Shown: one piece after another, positions 1 through 64,000 of the stretch
Position numbering within the stretch: position 1 is the stretch's first letter
How the letters are laid out: each line of letters opens with the position of its first letter
Assembly (NCBI GenBank): GCA_029776065.1
Contig: JARVJP010000009.1
Span: 260,514-324,513, forward strand
Length of the DNA: 64,000 nucleotides
Direction of reading: 5' to 3'
DNA from: Nitrososphaeria archaeon
GTDB taxonomy: Archaea > Thermoproteota > Nitrososphaeria > JACIWG01
Position numbers and translations under genes: made by a program
Notes under the pieces: generated by a model
Database searches by the model: none
Seen by the model: only the letters and a program-made list of their open reading frames with translations
What the model was told of the DNA's origin: nothing

Positions 1-1422
1 CTTTCTATCGACCAGATACGAAGAGGTGTCGAATGGCTAAAAGAGAAAAGATTGATCGAAACAGGCGAGGAGTCGAAGGTTTTGGTCCAACTTGGTAGTG
101 CTGGAATGGAATGTGTTGTGAAAGGTTTACCCGAAAGGCGGCTTCAAAATCTATTAACAAAAAAGGGCGTATACTCATTAGAGAGGTTAAAGAAGGAATT
201 AGAAATGGATGAAAAGGAATTTTCTGCAGCTCTTGGATTAGCGATAAAAAAGGGTTTGGTGAGGGTGGTAAAAAATAAGGGGTCTGTGCAATTAGAAGCT
301 AATCCTTCAAAAGAATTAATAACGGAATCTCTTATTAAAAGACTTTTTTCACAAAAACAGGTCGAAGTAATAAACTTGACGCCTCCTGAAAAAGAGGCTT
401 TAAATGAACTTAAGACGAGACCGAACTATTTATTATTTAAGGAGGTCAAAAGGACTAAGATCAAAGCTTCCAGTAAGGCTCTAACGTTGTTAGAAGAATA
501 CTTAAAAAAATCTTATGTTGACAAACTAACTCCTGAACTAATTACAACAGAGAAATGGAAGACAGTCGTGTTTAGACCTTATGACATAGAAAGCCCGGTA
601 CCTTCGATATACCCTGGAAAGAAGCATCCTGTACAAGACTTCATTGATAGAGTAAGAGAAATTTTTCTTAGTTTTGGTTTTGAAGAAATCGAAGGGCCAA
701 TAATCCTGCCTTCATTTTGGAACTTTGATGCATTATTTATTCCACAGGATCATCCTGCTAGAGATATGCAAGACACCTTCTACTTAAAGGGCTTATTTGA
801 CAAAGAAATAAAGAACAAAGCCCCAATTAATCTTATTCAAAGTATCCATGAAAATGGAGGTAATACTAAGTCACTCGGATGGAATTACAAATGGTCATTA
901 GATGAAGCTGAAAAAATGGTTTTAAGAACCCATACAACACCGATTACGGTCCAGTATCTTTACAAGGCCAAGCCAACATCTGCAAAGGTCTTTTCTGTTG
1001 ATAAAGTTTTCAGAAATGAGAACCTCGATAATAGACATTTATTTGAATTCTACCAATATGAAGGGATCGTTACAGGTAGAAATGTAACCTTAAGACATTT
1101 GATCGGAGTTTTAAGCTCGTTTTACAAGGAACTAGGTTTTGAGAAGGTTAAGTTTTGGCCTACTTTCTTCCCATATACAGAGCCTTCACTAGAAGCTGTT
1201 GCATATGTGGAAAGGCTAGGTAAATGGATCGAACTTTGTGGTATGGGTGTGTTCAGACCAGAAGTCACTCTTCCTGCTGGTGTTAAAAACCCAGTTTTGG
1301 CATGGGGTGGAGGATTAGAAAGATTGATAATGCTCGCTTATAATGTAGAGGAAATTCGTTTTCTTTACAAGAATAGTTTAAGTTGGTTGAGAGGTGTAAG
1401 TTATGCCCGTCCTAAATATTAG
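1..1422 (+). CDS. pheS: Phenylalanine-tRNA ligase alpha subunit (5' end outside window)
   Basis: Catalytic alpha subunit of the PheRS (alpha-beta)2 enzyme, which charges tRNA-Phe in the cytoplasm. The track starts at a TTG at 52, but the frame is open from base 1 and encodes a winged-helix segment (DQIRRGVEWLKEK) typical of archaeal PheS N-termini, so the gene begins before the window. Class II motifs are visible: a motif-2-like FRNENLDNRHLFEF and a motif-3-like GGGLERL near the C-terminus. The stop lies 20 nt inside pheT, so the two subunits are translationally coupled. The assignment is secure; only the true start is unseen. Confidence 0.96.
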   Translation, partial: LSIDQIRRGVEWLKEKRLIETGEESKVLVQLGSAGMECVVKGLPERRLQNLLTKKGVYSLERLKKELEMDEKEFSAALGLAIKKGLVRVVKNKGSVQLEANPSKELITESLIKRLFSQKQVEVINLTPPEKEALNELKTRPNYLLFKEVKRTKIKASSKALTLLEEYLKKSYVDKLTPELITTEKWKTVVFRPYDIESPVPSIYPGKKHPVQDFIDRVREIFLSFGFEEIEGPIILPSFWNFDALFIPQDHPARDMQDTFYLKGLFDKEIKNKAPINLIQSIHENGGNTKSLGWNYKWSLDEAEKMVLRTHTTPITVQYLYKAKPTSAKVFSVDKVFRNENLDNRHLFEFYQYEGIVTGRNVTLRHLIGVLSSFYKELGFEKVKFWPTFFPYTEPSLEAVAYVERLGKWIELCGMGVFRPEVTLPAGVKNPVLAWGGGLERLIMLAYNVEEIRFLYKNSLSWLRGVSYARPKY

Positions 1423-3040
1423 ATATGATAGATTAAACTGCTTCTTAAAAAAATGGTTTTCCAAAGATCAGATACTTGAATTTTTACCATTCATAGGATT
1501 AGATATAGAAGATTTCGACGATGAAGAAGTAAAAGTTGAATATAGCCCAAACCGCCCAGATTTTGGATCACCAGCTGGTATAGCGAAAGCAATAAACTAT
1601 CTTTATTTCGATATACCACCTCAAAGATTATTCGACTTCCCTATTTCTAATATAGAAGTTTTTGTTGATAAAAGTGTAGAAAAGGTTAGACCCTGTATAT
1701 TTGTAATGTATGCTGAATTACAGTTCTCAGAATATATTCTTAAAGAGCTTATCTCCTTTCAAGAAGATCTACATAATGGAATTGGACGAAAAAGGACTAA
1801 ATTCGCAATAGGTTTGCATGATGCGTCTAAAATAACCCCTCCAATATATTACACAACAGAAAACAGATATTTCAAATTTACTCCTTTAAATTGTGTAGAA
1901 CCTATGACAATCGAGGACGTTCTAAAGAAGACAGAACAAGGTATTCATTACTCGCATATACTCTGTTCAAAGGAACTTTTTCCAATAATAAAGGATTCAA
2001 AACAACAAGTACTATCCTTTCCTCCAATAATTAATGGTAATTTAACAACATTGACTGAAAAGACAAAATCTCTCTTTGTGGACGTCACGTCGACCGAACC
2101 AAAGGCCGCTCAAGACGCCCTTGCGCTACTAGCTACAACACTAATTGACTATGGTGCCTCTGTCTACAAGGTGAGAGTCATCTCATCTAATAAATCGTTT
2201 ATGTCCCCTATACTAACTCCTTTGAAGATGGAGTTAAACGTTGAAAATGTTAAGCGAATCTTAGGCATCAAAATAACCCAAGAACAAACAATTAATCTAC
2301 TAAAAAAAGTGAATATGCACTCAGTTAAAAAGGGGAAGAAGTTAGAAGTCGAAGTTCCAAGGTACAGGATAGATGTAATCCATCAAGTAGATCTGATTGA
2401 AGAAGTTGGCTATGGATACGGCTACAACAATATTCGTCCTTTATCTCTCAAACTCCCTCAACTTGGAAAACCGCTTAAAATAAAAAGATTCTACGACGAT
2501 GTCCGGCTTTGCTTGATTGGTTTGGGGTTCACAGAAGTAATGAACTTCTACCTATCAAATAAAGAGTTGCAGCAGCCATTCTCTTCTTCACTTGTCGAAG
2601 TCGAAGCGCCTAAAACACAAGGATATAATGTGCTAAGAGCTTCTATTATTCCACAACTTTTGGAAGTATCCTCTTCCAATATTCATGAGACATATCCGCA
2701 AAAATTCTTTGAATTAGGCCGTACCTTTGAACTTAACAGCCATCGAAGTATCACTGAAATCATTAAAGCTGCGTCCTTGATATCGAGTTCAGAAACAAAC
2801 TTTACTGAAATCAAATCCACAACCCTTTCGGTACTAAACTATTTGGGCATAAAAGACTGTAAAATAACTACCATGTCAAATGAATACTTTATAGACGGGC
2901 GTTGTGCATCAATAGAAGTTAAAGATGAAAATATAGGAATATTAGGGGAAATCTCGCCATTTTACATCACAAAATTCTCTTTGCGCAACCCAGTAACTGC
3001 ACTAGAAATTAATCTTACTAAGATCTTTAAACATGTTTAA
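1403..3040 (+). CDS. pheT: Phenylalanine-tRNA ligase beta subunit
   Basis: Beta subunit of archaeal/eukaryotic-type PheRS. It carries the B3/B4 editing region, the B5 DNA-binding-like fold and an inactive catalytic-like domain. At 545 aa it matches the short archaeal form, which lacks the bacterial N-terminal tRNA-binding extension. The stretch VEYSPNRPDFGS near residue 45 and the B5-like VEVPRYRIDVIHQVDLIEEV support the call. It starts with ATG inside the end of pheS (20-nt overlap), so the two form an operon. The gap downstream holds a candidate guide RNA. Confidence 0.96.
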   Translation: MPVLNIRYDRLNCFLKKWFSKDQILEFLPFIGLDIEDFDDEEVKVEYSPNRPDFGSPAGIAKAINYLYFDIPPQRLFDFPISNIEVFVDKSVEKVRPCIFVMYAELQFSEYILKELISFQEDLHNGIGRKRTKFAIGLHDASKITPPIYYTTENRYFKFTPLNCVEPMTIEDVLKKTEQGIHYSHILCSKELFPIIKDSKQQVLSFPPIINGNLTTLTEKTKSLFVDVTSTEPKAAQDALALLATTLIDYGASVYKVRVISSNKSFMSPILTPLKMELNVENVKRILGIKITQEQTINLLKKVNMHSVKKGKKLEVEVPRYRIDVIHQVDLIEEVGYGYGYNNIRPLSLKLPQLGKPLKIKRFYDDVRLCLIGLGFTEVMNFYLSNKELQQPFSSSLVEVEAPKTQGYNVLRASIIPQLLEVSSSNIHETYPQKFFELGRTFELNSHRSITEIIKAASLISSSETNFTEIKSTTLSVLNYLGIKDCKITTMSNEYFIDGRCASIEVKDENIGILGEISPFYITKFSLRNPVTALEINLTKIFKHV

Positions 3041-3077
3041 GAAAACCTTTTATCCTAAGTTTTTACCTAAAGAACAC

Positions 3078-3167
3078 GGCATCCGTCAGACATGCGTAGC
3101 GACGGCCCTCGCTGATTTAATGAAGCAGAGGGTTAACCCAGCGACGCGACAGGCGGATGTCAAAGCC
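3078..3167 (+). ncRNA. Candidate H/ACA-type pseudouridylation guide RNA
   Basis: The gap between pheT and the Toprim gene folds into an 8-bp basal stem (GGCATCCG with CGGATGTC). Above it are an open pocket, an upper stem (GCGT/ACGC and CCCTC/GAGGG) and an apical loop with TGAT...TGA, which could form the kink-loop bound by L7Ae. An ANA-like AAA follows the basal stem, and the distance from upper stem to this box is 14 nt, as in archaeal H/ACA RNAs. The box is not the canonical ACA and the target is unknown, so this is a structural inference from reading, not a covariance search. Confidence 0.42.
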
Positions 3168-3188
3168 CCGCATAAAGAGGTTTGGTGA

Positions 3189-3641
3189 ATGCCTAGAATA
3201 GGCTCAGATGTTCCAAGACCGTTCAGAGGCGGGGTACACTCTAAATCTAAGTTTAGTAGAAAAAAAGTTGCAATGATTGAAAAAATTCAAGAACTTGTAA
3301 AAGCCTTGAACAACGAAATAAAGGACAATGCAATGCTTGTTGTCGAAGGTCCAAATGATGCAAGCGCTTTAGAGGCGCTAGGTGTAATAGGCAAACCATT
3401 TCTATATAGTCATAACTCTGATCATGTAAAGCTTTTTAATTTAGCGAAATCTTCTTCGAAAGTGATCATACTTGTTGATAATGATAAAGAGGGATGGTCA
3501 ATATGCAAAAAGCTTATGATTTCGTTTGATGAGAAGAATATAAAATATGACATTTGGTACCGGAAAGAATTCTTTAAAGTAGGGAAGGGGCAAACTCTCC
3601 ATTTAGAGGATTTTCCATCCTTGATCAAACCTTATCTCTAA
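3189..3641 (+). CDS. Small Toprim-domain protein (RNase M5/primase-like)
   Basis: A 150-aa protein made largely of one Toprim fold. Visible Toprim elements are the first strand with the acidic residue (MLVVEGPNDASAL, about residues 54-66) and the DxD-like IILVDNDKEG (about residues 93-102). Both are metal-binding in topoisomerases, primases and RNase M5. The basic N-terminal 40 residues may bind nucleic acid. It lies directly upstream of dnaG, which has its own Toprim domain. Family knowledge suggests an archaeal stand-alone Toprim nuclease, possibly in 5S rRNA maturation. The exact substrate cannot be read from sequence. Confidence 0.75.
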   Translation: MPRIGSDVPRPFRGGVHSKSKFSRKKVAMIEKIQELVKALNNEIKDNAMLVVEGPNDASALEALGVIGKPFLYSHNSDHVKLFNLAKSSSKVIILVDNDKEGWSICKKLMISFDEKNIKYDIWYRKEFFKVGKGQTLHLEDFPSLIKPYL

Positions 3642-3688
3642 AATAGCTTAAATAATGGGCTTCTAAAACACACTTGGACTGATAATAA

Positions 3689-4816
3689 TTGTCAACTCCT
3701 ACTAAATATTTAATACGTTTAAAATTTGAAATAGAAGGTGTTGTTGAACGCGCCGATGTCGTAGGTGCCATTTTTGGTCAAACAGAAGGCCTTTTTGGGC
3801 CAGATTTCGATTTAAATGAGCTACAGAAAACTTGGAAGATCGGAAGAATTGAAATAAACCTTGAATCTAAGAATGATAGAACCTTTGGCGAAGTCCTTAT
3901 ACCAACTTCTACAGATTTTGAGACAACTAGTTTGATCGCTGCTACCGTAGAAAGTGTCGATCGGGTAGGCCCATGCAATGCCAGATTCAGACTTGTCTCA
4001 ATGGAGGATGTGCGAGTTGAAAAAGTCAAGCAAATAAAAGACAGAGCTAAAGAAATTGCAAGGGAATGGTCAAAAAAGGTAATGACAGAAAGCGACAAGA
4101 TATTAAAAGACATAAGCGAATCAATGGGTAAATCGAAAATCGTCTCATTTGGTAAAGAAAAGCTTCCTGCAGGTCCTGCTGTAGAAAAGTCTGATACGAT
4201 AATACTAGTTGAAGGAAGAGCAGATGTATTAAATCTTTTAAGAGCAGGAATAGAAAACGCCATAGGTATAGAAGGGACGGGGATTCCTCAATCTATAATA
4301 GAGTTGAGTAAAAACAAGAAGATAATTGCTTTCTTAGATGGAGATAGAGGCGGAGATTTAATACTAAAGGAACTATCGCAAGTAGCAAAGATTGATAGCG
4401 TAGTCAGAGCACCAACGGGAAAGGAAGTAGAAGAATTAACCCCTCTGGAAATTGAAGAATGCTTAAAAGCTATCACTCCACCGCCACCGCCAAAAAAGGT
4501 TGTTCCATTAGCATTGAAACCTGAAATAGTAGAGAAGATTAAACAGTTGAAACCTTCTTTAGTGAACACCTTGGAAGGTGTACTGTTAGATGAAGAATTT
4601 AAGGAAATACTCAGAGTTCCTGTGAGTGAACTAGCCAAACAACTAGAATCTGAAGAATCAAAAAATATCAAATATCTTGTTTTTGATGGGATAGTGTCAC
4701 AAAGAATAGTCGACCTTTCAGAAAAAAGAGGACTTATAGCAGTAATAGGCCATAGGATAGGCGAGGTTTCAAAGAAGAACCCATCTCTAATGATATCAGT
4801 GCTGGATGACTTCTAA
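3689..4816 (+). CDS. dnaG: Archaeal DnaG-type primase / exosome-associated protein
   Basis: Archaeal DnaG has a central Toprim domain, is associated with the RNA exosome and shows primase activity in some species. The Toprim core is visible as TIILVEGRADVLNLLRAG (about residue 170) and IIAFLDGDRGGDLI (about residue 213). A proline-rich linker (PPPPPKK) precedes the C-terminal region, where the exosome-binding part of the family lies. The length of 375 aa fits. The best start is a TTG at 3689, giving the usual TKYLIRLKFEIEGVVERADVVG opening. It is followed 15 nt later by pelA. Confidence 0.95.
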   Translation: MSTPTKYLIRLKFEIEGVVERADVVGAIFGQTEGLFGPDFDLNELQKTWKIGRIEINLESKNDRTFGEVLIPTSTDFETTSLIAATVESVDRVGPCNARFRLVSMEDVRVEKVKQIKDRAKEIAREWSKKVMTESDKILKDISESMGKSKIVSFGKEKLPAGPAVEKSDTIILVEGRADVLNLLRAGIENAIGIEGTGIPQSIIELSKNKKIIAFLDGDRGGDLILKELSQVAKIDSVVRAPTGKEVEELTPLEIEECLKAITPPPPPKKVVPLALKPEIVEKIKQLKPSLVNTLEGVLLDEEFKEILRVPVSELAKQLESEESKNIKYLVFDGIVSQRIVDLSEKRGLIAVIGHRIGEVSKKNPSLMISVLDDF

Positions 4817-4831
4817 TAGTTTCTGAACCAT

Positions 4832-5893
4832 GTGAGCTATGTGTGGTTCAAAAAGCTCACTAAAAATAGTGCAGAAATTGTTCCCGAAAATATGGAAGAT
4901 ATACTCTTCCTTAGAATATATTTAAGCGAGGGGGATTTAGTAGCATCAAAGACTTTCAGGACAATAAAATATGAAAAGATGTTTTCACTTCGTGTAGAAA
5001 AAGAGAGAAAAAGCGTAATTCTGACAGTAAAAGTTGAAAATGTTCGTTTTGCGGGCTCTTTTGAAATACTTAATATAGATGGAGAAATACAAGCATCCTC
5101 TGACCCAAATATACCTCAAGGTTCAAGACATGTACTAGAGATCCGGCCAGGAACTAGAATACTTCTAATTAAAGAAGATGAAATCAAATTTGACTTATTG
5201 AGCGGATATATTAAGCAAGATCAGTTTCTGATATTATCTTTAGACTCTATCGTAGCAGGCATAGGAGAGGTGAAAGGAAGTAGAATAGATTACGTGACAG
5301 AAATTCCATCATACTATCAAGGAAAGCGCTACGAAACTAGACAAGAGTTAAAACAGGAATTTTTTGAGAAAATATCAAAGGTACTTGGGCCTTTACTTAA
5401 GCAGAACAAGAAAATTGTAATTTCAGGTCCTGGTGCTCTAAAGCTGGAATTTAAGAATTACTTAGAAAATACAAATCAAGGGAAAGCGCTTCAAACATAC
5501 ATAGTTGAAGGTGTTGATACAGCTGGGTTCGATGGGATAAGGATGGCATTGAATTCGGAAGGGTTCTCTAAAGTAATGCAAGATAGCTTTTTTTCCAAGG
5601 CAAAAAATGTAATGGAAAAAATACTACAGTCTATGTATAAAGGTGATGGACTATCAAGTTCTTCTATTGATGAAATAAAGATTATGGCATCTAATGGCGC
5701 ATGCGATTCACTTTTGATATTGAAGGATTATCTATCAAAATATCCTGTTGACGAAGAAATCCTTGTAGAAATCTTTTCTAATCTAGTTCGATATAAAGGC
5801 TCACTTTTCTTTTTAGATAACAAAACAAACGTTGGCATACAATTAGATTCAATTGGTGGAGTCGCTGCACTTTACAGATATAGAGTTAGGTGA
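4832..5893 (+). CDS. pelA: Protein Pelota homolog (ribosome rescue)
   Basis: aPelota is an eRF1-like factor that, with aABCE1 and aEF1A, dissociates ribosomes stalled on mRNA. The three domains can be followed: an Sm-like N-terminal domain (residues 1-130), a middle eRF1_2-like domain with the VISGPGALK and FKNYL region, and a C-terminal eRF1_3-like domain ending GSLFFLDNKTNVGIQLDSIGGVAALYRYRVR-like. The GGQ tripeptide of eRF1 is absent, as expected. The length of 353 aa is normal. A GTG start at 4832, 15 nt after dnaG, suggests cotranscription. Confidence 0.94.
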   Translation: MSYVWFKKLTKNSAEIVPENMEDILFLRIYLSEGDLVASKTFRTIKYEKMFSLRVEKERKSVILTVKVENVRFAGSFEILNIDGEIQASSDPNIPQGSRHVLEIRPGTRILLIKEDEIKFDLLSGYIKQDQFLILSLDSIVAGIGEVKGSRIDYVTEIPSYYQGKRYETRQELKQEFFEKISKVLGPLLKQNKKIVISGPGALKLEFKNYLENTNQGKALQTYIVEGVDTAGFDGIRMALNSEGFSKVMQDSFFSKAKNVMEKILQSMYKGDGLSSSSIDEIKIMASNGACDSLLILKDYLSKYPVDEEILVEIFSNLVRYKGSLFFLDNKTNVGIQLDSIGGVAALYRYRVR

Positions 5894-5900
5894 CATACTA

Positions 5901-6227
5901 TCAAATAAGAAATGGGAATATAACTTCTGCGATAACTGCAAGAATTATTGCCCCCTTTATTAGATCAATACCAATTTTTTTATTTAATCTACTATAGTAA
6001 AGTAGGGTACCCACCATTCCAACCGTTACGTATGAAATACGTGCTACTTGGGCAACAACAGATTTAATAATAGACACCACCCTTTCTACTATTTGCACAA
6101 ACTTATCTCCTAGATCTTCAAAGGCATCTTCAATAGTTTTATTCCCATTTGTTGTAGTCGCTTGTAAAGTTAGGGCATTGTTATTTAATATTAGTATGAT
6201 AGTTACTATGCAAACACTAATTCTCAT
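5901..6227 (-). CDS. Small secreted/membrane protein, VirB2/CedA1-pilin-like topology
   Basis: The track ORF begins at 6248, but MRISVCIVT at 6227 is an equally good start that leaves a clean signal-like hydrophobic N-terminus. It is followed by a polar amphipathic stretch and two hydrophobic helices (VGMVGTLLYYS and LIKGAIILAVIAEVIFPF). Signal plus two close membrane helices in about 110 aa is the layout of VirB2/TrbC pilins and of the archaeal CedA1 DNA-import pilin. That match is by topology only. It is convergent with pelA, with an 8-nt gap, and stands alone, so context adds nothing. Confidence 0.55.
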   Translation of the reverse strand: MRISVCIVTIILILNNNALTLQATTTNGNKTIEDAFEDLGDKFVQIVERVVSIIKSVVAQVARISYVTVGMVGTLLYYSRLNKKIGIDLIKGAIILAVIAEVIFPFLI

Positions 6228-6317
6228 TACTACCAAAATGTTATACAAAGGAAATATTTAACCACAAATAATTAATCCATTATAAAGCATATTATTTGCT
6301 AGATACACTCCTCCATA

Positions 6318-7256
6318 GTGACAAAAATGGGGAAGATATGCTCCAGATGTGATAGGCAAGCGATTTATCATAGAGCCTATTCTGGAGAATATCTTTGTGT
6401 CCAATGTTTTAAAAGATCTGTTGAAGAAAAAGTTGTTAGGACAATATCAAAGTTTGGGATGTTGCGTTATGGTGATAAGATTCTACTTATGGTTTCAGGG
6501 GGGAAAGATAGCATGTCGATGTTAAGGATACTAAGTAAAGTAGTGAAGTCCCATGCATCTGAAGTTTTAGTAGCAACAATTGATGAAGGGATAGAAGGAT
6601 ATCGTAGGGATGCAATAGAAATTTCCGCAGAAGCTTGTGCAAAATTGAATGTTTCGCACCATGTCTTTAGCTTTAAAGATCTTTTTGGATACCCAATGGA
6701 TCAAATAGAATTGCTCAAAGAAGGTATGTCATCTTGTAGTGTATGCGGAGTACTTAGGAGAAGAGCGATGGACATAGCTGCCCAAAAACTAAATGTCAAT
6801 GTGGTGGCAACAGCGCATAACCTTGATGACATAATCCAAACATTTCTGATCAATCTTCTTAATAATGATATTAAGCGCCTAATATGGAACCTACCTGTAC
6901 ATCATGAGACATACCTCTTTTCACAAAAAAGGATAAAACCGCTCGCAGAAATTTACGAGGAAGAATTGGCGTTATACGCCTTTCTAAATAAAGAACGATT
7001 TCAAGAAGTTTCATGTCCATATATGCATGAGGGTATAAGAACAAAAATTCGTTCAATTTTAAATGAGCTGGAAACGAACCATCCTGGTATAAAATATTCA
7101 TTCTTTAACTCAGCAATCAAAATACCTGAGATAATAACCACACCTACCAAAGAACGTAAAAACTGTGAGAAATGTGGGTACCCAACATTCGCAAATAAAT
7201 GCTCAGTCTGCTCAATCCTCGACCTACTCAATAGGAAGAACATAAGACAAAAATAG
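6318..7256 (+). CDS. tRNA 2-thiolation PP-loop protein (Ncs6/TtuA family)
   Basis: A PP-loop ATPase that adenylates a tRNA base for sulfur insertion (Ncs6/TtuA/TtcA group). The N-terminal zinc finger is CSRCDRQA...CVQC. The ATP-binding PP-loop is MVSGGKDSMS at about residue 58. CSVC near residue 141 supplies catalytic or cluster cysteines, and a C-terminal second finger reads CEKCGYPT...CSVC. The length of 312 aa and the paired fingers match the archaeal TtuA/Ncs6 type that makes 2-thiouridine. Whether the target is U34 or U54 is not decided by sequence. The SRP RNA begins only 19 nt downstream. Confidence 0.9.
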   Translation: MTKMGKICSRCDRQAIYHRAYSGEYLCVQCFKRSVEEKVVRTISKFGMLRYGDKILLMVSGGKDSMSMLRILSKVVKSHASEVLVATIDEGIEGYRRDAIEISAEACAKLNVSHHVFSFKDLFGYPMDQIELLKEGMSSCSVCGVLRRRAMDIAAQKLNVNVVATAHNLDDIIQTFLINLLNNDIKRLIWNLPVHHETYLFSQKRIKPLAEIYEEELALYAFLNKERFQEVSCPYMHEGIRTKIRSILNELETNHPGIKYSFFNSAIKIPEIITTPTKERKNCEKCGYPTFANKCSVCSILDLLNRKNIRQK

Positions 7257-7275
7257 AACCTGTGTTATGTTTCTT

Positions 7276-7593
7276 ATGGCGATGGGTAGGGTCGGGAGAA
7301 TAGCCGCCTCCCAATATTCCGCAGCCGGCTACAGCGGAGACCAGCAACTGCTAGGTAAAACGTCTAAACAAGGAAACCGTTAACCCGATTCCAAGACGAA
7401 CCTGCGCCGTGGTGGGTGGGTGTAAGAAGCAAACCCTTCGAAGGAAGGGTATTGACTTCGAGCTATCGAAATGGATTAGGTCCGGGAGGGAGCAATCCTA
7501 AGATAGGGCATCCACGCTGCCACGTCCACGTAGGGGATTGGGTAGGGTTAATAGGCCCTGTTCAAGCGTGAACACTAGCAGAACCATCGCCAT
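7276..7593 (+). ncRNA. Signal recognition particle 7S RNA
   Basis: The ends pair perfectly (atggcgatgg at 7276-7285 with ccatcgccat at 7584-7593), closing a rod of about 318 nt. The SRP54-binding helix 8 signature is visible as ttaggtccgggagggagcaa. The first 100 nt contain the Alu-like part. Length and layout fit archaeal 7S RNA, which with SRP54 and SRP19 targets proteins to FtsY (encoded at 24.8 kb). I see no strong TATA box between the upstream thiolase gene and the RNA. Confidence 0.93.
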
Positions 7594-7642
7594 TTCGAAA
7601 AAGGTTTTAAAGCAAATCTTTCGTTCAATACTGTCAGGCGTT

Positions 7643-7728
7643 GCCGGGATCGCCCAGCTAGGTAGGGCACAGGGTTGCTAACCCTGCGTCTCTCACGGGA
7701 CTCGTGGGTTCAAATCCCACTCCCGGCG
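7643..7728 (+). tRNA. tRNA-Ser(GCT)
   Basis: The acceptor stem GCCGGGA pairs with TCCCGGC, discriminator G. The anticodon loop ttGCTaa is closed by CAGGG/CCCTG. A long variable arm (tctcacgggactcg region) identifies a class II tRNA, and with anticodon GCT this is serine. CCA is not encoded and no intron is seen. Confidence 0.97.
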
Positions 7729-8023
7729 CTTTACTATTTTATAATCAGAGATGTAATGAATACAGTATTTTTATAAGAAGGATTCTGATTTAATTTTTAA
7801 TTTTTTGGTGCGCTTGTTCATCATTAAAATTACAATTAACGCAATTACCGATCGCAAGATCAATGAAGTTCATATTCCATATTTAGTATTCATTTTAGGT
7901 ATTTTATCAAAAAGCTATACATACAATAATTTCCAAAGGGGGATAGCAATAACCTAAACAAGTACATATCATTTGATTTAATAAATAGTTAAATACATAA
8001 CTAAAGTCATCCATAGCCTACAA
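7729..8023. other. Intergenic region without a visible gene
   Basis: About 295 nt of AT-rich sequence between tRNA-Ser and the citramalate synthase gene. I find no ORF with coding character and no convincing C/D or H/ACA box arrangement. It presumably holds the cimA promoter; the AT-rich run aataaatagttaaatac shortly before the start could serve as the TATA region. Confidence 0.5.
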
Positions 8024-9718
8024 ATGTGTAAAGCGAACGATGAAAGCCAATCACTACTATTGAGTTCTAAGCCAACAGAAGTTGAAATTCTTGATTCAAC
8101 TTTAAGAGAAGGATCCCAAGCTAGAGGAGTAAGTTTCACTTTGAATAGTAAGATCAAGGTAGCTTTGGAGCTTGACAAAATTGGTGTCCATATCATTGAA
8201 TTAGGATGGCCAGGTTCAAATCCGAAAGATATAGAACTCTTTAAGGCAATTAAAAAGTATAAATTAGAAAACTCAAAAACTGCAGCCTTCACTTCTACAA
8301 AGAGGAAAGGCATCGCTGCAGACAAAGACCCAAGTTTGAATGCGGTATTGGATTCGGATTCTGACTTAGTTGTAGTGTTTGGAAAAAGCTGGAAGCAACA
8401 ATGTAAAACAGTATTGAAGCTCTCTCCTGAAGAAAACTTGAATATGATCTCTGAAACAATTACTTTCTTCAGAAAGCATGGTTTGGACGTGATTTATGAT
8501 GCAGAACATTTTTTTGATGGTTATCTTGAAGACCCTGAATATGCTATTCAAACGATAAAGACTGCTGATAGGTGTGGTGCCTCTAGGGTTGTCCTAGCTG
8601 ATACTAACGGAGGTATGTTGCCCCATCAAATCGTGGTAGTTGTCAGAAAGATATTTAATATAGTAAAAAAACCTTTAGGGGCTCACATGCATAATGATTC
8701 AGGTAATGCTGTCGCAAACACTTTAATGGCCGTTCTTTCAGGAGTGATTCATGTTCAGGTTACTGTAAACGGCGTAGGTGAAAGAGTAGGGAACGCTGAC
8801 CTCTGTCAGGTTTTACCAAATTTAGAGCTTAAACTTGGGATAAGGGCTTTAAAAAGTAAACTCCCAATTGAACAAAGATTAAGAGGTCTATTTAATCTAT
8901 CAAATATTGTATACGAAGCATCTGGAATTTCTAGGAATCCATATCAACCATACGTCGGACTGTACGCTTTCACTCATAAAGCTGGTGTGCATGTCGACGC
9001 AATTACAAAAGATTGCAGAACATATGAACATGTAAGTCCAGAGCTGGTGGGAAATAAAAGAGAAATAACTGTCTCTGACCTCAGCGGACGTTCTACTATA
9101 GTCAAAAAAATAGCTGAAGAATTAGGTGTCCCACTTGGCAAGCAGCAAGAGCTTGTAGGGTCAATTCTAAATGACATAAAAGAAATGGGGCTAAAGGACT
9201 TAGAGCTTGATAACGCAGAAGCCACGGTCTATTTAATTCTTCTAAAAAATTTGAATCTCTACCGAGAGTTTTTTAAGGTAAGTGAGTGGATGTCGGTGGC
9301 TGAAGGCAGTGCAGACTCTTCCAGAGCTTATGGCTTAACCAGAGTTAACGTTAAAGGAAAAATTCAAGTTGAGGGAAGTGAAGGAGTAGGTCCGGTTAAC
9401 GCTATTGATATCGCACTTAGAAAAACTTTGCTCAAAAACTATCCTGAATTAAAAAATGTAAAGCTCATCGACTATAAAGTTGTATTACCTGAAATATCAA
9501 GAGACACTGCGTCGATCGTAAGAGTGCTCATAGAATTTACTGACGGCAATAGCATATGGCGTACTACCGCAACCTCAAAGAATGTAGTTGAAGCTAGTAT
9601 ATCTGCTCTAGTACAAGGACTAGATTATTATTTGCAAAAGTCAAGATCAAAGAACAATGATAAACTAAATCCTAGAGAAGATTTCTATTCAATAGCAAAA
9701 GACTTTAAATTCAGATAA
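8024..9718 (+). CDS. cimA: (R)-citramalate synthase (HMGL-like family)
   Basis: Condenses pyruvate and acetyl-CoA to citramalate, the first step of the threonine-independent isoleucine route. The N-terminal TIM barrel shows the metal/substrate motif LDSTLREGSQA at about residue 23 and AHMHNDSGNAVAN near residue 222. The C-terminal LeuA_dimer-type regulatory domain follows (VNAIDIALRKTL). At 564 aa it fits the long citramalate-synthase family better than 2-isopropylmalate synthase (about 500 aa). The C-terminal domain implies feedback control by an amino acid. LeuA or homocitrate synthase cannot be fully excluded. Confidence 0.88.
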   Translation: MCKANDESQSLLLSSKPTEVEILDSTLREGSQARGVSFTLNSKIKVALELDKIGVHIIELGWPGSNPKDIELFKAIKKYKLENSKTAAFTSTKRKGIAADKDPSLNAVLDSDSDLVVVFGKSWKQQCKTVLKLSPEENLNMISETITFFRKHGLDVIYDAEHFFDGYLEDPEYAIQTIKTADRCGASRVVLADTNGGMLPHQIVVVVRKIFNIVKKPLGAHMHNDSGNAVANTLMAVLSGVIHVQVTVNGVGERVGNADLCQVLPNLELKLGIRALKSKLPIEQRLRGLFNLSNIVYEASGISRNPYQPYVGLYAFTHKAGVHVDAITKDCRTYEHVSPELVGNKREITVSDLSGRSTIVKKIAEELGVPLGKQQELVGSILNDIKEMGLKDLELDNAEATVYLILLKNLNLYREFFKVSEWMSVAEGSADSSRAYGLTRVNVKGKIQVEGSEGVGPVNAIDIALRKTLLKNYPELKNVKLIDYKVVLPEISRDTASIVRVLIEFTDGNSIWRTTATSKNVVEASISALVQGLDYYLQKSRSKNNDKLNPREDFYSIAKDFKFR

Positions 9719-9733
9719 ATCACCTTTAAATGC

Positions 9734-9809
9734 GGGCCAGTGGTCCAGCTCGGTTTAAGACGACGCCCTTACACGGCGTAAATCCCAGGTTCAAATCCTG
9801 GCTGGCCCA
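9734..9809 (+). tRNA. tRNA-Val(TAC)
   Basis: The acceptor stem GGGCCAG/CTGGCCC has discriminator A. The anticodon stem ACGCC/GGCGT encloses the loop ctTACac, giving anticodon TAC. The T-arm CCCAGGTTCAAATCCTGG is standard. It starts 15 nt after the cimA stop. The overlapping ORF in the track (9730-9945) is spurious. Confidence 0.96.
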
Positions 9810-10026
9810 TATCTTTGGCAAGCGGTTAGTGGTTCTAATTCGAAAGTGGCGCTTCAAGATTTATATAATAAATTATAGTTCATCAAAAGATATTTTTATA
9901 TTAAAAAAGCAAATAAAATTAAATCACGCTCTAAGCATAAGTTAATAACGTCAAATTACCATTCAGATACAAAGGAAAAGATAACAAAAATTTTATATTA
10001 ATCAGATCTTTCCATACCTCTGTGGT

Positions 10027-10101
10027 GGGTCCATAGCTCAGCTTGGTTAGAGCGTTCGGCTGATAACCGAAAGATCGCCAGTTCAAATCCGGCTGGACCC
10101 A
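10027..10101 (+). tRNA. tRNA-Ile(GAT)
   Basis: The acceptor stem GGGTCCA/TGGACCC has discriminator A. The anticodon stem TTCGG/CCGAA encloses ctGATaa, giving GAT. D-arm and T-arm are regular and no intron is present. Confidence 0.97.
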
Positions 10102-10211
10102 CTAAATTTATATCCCCCATTTCAAACTAAAAATTCTTTACAAATGTTATAGTCCTTCATTCTAACAGATACTTATAAAAGATTTAATTACTAAATAACC
10201 TGTTATTATGA

Positions 10212-11768
10212 ATGCGAATTCATATGAAGCTCAAAGTCAAACTTTTAGACATTCAAGCAGGGGGGAGAAGAATAGCGATATTGGACGATGAGACGGCAAG
10301 TGTTCTAGGTGTACATTCTTCAGATAGAGTAAAAATAAACTATAAAAATAAACAAGTAATCGCCATAGTCAATACTGCTAGTAACTTCCCACATAACTAT
10401 ATAGGTGTTTACAAAGAAATTTCAAAAATGTTAAGTATTCAATCTGATGAGATTGTCGAAGTTCAATATGCTCCAGTTCCTGAATCACTTAGTTATGTGC
10501 AAGAAAAATTGAATGGTGAGAGTTTACAAGAAAATAAGATAAAAGCTATAGTCAAAGATGTAGTCGAACATCATTTAAGCGATGTGGAGATTGCTGCCTT
10601 TATAACAACTCTTCACATTCGTGGTATAAGCCTAGATGAAATTAAAGCATTGTCAAAAGCTATGGTTGAAACTGGTCAAATTCTAAATCTAAATAAAAAA
10701 CCAATTTTAGATAAACACAGCATAGGTGGAATACCAGGGGATAAAACGACAATCTTAATAACGCCAATAATTGCAGCAGCAGGCTTTACTATACCTAAAA
10801 CTTCTTCGAGAGCTGTGACATCTCCTGCTGGAACAGCTGATCGCGTTGAAAACCTTTGTCCAGTAAACTTATCCGTTGAGGAAATAATTAAAGTAGTAAA
10901 TAAAACAAACGGTTGTATGGTTTGGGGTGGTGCATTAGAATTAGCACCAGCTGATGACATCTTTATTCAAGTAGAGTATTCCCTTGGTATAGACCCATTG
11001 CTTTTACCGTCAATTATAAGTAAAAAGAAAGCTATAGGTGCTACACATTTAGTTGTTGACATCCCAACTGGAAGGGGTGCAAAGATCAAGACGATCGGGG
11101 AAGCGCACGCATTAGCCCAAGACTTTCTCGAGTTGGGTAAAGGCTTAGCTATTGATATACAATGCGCAGTAACATTTGGTGAACAACCATTAGGGTATGC
11201 TGTGGGTCCTGCTCTGGAAGCAAAGGAGGCTTTAGAAACAATAATGGGGGATGGCCCTAAAGATCTGCAAGAAAAGGCTACCGATCTTGCGGGTATGCTC
11301 TTTGAGATGATGGGCATTAAAGATGGTAAAGAGAAAGCTAAAAAAATCCTATACTCTGGCAAAGCGGAAAGAAAACTTCGAGAAATAATAGAAGCTCAAG
11401 GTGGGAACCCGAGAATCAAACCTGATGATATAAAAATCGGGGATAAATGTGCAGAAATAAAAGCAGATAAGAATGGAAAGATTCTATGGATCAATAATCA
11501 GTATATAGCACAAATTGCTCGAAATGCTGGTGCACCAAAAGAGAAAGGCGCAGGTATAAAACTTAAGGCGAAACTCGGAGAACGGGTCAAAAGAGGTGAT
11601 ACACTCTTCGAGGTTTACACTGAAAGAAATACTAAATTGGAGTCAGCCTTAAAATTAGCAGAAAGACTTCAACCTTTTGGAATTGGTGAGAGATGGGATG
11701 AACAAATGTTGATAGATAAAATACCAACCGAAATAACACACCGCAAAGTTCTATCGATAGAACGTTAA
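10212..11768 (+). CDS. deoA: AMP phosphorylase (archaeal thymidine-phosphorylase family)
   Basis: Phosphorolyses AMP and other NMPs to ribose-1,5-bisphosphate and base, the entry to the archaeal NMP pathway with type III RuBisCO. The 518-aa length with an N-terminal extension of about 80 residues distinguishes the archaeal AMPpase from bacterial thymidine phosphorylase (about 440 aa). The family signature DKHSIGGIPGDKTT (about residue 170) and SRAVTSPAGTADRVE are visible. Starts at 10212 (ATG) and 10224 (ATG) are both possible. No other NMP-pathway gene lies in the window. Confidence 0.92.
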   Translation: MRIHMKLKVKLLDIQAGGRRIAILDDETASVLGVHSSDRVKINYKNKQVIAIVNTASNFPHNYIGVYKEISKMLSIQSDEIVEVQYAPVPESLSYVQEKLNGESLQENKIKAIVKDVVEHHLSDVEIAAFITTLHIRGISLDEIKALSKAMVETGQILNLNKKPILDKHSIGGIPGDKTTILITPIIAAAGFTIPKTSSRAVTSPAGTADRVENLCPVNLSVEEIIKVVNKTNGCMVWGGALELAPADDIFIQVEYSLGIDPLLLPSIISKKKAIGATHLVVDIPTGRGAKIKTIGEAHALAQDFLELGKGLAIDIQCAVTFGEQPLGYAVGPALEAKEALETIMGDGPKDLQEKATDLAGMLFEMMGIKDGKEKAKKILYSGKAERKLREIIEAQGGNPRIKPDDIKIGDKCAEIKADKNGKILWINNQYIAQIARNAGAPKEKGAGIKLKAKLGERVKRGDTLFEVYTERNTKLESALKLAERLQPFGIGERWDEQMLIDKIPTEITHRKVLSIER

Positions 11769-11992
11769 CAAGTGAAATTGGCTGTCGTCTGTACCTTCTT
11801 TCTAGTAAATTTAGGTTGTTTACCGCTTAATAAATTAATTTGCTTTAACATTTTATTAAATTTTATCAATAATGTTAATACCATCTTGAAATCTGGTTTC
11901 CTTTAAAATTTTTAACTAATATTTTAATACAGTTTGACCACTTTGCTTTATATTTATATATGATAATTCCATAAGGAATAGATGATATAAAA

Positions 11993-12037
11993 ATGGCAAA
12001 AAAGAAGAAATCTGCTAAAAAGACCAAAGGAAAGTAG
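11993..12037 (+). CDS. Candidate 14-residue lysine-rich micropeptide
   Basis: A tiny ORF, too short for the track, encodes MAKKKKSAKKTKGK. A good archaeal TATA-like run (tttatatatgataat) lies about 40 nt upstream and a hairpin follows the stop, so a small transcription unit is plausible. Ten of 14 residues are basic, so it could bind nucleic acid or be a leader. No homology argument is possible at this length, and chance occurrence in AT-rich sequence is a real alternative. Confidence 0.35.
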   Translation: MAKKKKSAKKTKGK

Positions 12038-12054
12038 TATGTCCTAGGATCACT

Positions 12055-12070
12055 ATCCACTCAGGTGGAT
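12055..12070 (+). terminator. Short hairpin after the micropeptide ORF
   Basis: ATCCAC-tcag-GTGGAT is a perfect 6-bp stem with a 4-nt loop, 18 nt after the stop of the micropeptide ORF and just before the convergent cupin gene. It may end one or both transcripts. No long T-run follows, so the function is uncertain. Confidence 0.4.
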
Positions 12071-12079
12071 TTAGTTCCT

Positions 12080-12475
12080 TTACTTAATCGACCAATAATT
12101 TTTGGCAGCCTGTGTAGCCTGTTCTATAAACCCCTTTGGTTTTAGAGGGGGTGCATAGGCACAAATTAACTTTAGAGTTTCTACTCCCGTATTTCTTACT
12201 TCATGTTCTGTATTTGCCTTCCCAAAAAGTATTGAATCCATTTCAAAGTTTTGGCTCTGTCCTTCTTCAAAGAATGTTCCCCTTCCAGTTGCTACGTACA
12301 TGAATTCGTCAACATCATGTTTATGTGATCCTGTTGTATATCCAGGACTTATTATAGAAACAAGTAATGTAAGTTGTTTTGTGCCTGTTACTTCAGGAGA
12401 CATCACGATTTTAAGTATTCTCTCATTTGGTGGAGGAACTTTAATTCCTGGTATTTCCCATACTCTATAAATCAT
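12080..12475 (-). CDS. Cupin-domain protein
   Basis: A single-domain cupin of 131 aa. Metal-binding residues of both cupin motifs are visible: GSHKHDVDEFMYVATGRG (HxH...E) near residue 51 and the second-motif histidine in NTEHEVRNTG near residue 88. Proteins of this shape include small isomerases, dioxygenase-like enzymes and sugar-binding proteins, and sequence alone does not choose between them. It is transcribed away from the PAP2-like gene's 3' side as a separate short unit. Confidence 0.82.
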   Translation of the reverse strand: MIYRVWEIPGIKVPPPNERILKIVMSPEVTGTKQLTLLVSIISPGYTTGSHKHDVDEFMYVATGRGTFFEEGQSQNFEMDSILFGKANTEHEVRNTGVETLKLICAYAPPLKPKGFIEQATQAAKNYWSIK

Positions 12476-12552
12476 TTGACCTCGCTTTAGAATAGTAATT
12501 TTATTTAATATAACCTTTCCTAAAGTTGCGATTCAAAATATCTTTCTATTAA

Positions 12553-13155
12553 TTAAGCTATAAGAGCTGATACCAAGATTGTCATTGAAAAATATGGAAC
12601 AGTGACACCCAAGAAGGCTCCTACAACTACTTGCGCCCAACTATGTGCCTTAGTCTTTACTCTAGCCCACATTAGAATAGGAGTTAACAAAAGGATTGGC
12701 GTAAACAATCCCTTTGAAACAATAGCTAAAATTGTTAATGGAGTACAAAATCCAATCATATGTATACTGACTTTCCACTTCAAAGTTATAGTTAATGCTA
12801 AAAAAGCCATGATTAACGAACTGAGTGAAAATATCGCGTAATAGATGAATCCCAAAACTATGAACACAAAGTAACTTAAAATATAAACACATATTCCAAA
12901 GAAAAAGCTTTTAGGTCTCTCCTCAATTTTCGAAAAGAAAATATCTTCATTACCACGTGCAATTCTTAAAAAAGTTGGCATAAAAGGTAAAATTCCATAG
13001 ATAACTATACCAACAACAATTAAAACAATTATTGTTCGAACATCTTGATATCCCAATAGGAATGGTGCAAGTATCCCAAAAATAGAACTTACAATAGGAG
13101 AAGACAATATATTGGAAATCCAATCGGCAAAGGTATAGTTTGCAACCAATATCAA
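12553..13155 (-). CDS. PAP2-like membrane phosphatase-family protein
   Basis: A 200-aa integral membrane protein with about five to six hydrophobic helices. Late segments resemble the PAP2/phosphatidic acid phosphatase motifs: KVSIHMIG in place of PSGH, and RVKTKAHSWAQVVVGAFLG matching the SRxxxxxHxxxDxxxG pattern with Q for D. It would act on a lipid or isoprenoid phosphate at the membrane. The imperfect motifs leave activity uncertain. tRNA-Ala is divergent upstream. Confidence 0.65.
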   Translation of the reverse strand: MILVANYTFADWISNILSSPIVSSIFGILAPFLLGYQDVRTIIVLIVVGIVIYGILPFMPTFLRIARGNEDIFFSKIEERPKSFFFGICVYILSYFVFIVLGFIYYAIFSLSSLIMAFLALTITLKWKVSIHMIGFCTPLTILAIVSKGLFTPILLLTPILMWARVKTKAHSWAQVVVGAFLGVTVPYFSMTILVSALIA

Positions 13156-13205
13156 AAGAGTAAAAAATTATATATAAATATGTTAACTGGAATATCTGAA
13201 TTTGT

Positions 13206-13277
13206 GGGCCGGTAGTTCAGTGGTAGAATACCCGACTTGCACTCGGGTGGTCGCGGGTTCAAATCCCGCCTGGTCCA
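13206..13277 (+). tRNA. tRNA-Ala(TGC)
   Basis: The acceptor GGGCCGG pairs with CTGGTCC through two G-U pairs, including a G3-U70 pair, the alanine identity element; discriminator A. The anticodon stem CCCGA/TCGGG encloses ctTGCac. The AlaRS that recognises it is encoded at 17.1-19.9 kb. Confidence 0.97.
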
Positions 13278-13575
13278 CTATGTTAATGCAACTGGAAACC
13301 ATTACTAGGCATATGTGAGAGGGTCCATCTAATAAGTTTGTTAACATGAAAAATTGACTATAAGAGAAATATCTTCATATATATCGTCTGCCATAACAAT
13401 TCTGGAAATAGTAACACTTAGTGTATGTTGCTTTGTGTGCTGTTAAGCCTTACTATACTCTATCTAATTAAGAGTGTAAATGTGAGTTATTAGAAATAAG
13501 GGTCTTAGTCAAAATAGTTTATTGGATGCGAAGGCCAGATAAAAAAGGGATTCCCTAGTAGATAAGACTTGAGTT
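13278..13575. other. Intergenic region, no gene seen
   Basis: About 300 nt between tRNA-Ala and the pyruvate-kinase-C-like gene. No ORF of coding quality, tRNA-like fold or C/D box pair was found. The last 50 nt contain no obvious TATA box. Confidence 0.5.
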
Positions 13576-14220
13576 ATGTATTTAAATACCACCTTGGAAG
13601 AGAGTTTAGAGACGCTAATGGTCATAGAACGTAAAGATCTATACTTTACTCAACCTGGTGAACAAAATACAGAACAGGTGATAAAAGCTGTCGTTGAACG
13701 CGTTGAACAGACAGGAATAAATTGTGTGGTTGTTGCAAGCCATTCTGGAAGGACAGCATTAAGATTTGCAAAAGCGCTAAAAGGAAAGGCTAAAGTCATT
13801 TGCGTTTCGTCAAATCCTGCAAGGAAGAGAAAGAAGAAAATATGGCCTATTATAGACTTGGAAGTTAGGAAAGAACTCGAATCTTTGGGTGTAACTATCA
13901 TAGAGAGAGCTCATAATATTTTTGATGATGTTTTCTTGGAGGATAGTAGAAAGCCAGTGTTCTCTGTAACTAATATCATAAGAGAAGTTTATTATACATT
14001 AGGTCAGGGTTTTAAAGTGGCGGTCGAAGTGGCTTTGATGGCTGTGGTAAGTGGTTATATTGAACCATACCAAGATATTATATCTGTAGGGGGCACAACT
14101 CAAGGGAGTGATACTGCTTTGATCATAAAGCCTGTGTATCCTCAAACGTTTTTCTCAAACTCTTTTGATCAAAGGCTTGAAATCCGTGAAATCATCGCTA
14201 TGCCCAGAGTCAAGAAATAA
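13576..14220 (+). CDS. Pyruvate kinase alpha/beta (C-terminal) domain-like protein
   Basis: A stand-alone protein of 214 aa resembling the C-terminal allosteric domain of pyruvate kinase. The pattern VVVASHSGRTALRFAKAL matches the PK_C region that binds effector phosphates (VxxTxSGxTAxxxS), and GGTTQGSDTALII near the end is typical of the stand-alone archaeal form. There is no catalytic PK barrel. Family members have no proven function; a sugar-phosphate sensing role is inference. It is convergent with leuS, 16 nt away. Confidence 0.75.
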   Translation: MYLNTTLEESLETLMVIERKDLYFTQPGEQNTEQVIKAVVERVEQTGINCVVVASHSGRTALRFAKALKGKAKVICVSSNPARKRKKKIWPIIDLEVRKELESLGVTIIERAHNIFDDVFLEDSRKPVFSVTNIIREVYYTLGQGFKVAVEVALMAVVSGYIEPYQDIISVGGTTQGSDTALIIKPVYPQTFFSNSFDQRLEIREIIAMPRVKK

Positions 14221-14236
14221 AAGTCAAATCGTTTCC

Positions 14237-17107
14237 TCAGAGTAATTCCTTGCCACCTTCTTCTATGTATATTGCGGGTCTAAACGGAATCGCATTTCTA
14301 GCTTTATGTTTAGGATCATACCTTTCTGTTTGATCTGAACTGAAGATTTTGATAACAGTTCCAGTTTCTTTTTCTATGTATTGTTTGCTGTTCTGGTAAA
14401 TTTCTAATTCATTAAAATCTTTGATGTCTATGACTTCTTTAACCATACCCTTATCAACTATATTCGAAAGCTTAATCAATAAAGGTATATTATTCAATAA
14501 TCTTTTATCCCTTAGCTCTCCACTAATTCTTTTCAAAGCTTCTCTTTGATCCAATCCTTCATCGATACATGTCAAGTAGTTAATTGCCATGGTTGTAAAA
14601 TCTTTTGGAGCTACGTAAATGTACACGTTATTAGATTTTGTTTTAGCAATCTTTTGTATTTCTTTAATGTCTGTTATTAGTCCCTCTACTAGTTTACTTT
14701 GAACCTGTAGTACTTTGTCTTCCTTAGTTATACTGATAAAAGGCCATGTCTCTTTTGAGATTAATGTTCGATGACCAAATTGTTTCCATAGCTCTTCGCA
14801 TGTGAATGGTATAAATGGTGCAAGTATTTTTATCCAAATTTCTATTACCTGCTCTGTTGTCGATCTCTCCGGTGTACCAACTTGTTTTAAATACCTTCTT
14901 ATTACATTTTGAAAGTCAAAGAACGCTAACTGGAAAGCACTTTTCGTCTTCATTTCCTCTAAGCATTTTTCTTCATTTAGAACTATTGATTTAATTTCAG
15001 ATAATAAAAGTTTCTCAAAGAATTCCTTATCCTTGTTAACTGCTTTTTCTTTTAATTCTAATACAAAATCTGATAACGATTTGATCTTTTGCTGCATTAG
15101 TTTTGTTACATCCTCGTTCCAGTCAGGGTCATCCATCCCTTCTGCTCCATATACTAACGTTGCCCTGACCACATCTGCACCATATTTATCAAGCTCTTTT
15201 GCTATTGTTGTGAAGACTCCCCTAGACTTAGACATCTTTTTTCCTTCTATTGTTATCATACCATTAACGCTCACCCCTTTTGGCCACATTTCTTTAGGAA
15301 ATATTGCTACATGTTGGAATAGAAAGAATGTTAGATGGTTTGGAATAAGCTCTTTTGCAGAGTTTCTTAAATCAACTGGATACCAGTATAGAAAATCTTC
15401 ACGTACTCTCTCAATCACCCTTGAATCTAGCTTTATTTTTTCCGAAAGTTCCTTTAAGTTACCTTCTCCTAAAAATACATAATCAAAAAACTCTGGGATC
15501 ATTTGATCTGGTTGTATCTGGTTACTGTTCACATATTTGCTGATTATATAATATGCCATGTAAATGGTTGAGTCACTTAATGTTTCTATTATCCAATCCT
15601 TATCCCAAGGCATAGGAGTTCCCATGCCTGTTTTCCGGGCGCAAGGCCAGTTATTCAACCAGTCTATTGTAGCTATATACCATGCTCTAGATTCCTCTGG
15701 AAATACTTTAATTGAATTTACAAGTTCCTTTGTCTGTCTTTTCCATTCCAGGTCACTATAGTTAAGAAACCACTGGTCTTTCAAAATCTTAACAATGCAT
15801 CTTGTGCCACATCTGCATTTAACCATTTGAGGTAGATCGTATGCTTTATCTCCTAATCCTTCTGCAATGAGTGCCTCTAAAGCCTTGTTCTTCGCATCTT
15901 TAACAGGCATTCCACTCAATGGCCCACAATTTTCTTTCATGAAGCCGGTATGGAACTCTTTACTGTACACCACTTCAGTTGCCTTTTCAGCTTGTTTATC
16001 ATTCTGATCTTTTACCTGGAGCTGATCTACTAATTCAATTGCTGGATATTCGCCAAAACCTTCTACTCTGATTATGGATATTGGTTTTATTTCATTTACA
16101 ATATCTTTTAATTCATCAGGGGGTGTTCTTTGTATGTCCCTTAATGCGAGCCAATCGTAAGGGGCATGAGCTGGAACACTATAAACGATCCCAGTTCCAT
16201 AATTGACATCAACAAAACTTGCTGGTAATATAGGAACAACTTGCCCAGATAAAGGTACAACACACTTCTTTCCAATAAGATCTTTTCCTGTTAGTTTCTC
16301 TTTAATTTTAACAACTCTCTCTTGTTCTATTATCTTTTGAGCAAACTCTTCACTTGCTATCAGCTGCTTTCCATCAATTTCTGCTTTAACATATTCACCA
16401 GAAGGTAAAATCCACACATTGGTCGCGCCGTATAATGTTTCAGGCCGGAACGTTGCAGCAGCTAAGAACTCCTCGTTCATTTTAAAGTAGACTAAAAATA
16501 GTTCTTCTGGTGAAACCCCTTCCCCTTCGAGTCTATCATGATCTCCTGTAGGGCTTTGATCGAATGGGCACCACACTACAGGATGGGACCCTCTAATAAC
16601 ATAATTCTTTGACCTTAGTTTAAGATACTGCCATTCAATAAACTTACTAAATCCTTTGTTATAACTTGTTGTGAAGAATTCCCTCCGCCAATCTATTGAA
16701 AGTCCTAGCCTCATTAGTGCCGTTCTACTCACTTGGGTGTAGTACTCTGCTAAATTATATGGTGAAGTGAACTTTGGAAGCTCTTCTTTTGGAATCCCAT
16801 CTATTTCTACAAACGCTCTGATGACTGTAGGGTCTCCTTTCAGGAGCCTTATAGATTGTCCTGCAACCGCTTCACCTGTCCAATGCCAAGCAAAAGGAAA
16901 AAGCACGTTATACCCTCTCATCCTTTTATATCTAGCAAACGTATCCAATCTTGTGTAAGTGAAAGCGTGTCCTATGTGAAGTGGGCCGTTCATATAAGGA
17001 AAAGGCGCGTTTACAAAAATCTTTGGTTGTTTTATGTTAATTTCAGCTTCAAACACGCCTTCTTTTTGCCAAATCTTTAACCATTTATCTTCGTCTTCTT
17101 TACTCAT
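14237..17107 (-). CDS. leuS: Leucine-tRNA ligase
   Basis: Class I aminoacyl-tRNA synthetase charging tRNA-Leu; tRNA-Leu(TAG) and (GAG) are in this window. The HIGH motif is GPLHIGHAFTYTR near residue 40 and KMSKS is KKMSKSRG near residue 635. The CP1 editing insert between them includes ATFRPETLYGATN. The length of 956 aa and motif order match the archaeal/eukaryotic type. It starts one base after the alaS stop, so the two ligases are cotranscribed. Confidence 0.97.
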   Translation of the reverse strand: MSKEDEDKWLKIWQKEGVFEAEINIKQPKIFVNAPFPYMNGPLHIGHAFTYTRLDTFARYKRMRGYNVLFPFAWHWTGEAVAGQSIRLLKGDPTVIRAFVEIDGIPKEELPKFTSPYNLAEYYTQVSRTALMRLGLSIDWRREFFTTSYNKGFSKFIEWQYLKLRSKNYVIRGSHPVVWCPFDQSPTGDHDRLEGEGVSPEELFLVYFKMNEEFLAAATFRPETLYGATNVWILPSGEYVKAEIDGKQLIASEEFAQKIIEQERVVKIKEKLTGKDLIGKKCVVPLSGQVVPILPASFVDVNYGTGIVYSVPAHAPYDWLALRDIQRTPPDELKDIVNEIKPISIIRVEGFGEYPAIELVDQLQVKDQNDKQAEKATEVVYSKEFHTGFMKENCGPLSGMPVKDAKNKALEALIAEGLGDKAYDLPQMVKCRCGTRCIVKILKDQWFLNYSDLEWKRQTKELVNSIKVFPEESRAWYIATIDWLNNWPCARKTGMGTPMPWDKDWIIETLSDSTIYMAYYIISKYVNSNQIQPDQMIPEFFDYVFLGEGNLKELSEKIKLDSRVIERVREDFLYWYPVDLRNSAKELIPNHLTFFLFQHVAIFPKEMWPKGVSVNGMITIEGKKMSKSRGVFTTIAKELDKYGADVVRATLVYGAEGMDDPDWNEDVTKLMQQKIKSLSDFVLELKEKAVNKDKEFFEKLLLSEIKSIVLNEEKCLEEMKTKSAFQLAFFDFQNVIRRYLKQVGTPERSTTEQVIEIWIKILAPFIPFTCEELWKQFGHRTLISKETWPFISITKEDKVLQVQSKLVEGLITDIKEIQKIAKTKSNNVYIYVAPKDFTTMAINYLTCIDEGLDQREALKRISGELRDKRLLNNIPLLIKLSNIVDKGMVKEVIDIKDFNELEIYQNSKQYIEKETGTVIKIFSSDQTERYDPKHKARNAIPFRPAIYIEEGGKELL

Positions 17108-19861
17108 TCAAATCATCTCTTGTATGTATCTTCGCAAGGCCTCTTCAGCTTTCCATGTTTTATCAACTTCCTTTCCCCCTCCACGCGCAAACTTTCTATC
17201 CCCCCCTCCTGAACCACCTAACTCTTTTGTAACTCTTTTAACTGCCTCACTCGCAGTTATCCCTTTTTTCTGAGCTTGTTCTCCTGAAAACACTACAACT
17301 TGAATAAAATTCTTATTCGGAATCAATGCACAGTACAAAAGGTCTGGCATTAACTTTATGACCTGACTTCCAATTTCAATATGCGTATTTTCGTCCAGAT
17401 CAGGGTCTATTGTGAAATATATCTTAATATCTGATATCTTTATCGCCTTATCTGTAATATGATATATCATGTTCTTAGAAATTCTCTTCCCATATCTTTT
17501 GACCTTCTTACGTAGTTCCTCATTTTCTACAAGTACTCTATCCAAAGTCTGAGAGATTTTATCTTGTGGTACTAGAAGCTTATTAGAGACATCTTTTATT
17601 ATATCAAATGCTTTCTGAACCTTCCGTAATGCCGCATCACCGGAGGTGAAGATTATTCTCTCAACACCATCTTGGATGTGTTCCACCTTTGTTATCTTTA
17701 TTAGACCTATTTCTCCTGTTCTTTCTAAATGGGTTCCCCCGCAAGCCTCTACATCGTGATCTCCTATCTTTACGACCCTAAGCTCTTTTCCTGGAACAGC
17801 ACCACCTTGATATAAACGATATCCATACTTTCTTTCTGCTTCAAATCTAGGGAGTTCGTACACTTCAACTGGGATATCAGATCTAACTACTTCATTTGCC
17901 ACTCTTTCTATTTCTTTTACTTCTTCATCTGTAAGGTTCGTATAATGTGTAATATCTAGTCTTGACTCGTCAACACCCTTTTGAGCACCTGATTGCCAAA
18001 CATGTTCCCCAAGAACCTTTCTCGCCGCTCCATTAATTATATGTGTAGAAGTATGGTGAATCGATAAAGCCATCCTCCTCTTCTTATCAACATGCCCTAT
18101 AACCTTCGTACCTAAAGGTGGCGCATTATCTACCACGTGAACAATGACTCCCCCAAACTTTTTGACATTACTAACTATTGATTCACCATTTTGCCATTTT
18201 ATTCTTCCTTGGTCAGAAAGTTGTCCTCCACTTTCTGCGTAGAAAGCAGTTCGGTCCAAAACCACGTATTTTCCACGAACAAAAATGACATTTGCCTCGA
18301 AATCAAAAAGTTTTGTATTTTTATAGAATAATCTTTCAGAGGTAGGAACCTTCTCCTCAATTAGAATTTCTTCCAATTCTTCGGTTTCCTCTTTCTGTAT
18401 CTTAGGGACATGCATTTTTACCATAGACGAGAAGAAATCCGCTGGAACTTGTACTTCTAAACCAATTGTTTGAGCTTTCTCCTTCACTTGTAGGGGGTGA
18501 ATACCGTGTGATTCATAAAATTCTACTAACATGTTCATTGGTACTGCTTTTTTATTGGACTTTTTAATCGATATCAACTTTTTAGTGACATGTTCTATTT
18601 CCCTTTCTAGAGTTCTTTTGTATTTTTTCACTTCAACATCCGTGAGTTTTAATACTTCGTCCTTTGCCTCCTTTAACTGTTTGAAGTAAGGACCCCAATA
18701 ATCGATCTGATATTTCATTAAATCTAATACTTTATTTTCACTTGAAAATTCACTTAATATACGGTAAATCCTTCTAAGCAGCATCCTAGCCAAATACCCT
18801 GTCTTAACGTTTGAAGGTACAACTCCTTCTGAGAGTAGGAATGCCAAAGACTTGGTATGATCCAATATAGCGCATACTTTCTCAAATGGTTCTATCTCCC
18901 TTTGGTATTCTTCAAGGCTCATCCCAAGTCTCTGTGCAACAAGATTTCTATTTGCGATCATACTCTGAGGTGTCTCTACTTTAAATGCTCCTGAAAGTCT
19001 TCCTGTCTCACTAAGTATTTTTTGATCAATTCGTACACCTACTATATCCAAAAATTTTGGTAAAAGTGGGCCAAAGATTGAATGGAATGCAGTTGGTTCC
19101 CCACGGCTTAACCAAGACCATCGTTCCATTCCATATCCTGTGTCTACAGTTTTAACAGGGGTTGGGATCATCTTTTCATTCTCTGTCTTATAGCACATGA
19201 AAACTAAGGTTGAAATTTCCAAGCCATCTACTATTGCTTCGACAGCAGGTCCTGCGTTTCCTCCACCAGCCCAAACGTGTTCCTTATAAGATATTTTTTC
19301 ACTTTTAACGCCGAATCTCTCTGATAAAAGTTCATGATGATATGCAACTGTTTGATCCTTCCAATATATCTCATGATCAGGATAGTTAAAAGCATGAGCT
19401 CCGCCCATCTCAAAAATGGTTAGATGCCTACCTGAAGTTATTCCGACATTATCTATGTCTTCAAATCTTAAGCACGGTTGGCTTACCACAAGGGGATTAG
19501 CTGGAGGTGGTAGTTCTCCATTTGTGACATAAGGTTGAAAGTCTACAATGCTCGCTATTGTAACAAAGAGGTCATCACGCCATCTAGCGACTACTGGGTA
19601 GGGATCAATAATTTTATGCCCTTTTTCTTCAAAGAAGTTCAAAAAAGTTTGTCTTGTATTATTTAGATCTAGATGGATTTTAGTTGGCGAGTTACCTATA
19701 AAAGTGTTCTCTACACATGGGCTTTCTCTGCATGTGTCAGAGATTTGTTGAGCCCAAAAGTAAGCTCCACATTTTTTACAAATCTGTCTAACGAAACCGT
19801 TTTCTTTAAAGAACTTTAAGTCAAACTCTTTAGGATCAATTGACATTAAGTTGATACCCAC
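17108..19861 (-). CDS. alaS: Alanine-tRNA ligase
   Basis: Class II synthetase with its own editing domain. The N-terminal catalytic domain has an archaeal zinc-type C-x2-C start (ICKKCGAYF) and SQPCLRFEDIDNVG. The editing domain has the metal-binding HHTSTHIINGAA and EACGGTHLERTG. The C-terminal glycine-rich DHHA1-like region includes GGSGGGDRKFARGGG. The track begins at 19861 (MGINLMSIDPKE), but the ATG at 19846 is equally likely. It leads the alaS-leuS pair and is divergent from rpl12. Confidence 0.97.
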   Translation of the reverse strand: MGINLMSIDPKEFDLKFFKENGFVRQICKKCGAYFWAQQISDTCRESPCVENTFIGNSPTKIHLDLNNTRQTFLNFFEEKGHKIIDPYPVVARWRDDLFVTIASIVDFQPYVTNGELPPPANPLVVSQPCLRFEDIDNVGITSGRHLTIFEMGGAHAFNYPDHEIYWKDQTVAYHHELLSERFGVKSEKISYKEHVWAGGGNAGPAVEAIVDGLEISTLVFMCYKTENEKMIPTPVKTVDTGYGMERWSWLSRGEPTAFHSIFGPLLPKFLDIVGVRIDQKILSETGRLSGAFKVETPQSMIANRNLVAQRLGMSLEEYQREIEPFEKVCAILDHTKSLAFLLSEGVVPSNVKTGYLARMLLRRIYRILSEFSSENKVLDLMKYQIDYWGPYFKQLKEAKDEVLKLTDVEVKKYKRTLEREIEHVTKKLISIKKSNKKAVPMNMLVEFYESHGIHPLQVKEKAQTIGLEVQVPADFFSSMVKMHVPKIQKEETEELEEILIEEKVPTSERLFYKNTKLFDFEANVIFVRGKYVVLDRTAFYAESGGQLSDQGRIKWQNGESIVSNVKKFGGVIVHVVDNAPPLGTKVIGHVDKKRRMALSIHHTSTHIINGAARKVLGEHVWQSGAQKGVDESRLDITHYTNLTDEEVKEIERVANEVVRSDIPVEVYELPRFEAERKYGYRLYQGGAVPGKELRVVKIGDHDVEACGGTHLERTGEIGLIKITKVEHIQDGVERIIFTSGDAALRKVQKAFDIIKDVSNKLLVPQDKISQTLDRVLVENEELRKKVKRYGKRISKNMIYHITDKAIKISDIKIYFTIDPDLDENTHIEIGSQVIKLMPDLLYCALIPNKNFIQVVVFSGEQAQKKGITASEAVKRVTKELGGSGGGDRKFARGGGKEVDKTWKAEEALRRYIQEMI

Positions 19862-19970
19862 CTAAGAAGTGGATATAGTCTTTTCTTTTTATGTTTTCCA
19901 AATTAAAGCATATCAAAAAGAAATATTTTAAATAGTGGATAAATTAGCAGTTATGCAGAGCTGGGTTAAG

Positions 19971-20270
19971 ATGGAATACGTTTATGCTGCATTAATATTG
20001 CACAAATTGGGCAAAGAAATAAATGAAGAAAATGTTTCTAAAGTAATTTCTGCGGCAGGTGTTGAGCCAAATCAATCAAAAATAAAAGCACTTATAGCAG
20101 CGCTAGAAGAAGTCAACATCGATGAAGCACTTAAAACGGTAACGATAGTTGCTCCTACAGTTGCAGAATCAACTAAATCCGTGGAAAAGAAAGAAGAAGC
20201 AAAGAAAGAAGAGAAGGAGGAAGCCAAACAAGAAGAAGCTGTTGAAGGGTTAGCCTCATTATTTGGATAA
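19971..20270 (+). CDS. rpl12: Ribosomal protein L12 (P1/P2-type)
   Basis: Archaeal stalk protein L12p/P1 recruits translational GTPases to the ribosome. The ATG at 19971 gives [19 protein letters not shown], the standard family start; the track start at 19935 adds 12 residues without support. The lysine/glutamate-rich hinge ([18 protein letters not shown]) leads to a C-terminal tail GLASLFG, matching the GLxxLFG GTPase-binding tip. Unusually, it is convergent with rpl10 with one base between stops, rather than following it in an operon. Confidence 0.95.
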
Positions 20271-20271
20271 A

Positions 20272-21135
20272 CTAATTATATCCTTTTTCTTTTAATATTT
20301 CATATAATGTTTTGGCTTTGAACTGGTACTTAATTAACAGCTTCTCTACATCATCTTTTGATATGTAGTCAGAGTTCATTGCTAGATTTTGTGCATCGAG
20401 ATATGCTTTGCACAGTAAGTCTATTATGACGTCTTTTGTGTAATAGCTCAAGTTAATTGCTAAGTTTCTTGCTTCAAAGTATGCTTTTTGTAGGTCTTCT
20501 GAAAGCTTTTCCAAGTCCAACAACAGTTCGTCTTCGCTTAAAAGTGTATTTTCCATTAAGGCAAAGGTTATCGTAAGCCCTGCCTTTATTGGCTTTATGT
20601 TAAGCCTATTTAATAATCCAGCTAGTTTGGGCGATATAACATCACCTTTTCTGGCTACAACAGTATCTTTAGCGATCCAGATACTTCCCCCATCAATCTT
20701 TGTTGGAACATTTACTTCTTTAAATTCGCTTAGAACAGGCCCTGGTGCTAATCCGGTGTTTCCTGCTGGGACCAATATATCTTCTGAGGCTATGTCCCCT
20801 GCTTTTGCAGGTAGTGATACTTTATTTCTAGAAAGGAGTATTGACAGTTTAAATGGATTTTGATTCGTAAATATAAGAAGGATCTGACCAGAGAACTTGT
20901 CTTCGATTTTTTCGATACCCTCTAACTTTGCCTCTTTTAATGCCTTTAAAGCAACTCTGTTTTTTATGACTGAAAGTTTAGTATCATCTCTTAGCATCTT
21001 CCTTAACATCATTAATTGTACTGACCTTATCTTCTCAAGCCTTGCTATACAAATGTATTTATATTCTTTAGAAAGACTTTGTATATTCTTAAACATTTGT
21101 TCTTTCTTTGTTGGATAAGAAGTTCTCTTACTCAT
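20272..21135 (-). CDS. rpl10: Ribosomal protein L10 (P0)
   Basis: Acidic stalk base protein P0/L10, anchoring L12 dimers on 23S rRNA. The N-terminal L10 domain (KNIQSLSKEYKYICIARLEKIRS) is followed by archaeal P0 insert features (PGPVLSEFKEVNVPTKIDGGS) and C-terminal helices that carry L12 dimers. At 287 aa it ends without the GLxxLFG tail found in many archaeal P0 proteins. The start overlaps the rpl1 stop by 4 nt. It is the last gene of a secE-spt5-rpl11-rpl1-rpl10 run. Confidence 0.94.
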   Translation of the reverse strand: MSKRTSYPTKKEQMFKNIQSLSKEYKYICIARLEKIRSVQLMMLRKMLRDDTKLSVIKNRVALKALKEAKLEGIEKIEDKFSGQILLIFTNQNPFKLSILLSRNKVSLPAKAGDIASEDILVPAGNTGLAPGPVLSEFKEVNVPTKIDGGSIWIAKDTVVARKGDVISPKLAGLLNRLNIKPIKAGLTITFALMENTLLSEDELLLDLEKLSEDLQKAYFEARNLAINLSYYTKDVIIDLLCKAYLDAQNLAMNSDYISKDDVEKLLIKYQFKAKTLYEILKEKGYN

Positions 21136-21800
21136 CCTTTAACACCAACCAGCATATCTAATGGTTTAGACATTGTAAGTTTAACATAAACCTTTTTAAT
21201 GTTCTTTTCACCTTGGGGAAGTTTTCTCTCAATAGTGTTGTAAACTGCTAAAATGTTTTCCGCAACTTGTTCATCCTCTAATTCTTCACTTCCTACCTTT
21301 GTTGCGACAGATAGTTGGCTACGCGTTCTAGCCCTAACCGAATTCCTGAACTTGGTTATCATGTTCTCTATGGGCATATTTGGTGGGACAGGTGTAGGCA
21401 TTTTGCCTGTTGGACCTAAAAATTGGCCAAAAACCTTACCAATCCTAGCCATCATTGTTGGTTCTGCGAAAAAGAAGTCATATTCCTTGGACAAGCGTTT
21501 TACTTCTTTTTTGTTGCCTTGAAGCTTATCTAATTGTTCTTGTTCTATGACCAAGTCCACTCCAGCTTTTTTAGCTCTTAAAGCTAAATCGCCTCCGCAT
21601 ATGAAGCAAATTTTAGGTTGTTGGCCAGAATAAAATGGCAGCTGTATTACTTCGTTTATAGATACGTTCTGTTTTTTAAAATCAATATCTTTAAGCGTAA
21701 TTATAAGTTCAAATGATTGCTTAAAATTACGCTTATAAGCATTACTTCTAGCTGCTTTAATCAATGGTATAATTTGATTTTTAGTAATCATTCCACTCAC
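21132..21800 (-). CDS. rpl1: Ribosomal protein L1
   Basis: L1 forms the mobile L1 stalk and in archaea can repress its own operon by binding mRNA. The L1 signature FGQFLGPTGKMPTPVPPN is visible in the middle. At 222 aa the length is right. The track ORF opens with MSGMITKNQ, and the ATG of MITKNQ (21791) is the likely start. The stop overlaps rpl10. I did not find a convincing L1-box mimic in the 28 nt upstream. Confidence 0.95.
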   Translation of the reverse strand: MSGMITKNQIIPLIKAARSNAYKRNFKQSFELIITLKDIDFKKQNVSINEVIQLPFYSGQQPKICFICGGDLALRAKKAGVDLVIEQEQLDKLQGNKKEVKRLSKEYDFFFAEPTMMARIGKVFGQFLGPTGKMPTPVPPNMPIENMITKFRNSVRARTRSQLSVATKVGSEELEDEQVAENILAVYNTIERKLPQGEKNIKKVYVKLTMSKPLDMLVGVKG

Positions 21801-21828
21801 AGTCGACTAATCCAAAAACAACGGCTTT

Positions 21829-22344
21829 TTAAGATTTTGCCTTCATATTTGCTTCATTAAGTTGTTTCTTGTAAAGCCCTTTATTAACTTCTTCAAGGAC
21901 TTGCTTTGGTGGTTTGTCGTCAACTTTAATTCCCATACTGACACAAGAGCCCAAGACCTCGCCAATAGCAGACTTTAATTTAGTAGAATATGATTTCTGC
22001 ATGCAGATGTTAGCAACCTTAAGGAGTTGTTCGAAGGTTATATTCCCTATGTAATCCTTCCCAGTCGTTCCTGACCCCTTTGGTACTCCTGCTTCTTTTA
22101 CTAATAACGCTGATATGGTTGGTATGCCCACCTTTATATTGAATGCTTTTGTTTCTATATCCACTTCTACTGATACAGGAACACGCATCCCTGCGTACTC
22201 TTTTGTTAATTCATTAATTTCCTTTACGATAGCAATTACATTGACGCCAAGAGGTCCAAGTGCTGGACCTAATGGTGGACCTGCGTTCGCTTCGCCACCC
22301 GTTACTAATACGTTAACGATTTTTTTCTCGCTCATATAATTCAC
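21829..22344 (-). CDS. rpl11: Ribosomal protein L11
   Basis: GTPase-associated-centre protein. The glycine/proline-rich GGEANAGPPLGPALGPLGVN is the L11 N-terminal fingerprint, and the C-terminal rRNA-binding domain shows GTTGKDYIGNI. The better start is MSEKKIVNV at 22335, three codons inside the track ORF. It overlaps or abuts the spt5 end, so it is in the same operon. Confidence 0.95.
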   Translation of the reverse strand: MNYMSEKKIVNVLVTGGEANAGPPLGPALGPLGVNVIAIVKEINELTKEYAGMRVPVSVEVDIETKAFNIKVGIPTISALLVKEAGVPKGSGTTGKDYIGNITFEQLLKVANICMQKSYSTKLKSAIGEVLGSCVSMGIKVDDKPPKQVLEEVNKGLYKKQLNEANMKAKS

Positions 22345-22787
22345 CTGTTTTTAGGGGGTTTCAAGTAACTTGAATCTACCGTCAATGACAATGGATATGG
22401 GGCATCTAAAAGCATAACGGTTACCTCCATCTTTGAAAGGTCGATCTTTGTTATTTTTGCTTTCATACCCTTAAATGGTCCCATAACTATGTCTACTACC
22501 TCACCCACCGAATACTCTGTTATTGTAGGCTTTTTGATAAGTAGTTTGTCAAAGTCCTCTATCTTCAGAAGTCCGGGGACAAGCTCTTTAACGTGTCTAA
22601 TTCCAGCTATGGCTTCTCTAATATCTTGTCCACTTTTAGCTTCTACTATTAAGTATCCTTTCTGAGAGGTAAGATATGTAAGACTATAAACCTCATTCTC
22701 ATTTAGGATTGCATTTTTGTAAATGAAGTTTGCCACATTTTCCTCTTGCCCTCCTGTCACCCTTATTGCGAAAAACTGACTATCCAT
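22341..22787 (-). CDS. spt5: Transcription elongation factor Spt5 (NusG)
   Basis: Archaeal Spt5 combines an NGN domain (FFAIRVTGGQEENVANFI; VKELVPGLLKIEDF) with one KOW domain (EVVDIVMGPFKGMKAKITKID). It closes the RNA polymerase clamp together with Spt4. The length of 148 aa is typical. It follows secE by 6 nt, the common archaeal secE-spt5-rpl11 order. Confidence 0.95.
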   Translation of the reverse strand: MDSQFFAIRVTGGQEENVANFIYKNAILNENEVYSLTYLTSQKGYLIVEAKSGQDIREAIAGIRHVKELVPGLLKIEDFDKLLIKKPTITEYSVGEVVDIVMGPFKGMKAKITKIDLSKMEVTVMLLDAPYPLSLTVDSSYLKPPKNR

Positions 22788-22793
22788 AAACTG

Positions 22794-22970
22794 CTATCTC
22801 CCTCCTAATGCTAAGAAGCTTGCAATTATTTTTACTACAAATCCTATGCCACCCACTATACCCAATCCTATCATAACCAACTTGAGATATAGTTTAAACT
22901 CCTCAAATGTAGTTTTCTTCGTTAATCTTAATGTGCTCACCATCGAACTTAAAATGCCCTTAAAGCCCAT
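22794..22970 (-). CDS. secE: Protein translocase subunit SecE (Sec61 gamma)
   Basis: A 58-aa protein absent from the supplied track. Translation gives MGFKGILSSMVSTLRLTKK..., then FEEFKLYLKLVMIGLGIVGGIGFVVKIIAS, a short amphipathic helix followed by one membrane helix, as in Sec61 gamma/SecE. The position directly before spt5 is the conserved archaeal location. It clamps the SecY channel in the membrane. The start is the only ATG, at 22970. Confidence 0.92.
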   Translation of the reverse strand: MGFKGILSSMVSTLRLTKKTTFEEFKLYLKLVMIGLGIVGGIGFVVKIIASFLALGGR

Positions 22971-23008
22971 TTTTATCAGAGCTCATAAGACCCTTATTAT
23001 ACATATTA

Positions 23009-23827
23009 TTATATCTTTACGACTTCTATGGAATTTCGGTCGAATAAGGAGAGAAGCTCCTTATATTCTTTTGAGGCAACTCCTTTTTTATCAACTAACG
23101 CTCGTGGTTTATCTAACAGGCTTTTACTAAAGAGTGATAATAAAACTTCTTCATCAACACCTTCTATTAGAGCATATTTTGGAACCATGTGCCCTACTGC
23201 CACCCCTTCCTTTACTACATAATGTGAAAAAGCAGGTGCATAATGTCCTCCACCAAACCCAACAAACGCGTCAACCCTCCTAGGTTTGTTCATAATTGTT
23301 TTATATAATGCGTCAGCAATTTCATCGGCATAGAAGGGGTTCTTCCATTGCCTCTCATCACTTCCTATTTCTACGAAAAATATTGGTGTTGTTTTCTCTG
23401 TAGGACCGTGGTGTGTAACCTCCATCGAAAGTATGACCTGATTTTTCAAAGTACTTTGATAACTTTCCGTTAGTGTTCGGTAGTACTCTGACATGTACCA
23501 AGGATTTGTGTAACTGACATGTTTTGGCCTTCCCCCCTGTTTGGACTCATTAATCAAATTTCCAGTTGGATGAGTGGTAAGAGAGTTGATAGATCGGACG
23601 CTTTTATGTTTTGATAGTACGATTATTAACTCGCTATCAAATGGTAAATCAATCTGATCCAGCATTATACTTTCTACATTTATGAAAAGAAGTCTCAAAT
23701 CGTTCTTTTCATAAACAGGGTTATTAAATGCATAATTTTTTTCTTCTAATCCAAATTTCTCTATAACCTTTAATGCGATATTTTTACCTGCAGGATCTAA
23801 AGAGGACGCTATAAATTCGATCTTCAA
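23009..23827 (-). CDS. dtdA: D-aminoacyl-tRNA deacylase, archaeal/plant type
   Basis: Removes D-amino acids mischarged on tRNA (GEK1/DTD2 family). Signature segments are THPTGN near residue 86, SMEVTHHGPTEKTTPIFFVEIGS in the middle and VGFGGGHYAPAFSHYVV, which carry the conserved metal-binding histidines. At 272 aa it is a full-length family member. Its start overlaps the argF stop by 4 nt, suggesting a joint transcript without an obvious functional link. Confidence 0.93.
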   Translation of the reverse strand: MKIEFIASSLDPAGKNIALKVIEKFGLEEKNYAFNNPVYEKNDLRLLFINVESIMLDQIDLPFDSELIIVLSKHKSVRSINSLTTHPTGNLINESKQGGRPKHVSYTNPWYMSEYYRTLTESYQSTLKNQVILSMEVTHHGPTEKTTPIFFVEIGSDERQWKNPFYADEIADALYKTIMNKPRRVDAFVGFGGGHYAPAFSHYVVKEGVAVGHMVPKYALIEGVDEEVLLSLFSKSLLDKPRALVDKKGVASKEYKELLSLFDRNSIEVVKI

Positions 23828-24771
23828 ACTTTTATTTCACTTTTCTTGAGTAATATTAGTGTTAAAAGAGCCTTCTGTGCGTGTAATCTGTTTTCTGCTT
23901 GATCCCATACCGCTGAATTTTTGCTATCTATTATGTCGTCTGTTACTTCATGATTCCTGTGAGCAGGTAGACAGTGCATGAATATGTAATCACTTTTAGC
24001 TTTTTCAATCAGTTTTTGATTAACTTGATATTTGGGAAGAAAAATCTTAAGTCGTTCTTCTCTTTCTTTTTCAACACCCATAGAAATAAAAGTATCTGTA
24101 TAAATAACATCTGCTCCTGAAACTGCTTCGTTTGGGTCTTCTGTTATTATGATCTTACTTTTTGTCTTCGAAGCTATCTTAAGAGCGAAGTCTATTGCGT
24201 CTTGGTTCGGTTTGTAATTCTTTGGGCAACCTACATATATATCTATTCCTACAAGAGATCCTCCAATTAAAAGTGTGTTACAAACATTGTTTCCATCACC
24301 AATGTAGGCTAATTTAACTCCTTTTAGCCCTTTTTTTTCTTTTATCGTTTGTAGATCTGCTAGTACTTGGCATGGATGGAAAGCGTCTGATAAACTGTTT
24401 ATCACAGGGATAGAAGCTGATTTTGAAAGTCTTACGACATCTTCATGAGCGAAGACTCTTGCTGCAATTACGTCTGCATAACGTGATAATACCCTTGCTG
24501 TGTCTTCAATCGTTTCCCCTCTTCCTAACTGGAGTTCGTTTGCAGTTAAGTCGATACAGTGTCCCCCAAGTTCGTTCATCGCTTCATTAAAACTGATTCG
24601 TGTCCTTGTACTTGGTTTCATGAATATAGAAATTAAGGTTTTGTTCTTTAGTAATAATGGATAAACTCCGTTTCTTCTTTTCCTCTTTAAACGCTCTGAC
24701 AGTTCTAGTACATCCAAAACTTCTTTGGAACTAAACTCCATCAAAGATAGTACATGTTTTCCCTTTAACAT
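23824..24771 (-). CDS. argF: Ornithine carbamoyltransferase
   Basis: Makes citrulline from ornithine and carbamoyl phosphate in arginine synthesis. The carbamoyl-phosphate motif is [12 protein letters not shown] (STRTR) near residue 50. Ornithine-side residues appear in [11 protein letters not shown] (the SMG loop) and [15 protein letters not shown] (HCLP). The HCLP motif and SMG loop separate it from the aspartate carbamoyltransferase at 28.7 kb. The length is 315 aa. Confidence 0.96.
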
Positions 24772-24810
24772 CCCATTCGCACATTCTTCCTTCTTAAAAT
24801 TTAAAAGGCT

Positions 24811-25722
24811 TTAATGAGGTGAAAAAAGCGATTGCACTAGCTTTTCAGGGGAAAACTCTTCTAGATCATCATATCCTTGTCCATTTCCTATGAATATAAT
24901 TGGTTTCTTAGTAACATATGTTATAGAAATTGCACTCCCTCCTTTGGTATCCGCATCGGTTTTGGTTAAGATAACGCCATCAAAATTGGTGTATCTAAGA
25001 AATTCCTTACTCTGGGATACAGCATCGTTGCCTGCTAAAGAATCTCCTACAAAGATCTTAAAGTCGGGATTAACTACCCTAACAACCTTTAGAATTTCTT
25101 CCATCAAGTTCTTATCCGTTTGAATTCTTCCAGCGGAGTCTATCAAGACCACATCAATTTTATGCGCTTTTGCATATGTTACGCCGTCCCTTGCCACTGC
25201 TGCTGGATCTGCCCCATATTTTTGCTCAATTACTTTTATTCCAAGTTTTGAAGCATGGTGTTTAAGTTGTTCTATAGCTCCTGCTCTATGCGTATCACCG
25301 CATACAGCAATAAGGGAAAACCCCATTTTTTTGAAAAGTTTCGCTACTTTCGCTAATGTAGTTGTCTTTCCTGTTCCATTAATCCCTAGAAAAAGTATTA
25401 CAAAAGGCTCTCCTTTTATTTTTTTACTTTCAGCTCTCTCAATAATATTCACTTTTTGGGCTTCATTAAATACCTCTAAGATAGATTGTTTTAGAGCTTC
25501 TTGAACAATTTTTTTTATATCGGATGAGGGAACTTTTTTTCCTATAACCTTGTCTTTTAGGTTTTTAACAATTGCTTCAGCAACTTCGTAGGCAACATCA
25601 CATTCTAAAAGAGATAGAATCATGTTGTTAAGAATAGATTCTAGTTCCCTTTCAGAAAGTTCCTTTGTTGAAAGTGTTGAAACTAGCGAAGTAAAGGTGT
25701 TTCTAAGTTTTTCAAACAACAT
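24811..25722 (-). CDS. ftsY: Signal recognition particle receptor FtsY
   Basis: SRP GTPase receptor that docks ribosome-SRP complexes at the membrane. N and G domains are visible: P-loop LGINGTGKTTTLAKVA (G1), DTHRAGAIEQLK (G2/G3 region), VLIDSAGRIQTD (DSAGR, G3), and LTKTDADTKGG (TKxD, G4). At 303 aa it lacks the long acidic A domain of many bacteria, as usual in archaea. It directly follows pfdA, a conserved archaeal neighbourhood, and pairs functionally with the SRP RNA at 7.3 kb. Confidence 0.96.
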   Translation of the reverse strand: MLFEKLRNTFTSLVSTLSTKELSERELESILNNMILSLLECDVAYEVAEAIVKNLKDKVIGKKVPSSDIKKIVQEALKQSILEVFNEAQKVNIIERAESKKIKGEPFVILFLGINGTGKTTTLAKVAKLFKKMGFSLIAVCGDTHRAGAIEQLKHHASKLGIKVIEQKYGADPAAVARDGVTYAKAHKIDVVLIDSAGRIQTDKNLMEEILKVVRVVNPDFKIFVGDSLAGNDAVSQSKEFLRYTNFDGVILTKTDADTKGGSAISITYVTKKPIIFIGNGQGYDDLEEFSPEKLVQSLFSPH

Positions 25723-26151
25723 TTATTCACTTTGGCTTTCTTTTATTACAGCTTCAACGTTTTCTTTTAGTGTTTGCAAAGCATAAGCTACTTGTTGTTT
25801 TTGTTTCGTCAATTCGTTTAATGCATTTCTAATCTCTATCTTTCTTTCTTTTAAATACATTTGTGCATCATTTAAACTTTTTTCTATTACAACATTCGAT
25901 CCAATGTTTACTAAGACCTTATTCAAATTATCCATTTTACTAGGTGTGTACATGCCCCCTCCTATGTAAACTAATGTATCAAAGGACTTCCCCTTCGATA
26001 ATGTCTCAATTGTGGCTTCCGCATTCTCTAAATCATTTAGGCTCGCTACTATGAAATTCTCTTTATTAATCAGATCCGCTAAGTAATTTTCAAGATATCT
26101 TATTTGAAAGATTTTATTTTGAAGTTCCTGTTCACTATCTACTTTGCTCAT
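25723..26151 (-). CDS. pfdA: Prefoldin subunit alpha
   Basis: Alpha subunit of the jellyfish-shaped chaperone that passes unfolded proteins to the thermosome. There are two long coiled-coil helices (SEQELQNKIFQIRYLENYLADLI; LTKQKQQVAYALQTLKENV) around a central beta-hairpin segment (LVYIGGGMYTPSKM) containing the conserved V.IGGGxY pattern. At 142 aa it is full length and sits one base before ftsY. Confidence 0.93.
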   Translation of the reverse strand: MSKVDSEQELQNKIFQIRYLENYLADLINKENFIVASLNDLENAEATIETLSKGKSFDTLVYIGGGMYTPSKMDNLNKVLVNIGSNVVIEKSLNDAQMYLKERKIEIRNALNELTKQKQQVAYALQTLKENVEAVIKESQSE

Positions 26152-26203
26152 ACGCTCTACAAAGGTAGTTTAAAAATGATGGTTAAAAAGTGTTTTTAGT
26201 TGA

Positions 26204-26869
26204 TCATTTATTAAATGCTGTTGAAATATTCATAAGCTCTGTCCCGTTTGTGAGTGTACCTACTACTAACCCCTTCGAATTACCAAGTACTCCAGAAGAT
26301 ATAAAGGGTACTCCTCCATTCACTGTACAAGGTGTTACATCTGTCTTTAAAATAGATGCTATTTGCTTAACCTCCTTTTCTGACGCTAAAGGATGAACAA
26401 GAGCCCCGATATTTGTTGAGAAGATAACTGCGCCTATTGTGTTGTATCCGGCAATATTCATTCTTTCTACTGGCACATCAAGTAGGTCTCCAATTAGTTT
26501 AATTTGGGGCGTAGAGAGTAAAGTTGATGCTATTGCCCCATAATCATTGGCAACTACAAGATTTCCTATCGCATTAAAGTTAGAAGGAAACCGTTCTACA
26601 ATCACATTTGTATCTGTTCTCAATTTGTTTAGTTCCTCGTCTGAGATATATTTAGACACTAGAATGCCATTACTATTCATAGTTATAAGAGGCCCAAGAA
26701 TCCTCATCCCATCAACTGAAGTGCCAATATAAGGTACTTTGACAAAAGATGATATCTTCTCTGCTTTGGTACGTGCTAAGGTCGAAGGAATTAAAAGAAA
26801 TCTGTCATTACACTTCATAAATAATCCTATATTACATGATCTGTAAACATCAAACATATTAATTTCCAA
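26204..26869 (-). CDS. eif6: Translation initiation factor aIF6
   Basis: Ribosome anti-association factor bound to the 50S subunit. It has five repeats of a pseudo-symmetric fold; visible ones include IGTSVDGMRILGPLITMNSNGILVS and a late VNGGVPFISSGVLGNSKGLVVG. The length is about 220 aa. The second methionine (MFDVYRSCN, 26857) is the likelier start than the track's MEINMF. It follows the ATPase F gene in the same direction; ribosomal protein LX, often next to aIF6, is not seen. Confidence 0.94.
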   Translation of the reverse strand: MEINMFDVYRSCNIGLFMKCNDRFLLIPSTLARTKAEKISSFVKVPYIGTSVDGMRILGPLITMNSNGILVSKYISDEELNKLRTDTNVIVERFPSNFNAIGNLVVANDYGAIASTLLSTPQIKLIGDLLDVPVERMNIAGYNTIGAVIFSTNIGALVHPLASEKEVKQIASILKTDVTPCTVNGGVPFISSGVLGNSKGLVVGTLTNGTELMNISTAFNK

Positions 26870-26883
26870 AATAAGATCACTTT

Positions 26884-27206
26884 CTATTCCATCTTCATTC
26901 CTGCTATTTGCTTTATTATTGTCGCTATAGCCTCCTTTTGCTTGGTGTATGTTTCTTCTACCGATGAAGAAATGGTCATAACTAATGGGACATTTCTATC
27001 TGAAAGATGCTTTTTTATTAAATCTGAAATCCAACTTGAAAGTTTTGTCTCAACTATAATCAAAACAGCGTCCTCTTTTTGCAAATACTCTAAGAAACTT
27101 TTTCGCGCTTCGTCTTTATTCTTAGGGACAATTACTTCACGTGCACCCGCTACTTTAAAGAAATCGGCTAAAATTTCGTCACCAATTACATAGACTTTCC
27201 CTATGT
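26884..27206 (-). CDS. atpF: A-type ATP synthase subunit F, non-standard start codon
   Basis: Small regulatory stalk subunit of the A1 head. The track shows only 66 aa from 27084, but the frame is open further upstream and encodes GKVYVIGDEILADFFKVAG, the family's N-terminal strand-helix. Just before it the codons read TGA GTT GAC ATA GGG AAA, so no ATG, GTG or TTG is available; ATA at 27206 is the best candidate, with a GTGA stretch upstream. The gene overlaps the atpE stop. A sequencing error cannot be excluded. Confidence 0.88.
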
Positions 27207-27851
27207 CAACTCACTCTCTTTGAACATCTTCTCATCTAACCAATTCCTTATCCAATCTTTATCTTTTTCTAATATCCCTCTAATTGTACAATCCACCTTA
27301 GCGTCTCCTCCATAAGCCTCTAATACTACCCCCTCGCTGATTTTCTCATCTTTTTTACTTGAAAGTTTTACCTTTAAGCCTAAATCTTTTAGTTTTTTTC
27401 CTAAAGCTTTGGTATCCATTATGGAAAGTGTTTTTTCATTAGCTACTATTGCACATTTATCGACATTAAGTGAAAGTACTCCCTTAACTATTAAATTATA
27501 TAAAAGCTCTTTTGTTTTGTCAAGGAAATCTGGTTTGTAAAACTCTACAAGAACTTTTTCTATAAATCCTTTGAAGATTTCCTCTTTTTTTTCTAGTATC
27601 ATCCAGTCCGACTTTAGTTGTGCTTCAGATACTTCCTTCTGAATAATTAGGATAGCTTTCTGCTTTGCTTTCTCAACAATTTCCTTAGCAATTTTTTCTC
27701 CCTCAGATTCCCCTTTCTTCCTGTACGTTTCAATAATACTCTCTTTATAATTGTTAGCATCTCGTATTATTTCCTGCTTTTCTTCATCATACATCTTTCT
27801 AATAGTTTCGATCAAGCTTTCGACATTTTTTGCTGTACTCATGCTTTCCAC
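27201..27851 (-). CDS. atpE: A-type ATP synthase subunit E
   Basis: Peripheral stalk subunit E. A long charged coiled-coil N-terminal half (KMYDEEKQEIIRDANNYKESI) leads to a globular C-terminal domain including the conserved GGVVLEAYGG-like ISEGVVLEAYGGDAKVDCTI. At 216 aa it is of normal length. A start at MSTAKNVESL (27842) is as likely as the track start. It overlaps both the upstream H subunit gene and atpF. Confidence 0.92.
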   Translation of the reverse strand: MESMSTAKNVESLIETIRKMYDEEKQEIIRDANNYKESIIETYRKKGESEGEKIAKEIVEKAKQKAILIIQKEVSEAQLKSDWMILEKKEEIFKGFIEKVLVEFYKPDFLDKTKELLYNLIVKGVLSLNVDKCAIVANEKTLSIMDTKALGKKLKDLGLKVKLSSKKDEKISEGVVLEAYGGDAKVDCTIRGILEKDKDWIRNWLDEKMFKESELT

Positions 27852-28171
27852 CTTTGCAAAAATTCGTCAATAAAGTCTTTAACAATGTTATAATTGCTTT
27901 TAGTTTTCTCTATCATTTGTTTTATGATCCCTTCTGTTTCTTTAATTATTTTGTTGTATTCCGCTTTCCCATTCTCTTCCGCCTCTTTTAAGATTCTTTC
28001 TGATTGAGTCTTTGCGTTCTCTACTATTTTGTTCTTTGTCAACTGATATATGTTCTCCCCTTCTTTTTCTGCTTTCTTCATTATCTTCTGAGCTTCTACA
28101 GTTGCCTGTTCCAACTCTTTCTTTTTCTTTTCCTCCTCTTCAACTATAATATCAAAAACTTCGCTACTCAA
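27839..28171 (-). CDS. ahaH: A-type ATP synthase subunit H (peripheral stalk coiled coil)
   Basis: A 110-aa protein that is almost entirely heptad-patterned coiled coil (EEEEKKKKELEQATVEAQKIMKKAEKE), the character of the H/G subunit that dimerises with E in the peripheral stalk. A TTG start at 28171 lies next to the pyrI stop. Position directly before atpE supports the call. Low sequence complexity makes family assignment rest mostly on context. Confidence 0.82.
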   Translation of the reverse strand: MSSEVFDIIVEEEEKKKKELEQATVEAQKIMKKAEKEGENIYQLTKNKIVENAKTQSERILKEAEENGKAEYNKIIKETEGIIKQMIEKTKSNYNIVKDFIDEFLQRWKA

Positions 28172-28627
28172 TCACATCACTTCGTTAGGTGAATATATCC
28201 TTCCACAATATTTACATCTCAGCAATGGGGGATTTTTTGATGGTACATAGAACTTTGTTGCCATAGTTTCTTCAGAGTTTGTTATGCAATTCGGGTTGGG
28301 ACATTTAAAAATTCCAACAAACTCGTCTGGTATTTCAATAGCTCGTTTTTCAACGACCTTGTAATTCTTTATTATGTTAACAGTTGTATGTGGTGATATT
28401 AATGAAATCTTGTTCGTGATTTCAGGAGATAAATAAGCATTTTCAATTTTAATGATATCCTTTTTACCATACTTTTTACTTGGGACATTCATTGCTATAG
28501 TGATTACCTTTCCTTCTTCTCCACTAATTCCAAGAACAGAAAGCACATGAAGTGCTTTACCTGCCTCTATGTGGTCTATAACTGTTCCCTCCACTATCTT
28601 CTGAACAATAAGCTCTTTTTCGGACAT
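28172..28627 (-). CDS. pyrI: Aspartate carbamoyltransferase regulatory chain
   Basis: Regulatory subunit that binds CTP/ATP and attaches to the PyrB trimer. The nucleotide-binding N-terminal domain (VQKIVEGTVIDHIEAGKALHVLSVLGI) is followed by the Zn domain with four cysteines (CPNPNC...CKYC). The start MSEKEL at 28627 is preferred to the track start. In most genomes pyrBI are codirectional; here pyrI is divergent from pyrB and instead leads the ATPase subunit run with no gap. Confidence 0.95.
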   Translation of the reverse strand: MSEKELIVQKIVEGTVIDHIEAGKALHVLSVLGISGEEGKVITIAMNVPSKKYGKKDIIKIENAYLSPEITNKISLISPHTTVNIIKNYKVVEKRAIEIPDEFVGIFKCPNPNCITNSEETMATKFYVPSKNPPLLRCKYCGRIYSPNEVM

Positions 28628-28693
28628 TTTCCCCAGCACTTACTCGTGACTATCCCATATATTTTTATTTTAATTTATTCTTACTTGTTGGAG

Positions 28694-29629
28694 ATGGCTA
28701 AGCTAAATCCATTTAAGAACAAAGATGTTATTTTGATTAAAGATTTTACAAGAGATGATTTATTTTATCTTTTCCAGAAGGCTGATAAAATAGAGAGAAT
28801 GCCAGAAAGAGATAGAATATGTCTTCTAAACGGAAAAATCTTAGGGTATCTTTTCTTTGAACCGAGTACAAGAACTAGGCTGAGTTTTGAAGCAGCCATG
28901 CTCTGGCTTGGAGGGCGTACTCTAGGATTCGCTGAACCGAAAGTTTCTTCGGTAGAGAAAGGCGAAAGTCTAGCTGACACCATTAGAACAGTTGAAAACT
29001 ATGTTGACGTCATTGTAATGCGCCATTCGAAAGATGGTGCTGCTAGTTTTGCTGCGGAGATAGCTAGTAAACCGCTGATAAATGGGGGTAGTGGGACGGA
29101 AGAACATCCGACCCAAGCAATGCTCGATCTTTATACGATAATTAAAGAGAAAGGTTCAATAGATAACTTGAAGATTGGGTTGTTAGGAGATCTAAAGTAC
29201 GGAAGAACTGTTTACTCGCTGCTTTATGGTCTTTCTAAGTTTAATGTTGAAGTGAAACTTATCTCGCATCCTATTTTAAGAGTTAGACGCGAAATATTCT
29301 TTGACCTAGAAAAGAAAGTAAAGATCTCTGAGCATGATAATCTTGAAGAAATTCTACCTGATCTAGACGTGTTATATGTAACAAGAATACAGAAAGAGCG
29401 TTTCCCTGATCTATCAGAGTATGAGCGAGTAAAAAGTTCTTACAACGTCAACTTAAAGATACTACAAAAAGCTAAAGATGATCTAATAATATTGCACCCC
29501 TTCCCACGGATAGATGAGATTTCTCCAGAAGTTGATAGCTCACCACACGCTAAATACTTTAAACAGATGCTTAATGGAAGAATACTACGCTCTGCTCTTC
29601 TAGCCTCAATCCTTGATGTACCATTTTAA
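28694..29629 (+). CDS. pyrB: Aspartate carbamoyltransferase catalytic chain
   Basis: Commits carbamoyl phosphate to pyrimidines. Motifs are FFEPSTRTRLSFEAAM (STRTR), SVEKGESLADTI (80s loop, SxxKGES), GTEEHPTQAMLDLYTI (HPTQ) and LHPFPRIDEI (HPLPR variant). The real start is the ATG at 28694; the track's 49-residue extension runs back over the divergent pyrI promoter region. The length is 311 aa. The 66-nt spacer to pyrI must hold both promoters. Confidence 0.96.
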   Translation: MAKLNPFKNKDVILIKDFTRDDLFYLFQKADKIERMPERDRICLLNGKILGYLFFEPSTRTRLSFEAAMLWLGGRTLGFAEPKVSSVEKGESLADTIRTVENYVDVIVMRHSKDGAASFAAEIASKPLINGGSGTEEHPTQAMLDLYTIIKEKGSIDNLKIGLLGDLKYGRTVYSLLYGLSKFNVEVKLISHPILRVRREIFFDLEKKVKISEHDNLEEILPDLDVLYVTRIQKERFPDLSEYERVKSSYNVNLKILQKAKDDLIILHPFPRIDEISPEVDSSPHAKYFKQMLNGRILRSALLASILDVPF

Positions 29630-29664
29630 ATTGGAAAAGGAAAAATAGTCGACTCATCTTATGG

Positions 29665-29736
29665 ATAGTGTGATGATACTAATCTGCACTGAGGGTAGGA
29701 CACGCCCTATGAAGAAATGCATCTCACCTGAAGAAT
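29665..29736 (+). ncRNA. C/D box sRNA (2'-O-methylation guide)
   Basis: All four boxes are present in order: C GTGATGA (29670-29676), D' CTGA (29689-29692), C' ATGAAGA (29709-29715) and D CTGA (29728-29731). Both guide segments are exactly 12 nt, the classical archaeal spacing: TACTAATCTGCA before D' and AATGCATCTCAC before D. L7Ae, Nop5 and fibrillarin would assemble on it. Predicted targets would read TGCAGATTAGTA and GTGAGATGCATT, methylated opposite the fifth guide base, a G in each case. Confidence 0.85.
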
Positions 29737-29803
29737 ATGGTGTAAGCTCATTATAGAGGAAAAAGAATAGATTTAAAAACATAAAATTTGAACTCAAAAG
29801 AAA

Positions 29804-29888
29804 GCAGGAGTCGCCTAGCCTGGTCAATGGCGCGAGGCTTAGAACCTCGTCCCGTAGGGGTTCGTGGGTTCAAATCCCATCTCCTGCA
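29804..29888 (+). tRNA. tRNA-Leu(TAG)
   Basis: The acceptor GCAGGAG/CTCCTGC has discriminator A. The anticodon stem CGAGG/CCTCG encloses ctTAGaa. A long variable arm (tcccgtaggggttcg) confirms a class II leucine tRNA. Confidence 0.97.
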
Positions 29889-30115
29889 TCTTAGGTAAAA
29901 ACTTTCACAGATGTTTTCTTTTCCACCTTCTTAATGGAGTTTTTCATAGGGTAAAATCATTGTTTATGGTTCAAAGCCAACCCAATCTCTAAGCATGTAT
30001 CGAAAACTAAATTATCGGGTTTTATTAAGATTTTAGTGAGCAGTACTTCGACCTGAATGAAGTTGATTGAAACCTTTTGATTTAATTTAAATAGATGAAA
30101 AATTAATGTTAAAAT

Positions 30116-31126
30116 ATGAAGGTACAGCTTATAGGATTAGGCAACGTAAGTAGAAGTCTAATAGAGCTCCTAATAAAGGAGAAAGAATGTTTGAGATCCT
30201 CAGGATGTTCGTTTGAGATAGTTTCGGTTTCTGACTCAAGGGGCACGGCTTTGGACGAAAACGGTCTCAACTTAAAGGAGATATTAAAATATAAAAAAGA
30301 AGACTGGGCTGGATTTATAAAATACAAAGAAGGATACAGCGCGCTAAAAGCCATAAAGGATATCAAAAGCGACTTAGTTGTTGAACTGACGCAGTCTACT
30401 TTAAGTGGGGAGCCAGGTCTCTCACATATTAAATCATCTCTCTCTTTAGGAAAACATGTCGTCACCTCGAACAAGGGCCCACTGGTAGTATCCTTCAAAG
30501 AACTTATGGAATTGGCAGAAAAAAATAAAGTTAGATTACTTTATGAAGCAACCGTTGCTGCTCATGTCCCAATATTTTGTCTTCTCGATTCCTGTTTTAT
30601 TGCAGATGAAATCCTCTCGGTAGAAGGAATTTTCAATGCTACAACTAACTTCATAATTGGTGAAATCGAAGCAGGTCGAAGCTTTAAGGAAGCCTTAAAC
30701 CAAGCAATAAAAGCTGGTTGGGCTGAGGCAAATTATAGCGACGATGTAGATGGTATAGATGCTGCAAGAAAGGTCGTCATTCTAGCTAACACCATCTACA
30801 AAACTGACTTCAAACTAGAGGACGTTAGAGTAGAAGGAATCAGAAACGTAGAACCATTAGTTAGGAACGCAAACAAGTTAAACAAAAAGATCAAACTCTT
30901 ATGCGAGATAAAGAAAATAGACGATAAAATCTCCCTTAACGTTTCTCCTAAAATGATTCCACACGACGACCCTCTTTCCACAGTAAACCAAGGAGATATG
31001 GGTGTAAAGTTTCATTTCAAAAATTCACAGAACATCTTCGTCTCAGCGCAATTTAAAAGCCCCATCCAAACAGCCTACGCAGTGTTAAATGATATGATTA
31101 AAGTAGCCTTATGCAATAACTGTTAA
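30116..31126 (+). CDS. hom: Homoserine dehydrogenase
   Basis: Reduces aspartate semialdehyde to homoserine on the way to threonine and methionine. The NAD(P) fold starts immediately (VQLIGLGNVSRSLIELL). The conserved GKHVVTSNKGPLV loop lies near residue 115. The substrate region includes EATVAAHVPIF, IFNATTNFIIGE and GWAEANYSDDVDGIDAARK. At 336 aa it has no ACT domain, so threonine feedback by that means is absent. A candidate attachment-site copy begins 14 nt after its stop. Confidence 0.94.
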   Translation: MKVQLIGLGNVSRSLIELLIKEKECLRSSGCSFEIVSVSDSRGTALDENGLNLKEILKYKKEDWAGFIKYKEGYSALKAIKDIKSDLVVELTQSTLSGEPGLSHIKSSLSLGKHVVTSNKGPLVVSFKELMELAEKNKVRLLYEATVAAHVPIFCLLDSCFIADEILSVEGIFNATTNFIIGEIEAGRSFKEALNQAIKAGWAEANYSDDVDGIDAARKVVILANTIYKTDFKLEDVRVEGIRNVEPLVRNANKLNKKIKLLCEIKKIDDKISLNVSPKMIPHDDPLSTVNQGDMGVKFHFKNSQNIFVSAQFKSPIQTAYAVLNDMIKVALCNNC

Positions 31127-31139
31127 CAAGAATAAATAC

Positions 31140-31163
31140 TAAAGAAACGGGCCCGAGGGTATT
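31140..31163 (+). repeat. Left att-like copy of the tRNA-Arg 3' end
   Basis: Contains taaagaaacgggc then ccgagggtatt. It matches 22 of 24 positions at 37775-37798, which span the acceptor and part of the T-arm of tRNA-Arg plus 8 nt beyond the tRNA 3' end. Confidence 0.6.
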
Positions 31164-31783
31164 AATACCAGAAAGAGTATGGAACCAATGCTCAAAAACG
31201 GGAGATTTAGCCGGGCAAATGGCTACTAGAAGGGCTTTACCTTGATTCTTATCTTAGATCGTAGACCGAGAAGGATCTTTAGGGAGAAATGTAAAGTCCT
31301 CTAAAATGCTCTTCGTTGACCATTATGGCATTTGATAAGGCTTATTTGTGAATGATAAAAAATTTTTACCAGATCATTACCATAGTTTTCCCTTTATTAC
31401 ATTTCATGCCAAGATCTTGCATTATTGAGTTGGTGGGCATCTATCGGCCTCCTCGACCTTAGCCCTTTTGTTCTTTGATCTCTTGATTATGCCATTGACT
31501 AGAAAACAAATGCCATTATGTCAATGGTTTAGTCAAAGGGCCTTCTGATACCGATATTTGTTAATTGACTTATTGACATAAATGAGACAAGCTAAGAGCA
31601 GGCCAAAGTAAGTGCTGACTTGAAGCTTCATCAATTATATACCGACTTTTACCAAAGAAATTTTGTCGCCGATTAAGACCTGAAGTAAAAACACAAACTT
31701 TGAGCTTGATGCATAGTATAAAATAGATGTATCGTCACTAATTTTATATAGTATTTGTTAGATCATTATTTCGTAGAAGAGCA
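31164..31783. other. Gene-free stretch inside the candidate element
   Basis: About 620 nt with no ORF of coding quality in any frame. Short repeated words are present (tgccattgac / tgccattatgtcaatgg), suggesting decayed coding or transposon sequence. The last 60 nt before the next gene include an AT-rich run (attttatatagtatttg) that could be its TATA region. Confidence 0.5.
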
Positions 31784-32208
31784 ATGAGTTGGAGAGCAAG
31801 AAAGGGATTCTATTCAGGCTTACTTATTTCTTTACTAATAGTGATCGCTGCACTTGCTTTCGTATACTTTGTTGAATATATAGCTCATTTCAATGATATC
31901 CCATGTTCGTTCGAAAAAGTTGAAATAACAAACGCAAAGGCCAACAGTCAACTTGAAATAATGCTAGTTATCAAGAATGCTGGCTGTGTCGATTCCCAGG
32001 TCGTAGTTGTATTCATTGATGGGAGGCCTTTGCCAACTGTGAACGGAGGGTCGACCGATCCAAGGATGCCAAACCTTCTAAAACCGGGAACCTACAAACT
32101 ATCAAACTACACTTTGGCACACCTTTACCGACGCTATCAGAACACAATATCCAAGTATACACTATAAGCGGGGCACTAAGCAGCACTGTACATCTTACAA
32201 TACCGTAA
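31784..32208 (+). pseudogene. Frameshifted pilin-like secreted/membrane protein
   Basis: The first frame encodes an N-terminal membrane anchor (GLLISLLIVIAALAFVYFVEYI) followed by a beta-rich domain (ITNAKANSQLEIMLVIKNAGC), a layout of archaeal pilin/FlaG-like surface proteins. After about residue 104 the frame loses coding character. A different frame then reads TPLPTLSEHNIQVYTISGALSSTVHLTIP and stops at 32208, which looks like the natural end of such a domain. A one-base indel near 32095 would join them. It resembles its neighbour at 32416 in layout. Confidence 0.6.
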
Positions 32209-32415
32209 TAGTTATTTGCCAAGCTTCAAGCTAATTCTAACGAAGTGTAGTGATCAAAAATATGGTAGGCAATTCCTTATATATTGACACTTGTTATATA
32301 TTGATTATATGATTGATTATATTGAATATATATTGATTAATCTATGATCATACCGTTGCGTCAAAGGTATATTGACAACAAAATTTTAAATAATACCATA
32401 ACATTAAACGAGTAA

Positions 32416-32838
32416 ATGAATTTGCAATTGAACACCAATAAACTAATTATGGCGTTAATAGTAGTAATTGCAATGTTCACAATAACCTTTGAAGTGTATG
32501 CTTTAGTCATATATCCTTCTACTCATGTTCATACCCCGATGTTTGAAGCATTCTCAATTAAAAGTGCTTATGCAGAATCTCCTACCAAGGTAATTCTCAA
32601 TGTTGGTAATTCGGGAACCTATGATACTAACATTACAAGGATCACCATTAACGGGCAATCGTTAAATACCTTTAATTGTAGCTCGATAGCCCCAAATCTG
32701 CCAATAGGCATAAAGAAGGGACAAACAATTTCCGTAACTTTAAGTTTCACCACCCCGCTTAAATCAGGAGAGACCTACAGCGTTTGGATATATGGAAAAT
32801 GGGGGGGAGATGCTGGCGGAAACTTCAAAGTGCCGTGA
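32416..32838 (+). CDS. Membrane-anchored surface protein with a beta-sandwich-like domain
   Basis: A 140-aa protein with one N-terminal hydrophobic helix (LIMALIVVIAMFTITFEVYALVI) and an extracytoplasmic domain (TKVILNVGNSGTYDTNITRI; SGETYSVWIYG). Alternating hydrophobic strands suggest an Ig-like fold. The architecture matches the frameshifted protein upstream, so the two may be paralogs of an archaeal pilin-like family. No precise function is recognised. AT-rich promoter sequence with many tatattga repeats precedes it. Confidence 0.65.
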   Translation: MNLQLNTNKLIMALIVVIAMFTITFEVYALVIYPSTHVHTPMFEAFSIKSAYAESPTKVILNVGNSGTYDTNITRITINGQSLNTFNCSSIAPNLPIGIKKGQTISVTLSFTTPLKSGETYSVWIYGKWGGDAGGNFKVP

Positions 32839-33047
32839 AAATATTTTCTATCAAATTAAAGTGCTTATTTTTGACTTGTTTTGAACAAAAGGGATTTTAT
32901 TGAAATTAAAGGAGAAAATGCAACCTCAAAGATCTAATTTCAAAGACAAATCAATCTGAAAAGAATAAAATAACAACGGAATTTTATGATGGAAAATCAT
33001 GGAAAGAATAATTTTCTTAAAAAAATATAGGGGGACGCTCTCGCGCC

Positions 33048-33776
33048 CTACGCATAGTAATATGAGTAATACTCTTTGTCGGATATTTTGTAGAATCTTA
33101 CATTAGTAAATGGTTGTGGATAACCTATCGTGGAGCTGCTCCATGTATACCAAGATCCAGCTTGATCCCTCCATACAAGATTTCTCCATCTATAGACTTC
33201 TGTACCTGTTGACATTGAGGGAAAAGTAGCGAAGTTGGCTTCAAGTTGGCTGTAGCATTTTCTTGGTCTCATATGTGTGTATTGGAACGTTATTGTATCT
33301 TGCAAAGCACTGTTCTTATAGACTTTCCATTGATCATTGCCAGCATATTCGATCCTAAACGTATAGTATGTATCGTATGAGACAAAATCACCCCACTTAT
33401 CTACGCCGTTACCAGTCCTATCATCTATATATGACCAGTAAACCCTAGCCATCGTAACACCAGCATTTCTGAAGACAATAATACCAACTTCAACGAATCT
33501 TGGCGTCGGCGAAATCCAGTCATCTAAGAGAACTATATGTGTCCAATATTGTTTTCCATCTGTATCTAAGCCGATGTTCTTCATTCTTAATTCTCCTTCA
33601 ACACCATAGAAACGTCCATCGCCACCAGGTACCGCACCATTTCGAAAGTCCTCCCAATTAGTAGCACTGTCATTTAATGCCATTACAGCCCCGATCATTG
33701 GTAACACTAGTAGTAAGATTATCACTGTACTCAATATTTTTCTTCGAGATATTTGATTTTTGTTTTGTTCGACCAT
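33048..33776 (-). CDS. Secreted protein of unknown function
   Basis: A 242-aa protein with a basic N-terminus (SRRKILS) and a strong hydrophobic signal (TVIILLLVLPMIGAVMAL), hence probably exported or anchored. The mature part is rich in W, Y, G and D (EDFRNGAVPGGDGRFYGVEG; WTHIVLLDDWISP; FRIEYAGNDQWKVYKN), typical of a lectin/jelly-roll-like beta sandwich. I do not recognise a family. It lies in the candidate tRNA-Arg element next to other surface proteins. Confidence 0.65.
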   Translation of the reverse strand: MVEQNKNQISRRKILSTVIILLLVLPMIGAVMALNDSATNWEDFRNGAVPGGDGRFYGVEGELRMKNIGLDTDGKQYWTHIVLLDDWISPTPRFVEVGIIVFRNAGVTMARVYWSYIDDRTGNGVDKWGDFVSYDTYYTFRIEYAGNDQWKVYKNSALQDTITFQYTHMRPRKCYSQLEANFATFPSMSTGTEVYRWRNLVWRDQAGSWYTWSSSTIGYPQPFTNVRFYKISDKEYYSYYYA

Positions 33777-33854
33777 TTTGGTCGAATTATGGTATTATAT
33801 ACACGCAACGTTGGATAAGCTTTTGTAGCATAGTACATGCAACATTTTCCCTTC

Positions 33855-34178
33855 CTACTCTCTGATCACATATAGGGTTCTCCTAGTCATTGAATGCAGC
33901 ACCGGACAGACTTTAGCGTTCAACTTATATAATCTTCCATCCTTCTCAATGAACCCAAATTCGATTAGCCTCTTAAAGATCCTGTATGCTGTGGTCCTAT
34001 CACATCTCAGAGCTTCCGTCACATCCTTGATCACAAGATCCCTTTTCATAGCCATAACTCCAACTACAAACATAGACTTCCAGGCTCTCTTCTTTCCATA
34101 AGATGCAGTATTTATCAGAATTTGAATTCCGTCTGTGAACTTCTTCATTTCATAGAGGGGAGGAAGACGAGAGCTCAA
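33855..34178 (-). CDS. Winged-helix transcriptional regulator
   Basis: A protein of at least 107 aa with a winged helix: MKRDLVIKDVTEALRCDRTTAYRIFKRLIEFGFIEKDGRLYKLN forms helix-turn-helix plus wing. The first canonical start is a TTG at 34178, but the frame stays open to about 34260 and encodes IDADRLIKYLCERVGSRLS, which also looks coding and has no ATG, GTG or TTG. The true N-terminus may therefore be longer or broken. It likely regulates genes of the surrounding element. Confidence 0.65.
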   Translation of the reverse strand: MSSRLPPLYEMKKFTDGIQILINTASYGKKRAWKSMFVVGVMAMKRDLVIKDVTEALRCDRTTAYRIFKRLIEFGFIEKDGRLYKLNAKVCPVLHSMTRRTLYVIRE

Positions 34179-34260
34179 CTCTTCTCTTATAAGTTTAGAG
34201 AGCCTACTGCCAACTCTCTCACATAAATATTTAATTAAACGATCAGCATCTATTTTTCCA

Positions 34261-34732
34261 ACCTACTCCACGCCTTCCATTATTTATGATAATAAAAGGG
34301 ATAAAAGCACCGCCCGTTAATATCATAAACAGGACAAATGGGTATTCAAAGTGTAAAGGCTACAACCAAGCAGATAGTGAAGATGATATAGGTAGGGGAA
34401 AGGGTAAAGGACAGAAAATTTAGGAAATTACGGAAAGGAAGAAAATCCTACAAAAGATAAAACGGGTAAATTCTGTTAAAGGAAGAGATAAAGGAGCTAC
34501 CCACACCTCCACAACTGTCTCAGGAAATTTACTTTCTGCCAAATAAAGCCTTAGCTAAAATTTACCAAAAGACAAGAGTCCAGTAAATACTTAGACAAAA
34601 AATAGGGCATTAAGGAAAGAAAGGAAAAAGAAGACAGAAGGTTTAAGGATATTTAGGAAAGAAAGACAAGGCTTATAGAACCCACGGAAGCATAACGGAA
34701 AGTGAAATTGGAAAGCCGGCACCGTCCTAGCT
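34261..34732. other. Purine-rich gene-free stretch
   Basis: From about 34330 to 34690 the plus strand is strikingly A/G-rich (aggtaggggaaagggtaaag and similar) with no ORF of coding character. No tandem repeat unit or C/D box arrangement is apparent. It may be decayed sequence or an untranslated purine-rich RNA. Confidence 0.4.
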
Positions 34733-34918
34733 TTAGAGCAATGAAAAGAAATTACTGAAATAGTTTCTCACAGGACTAGAATGTTGGAAAGGCTGTCTAA
34801 TAAAGTGAGATTGGGAAAGACTGTCTGTGAAGCCTTCTGCCTGAATTAAATCATCAACCAATTTACCTAAACTTTCTAATTGGCGATAAAGATCTTCTTG
34901 TGTCGAAGCCCTTAGCAT
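34733..34918 (-). CDS. Short ORF divergent from the HEPN gene
   Basis: 61 aa beginning MLRASTQEDLYRQLESLGKLVDDLIQAEG, an amphipathic helical segment, then a tail without clear pattern. It ends in low-quality sequence and may be a fragment of a longer gene. Its position divergent from a HEPN protein raises an antitoxin-like partner as a possibility, but no nucleotidyltransferase motif is present. Confidence 0.3.
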   Translation of the reverse strand: MLRASTQEDLYRQLESLGKLVDDLIQAEGFTDSLSQSHFIRQPFQHSSPVRNYFSNFFSLL

Positions 34919-34973
34919 ATGATAACATAATCAAAGAACAAATTTATACAACTCACCCACCGCCATCTTATTG

Positions 34974-35882
34974 ATGGGAGGATATCTAGGGCCAGACCCA
35001 AAGAGCTATCTTGACTATGCTAAAGAGGATCTTCAAGCAGCGAAATATCTCTACCATAAGGACATGTATAGATGGTCGGTCTTCTGTTTACAGCAGGCTC
35101 AAGAAAAAACTGCAAAGGCCTTGCTAATGTTGTGGCGGAACAGTGGCTTGAGAGAAGTGAAGAAGCTTGAAGAAAAGGAACTTCGAGACCAATATGGTCA
35201 TGGGTGGCATAAACAATTTATAAAAGATAGTAGAAGATTTTTTGAGTCTTTTCCGGACATCGAGTATTGGTCTGCAATTTTATCAGAGGAGGAATTATCG
35301 GACAAAGACAAGGATCATGCATATGATACTCTCCTATTCGATCTAGCATTGATAGAAATGCATTTGTCAAGTGTGAGAGCTGTATCAAGGAGTTTCAGGA
35401 TGACGAAAAAGATATTAAAAGAACGATTACTCAAAGCGTATCCACTTACCCCAGAACAAATGGCAAAAATATTCTTGGAGGCTAATATTTCCCATAGGTT
35501 TACATTGCTACTGCCTTTAACTGAATTGTCTAAGATATTACACTCACATGCATCAATGTCTAGGTATCCCAAAAATATTATTCATTATACTAAAGACAGT
35601 GAAATAGTTCTTAGAATTCCTCGCCTCTTAATGATAATAGGTTCTTGTATTGACTATGCTTCTCATCTTCAGCAGGTCGTTGGATATTATATCTCACTAG
35701 AGTCTACAGGTTATGTTAGGTTAAAAGAAAAAGAATTTGGGTTGACTATAGGATTAGGAGATAAAATTAGATTGTTTGTTGAAGACTTCTTTGAATATCT
35801 TAGACATCATCTTAATTTTAGTAATTTACGTACAAATTGGTTACAAGAAAAAAAGAAAAGAGTATTAAGATTTTTTGGCTAA
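34974..35882 (+). CDS. HEPN-domain protein
   Basis: The N-terminal 130 residues form a HEPN domain: PKSYLDYAKEDLQAAKYLYHKDMYRWSVFCLQQAQEKTAKALLMLW matches the A..DL..A..L....y.w..f..qQA.EKa.KAL pattern. The remaining 170 residues are helical and unassigned. HEPN proteins are often RNases or toxins paired with MNT nucleotidyltransferases, but the canonical RxxxxH is not evident and no MNT gene is adjacent. The start is the ATG at 34974. It overlaps a convergent small gene at its 3' end. Confidence 0.75.
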   Translation: MGGYLGPDPKSYLDYAKEDLQAAKYLYHKDMYRWSVFCLQQAQEKTAKALLMLWRNSGLREVKKLEEKELRDQYGHGWHKQFIKDSRRFFESFPDIEYWSAILSEEELSDKDKDHAYDTLLFDLALIEMHLSSVRAVSRSFRMTKKILKERLLKAYPLTPEQMAKIFLEANISHRFTLLLPLTELSKILHSHASMSRYPKNIIHYTKDSEIVLRIPRLLMIIGSCIDYASHLQQVVGYYISLESTGYVRLKEKEFGLTIGLGDKIRLFVEDFFEYLRHHLNFSNLRTNWLQEKKKRVLRFFG

Positions 35883-36068
35883 GTCATAAGCAATAGCAGT
35901 TATGGCAACACAAATAAGTATTAATTGAATTTCAATGGTTTGAAAGTTGAGAATATAGTCTTGGTAATTGTAGTCTGTTGGGATTCTAATGGTGCGTGTG
36001 GATATAATAATAGGGCCGAACAAAAGCAGGATGAGTGCTATCATTTGAAGCATCTTCCTAATTTTCAT
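35865..36068 (-). CDS. Small two-helix membrane protein
   Basis: 67 aa with hydrophobic segments MLQMIALILLLFGPIIIS and IQLILICVAITAIAYDLA separated by a polar loop. No family is recognised. It is convergent with the HEPN gene, with an 18-nt overlap at the 3' ends. Confidence 0.5.
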   Translation of the reverse strand: MKIRKMLQMIALILLLFGPIIISTRTIRIPTDYNYQDYILNFQTIEIQLILICVAITAIAYDLAKKS

Positions 36069-36237
36069 TTAGACCTATTTGTCATTCCTTGATTATTTAA
36101 GGATTAAGAAACTAGTTGATCTCTAACCTTTTTCTATTTTTGGGTTCGGCATTTGGGAGATTGCAGTAAGCTTTTATATAAATTCTTATAAATCAAAGAA
36201 TCAAGTTCAAATTGGCAGGTTCAGTAGGTGATCAATA

Positions 36238-36354
36238 ATGGAAGTCATAGCTGAATACTCTTTTAACAGAGGAAAAGAGTTTTTGGAGAAAAATCACAGG
36301 GGAAGTCACAACCAAGGTTGCAGTGTTCTCGGGGACATCTTTCATAAACTCTAA
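36238..36354 (+). pseudogene. 5' fragment of a possible restriction endonuclease
   Basis: ATG at 36238 opens MEVIAEYSFNRGKEFLEKNH, which resembles the opening of some type II restriction enzymes. From about 36297 the reading frame runs into sequence that codes on the other strand for a methylase fragment, and it stops at 36354. The abrupt switch marks a deletion joint. Identification of the enzyme type is tentative. Confidence 0.4.
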
Positions 36355-36466
36355 TGTATCATTAAATCCAAGAACAACATCGAAGCCTTCGCTAAATCGC
36401 CTATCATAGAGTATTCTCTTGCCTTCTAAGATTGCTTGAATTGGGAACTCGCTTATTGACCGTGCA
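36298..36466 (-). pseudogene. Fragment of a DNA methyltransferase
   Basis: Not in the track. The minus strand reads ISEFPIQAILEGKRILYDRRF, FDVVLGFNDTLEFMKD and ENTATLVVTSP. The last is the start of the TSPP(Y/N) catalytic motif of N4-cytosine/N6-adenine methylases, cut exactly before the second proline. Neither a start codon nor the rest of the enzyme remains. With the endonuclease-like fragment abutting it, this looks like the scar of a deleted restriction-modification pair. Confidence 0.6.
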
Positions 36467-36515
36467 CTTTTATGGCTTTAATGAATTAATATATTTAAGC
36501 ATATATCGTGGATGT

Positions 36516-36716
36516 CTAATCAAACAACATCAGATTACTTAAGGCCTTGACGATCTTTTCTCTTTCTAAATGAGCTTGATCTTGGAAAAAATCAATACAA
36601 ATATTGATCAAATCTCGGTATGGTTTATTTGATCGATCAACCAAATATTCTATGAATTCGTGTTTTAAAGCTTCTTTGGCCTCTTCAAACTTCACATCAT
36701 AGACAATAGTCTTCAA
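36516..36716 (-). CDS. Small hypothetical protein
   Basis: 66 aa from a TTG start: MKTIVYDVKFEEAKEALKHEFIEYLVDRSNKPYRDLINICIDFF. It has good helical and strand patterning and is plausibly real. No family is recognised. It overlaps the 5' part of the next plus-strand ORF remnant. Confidence 0.4.
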   Translation of the reverse strand: MKTIVYDVKFEEAKEALKHEFIEYLVDRSNKPYRDLINICIDFFQDQAHLEREKIVKALSNLMLFD

Positions 36717-36765
36717 AACATTTGCCTATGACATAAACAAAAATGCTTATGATGAAGGTAAAAGA

Positions 36766-37152
36766 ATAAAACTCAAACACTTTCTAGAAAAAGTTTCAGA
36801 ATTGCAAAGAATATTAAATTTACCAAACGAATTTGTGAATGCATTATTTTTTGACAAAAACTTTGACCCAACCTATAAGCCAAAAATATCATCAGACCCA
36901 ATTCAAATAGAAAAAATAAAATTATTAATTGACGAAATAAAACAATGCGAGAATGTATATTATGAATTTTATGAACATGCCAAATCAACAATATTAGAAA
37001 AACCCACTATTTTCATTTCAGGATGGAGATATATCCCACAATACAATTTAAATGAAAGAGAACGATATAAGGATAAAATACTAATAAAGGAATTAATTAA
37101 AAGATTAACCCAAGAAATATACAATAAGGAGGAAGAGAAAAATGTTCAGTAA
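36766..37152 (+). CDS. Hypothetical protein with uncertain 5' end
   Basis: The track begins at a TTG at 36802, but the frame upstream to about 36720 encodes FAYDINKNAYDEGKRIKLKHFLEKVSELQ, which continues the same helical pattern without any ATG, GTG or TTG. The gene is either 5'-truncated or uses another start codon. The protein is lysine- and glutamate-rich and helical, with no recognised family. It lies next to further remnants at the tRNA end of the candidate element. Confidence 0.45.
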   Translation: MKLKHFLEKVSELQRILNLPNEFVNALFFDKNFDPTYKPKISSDPIQIEKIKLLIDEIKQCENVYYEFYEHAKSTILEKPTIFISGWRYIPQYNLNERERYKDKILIKELIKRLTQEIYNKEEEKNVQ

Positions 37153-37223
37153 ATTTGAATTAGACCTTTTAAAGGGTAAAAGAAACTTTTTATATTTGTC
37201 TCTAAAAACAAAAAGAGAAAAGA

Positions 37224-37605
37224 ATGAGTAATGAAGCATCGGATGTATTTCCATACGAAATCCAACACGAAGTGGTTGTCGACTTTATACGCAAATACAC
37301 GAATAGGACTATTAAACTTGATTTTGATAAAATTGCGGAAAACCAACAAAGACGCAATTGTTCGATTCATAGACACTCTTACCAATAATATTTCAGATTA
37401 CTGTGATGGACAACATCCAAAAGATTTAAAAGTAATAGAGAAAGCTATGTTTATTGGCATTGTCACATTAAGAGCCATTGATTGTATAATAGATACTGAA
37501 GTCAATATACCTGAAATTGAACAAAAGATAAACCAACTACAGAAAAGCGTTGATTTAACGAACGAACTAACTGTTCTTAAAAATCTTAAATGCTTTGCAG
37601 AGTAG
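37224..37605 (+). pseudogene. Frameshifted hypothetical gene
   Basis: ATG at 37224 opens MSNEASDVFPYEIQHEVVV and continues plausibly to about 37340. The coding signal then moves to the frame of the track's 124-aa ORF (NKDAIVRFIDTLTNNISDYCDGQHPKDLKVI...). Neither frame alone makes a natural protein, so a one-base indel near 37340 is likely. No family is recognised. Confidence 0.5.
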
Positions 37606-37637
37606 AGGCGAGTAAGTGGTGACAAAGGAGTTACACG

Positions 37638-37782
37638 CATATAATAATTCCAAAACATCTACACGAAACCCTAAAAACCCTTTCAAAAAAACACAACATA
37701 AGCATCTCAAAAATAATCGCATTAAGTATTAATACCGATATTAATACCGCCCACTTCCCAATAAAAGACGATTATAAAGAAA
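37638..37782 (+). pseudogene. Ribbon-helix-helix-like remnant running into tRNA-Arg
   Basis: An open frame without a start codon reads HIIIPKHLHETLKTLSKKHN then ISISKIIALSI, close to an Arc/MetJ-type ribbon-helix-helix DNA-binding unit. The frame then continues through the att copy and antisense across the tRNA (GSRGFEPPTPGLEG). It is probably the broken end of an element gene at its integration boundary. Confidence 0.4.
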
Positions 37783-37798
37783 CGGGCTCGAGGGGATT
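37775..37798 (+). repeat. Right att-like copy at the tRNA-Arg 3' end
   Basis: Contains taaagaaacgggc then tcgaggggatt. It matches the left copy at 31140-31163 with two mismatches and includes the 3' terminal bases of tRNA-Arg. Confidence 0.6.
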
Positions 37799-37857
37799 CG
37801 AACCCCCGACCCCAGGCTTAGAGGGCCTGTGCTCTGTCCATGCTGAGCTACGAGCCC
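37783..37857 (-). tRNA. tRNA-Arg(TCT)
   Basis: On the minus strand, the acceptor GGGCTCG/CGAGCCC has discriminator G. The anticodon stem CAGGC/GCCTG encloses ccTCTaa. The T-arm GGGGGTTCGAATCCCC is regular. The gene is intact even though its 3' end appears to be an integration target. Confidence 0.97.
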
Positions 37858-37980
37858 TATCATTAAGCTTTACTGACAACCTTTAAATCGTTTTTCATAA
37901 AGCCAAGTTCTTTGTGCTAAGCCTTTTTCAAACTAGTTGATGGTGTTAAAAATAAAAAGTGAGGTGTGGCGCCCTGTCAC

Positions 37981-38163
37981 TTAATTTAAGCCAAGATCTG
38001 GGAATTTAGCTTTTTCTACGCCGAGTTCCTCTTGTAGTGTTCTTATCCTGTTGGCGTATTCAGTCATTTTGGCTCTATCATTTTGTACTTTAGCAATTTT
38101 GTAAGCTTTCCAAGCCTTTTTTAGGGCACCCCAAGTCTGTCCAGTTGTGAATTTCTTAGACAT
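37981..38163 (-). CDS. Conserved small archaeal protein
   Basis: A 60-aa, basic, helical protein beginning MSKKFTTGQTWGALKKAWKAYK and ending in the FPDLGLN tail. I recall very similar short proteins from Thaumarchaeota genomes, so it is probably a conserved gene, but I know no function for it. The memory cannot be verified here. It is codirectional with thiL and 69 nt upstream of its 3' end. Confidence 0.7.
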   Translation of the reverse strand: MSKKFTTGQTWGALKKAWKAYKIAKVQNDRAKMTEYANRIRTLQEELGVEKAKFPDLGLN

Positions 38164-38232
38164 ACTGTCTCGTTATACGCTTTCAAATCAATGAGATAAA
38201 AACCTTTCCATTTCATCTGTCTCATAAGGTAG

Positions 38233-39195
38233 TTATTTGAGGTGGACCCACCCTTTTTGTGGGAGAATTTCATTATTAAAGTAGACTCTACCGTTTCCCT
38301 CCATCGTTCTACCTACCTTTTTTATTGAAGTTCCTGTTTCCTCTGCTAATTTAATTATTTTTGGTACGTCTTTCAGCCTGGAAGTAAATACTATCTCATA
38401 CTCTTCTCCGCCATAAAAAGTATATGCAATCTTCTCATTTTCAACAATCTCATTGCTATTTTTTAGTGCTTCATTTATCGGTATCTCGTCTAGGAAAATA
38501 TCTACTCTACTTTTGCTAGCAATTTCATAAAGTGATATAATAAGACCATCACTGGAATCTATCGCAGCAGTCACTAACTTTCTATTGGTTAGACCAAGTC
38601 CGAAAGCTAATCTGGCCTTTGGGTAGAGCACGGCTCCGATTGCTCTTTCTGTGAGTCGAGGACTTTTTATCTGTCTAACACCATTGATAATATCTAATCC
38701 AAGTGGAGGTAGGCCAAAGTCTCCAGTGACAAAAACTACTTCGTCACTGTAGGCCCCATCTCGAGTTGTAACTTCCTTTCCCCAACCAAACATGATACAA
38801 TCCATAATTAGATCTGTAGTTTCGTTTGTGTCTCCACCAACTATTTCTATTCCATACTCGTTTTTCGCATCTTTAAGTCCATTAGCTATCTCAAAGACAT
38901 TATCTTCTGTAAAACCTCTAGGTATACCAAGAGAAATCAAAGCCCCCCACGGTTTAATACCCTTAGAAGCAAAATCACTAACGCAAGCAACTACACTTTT
39001 TCTAGCAGCTTGTCTAAGCGTCATTTTCTTAGGGATATCCGTTTTTCCAACTAACATGTCACACTTGATCGCGAATTTCTCCTTTTTCATTGCTTTCTTT
39101 GTCCAAGCGACATCATCCCCTATTTGAGAGAAAAGTTTTTTAGGCTGTCCAACAGTTTCAACAATTATCTCTATTACTTTTAGCTCATCAAGCAT
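38233..39195 (-). CDS. thiL: Thiamine-monophosphate kinase
   Basis: ATP-dependent phosphorylation of thiamine monophosphate to the diphosphate. It has the AIR-synthase-related fold. The Mg/ATP segment IGDDVAWTK and the CDMLVGKTDIP strand are near the N-terminus. GGDTNETTD follows in the middle, and DSSDGLIISLYEIASKS and FYGGEEYEIVF near the C-terminus are ThiL hallmarks. The length is 320 aa. No other thiamine gene is nearby. Confidence 0.92.
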   Translation of the reverse strand: MLDELKVIEIIVETVGQPKKLFSQIGDDVAWTKKAMKKEKFAIKCDMLVGKTDIPKKMTLRQAARKSVVACVSDFASKGIKPWGALISLGIPRGFTEDNVFEIANGLKDAKNEYGIEIVGGDTNETTDLIMDCIMFGWGKEVTTRDGAYSDEVVFVTGDFGLPPLGLDIINGVRQIKSPRLTERAIGAVLYPKARLAFGLGLTNRKLVTAAIDSSDGLIISLYEIASKSRVDIFLDEIPINEALKNSNEIVENEKIAYTFYGGEEYEIVFTSRLKDVPKIIKLAEETGTSIKKVGRTMEGNGRVYFNNEILPQKGWVHLK

Positions 39196-39357
39196 AAAAG
39201 ACCACTTCGTAAAAAACTTTCGAAATAGAATTACTGACTAGCTTCAACAATTCGTTCAACTGACACTATACTGATTCTTATAAATAAGAATTTTCTATAA
39301 AGTTGATACAAGTCTTACACTAAACTTAAATAACTTAAATCGTAAGAGGAAAAACGT

Positions 39358-39429
39358 GCCCCGGTAGCTCAGTGGTGGAGCGATTGCCTCGTAAGCAATA
39401 GGTCGCGGGTTCAATCCCCGCTCGGGGCT
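39358..39429 (+). tRNA. tRNA-Thr(CGT)
   Basis: The acceptor GCCCCGG/TCGGGGC has discriminator T. The anticodon stem ATTGC/GCAAT encloses ctCGTaa. The T-arm CGCGGGTTCAATCCCCGC is regular. There is no intron. Confidence 0.96.
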
Positions 39430-39500
39430 TTTATCTAAAAGAATCATACCCAGTTTCAAAATCTTTTTAAGATAAAGCCTCTTTTAAAGAATAGAAGGAT

Positions 39501-40328
39501 ATGATAGAGGAAAAGAAAGATCTTAGAAGGGAGTACCCAAGTGTTGTTGACTTAGCGTACACTCAATATAAGAAATTCCGTAAAGTTGATGAAATAATGA
39601 GTCGTGACGTTGTGACAGTTGGTTCAGAGGTTACGATGGAGGGTGCTGCAAAGGTAATGGGTGAAAAGCATATTGGAAGCTTGATTGTTATCAAATATAG
39701 TACCCCCATAGCAATTGTGACAGAGAGAGACCTTCTCAGCAGAGTTTTAGCTGAAGGGCGAAATCCAGCTGATGTAATAGTTGAAGAAGTTATGTCCTAC
39801 CCTCTTATCACAATATGCCCAAAAATATCCATAAAGGAAGCTGCTCAAACCATGATTAAGAATAAGGGCAGATTAGCAGTTTTTGAATGTGGAAAGCTTG
39901 TTGGGATCGTGACTGCCTCAGACCTTATAAGAAGTTTGCCTGATGTACCTGAAGCTATGATTAAGGTAGACGACTTCATGACCAAGAAGGTCATATCTTA
40001 TGATAGATCCACATTTATTTCTGATCTAGTTAAAGTAATGGGTAAAAAAAGGATAGGAAGTATCATAATAAACAAAGAAGAGAAGCCAATAGGAATTTTC
40101 ACAGAGAGAGACCTGCTTACTGCATTTCTGTCAAAGGGAAAAACGTTAGATATGCCTGTAGATAATCATTACTCAACTCCTTTAATCACAATTCCCCTTG
40201 GAACAAGTATAAACAAAGCAGCAACAATAATGGCAACAAAACATGTTAGAAGGTTACCTATTACCCAAGACGAAAAAATAATAGGGATCATCACCGCAAG
40301 AGACCTAGTTGAAGCGTACGCTAAATAA
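39501..40328 (+). CDS. Four-CBS-domain protein
   Basis: 275 aa made of two tandem Bateman modules. Each CBS unit shows the expected pattern: IMSRDVVTVGSEVTMEGAAKVM, VMSYPLITICPKISIKEAAQTM, FMTKKVISYDRSTFISDLVKVM and HYSTPLITIPLGTSINKAATIM. Repeats of the type IAIVTERDLL / IGIITARDLVEAY complete each unit. Such proteins bind adenine nucleotides or SAM and act as sensors. There is no fused effector domain, so the partner is unknown. Confidence 0.93.
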   Translation: MIEEKKDLRREYPSVVDLAYTQYKKFRKVDEIMSRDVVTVGSEVTMEGAAKVMGEKHIGSLIVIKYSTPIAIVTERDLLSRVLAEGRNPADVIVEEVMSYPLITICPKISIKEAAQTMIKNKGRLAVFECGKLVGIVTASDLIRSLPDVPEAMIKVDDFMTKKVISYDRSTFISDLVKVMGKKRIGSIIINKEEKPIGIFTERDLLTAFLSKGKTLDMPVDNHYSTPLITIPLGTSINKAATIMATKHVRRLPITQDEKIIGIITARDLVEAYAK

Positions 40329-40453
40329 TAGACATCCCATATTTTTTCTCTAGCTTATAAGGAGCCCTTATATCGAGCTATGGACTACCAACTAAAAACA
40401 CAAAATAAATAAAACCAACCAAACACAGTCCAAGGTAAACAACGCATATAATT

Positions 40454-40538
40454 GCGGGGGTTGCCAAGCCAGGTCAAAGGCGCAGGACTGAGGCTCCTGT
40501 CCCGTAGGGGTTCGTGGGTTCAAATCCCACCCCCCGCA
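40454..40538 (+). tRNA. tRNA-Leu(GAG)
   Basis: The acceptor GCGGGGG/CCCCCGC has discriminator A. The anticodon stem CAGGA/TCCTG encloses ctGAGgc. Its long variable arm is identical in part to that of tRNA-Leu(TAG) at 29.8 kb. Confidence 0.97.
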
Positions 40539-40621
40539 CTAAAACTCGAATTATCATCTAAATTCTAGGTTGTGAGCACAAAATATATAGCTATAAACTT
40601 AGATAAGATTGATCCAAAAAG

Positions 40622-41464
40622 GTGCATTGGAAAATGAAACATGACGAATCCGAGAGCCTTGATTTATGGTCATATTTCTTGGTTGCCTTTGTCTTTTCGT
40701 GGTTGTTTTGGATTCCTCAAGCCTTGGTTTCGACAGGTTTATTATCGATTCCTTCAATTTTTGCTGACTTCCTATTCAGCCCCTTTAATCCAGCTGCTTT
40801 TGGTCCGCTTGTCTCAGCCTTTGTTCTCACGTATCTAAGTGAGGGAAGAAGAGGAGTAAAGAATCTGCTGAGAAGAGGGGTAGATTATAAGTTCGATAAA
40901 AAGTGGTACTTTCCAATTTTCCTCCTCTTTCCCATCATAACTGGCAGTGCCCTTTTGTTGACAATACTTAGCGGAGAAGCTTTACCTGAACTATCTGTGT
41001 TATCTAACCCTTTATTGATTGCGATTGGCTTCGTTTACATATTCTTTCTTGGTGGACCCTTTCAGGAAGAGTGGGGTTGGAGAGGATACGCCTTGGATAG
41101 ATTGCAAGCGAAACGGAATGCGCTTGTTTCAAGTTTGGTGCTCGGGGTTCTGTGGGGAGCTTGGCATCTGCCATTATTCTTCATAGAAGGAACAATCCAG
41201 TCTCAGACACCAATCTGGGGTTTCATGATTCTTATAATCTGTGGAACAATCCTGTTCACTTGGGTATACAACAACACAGGCGGCAGCATCCTAGCCGTAA
41301 TGCTCTTCCACACGATGAACAACCTATCATTCTTTATATATCCAACGCTTGAGACCGCATTAGGTGGTCTTTACCTGTTGATCCTTAATTTGGTCTTAGT
41401 CGTAACGGTGCTGACAATATGGGGGCCTAAAACATTGACCCGTCAAACAAAACCGAAGATCTAA
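40622..41464 (+). CDS. CPBP-family intramembrane metalloprotease
   Basis: A membrane protein of 280 aa with about eight hydrophobic helices. The Abi/CAAX-type active-site motifs are present: FQEEWGWRGYAL (EExxxR), GAWHLPLFF (FxxxH-like) and MLFHTMNN. The family cleaves prenylated or other substrates in the membrane, and some members confer bacteriocin or phage immunity. A GTG start at 40622 or an ATG at 40634 are both possible. It is convergent with the padR-like gene. Confidence 0.88.
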   Translation: MHWKMKHDESESLDLWSYFLVAFVFSWLFWIPQALVSTGLLSIPSIFADFLFSPFNPAAFGPLVSAFVLTYLSEGRRGVKNLLRRGVDYKFDKKWYFPIFLLFPIITGSALLLTILSGEALPELSVLSNPLLIAIGFVYIFFLGGPFQEEWGWRGYALDRLQAKRNALVSSLVLGVLWGAWHLPLFFIEGTIQSQTPIWGFMILIICGTILFTWVYNNTGGSILAVMLFHTMNNLSFFIYPTLETALGGLYLLILNLVLVVTVLTIWGPKTLTRQTKPKI

Positions 41465-41491
41465 ATAGCAGCTTAAATCCTATATCTAAGT

Positions 41492-41851
41492 CTATGGGAC
41501 GCCTAATGTATGTGCAGTCTTTGATTTGGTGTACTCTTGGAAGATTTCCCCAAAAGCGGTGCAAAAATATCTGCAGGCTTTTTCCAACCCTTCTTTACCG
41601 TTCTCCGATAAAGTGTATTTAGTTGTTCTGCCAACTCTTTCCATTCTCACTAACCCCTTCTTTCGCAGTTCCTTTAATGCAGGGTATATTGTCCCTGCTG
41701 TTAGTCTGGTTCCCCTTCTCATCCTGAGCTCTTCGCATATTTCCTTTCCATTCATCGATCTTTTCGATAGGAGCCAAAGTATATAAAAGGACAGCATTCC
41801 CCGCATGTCACAACAGTCCGGAACCTCCGGGCAGCAGATCTCATCCCTCAT
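41492..41851 (-). CDS. PadR-family regulator with N-terminal cysteine pairs
   Basis: PadR winged helix: MLSFYILWLLSKRSMNGKEICEELRMRRGTRLTAGTIYPALKELRKKGLVRMERVGRTTKYTLSENG. Directly before it lies CCPEVPDCC, two vicinal cysteine pairs of the kind that bind As(III) or other soft metals. It is divergent from an arsenite methyltransferase gene. I infer an arsenic-responsive repressor. The start MRDEICC (41851) is preferred over the track start at 41869 because the latter overlaps the shared promoter region. Confidence 0.82.
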   Translation of the reverse strand: MRDEICCPEVPDCCDMRGMLSFYILWLLSKRSMNGKEICEELRMRRGTRLTAGTIYPALKELRKKGLVRMERVGRTTKYTLSENGKEGLEKACRYFCTAFGEIFQEYTKSKTAHTLGVP

Positions 41852-41897
41852 GGTTGTAACATTGGGCATTAGATGTATTTATATATTGACGACAATT

Positions 41898-41911
41898 ATT
41901 GGGCACCCAAT
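41898..41911. promoter_or_regulatory. Palindrome in the padR-arsM intergenic region
   Basis: ATTGGG-ca-CCCAAT is a perfect inverted repeat lying 16 nt before the arsM start and just downstream of a TATA-like tttatatatt. A half site (ATTGGGC) recurs at 41861 near the padR start. The location suits an operator for the PadR-like protein, blocking arsM transcription. Confidence 0.5.
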
Positions 41912-41927
41912 AGGAAAGGGGTGTAGT

Positions 41928-42731
41928 ATGCGAGGAAAAGACGTTAAAAAGTATGTGGCAACAAGATACAGGGAAATTGCGAAAAACGGGGGATCTTGTT
42001 GTTCATCATGTGGTTGTGGACTTTCAACTGGAGACATACCTTTGACGATGGGGTACTCCATTGAGGACTTGAGAAGTGTGCCTGATGCTTCAATCATGGG
42101 TTTGGGCTGTGGGAATCCTATTGCCTTAGCAAATTTGAAAGAGGGTGAAATCGTTTTAGATTTGGGCTCTGGGGGTGGAATTGATGTCTTTTTAGCAGCT
42201 AAGAAGGTCGGACTTACTGGAAGGGCTATTGGCATTGACATGACGGAAGAGATGATTGGTAGGGCGCAAGCTGTCGCCAGAAAATATGGTTATGGAAATG
42301 TCGAGTTTCGATTAGGTGAAATAGAAAACCTGCCAATTGAAGACGGGTCTGTTGATGTTGTCATCAGCAATTGTGTAATCAATTTGTCCCCTGAAAAGGA
42401 AAGAGTGTTTCAAGAAGCATATAGAGTATTGAAGCCAAGTGGTAGAATTGTTATCTCTGACTTGGTGGCTGATGGAAAATTGCCTGAAGAAGTTAAGGAA
42501 AGTCTTGACGCTTGGGCTGGCTGCATCGCAGGTGCGCTTGAGAAAGTTGAATATCTGAACATAATGAGAAGAGTAGGATTTCAAGATGTTAGAGTCGTTT
42601 CCGAAACTGTTTTCACTTTGGGTGTTACTAGAGAATTAAAAGGAAAAATAAAGAGTATTCAAATCGAAGCCCAAAAACCCTACCAAAGAAGTGTTTCTGA
42701 ATATTCTACAAAACAGATAGTTTACTATTAA
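41928..42731 (+). CDS. arsM: Arsenite S-adenosylmethionine methyltransferase
   Basis: Methylates As(III) with SAM. The SAM site reads [16 protein letters not shown] near residue 87. The three conserved arsenic-binding cysteines are visible in [16 protein letters not shown] and WAGCIAGAL, and an N-terminal cluster [11 protein letters not shown] is typical of ArsM. The ATG at 41928 with aaagggg upstream is the start; the track's 41 extra residues cross the operator region. The length is 267 aa. Confidence 0.93.
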
Positions 42732-42741
42732 ATCTAATTTT

Positions 42742-44667
42742 TTAGACGTCTACCCTTGATAATCTAAGAGTATTTAGGAGGGTCAATAAAGTTAAACCAT
42801 CATCTCCTACTACGAAGGCGAACCATAGAGGAGTTAACCCAAAAAGTCCTAATGCTCCTAAAGTTAACTTAATTCCTAAAGAAACTGCTATGTTTTGTTT
42901 AGTGATGCTCATTGTCTTTCTACTTAACTTGACAAGATAGGGTATTTGCGCTAACTCGTCCTTTACCAATACTATGTCTGCTGACTCGAGGGCAACATCG
43001 ACACCACTACCGCCCATAGCTATACCGACATCTGATACAGCGAGAGCAGGTGCATCGTTGATGCCATCCCCCACCATTACCACAAAGCTGTATTTGTCTT
43101 TGATTTTCGACAAGACCTCAAGTTTATCTTCTGGAAGTAGCTCCGAATAAACGTTATCTACACCAAGCTCATGTGAAACTTGTTCTGCGATCTCTTTTTT
43201 ATCTCCACTAAGAATCATAGTGTGAATCCCTAAACTTTTTAATCTATTAATTGTTTTAGTTGCGTCCTTACGTATCGTGTCAATCAAACAAATAGAGGCT
43301 TCAGCAACTTTATTAATTGATACACAAATGGGAGTATGTCTATCGCTAACATAAAGGTCAACAATTTTATCACAATTACAACCATATTGTTGCATTAATT
43401 CTAGGTTTCCAACAGCTACCTGTACCTTATCAACAAGGCCAACTATGCCTTTCCCTGGGACTTCGGTGACGTCTTCAACAACTAGTTCATCAAGGGGTAA
43501 TTTCTGATCTGTTGCTCTTTGAACTATTGCTTGAGCTGAAGGGTGATTTGAATGCTTTTCTAAAGCTGCAGCATATTTGAGAACATTTGGATCAAGTTCA
43601 TCTTTAAAGCTGACTTCGTTTACTATAGGTTTACCCAGAGTTAATGTACCTGTTTTATCAAATAAAATAGCTTCCGCCTTTCCAATTTTTTCTATATATG
43701 CTCCTCCCTTGATAATTATCCCATTTTTGGCTGCGAGAGTTATCGCTGTAAACATAGTTGCCGGAATGGAGATTATAAAAGCACTTGGGCATGAGATGAC
43801 CAACAATATTAGTGATCTATATAACCATATTTCATATGTTCCTCCCATAATTAACGGTCCAAAACCACCTGTAAGAATCGCGAGTAAGACTACTATTGGA
43901 ACGTAGATGTGAGCAAACTTATCAACCAATCTTTCTATTGAAGCTTTTCTTTTTCGAGATTCAATAACCACCTTTGCAATCTTTGAGACGAGCGTTTCTT
44001 CGGAATCCTTAACAACCTCAACTTTAAGGCTTCCATTTAGATTTAATGTTCCGGCAAATACATAGTCACCAACATTTTTTAAAACTGGAGTTGACTCGCC
44101 ACTGACAACAGATTGGTCAACAGAGGAGGATCCATTTATTATCCTCCCATCAAGTGGTATTCGTTCACCTGGTTTTATGAGTAGTGTCATCCCAATTTTA
44201 GCTTCCTTGACACTTATCTCTCTTTCTAGCCCATTTTCAACTAATCTTGCAGTATCTGGCATGAGTTTAGAAAGACTTTCAATTGTCTTTTTTGCTCTTT
44301 CTTCAATATAATTTTCAAAATGTTCTGAGAGAGAGTATAAAAAAAGGACAGTAACTCCTTCAAATAGAAAATTTAAATACATTGCTCCAAAGGCTGCAAC
44401 TGCCATAAGAAATTCAACAGAGAACTTCTTCCCAAAAAGGAGCTTCTTTAAACCAACAGATCCAATGTAAGACCCTACAAGGGTAATAGTGATGTAATAT
44501 AGTGCGTTGGAAATAGTTACATTTCTGCGAAGAATAGGTATTTCAAAGCTAAGCAATATTTCTTGCATTAGTAACTCTATTAAAGTTGAAATCACTACCA
44601 CAACACCAAGTAAGGTTGCTATTTTGATCCAAACTTTTCTCGCATGGCGTTTATTTGATTCATTCAT
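42742..44667 (-). CDS. Heavy-metal-translocating P1B-type ATPase
   Basis: A 641-aa metal pump. The membrane metal-site motif is SCPSAFIIS (CPS rather than CPC). The phosphorylation site is FDKTGTLTLG, the actuator loop SGESTPV and the hinge GDGINDAPAL. There is no N-terminal HMA domain; the protein starts almost directly with membrane helices. A Zn/Cd/Co/Ni-type specificity is suggested by the CPS variant and the divergent NikR-like regulator, not proven. Confidence 0.9.
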   Translation of the reverse strand: MNESNKRHARKVWIKIATLLGVVVVISTLIELLMQEILLSFEIPILRRNVTISNALYYITITLVGSYIGSVGLKKLLFGKKFSVEFLMAVAAFGAMYLNFLFEGVTVLFLYSLSEHFENYIEERAKKTIESLSKLMPDTARLVENGLEREISVKEAKIGMTLLIKPGERIPLDGRIINGSSSVDQSVVSGESTPVLKNVGDYVFAGTLNLNGSLKVEVVKDSEETLVSKIAKVVIESRKRKASIERLVDKFAHIYVPIVVLLAILTGGFGPLIMGGTYEIWLYRSLILLVISCPSAFIISIPATMFTAITLAAKNGIIIKGGAYIEKIGKAEAILFDKTGTLTLGKPIVNEVSFKDELDPNVLKYAAALEKHSNHPSAQAIVQRATDQKLPLDELVVEDVTEVPGKGIVGLVDKVQVAVGNLELMQQYGCNCDKIVDLYVSDRHTPICVSINKVAEASICLIDTIRKDATKTINRLKSLGIHTMILSGDKKEIAEQVSHELGVDNVYSELLPEDKLEVLSKIKDKYSFVVMVGDGINDAPALAVSDVGIAMGGSGVDVALESADIVLVKDELAQIPYLVKLSRKTMSITKQNIAVSLGIKLTLGALGLFGLTPLWFAFVVGDDGLTLLTLLNTLRLSRVDV

Positions 44668-44713
44668 AGTTTACCACTTAAACAGGGTTTACACGCTGTA
44701 ATTTTGATCAGAT

Positions 44714-44729
44714 ACTATATTAGAATAGT
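44714..44729. promoter_or_regulatory. Inverted repeat between the ATPase and nikR-like genes
   Basis: ACTAT-attaga-ATAGT is a perfect 5-bp inverted repeat 47 nt before the ATPase start codon region and upstream of the divergent regulator. It is a candidate operator for the NikR-like protein. AT-rich sequence makes chance palindromes common, so confidence is low. Confidence 0.35.
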
Positions 44730-44787
44730 GCTAAAAATCGGGATGGAAATATTAATATAATAATAATCTAGTTATAGAATAATAATA

Positions 44788-45195
44788 GTGGTCTCTGTGA
44801 CTGTAGTTAGTATTACTCTACCAAACGACTTACTTAAGAAGTTCGATGAATTTATGGCGAATAGAGGTTACTATAGCCGCTCTGAAGCGTTCCGCGATGC
44901 TTTGAGAAGCTTGATGGAAGAAGCTGAATTTGCTAAAGTTGAATCTAGCCTCATATTTACTACTGTTATTATAACCTATGATTACGAGAGAAGAGATGTT
45001 GACTTAAAGATGACAGAAATAAAGCATGAATTTGATGACGTGATAGTGGAGAATGTTCATAGGCATGTGAATGGTATGTGTTGCTTAGAAATTTTTATCG
45101 CTCAAGGAAATAGCGAACGTATTAGAGATTTGATAGGCAGGATAAGAGGTATGCGAGGAATACAACAAGTTAAATCTGTGTTTGTCTCGTTATAA
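44788..45195 (+). CDS. nikR: NikR-like nickel-responsive regulator
   Basis: 135 aa with an N-terminal ribbon-helix-helix (VSITLPNDLLKKFDEFMANRGYYSRSEAFRDALRSL) and a C-terminal ACT-like metal domain. All NikR high-affinity nickel ligands can be placed: the H of EIKHEFDD, the HxH of ENVHRHVNG and the C of MCCLEIF. A GTG start at 44788 is likely. It is divergent from the P-type ATPase, so it probably controls that pump and its own synthesis. Confidence 0.9.
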   Translation: MVSVTVVSITLPNDLLKKFDEFMANRGYYSRSEAFRDALRSLMEEAEFAKVESSLIFTTVIITYDYERRDVDLKMTEIKHEFDDVIVENVHRHVNGMCCLEIFIAQGNSERIRDLIGRIRGMRGIQQVKSVFVSL

Positions 45196-45355
45196 AAACC
45201 CAACTCTATACAAGCCCCACCGTCATTTTTAGTACATTCACACCCATTCTGATATTTTACTATTTTGTTATTAAGGGGCATAAATTGTTCATTAAATCGA
45301 TATACTTTTCTAATTCTAATCGTTATCTGTTGTTCATAGCTAGTAAAGGTGATAG

Positions 45356-46492
45356 TATACGGATAATTTCTCAGTAGAAAAGAGGTTTGATATCGGTCCT
45401 TTAGTTACCTTTATACCTAATAAAAGATATCCTATTTACAATTGGTTCCATTTCAAAGAAGGATTCTCAAGAGACTTTGTAATTTTAATGCTAGATTCAT
45501 TTAAAGTGGTAAAAGGTGGTTGGGTTCTTGACCCGTTTTGCGGCTCTGGAACGACATTACTCGCATCAAAGGAAAAAGGTATTAACTCTGTTGGTGTTGA
45601 TGTTATGCCTCTTTGTATATTCATTTCTCAAGTCAAAACAATGGATTATAATATTGAGAAGTTAAAAGAAGTCTCAAGGAGTATCTTTGCCAAAAAATTT
45701 GTTGCACCTGATACTCGAATACTGAGCCCCCTTATAAAACGTGCTTTCACAAAGTACGCACAAGAAGATATTCTATTTTACAGAAATGTTGTAAGAGAGA
45801 TCGACGATCCGATCATAAGAAACTTTTTCACACTAGCTTTAATTATCACCTCAGAAAAGGTTTCATTTGCTTACAAAGATGGAGCTGTCATAAAAATACG
45901 TAAAGTTAAGAACATCCTACCATTCAAGCCTATGCTGAAAAGAACTATAAAGAAGATGATAAATGATCTTAAAAGGTTTGGTCCTAAAGCAGCACAAGTA
46001 AAGGTCTACCAAGGAGACGCGAGAAACCTAAGTTTTCTTGAAGACTCCACCTTTGACGCGGTAATAACATCACCTCCGTACCTAAACATTATCGACTACA
46101 TGAAAGTGTACAAGATTGAAAACGAACTCTTCTTTAACGGTTCAACAGGGCAAAGCATTCATTCATATATTGGGTTGTCTGTGAAAGAAAAATCTGATTT
46201 CTTTACCAACTTAAAGGCCCCTCCTATAGCGAAGGTGTACTTTAAGGACATGGAAAGTGCTCTCCAAGAGCAATATAGGGTTTTAAAAAAAGGGGGTTGG
46301 ATAGCTATGGTTGTTGGGGAGGGTGTATTTCCAGATCGAATTGTTCCTGTTCACAACATCCTTGCGAAATCTGCTCAAGACGTTGGTTTCCAGGTGAAGA
46401 AGATCATGTATGTTAATAAAAGAACTGTGACCGATCAAAATAGAAATAAGATTGGTACAGCTCTTGAGAGCGTGTTAATATTTAGAAAGTAA
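45356..46492 (+). CDS. DNA modification methylase, N-terminus without a standard start
   Basis: SAM-dependent N4/N6 DNA methylase. The FxGxG region VLDPFCGSGTTLLASKEKG comes before the catalytic motif VITSPPYLNIIDYMKV, a circularly permuted order. The track starts at the ATG at 45488, but the frame upstream encodes FIPNKRYPIYNWFHFKEGFSRDF, family-typical sequence, back to a TAG at 45353. No ATG, GTG or TTG occurs there. The gene is thus 5'-truncated, frameshifted or uses a rare start. No endonuclease gene is adjacent, so it is an orphan. Confidence 0.85.
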   Translation, partial: YTDNFSVEKRFDIGPLVTFIPNKRYPIYNWFHFKEGFSRDFVILMLDSFKVVKGGWVLDPFCGSGTTLLASKEKGINSVGVDVMPLCIFISQVKTMDYNIEKLKEVSRSIFAKKFVAPDTRILSPLIKRAFTKYAQEDILFYRNVVREIDDPIIRNFFTLALIITSEKVSFAYKDGAVIKIRKVKNILPFKPMLKRTIKKMINDLKRFGPKAAQVKVYQGDARNLSFLEDSTFDAVITSPPYLNIIDYMKVYKIENELFFNGSTGQSIHSYIGLSVKEKSDFFTNLKAPPIAKVYFKDMESALQEQYRVLKKGGWIAMVVGEGVFPDRIVPVHNILAKSAQDVGFQVKKIMYVNKRTVTDQNRNKIGTALESVLIFRK

Positions 46493-46619
46493 CTAAACGT
46501 CAAAACCGATCCACTTTCTAAATGATCGTTCCTCACCTGGAAAATAAATCAACAACTAATTCAGGGTCTATGCACAATAAAGTTAATTAACATCTCCATA
46601 CTTAATAAATTTGTTAATC

Positions 46620-47396
46620 ATGAGCTTCGATAGATTCCTTGAAAATGGAAGGGCAATGATACTTGCATATGATCAGGGAATAGAACACGGACCAACAGAT
46701 TTTACCCCAAAAAACGTTGACCCAAATGTCATAATGGAAATCGCAGAAAAAGGAAGATTTAACGGCATAGTCTTTCAAAAAGGACTAGCAGAAAGGTATT
46801 ACAACGGAAAAGTGCCGCTAATCCTAAAAGTTAATGGAAAGACAAACATAGTCAAAGGTGACCCGATTTCGCGACAGAACTGTTCTGTAGAATATGCTGT
46901 GAGCTTAGGAGCTAAAGCAGTTGGTTACACAATTTACCCAGGAAGCATCCACGAGAGTATCATGTTCCAAGAGTTTGGTAGAATTCAAGAAGAAGCTAGG
47001 AAGTTCGATTTAGCAGTCATTATATGGGTATATCCAAGAGGAGAAGCTGTAAAAGACGACACATCGAAGGATATAGTTGCCTACGCCGCAAGAATAGGGT
47101 TAGAACTTGGTGCAGACGCTGTTAAGATAAAATACACAGGTGACCCGGTCTCTTTTAATTGGGCTGTTAAGGCCGCAGGTAAAGCCAGGGTCCTTATGTC
47201 AGGAGGACCAAAAGCACCAACAGACGAAATATTTCTAAATCAAGTTAATGGTGTTTTAGAAGCTGGTGGAATAGGGCTTGCCGTAGGAAGGAATGTTTGG
47301 CAACATATAGACCCTTTAAAAATGAGTCGAGCACTGAGAGCGTTGGTGATAGAAAGAAAGAGTCTTGATGAAGCAATTAAGATTGTGAAAGAATAG
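46620..47396 (+). CDS. fba: Archaeal class I fructose-bisphosphate aldolase
   Basis: Archaeal-type FBA of the DeoC/FbaB family. MILAYDQGIEHGPTDF is the family start and DAVKIKYTGDP carries the Schiff-base lysine; GGPKAPTDE binds the phosphate. The preferred start is the ATG of MSFDRF at 46620. It is immediately upstream of a PPi-type phosphofructokinase, so the two successive glycolytic steps are cotranscribed. Confidence 0.93.
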   Translation: MSFDRFLENGRAMILAYDQGIEHGPTDFTPKNVDPNVIMEIAEKGRFNGIVFQKGLAERYYNGKVPLILKVNGKTNIVKGDPISRQNCSVEYAVSLGAKAVGYTIYPGSIHESIMFQEFGRIQEEARKFDLAVIIWVYPRGEAVKDDTSKDIVAYAARIGLELGADAVKIKYTGDPVSFNWAVKAAGKARVLMSGGPKAPTDEIFLNQVNGVLEAGGIGLAVGRNVWQHIDPLKMSRALRALVIERKSLDEAIKIVKE

Positions 47397-47410
47397 GGTG
47401 TTGTTTTAGA

Positions 47411-48439
47411 TTGAAGATCGGGGTACTCACTGGTGGTGGTGATTGCGCAGGGTTAAACGCTGTTATCCGTGCTGTAGTTAAACGTGCTGAAGAATATGGT
47501 TGGGGAGTAGTTGGTATAAGATATGGTTGGGCAGGTCTCATCAAATTAGACACCATGCCACTTAAATTCAAGGATGTGGCTGGTATCCAAAGGACTGGTG
47601 GCACAATTTTAAAGACCTCAAGAACAAATCCGTTTAAGTACCCTGATGGGCCTGAAACCATAATTAAGAATGCTAGGGAGCTAGGGTTGGATGCGATTGT
47701 TGCAATTGGTGGTGATGACACACTTGGTGTGGCTGCAAAACTTTGTAGAATGGGGTTAAAGATCGTTGGCGTTCCAAAAACGATGGATAACGACCTATCT
47801 GGAACAGATTTCACATTTGGTTTCGATTCGGCGGTGAATGAAGCAATGCATGCATTAGATAATATAGTGACCACAGGTGAATCGCATGATCGTGTCATGG
47901 TCGTCGAAGTGATGGGTCGCCATGCAGGTTGGGTGGCAGCATACGCAGGGATCGCAGCAGGAGCTAATCTGATATTAGTACCTGAAGAACCTATTTGCTT
48001 AGATGACATTGTCTTATTTCTAAAGGGGAGATTTGACAAAGGGGAAAAGGCTACTCTTATCGTTGTAGCAGAAGGCGCTGTTTTAAAGAATGAAACTGGT
48101 GCGTTAGCTTATGATAACAAAGTAGATGAATTTGGTCATGTTAGGCTTGGTGGAATTGGGCAGTTTCTAACTGATGAGATAAAGAAGCATTTAAAATGTG
48201 AGATAAGATGTGTTTCTCTAGGGCATACTATAAGAGGCGGACCACCTACAACATTTGATCGCGTGCTCTCAAGTCGATTTGGTCTAGCTGCTGTAGACTT
48301 GATCAAAGAGGGAAAGTTCGGGATGATGGTTGCTCTTAAAGGCACACAAGTTGTGTCAGTGAGTATAGACGATGCTACTTCTAAAATGAAGGCCCTTGAC
48401 CCAGAAATACATAAAGTTTCAAAGGCATTGATTTATTAA
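47411..48439 (+). CDS. pfkA: Phosphofructokinase, PPi-type signature
   Basis: PfkA-family kinase of 342 aa. The nucleotide loop VLTGGGDCAGLNAVIR opens the protein (TTG start at 47411). The key motif reads GGDDT; Asp in place of the glycine of GGDGS marks the PPi-dependent enzymes and excludes ATP sterically. PKTMDNDL carries the catalytic aspartate. It would interconvert F6P and FBP reversibly with pyrophosphate. This pairs with fba 14 nt upstream. Confidence 0.92.
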   Translation: MKIGVLTGGGDCAGLNAVIRAVVKRAEEYGWGVVGIRYGWAGLIKLDTMPLKFKDVAGIQRTGGTILKTSRTNPFKYPDGPETIIKNARELGLDAIVAIGGDDTLGVAAKLCRMGLKIVGVPKTMDNDLSGTDFTFGFDSAVNEAMHALDNIVTTGESHDRVMVVEVMGRHAGWVAAYAGIAAGANLILVPEEPICLDDIVLFLKGRFDKGEKATLIVVAEGAVLKNETGALAYDNKVDEFGHVRLGGIGQFLTDEIKKHLKCEIRCVSLGHTIRGGPPTTFDRVLSSRFGLAAVDLIKEGKFGMMVALKGTQVVSVSIDDATSKMKALDPEIHKVSKALIY

Positions 48440-48470
48440 CTTTCCAAACTATTAAACAAAGCTGAAATAA

Positions 48471-48770
48471 CTAGTATAAGTAGGCCTCTTTTATAGTCTT
48501 CACCATTTTCTTGAGAGCGTCATAAACCTCTTGTCCACTGCTATAAAGAAAGGTCTCATCCATCGAATCACTGCTGACTATTGTAATAACGTATTCTTGG
48601 CCTGTCTTATTTATGAAGATTTTTACCATTTTTTCATTTTTCATTAAAGCATTTAACTTAATCCCTTCATCTAGTTCTATTGATGAAACCTTCTCTTCTA
48701 ACTCGTCTAAATTTAATCTTCTAACCCAGGGCACATAATCTTCATAACATTTCCTTTTTCTTTTACTCAT
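48471..48770 (-). CDS. Hypothetical protein
   Basis: About 100 aa from the start MSKRKRKCYEDYVPWVRRLNLDELEE. Predicted mixed helices and strands (ITIVSSDSMDETFLYSSGQEVYDAL) suggest a small globular domain. I do not recognise the family. It is divergent from the CysRS-like gene with a short shared spacer. Confidence 0.6.
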   Translation of the reverse strand: MSKRKRKCYEDYVPWVRRLNLDELEEKVSSIELDEGIKLNALMKNEKMVKIFINKTGQEYVITIVSSDSMDETFLYSSGQEVYDALKKMVKTIKEAYLY

Positions 48771-48813
48771 AAAGTCACGCATAACTTAAATATCATCAAG
48801 AATTTAAGTTTTG

Positions 48814-49989
48814 ATGTCTATGAATATATTTACAACAAATAAGAGGTCAGTAGTCGAACTTAAGCCTAGGTTACATAATCATTTCTTGATCCAAGTATGT
48901 GGTCCAACTCTATACGATGGACTTCACTTAGGCCACGTAAGAACCTTTTTGTTTTTTGACGTGCTAGCTCGTTTTCTAAAGCATTCTGGATACAAAGTTA
49001 GCTTTAGCATAAATTTCACCGATATCGATGAAGAAGTTTTCTACAAGGCTAGAAAGGAAGGAACTTCATTCGAGGCTGTTTCAAACAAGTTTTGCACACT
49101 AACTCTTAACACCTTTAAGGTTTTGAATATAAAGACACCTACAAATTACCCACGTTCTTCTGAGAGCGTTGAGAAAAGTATCGAAATAATTAAATCTCTG
49201 ATATTAAATGGTTTTGCTTACGAACTCAACGGAAACGTTTTCTTCGAATTTGATAAGTTATATGACAAAGGCCCTGTTTCAAGCTTAAGCAAGGAAATTT
49301 TACTCGACTTGAGGCTCGACTCATATAAGGGGAAAAGAGGGCCATTAGACTTCCTTCTATGGTACAAAACCGATCGGCACCCGAACTGGCCTTCTCCTTG
49401 GAGCTCGGGAAGACCAGGATGGCATCTACAAGATGTAGTTATGGCTAACGCCGTGTTTAATGGTCCTCACGACCTTCACGGCGGTGCAGTTGAGTTGATA
49501 TATCCTCATCACGACTTTATTGAATGTTTAGGCAGAGCTGTAGAAAGTGTTAACCCGTACGTCCCGTATTGGGTTCATACGTGCATATTATTGATTGGAG
49601 GAAAGAAGATGTCAAAGTCAGAAGGTAATGTAATCTATGTTGATGATCTTCTTAAAAAATTCAGTTCCGAATCTATTAGAACATATTTTCTTTCAACAAA
49701 TAGAGAGATGGTGATTGACTTCGAAGAAGACAACCTAATTAAATACGACGAAATGATAAAATCTTTAAGGATGGAATTGGATAAGTGTAAAGGTGGTTAT
49801 TCTCCACCTTCTAAAGACGTACTTGTGCTTAAAAGGTCAATCATTGAATCTTTATCAGAAAATATGAATACTAATAAAGCACTTGAGTTATGTATTCAAA
49901 TGGTTCAGTTAGTAAAAGAAGGAGGAATTAATGTTGAAGTCGTCAAAGAAATCTTTCAAATACTTGGTTTGGATTACCTTCTACTCTAA
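48814..49989 (+). CDS. Cysteinyl-tRNA synthetase-like protein lacking zinc ligands
   Basis: Class I synthetase fold of the CysRS family: VCGPTLYDGLHLGHVRTF holds HIGH and KKMSKSEGN holds KMSKS. It is 391 aa, shorter than typical CysRS (about 460), with a reduced C-terminal tRNA-binding part. The catalytic zinc that selects cysteine normally uses Cys-Cys-His-Glu. Here the second Cys (WHIEC in E. coli) is WHLQD, and the Glu of PHHENE is PHHDFI. It may charge cysteine differently or be a MshC-like or other ligase. Confidence 0.8.
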   Translation: MSMNIFTTNKRSVVELKPRLHNHFLIQVCGPTLYDGLHLGHVRTFLFFDVLARFLKHSGYKVSFSINFTDIDEEVFYKARKEGTSFEAVSNKFCTLTLNTFKVLNIKTPTNYPRSSESVEKSIEIIKSLILNGFAYELNGNVFFEFDKLYDKGPVSSLSKEILLDLRLDSYKGKRGPLDFLLWYKTDRHPNWPSPWSSGRPGWHLQDVVMANAVFNGPHDLHGGAVELIYPHHDFIECLGRAVESVNPYVPYWVHTCILLIGGKKMSKSEGNVIYVDDLLKKFSSESIRTYFLSTNREMVIDFEEDNLIKYDEMIKSLRMELDKCKGGYSPPSKDVLVLKRSIIESLSENMNTNKALELCIQMVQLVKEGGINVEVVKEIFQILGLDYLLL

Positions 49990-50023
49990 CCTAAAAGCTT
50001 GAGCTAACAAGTCGAACTTCACT

Positions 50024-50428
50024 TTAAATTCTATAGACATCTTTTATCTTTTTTCTGAATATGTCCTTAGGAATTACTCCAACCGTTTTATCAACAAGTC
50101 TTCCATCTTTAAAGTAAAGTATTGTAGGAACACTCATGATGTAATATTTCTCTGATGTTGCAGGATTTTCATCCACATTTATTTTTGCAAAGGTTATCGA
50201 AGTCACCTCCTTTGCAAGCGCTTCAAATGTTGGCGTCATTATCTTGCAAGGGCCACACCAATCAGCAAAGAAGTCTACAATAACGTTCTTTTTCTCTTGT
50301 AAGAAGGAATCGAAGTTTCCATCGTTTAAATGATGTAACTTTTGTTTCTCAACCTCTTGGTACTGACTCTGACTAACGATTCCGTTAAACTTTTTCTTCA
50401 ATATTCTAGAAAGTTCTTCGTCGCTCAT
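50024..50428 (-). CDS. trx: Thioredoxin
   Basis: 134 aa with the redox motif FADWCGPCKIMTP and the cis-proline segment MSVPTILYFKDG. An N-terminal extension of about 25 residues (SRILKKKFNGIVSQ...) precedes the fold. It reduces protein disulfides in the cytoplasm. It is a single-gene unit, convergent with the CysRS-like gene. Confidence 0.94.
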   Translation of the reverse strand: MSDEELSRILKKKFNGIVSQSQYQEVEKQKLHHLNDGNFDSFLQEKKNVIVDFFADWCGPCKIMTPTFEALAKEVTSITFAKINVDENPATSEKYYIMSVPTILYFKDGRLVDKTVGVIPKDIFRKKIKDVYRI

Positions 50429-50617
50429 GGTTTCCGCACACTTTATAGTTGAATATAAAAATTTCGAGTTGTTTAAAATATTTTGTATATTTGACAGTAA
50501 GTCGTTTGAATAGGTTAGATCATTTTAATGCGAAATTCTAACTCTTACTACTAAAGGAGAATGGTTTGATTAGAAAATGTTTATATCTGGTATCAATGTT
50601 TATTTACATTTGATAAA

Positions 50618-50992
50618 ATGCACCCAATTTGCGAAATTTCTTCCAAGTACCTATTACCTGTTTTTAGGTCTAGAATTGTAAATATTTTAATAAACGAACG
50701 CGGTTTAACACAGGTCGAAGTCGCAGAGCTTTTAGATATTTCACAAGCGACAGTCAGCTTATACATTGGACAGAAAAGAGGATTTAGCAGAAAGTTTACC
50801 TCTTTATTTGACTTCGATATTATAGACCAGTATGCACACTCCTTTGTCGAAGAAGTCACGGACTCGTCTTCAGCAAAGGCAATGGAATACTTCTGCGCAT
50901 TATGTAATGATATGAAGCGAAAAGGTATGTTATGCACAATCCATAAAAGCATAGGTGGTGCACCCCCTAACTGTAAGATTTGTATAAAATAG
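50618..50992 (+). CDS. HTH regulator with C-terminal cysteine cluster
   Basis: The N-terminal helix-turn-helix reads NERGLTQVEVAELLDISQATVSLYIGQKR. The C-terminal part has CALC...C..H...CKIC, a set of cysteines and a histidine that could bind zinc or an iron-sulfur cluster. Short archaeal regulators of this form are known with various metabolic targets. The start at the ATG 50618 follows a TATA-like aaaatgtttatatctgg region. Confidence 0.8.
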   Translation: MHPICEISSKYLLPVFRSRIVNILINERGLTQVEVAELLDISQATVSLYIGQKRGFSRKFTSLFDFDIIDQYAHSFVEEVTDSSSAKAMEYFCALCNDMKRKGMLCTIHKSIGGAPPNCKICIK

Positions 50993-51038
50993 AGGGACAT
51001 ACTTTTATAACGAAGGTCCTATAACATTAATTTAAGGT

Positions 51039-51926
51039 TTGGATCGCCATTTCGAGATGCATTCAATTATAAGGAGAAGGGAAAGAGGTCCTGACTTGAT
51101 TCTATATTCGATTCCAATGCTATCTAAAGACCAATTTTATGGGGCAATTCAAGATTTTGCTAAGGCTGGGTTTAAGGTTTTCCTTTTAAATGTTCACTTA
51201 GGAACCAAATTCACTGGTAGAAGGGTGGAAGAATGGTTTCTAAATGATCACTATGGCCAACCACCTCATAATGTAGTTATTCGTTGTAGGAATCAAGCAA
51301 GTTACGTGAAAATTTATGCTAATGGCAAGATAATATCAACATTCGAAATAGAGCCAGTCATTATCAATTTCATCAAAAACTTTCACTTATATAAAAGAGT
51401 TTTAAGGAGTTTTCCAAACACTTTGCCCGAAAGATTTGAAAATGATTATTTCAGATACTTTTACCAGCCTGGTCGTTTAGATGTTTTCCTTAAAACAAGG
51501 TTCGAATACCCAAAGTCTATTTGGCTAGCTAACAGGAAAGAGAATAAACTCTACTTATTAGATGACGAATTACTAACTTTAAAGACTTTGGCTAAAATAA
51601 CAATACCAAGCTATATCGAAGCTAATTTCAATTTTCTGTTCACTAAAGACATCTTTAATTCGATCACTAAACCGGGTATGAGACCAATATTCAGAGGAAA
51701 AATTTTGGTTAAAACCTTTATCGAACAGATAGATGCTTTATTAGGAAGACCATTCCCAAGGAACCTTAAAGGGTTGAAGAGTTTCATCATACCAGAGGAT
51801 TCCAAGTTCATCTTCCACAAACCAAGAGTTAAAATTGAAGGGAAACACTTGAGGTATCTTTTTAAAATATTGAAGAACTATTGCTATGATTCTTATCATA
51901 TCACGAATGCGTCTGATTTAATCTAA
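51039..51926 (+). CDS. Hypothetical protein
   Basis: 295 aa from a TTG (51039) or ATG (51057) start. Sequences such as DLILYSIPMLSKDQFYGAIQDFAKAGFKVFLLNVH suggest an alpha/beta N-terminal domain, and the C-terminal half is basic and helical. No conserved catalytic motif is evident and I do not recognise the family. It is followed by tRNA-Glu. Confidence 0.6.
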   Translation: MDRHFEMHSIIRRRERGPDLILYSIPMLSKDQFYGAIQDFAKAGFKVFLLNVHLGTKFTGRRVEEWFLNDHYGQPPHNVVIRCRNQASYVKIYANGKIISTFEIEPVIINFIKNFHLYKRVLRSFPNTLPERFENDYFRYFYQPGRLDVFLKTRFEYPKSIWLANRKENKLYLLDDELLTLKTLAKITIPSYIEANFNFLFTKDIFNSITKPGMRPIFRGKILVKTFIEQIDALLGRPFPRNLKGLKSFIIPEDSKFIFHKPRVKIEGKHLRYLFKILKNYCYDSYHITNASDLI

Positions 51927-52015
51927 TTAAAGAAAATGAAACCTTCTGAGCCCTTCCTTTTAAACATTAAAAACAAAAACATTATAAATATAACAAAAAC
52001 TCCACAAATAAACGT

Positions 52016-52091
52016 GCTCCGATGGTGTAGTCCGGTCAAGCATGTCGGCCTTTCGAGCCGTAGATCCCGGGTTCAAATCCCGGTCGGAGCA
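52016..52091 (+). tRNA. tRNA-Glu(TTC)
   Basis: The acceptor GCTCCGA/TCGGAGC has discriminator A. The anticodon loop ctTTCga lies on a GGC/GCC-centred stem. A TATA-like attataaatataac lies about 35 nt upstream. The neighbouring insertion sequence begins about 100 nt downstream. Confidence 0.96.
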
Positions 52092-52197
52092 CTTAAACCC
52101 TCCGTTTAGAATCGCCACCAGATTTTGTTACAACATCACCAAAACTACTTATAGATGTCTCTTAAATATGACTAATTTTAGGTGCTTTAACTTTGAT

Positions 52198-52236
52198 GGC
52201 GGGAAGTCCTCCTGCGAAAGCTGGGGGATGAAAGCC
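52198..52236 (+). repeat. Left-end hairpin of the insertion sequence
   Basis: TCCTCC pairs with GGGGGA around a tgcgaaagct tip, and GGC at 52198 can pair with GCC at 52234. The 5' neighbour TTTGAT is a plausible target sequence and TnpB adjacent motif. Confidence 0.55.
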
Positions 52237-52273
52237 GAAAAATATTTATAGTTTATAAAGAAAATTAGTAACT

Positions 52274-52681
52274 ATGAAATATAAGCTTGATAGAGGCGCG
52301 CATTCAGTTTATGCTCTTCAATATCATCTTGTTCAGGTAGTAAAATATCGCAGACAGGTGTTCGAAAATGAGAAGATTGTGGATTTTCTGAAGCAAAAAA
52401 TAAGAGAAATAAGCGAAAGTTTTGATGTAGATGTTCTAAACATTGAATGCAATAAAGACCATTTCCACATGCTTTTCAAGGCGAAGCCAACATTAGATAT
52501 GCCAAGATACATCAATGCGATAAAAACTATAACGTCGAGGGAAATCCAGAGAAACTTCCCTGAAGTAAAGGAAAAGCTTTGGAAGGGGGTTTTCTGGTCT
52601 CCATCATATTTCCTCGCCACAACTGGGCAAGTGACTTTGGATGTTTTGAAAAAGTATGTTGAGGAGCAAGGGAATGCCTAG
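52274..52681 (+). CDS. tnpA: IS200/IS605 transposase TnpA (Y1 HUH)
   Basis: 135-aa tyrosine single-strand transposase. The HUH metal motif is KDHFHMLFKA near residue 65 and the catalytic tyrosine is in LDVLKKYVEEQG at the C-terminus. All expected parts are intact, so it may be active. Its stop overlaps the tnpB start by 8 nt. Confidence 0.95.
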   Translation: MKYKLDRGAHSVYALQYHLVQVVKYRRQVFENEKIVDFLKQKIREISESFDVDVLNIECNKDHFHMLFKAKPTLDMPRYINAIKTITSREIQRNFPEVKEKLWKGVFWSPSYFLATTGQVTLDVLKKYVEEQGNA

Positions 52682-53783
52682 CTACAAGTTCAGGATTTAT
52701 CCAAGCAAGGAACAAGAGGGAAGATTGTTTGAAACTTTAGAGTTGTGTAGGCAAACTTACAACTATTTCTTGGCTGAATGGAATGGAAGGGGCAAGATAC
52801 CAAGCAGAATTAAGCTTCAGTCTCAGCTACCTAAACTGAAGAAGGAAAAGCCTGAGTTGAACAGGGTCTACTCAAAAGTTTTGCAGATGGTTCTCCACCA
52901 GCTTTACTCAAACCTAAAAGCCTTATCACAGTTGAAGAAAAATGGAAAGAAAGTTGGACGGTTAAGGTTCAAGGGTAAAGGTTGGTTCAAAACATTCGTC
53001 TACAACCAAAGTGGTTTCAAATTGATAAAAACAGGGAAGAGGCTTGACTTGCTCCACCTATCTAAAATAGGCGACATACCTATAAGGGTTCACAGACCCG
53101 TTGAAGGAAGAATTAAACAAGTCATAGTGAAGAGGCATAACTCGGGCAAATGGTTTGCCTGTGTTTGCGTTGAGAAAGAAGTGAACGTTGTTCAAAGAGA
53201 GCCTAAAAATGTTGTAGGCTTAGATGTTGGAATAAAACACTTTCTCACGGACAGTGACGGAAGACAAATAGAGAATCCGAGATTCTATGAGAAAACACTT
53301 AGAAGGATAAGAGTTCTCCAACATTGGCTTTCAAGGAAGCGTAAAGGCTCAAAAAATAGAGAGAAACAGAGAATCAAGCTTGCCAAAGCTTATGAAAGGC
53401 TTATAAACCAAAGAAACGACTTTCTGCATAAACTTTCAAGATTCTATGTAAACAATTACGACGTAATATGTGTTGAAAACCTAAACATAAAAAATATGGT
53501 TAGAAACCACAACTTAGCCCAGAAGATACTTGATGCCTCTTGGGGAAAATTCCTTCAGATGTTGTCCTACAAAGCTGAGAACGCTGGTAGGACGGTCGTG
53601 AAGGTGAACCCAAGAGGCACATCAGAAGGGCTAAGTTATGAAAATCCCTATAAGGATTGGATTTCAGCTATGCGAATAAAGATGCGGGGATGGAACAACC
53701 CTAAGACGCCTGCTAAGATGAAGCCCCTACTGGCTTACGTGCCAGCAAGCCTCATCGTTGAAGCAGGAAGCCCCTTGCGATAG
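52674..53783 (+). CDS. tnpB: TnpB RNA-guided nuclease, zinc-ribbon-less variant
   Basis: OMEGA-type nuclease of 369 aa from the ATG at 52674. RuvC-I is VVGLDVGIKHFLTDSDG and RuvC-II is VICVENLNIKNM. The usual zinc ribbon (CxxC...CxxC) and DRDxNAS RuvC-III are replaced by GTSEGLSYENPYKDWISAMRI, where KDW probably supplies the third acidic residue. Some archaeal TnpB relatives share this form. The 3' end overlaps the right-end hairpin, so an omega RNA would be made from this region. Confidence 0.9.
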   Translation: MPSYKFRIYPSKEQEGRLFETLELCRQTYNYFLAEWNGRGKIPSRIKLQSQLPKLKKEKPELNRVYSKVLQMVLHQLYSNLKALSQLKKNGKKVGRLRFKGKGWFKTFVYNQSGFKLIKTGKRLDLLHLSKIGDIPIRVHRPVEGRIKQVIVKRHNSGKWFACVCVEKEVNVVQREPKNVVGLDVGIKHFLTDSDGRQIENPRFYEKTLRRIRVLQHWLSRKRKGSKNREKQRIKLAKAYERLINQRNDFLHKLSRFYVNNYDVICVENLNIKNMVRNHNLAQKILDASWGKFLQMLSYKAENAGRTVVKVNPRGTSEGLSYENPYKDWISAMRIKMRGWNNPKTPAKMKPLLAYVPASLIVEAGSPLR

Positions 53784-53790
53784 CAAGGGG
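53771..53790 (+). repeat. Right-end hairpin, probable omega-RNA 3' scaffold
   Basis: CCCCTTGC-gata-GCAAGGGG is a perfect 8-bp stem spanning the tnpB stop codon. In this family the right-end hairpin sits next to the cleavage site and forms the end of the guide-RNA scaffold. The guide would start just after gttcac. Confidence 0.7.
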
Positions 53791-53933
53791 TAGTTCACGG
53801 TTATCATGGGATATTTTTGTCTATAGATATATTACAACCGAGGATGTGAAACTAAGTGACGGCTCGGAAGGCTCCAATTTTTTCTCTCATAATCTTTTGC
53901 GAGCATTCTGGCGCTTCTATATGTTAGGTGGGT

Positions 53934-54146
53934 ATGGAGATAGAGCTTGAGGGCGTTGTTAGGGCTACTGGCCCGGGTAGGATGGTTATCGCTAAGGAGA
54001 GGGTGAGGTACTGGTTTGTCAAGAACGCTAAGCTCGTCGAAGTCGAGAACTGTGAAGCCCTTAAGGCGATGGGGAAGGGGGAGCGTAGGAAGCTGCATGG
54101 GAAGCATGTGAAGATAGTGATTGAAATAGAGGGGGTGGAAGCATGA
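53934..54146 (+). CDS. Small basic protein of the element
   Basis: 70 aa from the ATG at 53934 (a GTG at 53928 is also possible). The pattern MEIELEGVVRATGPGRMVIAKERVRYWFV and HGKHVKIVIEIEGVEA is that of a small beta-barrel. No family is recognised. The stop overlaps the next start (ATGA), so it is coupled to the surface protein gene. Confidence 0.65.
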   Translation: MEIELEGVVRATGPGRMVIAKERVRYWFVKNAKLVEVENCEALKAMGKGERRKLHGKHVKIVIEIEGVEA

Positions 54147-55132
54147 GGGTTCATGTTTTCGCTGCATCTTCTTTAACAATCCTCCTACTACTCTCCTTCC
54201 TGCAGACGAGCGTGTATGCTGCTAGCTCGGTGCCTATCACGGTGCGATGCGTCTTCGAGGACGGTAGACCTGCGGCAAACGTCCTAGTTGAGGTGTACCA
54301 TGAGAGCGGCCTATTCGGGAAGATGGTGACGGATTTAAATGGTAAGGCTGTTCTCAACCTCCCAGCCAACGAGACATTCACCTTCAAAACCTCATGGTTC
54401 GGGTGGAACGACCAGAGACAGATCACCGTTAAAGTGCCTGTTACGTTAGAGTTCTCGGTGAACGTGGTTGTATACCCTGTTGAGAAAGCCTTCATCCCAC
54501 TCCGCCTTGTAACACTCACGCCCGGAGGGTTCTCGATGTACTTTGAGAAAGCGGATAAGGTTAACGCAACGGTCCAAGCTCTCCAAGGCACGAAGTATTC
54601 TCTTACGATACAGGGCCAGACCGTGACGTTTAGGTCGAACGAGACAGACACCTACTTCATCTTCGTAAACGTGCAGTACAGGGATGTTTCATGGCGCTCT
54701 ATCACGTTAAGCACCTTCTCTGACACCACCTCGCAGAGGGTTTCCCAGAGCATGCTCGTCTATTCCCCTGAAATTGAAGTACAAGCCGTTGTGGACGGTG
54801 TTCCCGCACCACATTACCCTACCTCAGATGAAGTCGCAGAAGCTATGATGAAGCAATGGCAGGCGATGAAGAACGACATTATAAAATCAGTGGTCCAATC
54901 CCTGAGAGACGAGATGCAGCCCGTGCAGGTTGGCGTGAAAAACCTGCAGAACAAGACAGGAGAGCTTTCACAGCAGATCGACATCCTGAGCTCGCTTTCA
55001 AAGGACATGAGCGGTTTCATGAGGAACACGTTGAACAGTTTCCAGGCAAACGCTTGGACGAGCATCGTAGTGTTTGCGGCAATAGTTCTCATCCTACTCA
55101 TCGCCATATACATGAAGAGGGAGATGCGTTGA
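54143..55132 (+). CDS. Surface-exposed protein with signal peptide and C-terminal TM anchor
   Basis: 329 aa. The N-terminal signal (SLTILLLLSFLQTSVYAAS) is followed by a carboxypeptidase-regulatory/Ig-like domain (VRCVFEDGRPAANVLVEVYHES; DLNGKAVLNLPANETF) and further beta-rich sequence. A coiled-coil region (QVGVKNLQNKTGELSQQIDIL) leads to a single C-terminal helix (TSIVVFAAIVLILLIAIYM) with a basic tail. This layout fits an adhesin or a viral spike. It overlaps the next gene by 4 nt. Confidence 0.75.
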   Translation: MRVHVFAASSLTILLLLSFLQTSVYAASSVPITVRCVFEDGRPAANVLVEVYHESGLFGKMVTDLNGKAVLNLPANETFTFKTSWFGWNDQRQITVKVPVTLEFSVNVVVYPVEKAFIPLRLVTLTPGGFSMYFEKADKVNATVQALQGTKYSLTIQGQTVTFRSNETDTYFIFVNVQYRDVSWRSITLSTFSDTTSQRVSQSMLVYSPEIEVQAVVDGVPAPHYPTSDEVAEAMMKQWQAMKNDIIKSVVQSLRDEMQPVQVGVKNLQNKTGELSQQIDILSSLSKDMSGFMRNTLNSFQANAWTSIVVFAAIVLILLIAIYMKREMR

Positions 55133-56208
55133 AGGACCAGAAGGCCTACCCGATCACATTATACATTTCAATCCTAGCGTTAGCGTTCATACTAATTTCT
55201 GGAGCGTGGAGCCAAATCTACGAAACATACACAGTGCCAGCCCTGACAGTGTTGGCTTTCCTACTCCTCTTCATAGCTTGGCTGCTAGGCAACACGAGGC
55301 CCGGCTTCCCTGGGAGGATGCTGGGCATCACATTGTTCTACGGCCTACAGGGCTCAACCTTCAGACGCTTCGAAGCATTGCTCGTAGACATAACCGACAG
55401 CTTAAGCGATGATGCGTTGAACGAGTTCCGCCAAGCAGCGAAAGAAGACCTAGGGGAACAGTATAAGAAGGAAGGCGACGAGAAAAAGAGATCCGACATA
55501 CAGAAGGCGATGGAGGCGCTTGATAAGGTCAACGCCACTGAGGTAAAAAGGTTCATGCAGGTCTACGGCTGCAGGAGGGACTTCACCAGACACGTGTGGG
55601 TCGTGCTAGCTGAGAAACCTATCGAGGAATACATGTTCGCAAGCACGATAACCTCGTTCACCCTACCGTTCGGCTACATTAGGAGACAGGCAGTGTTCGG
55701 GTTAAGACACGATTTCGGCCGGATGAAAGTTGCTAGAGAAACGCTGAGAGTTCACCTGTTCATGCCCCTCCTAGATGTAGAAAAAGTCTCCGAAAATAAG
55801 ATGGTTCCAGGAGAGTTTGCTTCAGCCTTAGCTGAAATCGGTGCAGCCATACGCAGTGCACTGTTACTGCGTATAGAGAACAGGATGCTGAGGAAGGAGT
55901 TGAAGGCGAGGGAGAAGAGGATGCGTGAAACCGAGAGGCAGCTCAGCAGGCTCGCGAAGGAAACGGACATAGCGAGGGAGGCTGCTAAATCAAAGGTGCT
56001 CGAGCCACCTACAGAGGATGAAGCGAAGATTGCGAAGTCGAAGCCTGTTCAATCCCTATACTATGAACTGCTTTTCGCTACAGTAGCAGGCCAAATAATC
56101 GGTGCTGCACTGATTCCACAACTGGTTCAAATAGACGCCTTCATGGCAAGCGTTCTAGGGTCTATAGGAGGAGCAGCGGTCTTCTTCGTGTTCGTTGCGG
56201 AAAGGTGA
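55129..56208 (+). CDS. Membrane protein with coiled coil, probable transfer/assembly component
   Basis: The track start at 54856 is inside the previous gene. TTG at 55129 overlaps its stop (TTGA) and follows a purine-rich gaagagggag, giving 359 aa. Two TM helices are at residues 7-50 and two more at the C-terminus (LLFATVAGQIIGAALIPQLV; VLGSIGGAAVFFVFVA). Between them is a cytoplasmic domain with a strong coiled coil (LRKELKAREKRMRETERQLSRL). It may be the membrane platform for the ATPase encoded downstream. No family is recognised. Confidence 0.7.
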   Translation: MKDQKAYPITLYISILALAFILISGAWSQIYETYTVPALTVLAFLLLFIAWLLGNTRPGFPGRMLGITLFYGLQGSTFRRFEALLVDITDSLSDDALNEFRQAAKEDLGEQYKKEGDEKKRSDIQKAMEALDKVNATEVKRFMQVYGCRRDFTRHVWVVLAEKPIEEYMFASTITSFTLPFGYIRRQAVFGLRHDFGRMKVARETLRVHLFMPLLDVEKVSENKMVPGEFASALAEIGAAIRSALLLRIENRMLRKELKAREKRMRETERQLSRLAKETDIAREAAKSKVLEPPTEDEAKIAKSKPVQSLYYELLFATVAGQIIGAALIPQLVQIDAFMASVLGSIGGAAVFFVFVAER

Positions 56209-56212
56209 TCCC

Positions 56213-56878
56213 GTGAGCAGTGTTGAAGACTACCTTTCATCAATTAGGGATGAGATAGAGAATACGAAGGAGGAGATGAGGGATGCGGAGGCGACCGTGA
56301 AATCGTTCGTAGACTTTGTTACTTCAGATAGGCTTTTCAAAGACTACAGCAGGTTCTACCAGCTAGCCTACGACACCCAGAAGGTTGCGAAGGTCTTGGT
56401 TGAGAAGCTTCTATCGTTCGAGATGCAGATCAAGAAGGCTGAGGTGCAGCAGCCTCAGGTAAAGCCTGTGGAAGAGGTGAAGGAAGGAGGTAGGCCGGAG
56501 GAGAAGAAGGGAATCCTCTCACGTATAAGAGAGCGTTTATCAGTAAAGCGGGTTAAGAGGAAGCCTCACAGGGAACCTGCTGTAAACAGCTTGATAGAAT
56601 ACGGGCGTAGCACGATCAGCAGGCTCGACGTGATCTGGAAAGAGTACCGAAACCGCTACCTCCTAATAGCACATCAAGACGTGGAACCTGATATGGAGAG
56701 AGAGCTGCAGAGCAACCTCGAATTCATTTCATATATTACCAACGTGTGCGCAGACATCGTAACGTTCGTGGACGCAGCATACAGCATGAAGATAGCGGAG
56801 CTGGAGGAGAAGTACTCACAACTTATGAAGGCTCTCACGGTTTCTGAAACAGCGCAGCAACCTCTTCCAAAGGAATAA
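56213..56878 (+). CDS. Soluble coiled-coil protein of the element
   Basis: A GTG start at 56213 with aaaggtga upstream gives 221 aa. The N-terminal coiled coil (VEDYLSSIRDEIENTKEEMRDAEATV) is followed by a basic middle (RIRERLSVKRVKRKPHREP) and a helical C-terminal half. There are no TM segments. The start lies 4 nt after the membrane protein stop, so the two likely act together. No family is recognised. Confidence 0.65.
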   Translation: MSSVEDYLSSIRDEIENTKEEMRDAEATVKSFVDFVTSDRLFKDYSRFYQLAYDTQKVAKVLVEKLLSFEMQIKKAEVQQPQVKPVEEVKEGGRPEEKKGILSRIRERLSVKRVKRKPHREPAVNSLIEYGRSTISRLDVIWKEYRNRYLLIAHQDVEPDMERELQSNLEFISYITNVCADIVTFVDAAYSMKIAELEEKYSQLMKALTVSETAQQPLPKE

Positions 56879-56944
56879 GATGTTCACTGGTTTGGCACTT
56901 CTCATGATTCAAGCCTAGAAATTTTTGCCTCTATACTTTAGGAA

Positions 56945-57952
56945 ATGCCAGAACCCGAAGCTTATAAGAATAAAATTATCTGCGGAAACAGCCTAGAAGT
57001 TTTAAAGAACTTTCCTTCAGAAAGCATAGACATGTGTATGTTCAGCCCACCATATTATGGGTTGCGTGATTACGGTAGAAATGCGGAAACTGTTTGGAGC
57101 GATGGATGGCTTGGGCAATTGGGTTTAGAGCCGAATACGAAAATGTACGTTCAACATATGGTTGAAATTAATCATGAGATAAAACGCATCTTGAAACAGA
57201 CTGGAAGCATGTATATTGTTTTAGGAGACACTTATGCTGGTTCCAATTGTGGAAGAGGCGATAAAACTCTTTTTCAAAATTATCGTAGGATGAAGGTTGC
57301 TGAAAACCTGTACGATAAGCCCAGCCCCCAAGCAAAGACCAAGGAATACAAACCCAAATGTCTCATCGGTGTTCCTTGGAGGGTTGCCTTCGCCCTCATA
57401 GATGATGGGTGGATATTAAGAAACTGTTTAGTGTGGTTTAAGCCAAATCACATGCCAAGCTCAGTCAAGGATAGATACTCTAACACCTACGAGTTCATCT
57501 TTTTCTTTGTTAAAAATAGGAAATACTATTTCAATTTAGATGCTATAAGGGAGCCTCATACGAGCATCAAAGATCTGGGAAGAAAAAGAACTGATCAAAT
57601 CCATAGCAAATACTATGGGATAAGACCAAGTGGGTACCTTGTCCAACATCCCAAGGGCAAGAATCCAGGAGATTGTTGGAGTATCCCTACTAAACCTTTC
57701 AAGGAAACACATTTTGCGGTAATGCCTGAAGACATTTGCGTGAAACCAATACTATCAAGCTGTCCTGAAAATGGGATCGTCCTTGACCCGTTTTGCGGTT
57801 CTGGGACAACATGTGTAGTAGCGAAGAAACTTAGTAGAAACTATATCGGAATAGACATAAATCAAAGATACTGTGAGATAGCAAGGCAGAGGCTTGCCCA
57901 AGTACCTGAAAAACTAACCAACTTTATGGAAGCCAAAATAGTTAACGGGTAA
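56945..57952 (+). CDS. DNA methyltransferase (N4/N6, element-borne)
   Basis: 335-aa SAM-dependent methylase of the beta type: the catalytic motif MCMFSPPYYGLRDYG near residue 35 precedes the SAM motif VLDPFCGSGTTCVVAKKL at residue 280, with IGIDINQRYCEIARQRL after it. No restriction endonuclease is adjacent, so an anti-restriction or regulatory role is plausible. Its composition is AT-richer than the genes around it, suggesting a later acquisition by the element. Confidence 0.92.
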   Translation: MPEPEAYKNKIICGNSLEVLKNFPSESIDMCMFSPPYYGLRDYGRNAETVWSDGWLGQLGLEPNTKMYVQHMVEINHEIKRILKQTGSMYIVLGDTYAGSNCGRGDKTLFQNYRRMKVAENLYDKPSPQAKTKEYKPKCLIGVPWRVAFALIDDGWILRNCLVWFKPNHMPSSVKDRYSNTYEFIFFFVKNRKYYFNLDAIREPHTSIKDLGRKRTDQIHSKYYGIRPSGYLVQHPKGKNPGDCWSIPTKPFKETHFAVMPEDICVKPILSSCPENGIVLDPFCGSGTTCVVAKKLSRNYIGIDINQRYCEIARQRLAQVPEKLTNFMEAKIVNG

Positions 57953-57966
57953 ACTTTGGCAAACGG

Positions 57967-58587
57967 TTAAGGGCTTCCCCTTCGTTTCCCACCCTCCTTG
58001 GAAGGAATCATCTCAAAAGCATTAATTACGTGTTCTTCTCTCTTGATTCCAGTTAATTTTTCAGCTTCTTCATTCGCATACTCCTCAGCTGTGTGAGATG
58101 GGCCCCAGTACCAATGCTTTAAATGCCCAACCTCATGTGCTACAGTGAAGCGTAGGAGCCGATCTGCTTTTTCAGGGTCTTCCTTGAAGAGTTGGTCGAA
58201 GCGTTCAGTTATATAGATCTTCGGATTAACTCTCACCTTGTCTTTAACCGATCCGTCTGGGTTATATGTCACCACCCACCCTTTGAGCCTCTGGCATGAG
58301 CCAAGGTGCCTACCCTTTGTTTTGACGAACTCGATTTCTGGAGCATCGACATTAAGCTCTCTGCAATAATGTTTCATGAGCAGCCTCGCCCTCAGCCTCC
58401 AATCCACGTTAGGAGCCGACTTCGTAGCCTCTATGGCGCTGGTGAGCTCCTCCCTTCGCTCTTTCAGGAGTGATTGCTTGTCCGTAGCCCTAGAAGCTAT
58501 TGGGTGAACTACCTTCTTCTCATCGGTGTAGAAGCTTAGAACCTTTCTCTTGTATCCTTCTGGAAGCGTTATCCTCCTCGTAAGGCG
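57967..58587 (-). CDS. HExxH metalloprotease with module shared with the clamp-like protein
   Basis: The track gives 146 aa from a GTG, but the frame is open up to the TGA at 58588 and encodes an N-terminal module (ITLPEGYKRKVLSFYTDEKK; LLKERREEL) homologous to the start of the next gene. The C-terminal domain has FTVAHEVGHLKHW (HExxH plus a downstream H) and EEYANEEAEKL, typical of zinc metalloproteases of SprT/DUF45-like kind. No ATG, GTG or TTG precedes the module; ACG (58581) or readthrough of the TGA are possibilities. Confidence 0.75.
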   Translation of the reverse strand, partial: RLTRRITLPEGYKRKVLSFYTDEKKVVHPIASRATDKQSLLKERREELTSAIEATKSAPNVDWRLRARLLMKHYCRELNVDAPEIEFVKTKGRHLGSCQRLKGWVVTYNPDGSVKDKVRVNPKIYITERFDQLFKEDPEKADRLLRFTVAHEVGHLKHWYWGPSHTAEEYANEEAEKLTGIKREEHVINAFEMIPSKEGGKRRGSP

Positions 58588-59643
58588 TCACTGCTCCATT
58601 TTAGCGATGCAGACCTGGGTTATCGCAGTCTCCTTGGATGCAGGTTCGATAGCCATGAACGTGTCGGTCAACTTAATGTTGTATGCACTGGAGTTTAGTG
58701 AAGTGACGGCGTCCTTCATAAGCTTGGCGTTGAATGCGATTTCTGGGCCGTAGTAAGGTCCATCCAGTATTTTAGTCGCTTTAGTTACATATCTTCCTTC
58801 AACCCATTTATCGTTCTCCCACCTCCCTTCTTCATACGCTCTAGCTTCTAATATTGGTTGGCCTGCCTTGTCCGCTTTCAAGACTAAGAGGGGGTCTCTG
58901 CCTTTTGCGGCTTCGATCGCCTCCTTCAGATCTCTATGGGTTACTACAAGCTCAGCCTTCTTTTCTCCCTCTAGGCGTTTTTTCACCACGTTAAGCACTA
59001 TGCCATCTTCTCGTACAAAGTCGTTTTCTTCATCTACTGGATGCAGTGGGAAACGAAATTCTTTCTTGATGCCTTTGTTTCTGAGCTCCATCCTAAGTAG
59101 GTAGTCTCCCGGGTTATCCGTGTCCCTGATTAAATCGAACTCCCAGTTTACACCTGGTTCGTTTTTGTTCCTGCGTATGATCTCTTTTATTGGCCTAACA
59201 GAATCTATTTCAAAGTCACTTTTTGCGCCTTCGCCTACTTCATTGGATATAGGTATTTCCGTGAAAGAGAAGCTTACTGAGCTAGGGTCTCTGTTGAATA
59301 AAACCAGTTTATCCTTGTAAAGTTTCAGTCTAGCATGCCCCGTGTTTTTGTCGGCATAGGATAAGACACTGTACAGGGAATTAAGGCGTTGTGCATCCAG
59401 TTTGAACTTGTGGTCTCTTGGTGTATGTTTAAAACCTACATCCTCCTCGATAACCTTATTCCTCTGCTCCAGGTTTTCTGTAGGCTCCTCAACCTTTGAG
59501 AGGATCTCCTTCCTCCGCTCCTTTAACTCCTGCAGGCCCGTGGCCTTCGTTATCGGGCGAACCCTTTTTTCCTCATCTGTGAAGAATCCAGTAACCTTCT
59601 TCTTGTACCTTTCTGGGAGCTCAATTTTCACAACCCGGGGCAT
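58588..59643 (-). CDS. Possible sliding-clamp-like protein
   Basis: 351 aa. Residues 1-55 form the shared module (IELPERYKKKVTGFFTDEEK; LKERRKEI). The rest is beta-rich: KLDAQRLNSLYSVLSYADK, LKLYKDKLVLFNRD, and at the end AFNAKLMKDAVTSL followed by YNIKLTDTFMAIEPAS and a closing CIAKME strand. This strand-helix plan and the last 40 residues resemble PCNA-type clamps, but I see no proof and the family is unrecognised. It is divergent from the 97-aa gene. Confidence 0.55.
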   Translation of the reverse strand: MPRVVKIELPERYKKKVTGFFTDEEKRVRPITKATGLQELKERRKEILSKVEEPTENLEQRNKVIEEDVGFKHTPRDHKFKLDAQRLNSLYSVLSYADKNTGHARLKLYKDKLVLFNRDPSSVSFSFTEIPISNEVGEGAKSDFEIDSVRPIKEIIRRNKNEPGVNWEFDLIRDTDNPGDYLLRMELRNKGIKKEFRFPLHPVDEENDFVREDGIVLNVVKKRLEGEKKAELVVTHRDLKEAIEAAKGRDPLLVLKADKAGQPILEARAYEEGRWENDKWVEGRYVTKATKILDGPYYGPEIAFNAKLMKDAVTSLNSSAYNIKLTDTFMAIEPASKETAITQVCIAKMEQ

Positions 59644-59700
59644 AACTCTCTAAATGATAGAGTGCACAGAATTCTGCATCTTCTATGGTGTTGACGGAAA

Positions 59701-59994
59701 ATGGCTAAAAGAAGGCTTCCACCTATAAGTACAGGCCATAGCCCGATACTAGGCGCCATCGAGCTAACGAAGGAGGAGATCAAGGAGCTGAACGAGAAAG
59801 GCAGCGTGGAAGTAGAGCTTGAAGTAGAGGGCAAGACCATAAAGAAGACCATTCACCCATCGAATGTGAGAGGAGGTAGGGTTCAGTACTACGTGCGCAG
59901 CACTGGAGAGGTTGCTTTCAGAAACTATCCAAGCGACTACGGGCGCTCTGCCACACATCGAGCCTCTAAGGGAAAGCCTTTCGCTGGAGATTAG
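59701..59994 (+). CDS. Small basic protein of the element
   Basis: 97 aa beginning MAKRRLPPISTGHSPILGAIELTKEEIKEL. A helix and strand centre (GSVEVELEVEGKTIKKTIHPS) is followed by a basic, aromatic tail (GGRVQYYVRSTGEVAFRNYP). No family is recognised. It is divergent from the clamp-like gene (57-nt spacer holding both promoters) and 7 nt upstream of the ATPase gene, so it is cotranscribed with that. Confidence 0.65.
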   Translation: MAKRRLPPISTGHSPILGAIELTKEEIKELNEKGSVEVELEVEGKTIKKTIHPSNVRGGRVQYYVRSTGEVAFRNYPSDYGRSATHRASKGKPFAGD

Positions 59995-60001
59995 TTAAAC
60001 G

Positions 60002-62092
60002 ATGCCTGAGGAGGAGCAGGGGGCATATGCTAGGGTAGAGGGCGTCTTCGGGTTCGAGCGCATGCTATCGAACATCGTGAACGGAAGGATAGAGGACGCT
60101 TACAAGATTGCTGCAATGCTTGCGAACGAGTTGAACATTCCAAGCCCGTATCCATCGCTTGAAAAATACCAGATCGCCTCTCATGTTCTAAATGCGAGGA
60201 CACCCTACTTCCTGAAAGCTGATGTGCTGAAGAGCCTAGGCCTCGATCCTACTCTAACGTTCGAGGAGAACGTGAAGCTACTGTACAGAATGAAATATGA
60301 AGCACTTAGAAGCTTATTCGTCTTCATGAACCGTGCTAGGATCCTGTTCGAGGACAGCTTCGGGATACCCTTGCACAAGCTTCTCAACCCTCAAACGGTG
60401 GACACGCTCATTTACACTTCAACAGGTGCCATAGCTGAAGTTGGAAGCATGCAGCCTGACTTCGTCAACTCAGTCATATTAACAATTTACAGCATAATCT
60501 GCGGAACCGGCATAAAACAATGTTTGAAGCTGCTGAAGTACAGCCTCCTCCACGAATGCTTTATCTGGCTGAGCAAGCACGGGCCTCTGCTGAGGAGGAG
60601 TAGGTACGCTGCTGTCGGCATAAAATATGAGATGCTCTTCTCTCGCATGCGGTCTGAAGTGCACGCTCAGCTTGACCCGCATGTTCGAACCCTAGGTGGG
60701 GAAGAATCTTTGAGGCACATAGAATACGTTCTCCCTGAGGAATGGTTGACCAGTGTGAGCAAGCGTTTCCCAGCACCCTTCCTAGTGGTTGAGAGGAGAG
60801 CTTGGGCAACAGGCATCCCTGTAGCGAACGGCACTGTGAACCTACAGCACCAGCACTTCCCATGGAGGGCTGAAGCGAACCGGCCCCTGCTTGCGACGAT
60901 ACTTGCTACCACAGGGTCTGGGAAGACCACGCTCCTCAACTCCCTAGCGTTCTACATGCTTGAAAGAGGCTCCTTCGGTTTGAGGCTTGAAATCGACGTC
61001 GATGACAGGATGCAGGGTCAACTGATGGCCCTACCATTGGATGAAAAGCACCCGGCATTCGAATCATTGAAGTCCCAGGGATGCAGCCCGAGAGGGTTCG
61101 TGGTTAGAACGCCTACTTCAACGGAGCCGGAGATAACGAAACACGCCATGAATCCTTCAATCGTCTCCCTCATGGTTGTTAAAAACAGGAGGGAGCTGCA
61201 GGAGTTGATGACCAAGCCTACAAAGCTGGACAGGTTACTCTTTGTGAGAAACCATGCGGCCTTCCACATACCATGGGACCGCATGCACAAGGAGGGGAGG
61301 CTCATCTGCCTGAGGTTCCACAGCGAGAGAAACACCGGCACAGTATTCAGCACCCTTTTGAAGAGCTTCGCATTGTGGAGGATGACTCGTAAGGACATGC
61401 CTGTGTTCGTGCAAATCGACGAAGCATACCTCGGTGCAGCATCACGTGTGAGCGCAAGATACGGTAGAACGTATCTGAGAAGCGCAGAGCAGACAGAGGT
61501 CTTCATGAGGGGTGCGAGAGGACTAGGTATCCCGACGTTTCTCTCAACGCAGAGGCCGTATTTTGTCACAGCAGGGGCGAGAAGCCAGGTCAGCCACATC
61601 TTCTCCTCGTACCTTGGAGAGGGAAGGGACATAGATGCAGTCCTCGAGAAGCTACCGCCGAAGAGCGTTGACGTCAACGTCGTAGACACGTTCCTGAAAA
61701 GAAGCGAAATACGTAGTAAACCGTACTTCTGGTTCCTATGGCTCAACCTCCTAGACAGCGAAGTCAAAGTTGTTAGGCCCATGATGCCGCCGTGTGGTGC
61801 TGAGATGCCGAACATGACTGCATGGGACCAGTTCGCAAAACACGGCCTAGCGTTTGAAAGCTGGGACGAGGTTCCAACGCTCTTCCAAGACGTTGGCACT
61901 GAGGATAATCCGCTACCGTTATACGAGCCGTTCCTCCCTGAGAAGGAGGTGGAGAAGCTCTTAGATAGGAGGAGGAAGGGCACACTGTACATGGCAGAAA
62001 AACAGGAAGAAATAGACATACAAAATGAGGACGTGGAAAGTGAACCTAAAGAATCTGAGCATGAATCAGAAGTTGAAGGCTTTAGCTTCTAA
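60002..62092 (+). CDS. VirB4/HerA-type conjugation or packaging ATPase
   Basis: 696-aa P-loop ATPase. Walker A is ATTGSGKTTLLNSLAF at about residue 300 and Walker B is PVFVQIDEAYLGA at about residue 466. A following FLSTQRPYF gives the sensor (STQRP) typical of VirB4/TraC/HerA proteins. About 290 N-terminal residues precede the ATPase core, and the C-terminus is acidic (EEIDIQNEDVESEPKESEHE). It would power DNA or protein transfer with the membrane proteins at 54-57 kb, or genome packaging if the element is a virus. Confidence 0.88.
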   Translation: MPEEEQGAYARVEGVFGFERMLSNIVNGRIEDAYKIAAMLANELNIPSPYPSLEKYQIASHVLNARTPYFLKADVLKSLGLDPTLTFEENVKLLYRMKYEALRSLFVFMNRARILFEDSFGIPLHKLLNPQTVDTLIYTSTGAIAEVGSMQPDFVNSVILTIYSIICGTGIKQCLKLLKYSLLHECFIWLSKHGPLLRRSRYAAVGIKYEMLFSRMRSEVHAQLDPHVRTLGGEESLRHIEYVLPEEWLTSVSKRFPAPFLVVERRAWATGIPVANGTVNLQHQHFPWRAEANRPLLATILATTGSGKTTLLNSLAFYMLERGSFGLRLEIDVDDRMQGQLMALPLDEKHPAFESLKSQGCSPRGFVVRTPTSTEPEITKHAMNPSIVSLMVVKNRRELQELMTKPTKLDRLLFVRNHAAFHIPWDRMHKEGRLICLRFHSERNTGTVFSTLLKSFALWRMTRKDMPVFVQIDEAYLGAASRVSARYGRTYLRSAEQTEVFMRGARGLGIPTFLSTQRPYFVTAGARSQVSHIFSSYLGEGRDIDAVLEKLPPKSVDVNVVDTFLKRSEIRSKPYFWFLWLNLLDSEVKVVRPMMPPCGAEMPNMTAWDQFAKHGLAFESWDEVPTLFQDVGTEDNPLPLYEPFLPEKEVEKLLDRRRKGTLYMAEKQEEIDIQNEDVESEPKESEHESEVEGFSF

Positions 62093-62250
62093 CTACAGCA
62101 TTTTTCTTAGGTGCTAGTTGGGTAATCATTAAATATTTTAGAGCTACTTAAACAAGTTGATTGCTAAGAAATACGCCATCTCAGTAAAATTGATAGCAAG
62201 TGAACGAAAACCAAAAGGTTATAAGAGATATTGCACTTATGGAGATATAC

Positions 62251-63300
62251 CTAGCTTTTTGAAATATCAACACCTTCCTTAAGAAGACTATTTAAATCTA
62301 GCACATCCCCATTTATCCAATAAATATGTTTTTCTTTAATCTCATTACCTATTCGGCCAATGTCTTTTTGATCGGGAGGTTTCACAATCATCTTTGATTT
62401 AAAATCTGGCATAATACATGATTGAATCTTGTCTAATATTTCTGTGTATTTCTCTGCAGTTGTAAATACTCTTCGAGGGACGCAATCCTTCTCTTCATTT
62501 ACTATGTAAAGTATAGCTCCTTCAATCATGGCCAACATGACTCGATAAACGCAACTAGCTATTTCAGTGAAATATTCCACTTCCTCTGGAGAAACGGGGA
62601 TTAAAGCTGTTTTAACACCATCATTTTCTTTATGCCTTACGAATATATGGCTACGTATAATACTTACATTAATATCTATCCCAAATATTCCTGTAATCTC
62701 TGAAAGACTATGCTTATATTTATTGTAGACATTTCTGAAATTCCTTTGGAAAAGATAAATCTTCTTAAAACATTCAAGGATTTTCTTTGCCGACTCGTCT
62801 AATATGTTTTGAAGGGTTTCTCGTTGTTCTTGGCATAGTTCTTTAAAGTTTCTAACATTAGGATAGTGAAAGTTAGCCCAAACGTCATTAACACTTTGTC
62901 TATTAAAGTATTCAAACTCCTTGTATAGTTCCTTTGGAGGAAAATCTTTCCTACCAATACATGTTGGTAATTTTCTAACGTCAATTCTAATTGTATGATA
63001 ATAGATGGCCAACAATTCTGTCAATATGTTAATTTTTTGAATTATCTCTAATTCTGTGTAATGTAAAGCTTTGAACATGGTATTTGCTGCCGGGTTATCT
63101 GGGGTAAGGTTCTGAGGGTCACTTAAAGATTCTTTAGAAATTTTATCCATTTGTTCTTTAAGTCCAGTTATATTTTTATCTAAAAGGGTCATACGTTCCC
63201 TTAAATTATCAAGGGAAATGATTAAGAAAATCAAGACTTCAAGGTAATTGTTACTTATTAGATATTGTTTAACCCTCTGCGGGTTGGATTTAGAGACCAT
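62251..63300 (-). CDS. Hypothetical helical protein
   Basis: About 349 aa from MVSKSNPQRVK; the track start adds 13 residues. It is mostly helical (LRERMTLLDKNITGLKEQMDKIS; ELEIIQKINILTELLAIYY). A segment RNFRNVYNKYKHSL resembles the N.YKH pattern of some HEPN-like or Cthe_2314-type proteins. No function can be assigned. Its AT-rich composition is host-like. A similar-looking partner gene follows upstream on the same strand. Confidence 0.6.
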   Translation of the reverse strand: MVSKSNPQRVKQYLISNNYLEVLIFLIISLDNLRERMTLLDKNITGLKEQMDKISKESLSDPQNLTPDNPAANTMFKALHYTELEIIQKINILTELLAIYYHTIRIDVRKLPTCIGRKDFPPKELYKEFEYFNRQSVNDVWANFHYPNVRNFKELCQEQRETLQNILDESAKKILECFKKIYLFQRNFRNVYNKYKHSLSEITGIFGIDINVSIIRSHIFVRHKENDGVKTALIPVSPEEVEYFTEIASCVYRVMLAMIEGAILYIVNEEKDCVPRRVFTTAEKYTEILDKIQSCIMPDFKSKMIVKPPDQKDIGRIGNEIKEKHIYWINGDVLDLNSLLKEGVDISKS

Positions 63301-63497
63301 CAAACATAAATATGTGTGCAGGCTTAAAATGATTTTCACTCCTTAAGTAAAATTATTGTCTTAATAATGAAGCTTTGCTGATTAAGATTGATATAGGGTT
63401 ACATTTTTGGAGGTTCATTTGTATGTTTAGTGTTAAATAATTTATACTATCCCGACTACTCTTTTATGGAAGAGTATTTTATATCATTTTTCCAATA

Positions 63498-64000
63498 TTA
63501 TTGATAAAATTGGACGCAATCCTCAAGCTCTTTCAAAACACTTTCTATTTCGTCAACTATTCCAAGTCCTCGTCTATAGTCTTTTGGCTTGATTTCTCCA
63601 TCAGGGTAACGTGCAAATATGGCATGAGGATAAGTTACGACAGAAAGTATAAACATTCGAGTGAACTTTGAAGCCCAATCCAAAAATTCAGGTTTAATCT
63701 TATCAAATTCATTTCTGATGATCTTGTCTAAATCTTTCGACTTGATGGAGAGCCCCGCCTCGTCTAATTGGGTTCCAATTATTTTTGACATTTCACTGGA
63801 TAAAGATTTTAGTGGGGTAATTGATGAGGCCAAATCCCTTTTTATCTTCTGGTGAAATTCGTCAATAGTTTTGCATAATTGTAGATTTCCTTGGATTTGC
63901 TCTTTTGTTAACTTTGCTACTTTAACTTTTGTTTCTGTCTTCTTTATCTTTTTTATTATTTCTCGTATTTCTAGATTTTTACTTTTGTCGATTTCCGCTG
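63498..64000 (-). CDS. Hypothetical protein, 5' end beyond the window
   Basis: The track starts at 63833, but the frame remains open to base 64000 and encodes further lysine-rich helical sequence (IREIIKKIKKTETKVKVAKL), so the gene begins outside. At least 166 aa are visible, helical, ending LEDCVQFYQ. No family is recognised. It is codirectional with the gene at 62.3 kb, about 200 nt upstream of it. Confidence 0.6.
   Translation of the reverse strand, partial: AEIDKSKNLEIREIIKKIKKTETKVKVAKLTKEQIQGNLQLCKTIDEFHQKIKRDLASSITPLKSLSSEMSKIIGTQLDEAGLSIKSKDLDKIIRNEFDKIKPEFLDWASKFTRMFILSVVTYPHAIFARYPDGEIKPKDYRRGLGIVDEIESVLKELEDCVQFYQ

Follow-up and report, generated by a model that had tools for sequence, protein, structure and literature searches.

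A short CysRS-like ligase of Nitrososphaeria with aspartate at a zinc-ligand position and a tyrosine-ending small protein beside it

Cysteinyl-tRNA synthetase (CysRS) is a textbook case of metal-based substrate selection, in which the thiol of the amino acid is read by a zinc ion with Cys, Cys, His and Glu as its ligands. The DNA analysed here, a stretch of 64,000 nucleotides from the genome of a Nitrososphaeria archaeon (hereafter, the window), encodes a CysRS-like protein in which two of these four residues are replaced. Does such an enzyme still hold a metal and act on cysteine, and does it still serve tRNA charging? A literature search for a CysRS paralogue in Nitrososphaeria archaea found no relevant paper.

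Ligase gene, domains and paralogy

The open reading frame is real and lies where Table 1 places it, with residues numbered from the ATG at 48814 as residue 1 (P0001 numbering). The true start is probably the ATG at 48820, giving a protein of 389 aa, because orthologues start at the equivalent residue. The first-pass annotation had described a short CysRS-like enzyme with intact HIGH and KMSKS motifs, and this description holds: the protein is a class I CysRS catalytic domain (PF01406, E=3.4e-78 in Pfam; best E=4.5e-68 against solved CysRS chains) that carries both motifs, the former as HLGH, and its 391 aa give no Pfam match to DALR_2 or CysS_C, leaving it without an anticodon-binding domain. 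The NCBIfam cysS model scores it at 294.6 bits, below the cut-off of 340, and the MshC model at 197.5 bits, below the cut-off of 485.1. Its AF2 model (pLDDT 94) has CysRS and MshC as best structure matches, with a TM of 0.92 to a tRNA-bound CysRS chain and 0.86-0.88 to MshC. Comparison inside the family of the window gene gave an omega of 0.10-0.15, indicating purifying selection.

The genome that contains the window (1.74 Mb in 16 contigs) holds one other close relative. A second CysRS, which the first-pass annotation had advised looking for, is indeed present: a 489-aa protein on another contig that is complete and canonical (WHIEC, IHHSNE, CysS_C and DALR_2 domains). The window ligase is therefore a CysRS paralogue and not the CysRS of the cell, and tRNA-Cys can be charged without it. 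The second enzyme also makes an amide or other non-tRNA product plausible, and to that extent the suggestion of a different aminoacyl or amide product stands, whereas the two changes by themselves do not support a different amino acid.

Table 1 Features of the ligase and its immediate neighbours in the window
Feature	Position	Strand	Details
Small protein, 103 aa, divergent from ligase	48471..48782	-	C-terminal Tyr invariant
Codon of C-terminal Tyr (TAC, then stop TAG)	48474..48476	-	
Short CysRS-like ligase	48814..49989	+	391 aa as annotated; likely start ATG 48820
Cys29 (VCGPT), equivalent of zinc ligand Cys28	48898..48900	+	81/81 in clade
HIGH motif as HLGH, residues 38-41	48925..48936	+	Alignment
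Asp207 (GWHLQD), at position of zinc ligand Cys209	49432..49434	+	Asp 81/81 in clade
His232 (PHHDFI), equivalent of zinc ligand His234	49507..49509	+	81/81 in clade
Ile236 (PHHDFI), at position of zinc ligand Glu238	49519..49521	+	Alignment
KMSKS motif, residues 265-269	49606..49620	+	Lys265 81/81, Lys268 80/81 in clade
Thioredoxin (WCGPC), convergent with ligase	50024..50428	-	PF00085 E=1.6e-28

The short Asp-type clade and its metal site

Searches of relatives and of named GTDB genomes yielded 88 distinct ligase loci, 81 of which entered the residue counts. In a maximum-likelihood tree all short Asp-type members form one clade (support 100/99) that stands apart from MshC, so the phylogeny that had been proposed against MshC and CysRS does not place the ligase with MshC. 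The clade belongs to Nitrososphaeria and is characterized by a length of about 390 aa, the motif WHx[Q/E]D, the absence throughout of the C-terminal domain and a divergently encoded small protein that ends in tyrosine; the window copy fits this description. The DNA pattern P-x-W-H-x-Q-D matched 105 of the 400 Nitrososphaeria genomes and gave 0 matches in the controls, and its one match outside the class is chance-like, in a frame with a stop codon. Many families of the class retain the ligase, and among its named carriers are Nitrosotalea devanaterra, N. bavarica, Gagatemarchaeum, Marsarchaeota bins and Nitrososphaera sp. AFS.

According to the passage of PMC5424206 that cites Newberry 2002, the zinc ligands of CysRS are Cys28, Cys209, His234 and Glu238. 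Alignment gives Cys29, Asp207, His232 and Ile236 as the ligase equivalents of these E. coli residues, which bears out the exchanges of Cys for Asp and of Glu for Ile first noticed at this locus; the Asp stands at the identical position, and alternative zinc ligands at shifted positions were not found. Position 209 is Cys in 34/34 canonical CysRSs of the comparison. Neither exchange is due to chance or sequencing error, since the Asp is invariant in the clade and the Ile is shared by the window relatives L035-L037. The fourth ligand position is more varied, with Glu in 39, His in 34, Ile in 6, Gln in 1 and Leu in 1 of the 81 members. The substitutions are as first noticed, yet counting both as losses overlooks that Asp could itself coordinate a metal, and the change from Glu to Ile is confined to the family of the window and a few others.

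The clade keeps HIGH, KMSKS and the invariant residues Thr69, Trp203 and His204. Its consistent differences from canonical CysRS, which are E208Q, C209D, D229E, F232Y and N237A in E. coli numbering, concentrate around the metal pocket. From these residues we predict a site of Cys, Asp and His that looks remodelled rather than lost.

The same Asp occurs in full-length enzymes. An Aenigmatarchaeota bin (L117) encodes a 469-aa full-length CysRS with the motif WHIQD, and further examples turned up when 145 genomes of that phylum were searched. Among the 30 closest loci (L177 and L184-L212), 17 (L177, L184-L190, L192, L193, L198, L199, L201, L205-L207 and L212) carry WH[I/V][E/Q]D in full-length proteins, most of them with PHHEAE. 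The two Asp-type enzymes that were scanned retain CysS_C, and their scores of 507 and 528 bits lie well above the NCBIfam CysRS cut-off of 340. In 14 of 16 genomes besides that of L117, all of them assemblies of unstated completeness, the Asp-type enzyme is the single CysRS-like match, and the genome of L117 likewise has one. These DPANN proteins share with the window ligase the fold, the WH[I/V][E/Q]D motif and a neighbouring branch of the tree; they differ in keeping the anticodon-binding domain and the Glu ligand (mostly PHHEAE), where the window copy is short and has Ile, and in being mostly the sole CysRS of their assembly, where the window copy stands beside a complete one.

Apparently, then, the Asp-type DPANN CysRSs are a natural zinc-site variant of a working housekeeping enzyme. 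In a larger tree they adjoin the short clade, opposite nearly all Cys types, with support of only 84/84 on the joining branch, a placement suggesting that Asp207 probably came down from an ancestor that charged tRNA. Cysteine can be accommodated with Asp at this position if these proteins do the work of CysRS in their cells. We therefore dropped Asp207 as proof of a new substrate, the identical residue being present in full-length DPANN CysRSs. The claim that the changes alone imply zinc loss or another amino acid is not supported on the same ground and also in view of MshC, in which the position of Glu238 is Ser (PHHEYS).

The tyrosine-ending protein and other neighbours

The small protein gene lies near the ligase in 64 of the 88 distinct loci, divergently oriented and 28-37 bp away, with about 30 bp between the start codons. 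Tyrosine is the last residue in all 67 complete copies and in all 14 taken from other families (81/81), and the latter include proteins whose genes are unlinked to the ligase. Apart from this Tyr103, only Asp38, Gly40 and Phe56 are invariant in the alignment (A4), and the rest of the protein is about 20% identical. Searches of Pfam and NCBIfam returned no family match, and the AF2 model (pLDDT 86) had no PDB or viral match at E<=0.001.

Ligase and small protein occur together. Of the 400 genomes, the ligase pattern and the small protein are both found in 101, the ligase pattern alone in 4, the small protein alone in 30 and neither in 265 (Fisher p=1.6e-61, a statistic that ignores relatedness). 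A wider pattern, applied to 29 of the 30 genomes with only the small protein, matched a WHxED ligase in 17, and another of these genomes (G263) has an FHIQD ligase beside the small protein. Even within families f6 and f9 the two are present or absent together.

A GNAT gene directly follows the ligase gene at 77 of 88 loci and overlaps it at 68; in several lineages this GNAT carries a C-terminal HExxH domain as a fusion or has an HExxH gene after it. The family of the window departs from this arrangement: it keeps the ligase and the tyrosine-ending protein, and the GNAT is lost. A profile search for the module GNAT there gave only generic, shorter GNATs, and we dropped the GNAT as an obligate partner in this family. 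No other partner outlasts the loss of the GNAT, which makes the tyrosine-ending protein the leading candidate for an acceptor, carrier or regulator. The window genome does encode, at another place, a lone copy of the HExxH (zincin-like) protein that accompanies the GNAT in other lineages (G000:C10:57572-58042; L077:1474-1974, minus strand).

Several lineages also have sulfur-related neighbours, none of them universal. The thioredoxin that faces the window ligase (cluster 43) is found beside the ligase at 4 loci and is a conserved neighbour only in the family of the window, and its functional link to the ligase is uncertain. Elsewhere, a CPHC thioredoxin-like gene lies near the ligase at 15 loci, and one lineage has a rhodanese and a GcvH-TusA fusion nearby. 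These thioredoxin-like, rhodanese and TusA neighbours lend the module a sulfur flavour, with weaker links than those of the GNAT and the small protein.

Among the 400 genomes, the module is found in Nitrosotalea, Gagatemarchaeum, Marsarchaeota bins and some Nitrososphaera and is absent from most other f3 genera, a distribution that may track acidic, soil or hot-spring habitats. Inspection of the wider window by eye also showed a heavy-metal P-type ATPase (42742-44667, minus strand) adjoined by a NikR-like regulator (44788-45195, plus strand), and an IS200/IS605-type pair of TnpA-like and TnpB-like reading frames (52274-53783, plus strand).

Predicted function and alternatives

Our preferred reading, to which we assign a probability of about 0.5, is that the window gene encodes a tRNA-independent, MshC-like aminoacyl ligase derived from CysRS, working in a module that has not been described. 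The ATP site, HIGH, KMSKS and Trp203/His204 are intact, making aminoacyl-adenylate formation likely, and the enzyme would use ATP to activate an alpha-amino acid in this form. Cysteine is the most likely substrate, given the residues of the site and the existence of full-length Asp-type CysRSs. Its side chain would be held on a metal site of Cys29, Asp207 and His232, joined by Glu or His in most relatives and facing Ile in the window copy. The aminoacyl group would then pass to a non-tRNA amine, the kind of transfer that MshC carries out in the mycothiol pathway; the missing anticodon-binding domain, the other CysRS, the lack of a conserved linked tRNA and the GNAT that follows all point this way. 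In most lineages the co-transcribed GNAT would acylate the product, and the tyrosine-ending protein would be an obligate partner serving as acceptor, carrier or regulator. The sequences show the paralogy, the lost domain, the residues, a single clade adjoining the Asp-type CysRSs, purifying selection and the conserved partners; that the ligase binds a metal, uses cysteine and works independently of tRNA is what we infer.

MshC serves as the functional model. It binds zinc with three protein ligands. As the cysteine:GlcN-Ins ligase of mycothiol synthesis (3c8z, 8hfm), it resembles the window ligase in being a short CysRS paralogue with no anticodon-binding domain and a replaced Glu ligand, and the acetyltransferase MshD comes next in its pathway much as a GNAT gene comes next in most lineages of our clade. 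MshC activates cysteine (PMC5370406). The differences are equally clear: MshC keeps Cys209 (WHVEC) where the window ligase has Asp, lies elsewhere in the tree and has MshA and MshB as partners. No PIG-L deacetylase (PF02585, the family of MshB) was detected in the window genome in a search with Corynebacterium as positive control, and NCBIfam does not identify the GNAT of the relatives as MshD. Mycothiol synthesis itself was therefore rejected, the genome having no PIG-L, the MshC score being far too low and the tree separating the clades. The separate clade, the missing PIG-L, a GNAT that is not MshD and the loss of the GNAT in the family of the window also weigh against an MshC-like ligase, as does the uneven occurrence of the sulfur-related neighbours.

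Two further systems bear on independence from tRNA and from translation. CysRS* of Desulfobacterales, a CysRS that likewise has no anticodon-binding domain, nevertheless charges SelC* tRNA (PMC9437257), which counts against tRNA independence of the ligase. CysRS* is coupled to SelC* tRNA and SelB*, whereas none such was seen at the window ligase. A linked special tRNA was rejected, as none is conserved beside the ligase gene across lineages; a tRNA-Glu lies downstream only in the family of the window. At another locus, ARAGORN called a tRNA with the anticodon TTA (stop) (L116:5723-5814, plus strand), which may be spurious or else represent a tRNA with an intron. The MetRS-like domain of PyrN (9l8v), a class I aminoacyl-tRNA synthetase paralogue acting as a ligase outside translation, is a weaker fold match (E 5e-13), and this domain is derived from MetRS and belongs to a different pathway, unlike the CysRS-derived window ligase.

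The alternatives differ from the preferred reading in the metal, the acceptor or the activity. That the zinc site is lost, with the enzyme either activating another amino acid, such as Ser or one outside the proteinogenic set, or binding cysteine without a metal, is unlikely: the pocket does differ consistently from canonical CysRS (C209D, E208Q, D229E, N237A) and the window copy retains only three potential ligands, but invariant Cys, Asp and His (81/81) with Glu or His as fourth residue in 73/81 are as expected for a kept metal site, the Asp is also found in full-length, mostly sole DPANN CysRSs, and MshC is likewise devoid of the Glu. We are more doubtful that the ligase aminoacylates the small protein as its carrier or target, like EpmA (PoxA) acting on EF-P or as in carrier-protein chemistry, with the GNAT and the HExxH zincin acting on or releasing the group. 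The constancy of this partner, which persists where the GNAT is lost, its final Tyr in 81/81 copies that are otherwise about 20% identical, and the 101 genomes with both genes, also where they are unlinked, are what this idea would explain; yet aminoacyl-AMP is attacked by amines and the small protein has no invariant lysine, a C-terminal carboxylate is not a nucleophile for such chemistry, and the association could be regulatory. A looser form, in which ligase and tyrosine-ending protein constitute a new archaeal aminoacylation system, the former tRNA synthetase acting on a dedicated target or carrier protein or by way of it and the GNAT and zinc peptidase acting later, is entertained only tentatively.

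It is quite improbable that the ligase is a second tRNA-charging CysRS that recognizes only the acceptor stem, whether as a spare enzyme or for a special tRNA, and that possibly supplies a GNAT-fold aminoacyl-tRNA-dependent transferase. The Asp-type CysRSs are its closest kin, and the precedent of CysRS* with SelC* applies here too (PMC9437257), but a complete CysRS is already present, the lineages have no conserved tRNA next to the gene and every part of the clade lacks the C-terminal domain. We give hardly any credence to a catalytically dead regulatory or structural leftover: the score below the NCBIfam CysRS cut-off would fit, but all ATP-site motifs are intact, selection is purifying (omega 0.10-0.15) and many families of the class have retained the gene.

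The ligase belongs with the CysRS-derived ligases already known, and its partner, the tyrosine-ending small protein, is unexplained. Because archaea carry an Asp form of the CysRS metal site, the zinc-selection rule becomes testable by natural variation. This form appears to have given rise to a ligase module that looks independent of translation, in Nitrososphaeria of soil, acid and hot-spring settings that include ammonia oxidisers. To our knowledge, the low-molecular-weight thiols and protein modifications of these Nitrososphaeria are poorly known, and the module offers concrete genes for testing.

Separately, short CysRS paralogues of another kind were seen in DPANN archaea. At L213:3597-5512, in a genome of DPANN/Aenigmatarchaeota type (G802), a short CysRS-like gene with intact WHIEC groups with MshC (99/96) and shares a 13-bp overlap with the gene for a PIG-L deacetylase (PF02585 E=6e-31; nearest BshB1). 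From its sequence, this looks like a thiol pair of the MshC-MshB type in a DPANN archaeon. Two more short DPANN paralogues (L214:3681-4841 and L215:3973-5145), with WHIEC and HHECE, also group with MshC.
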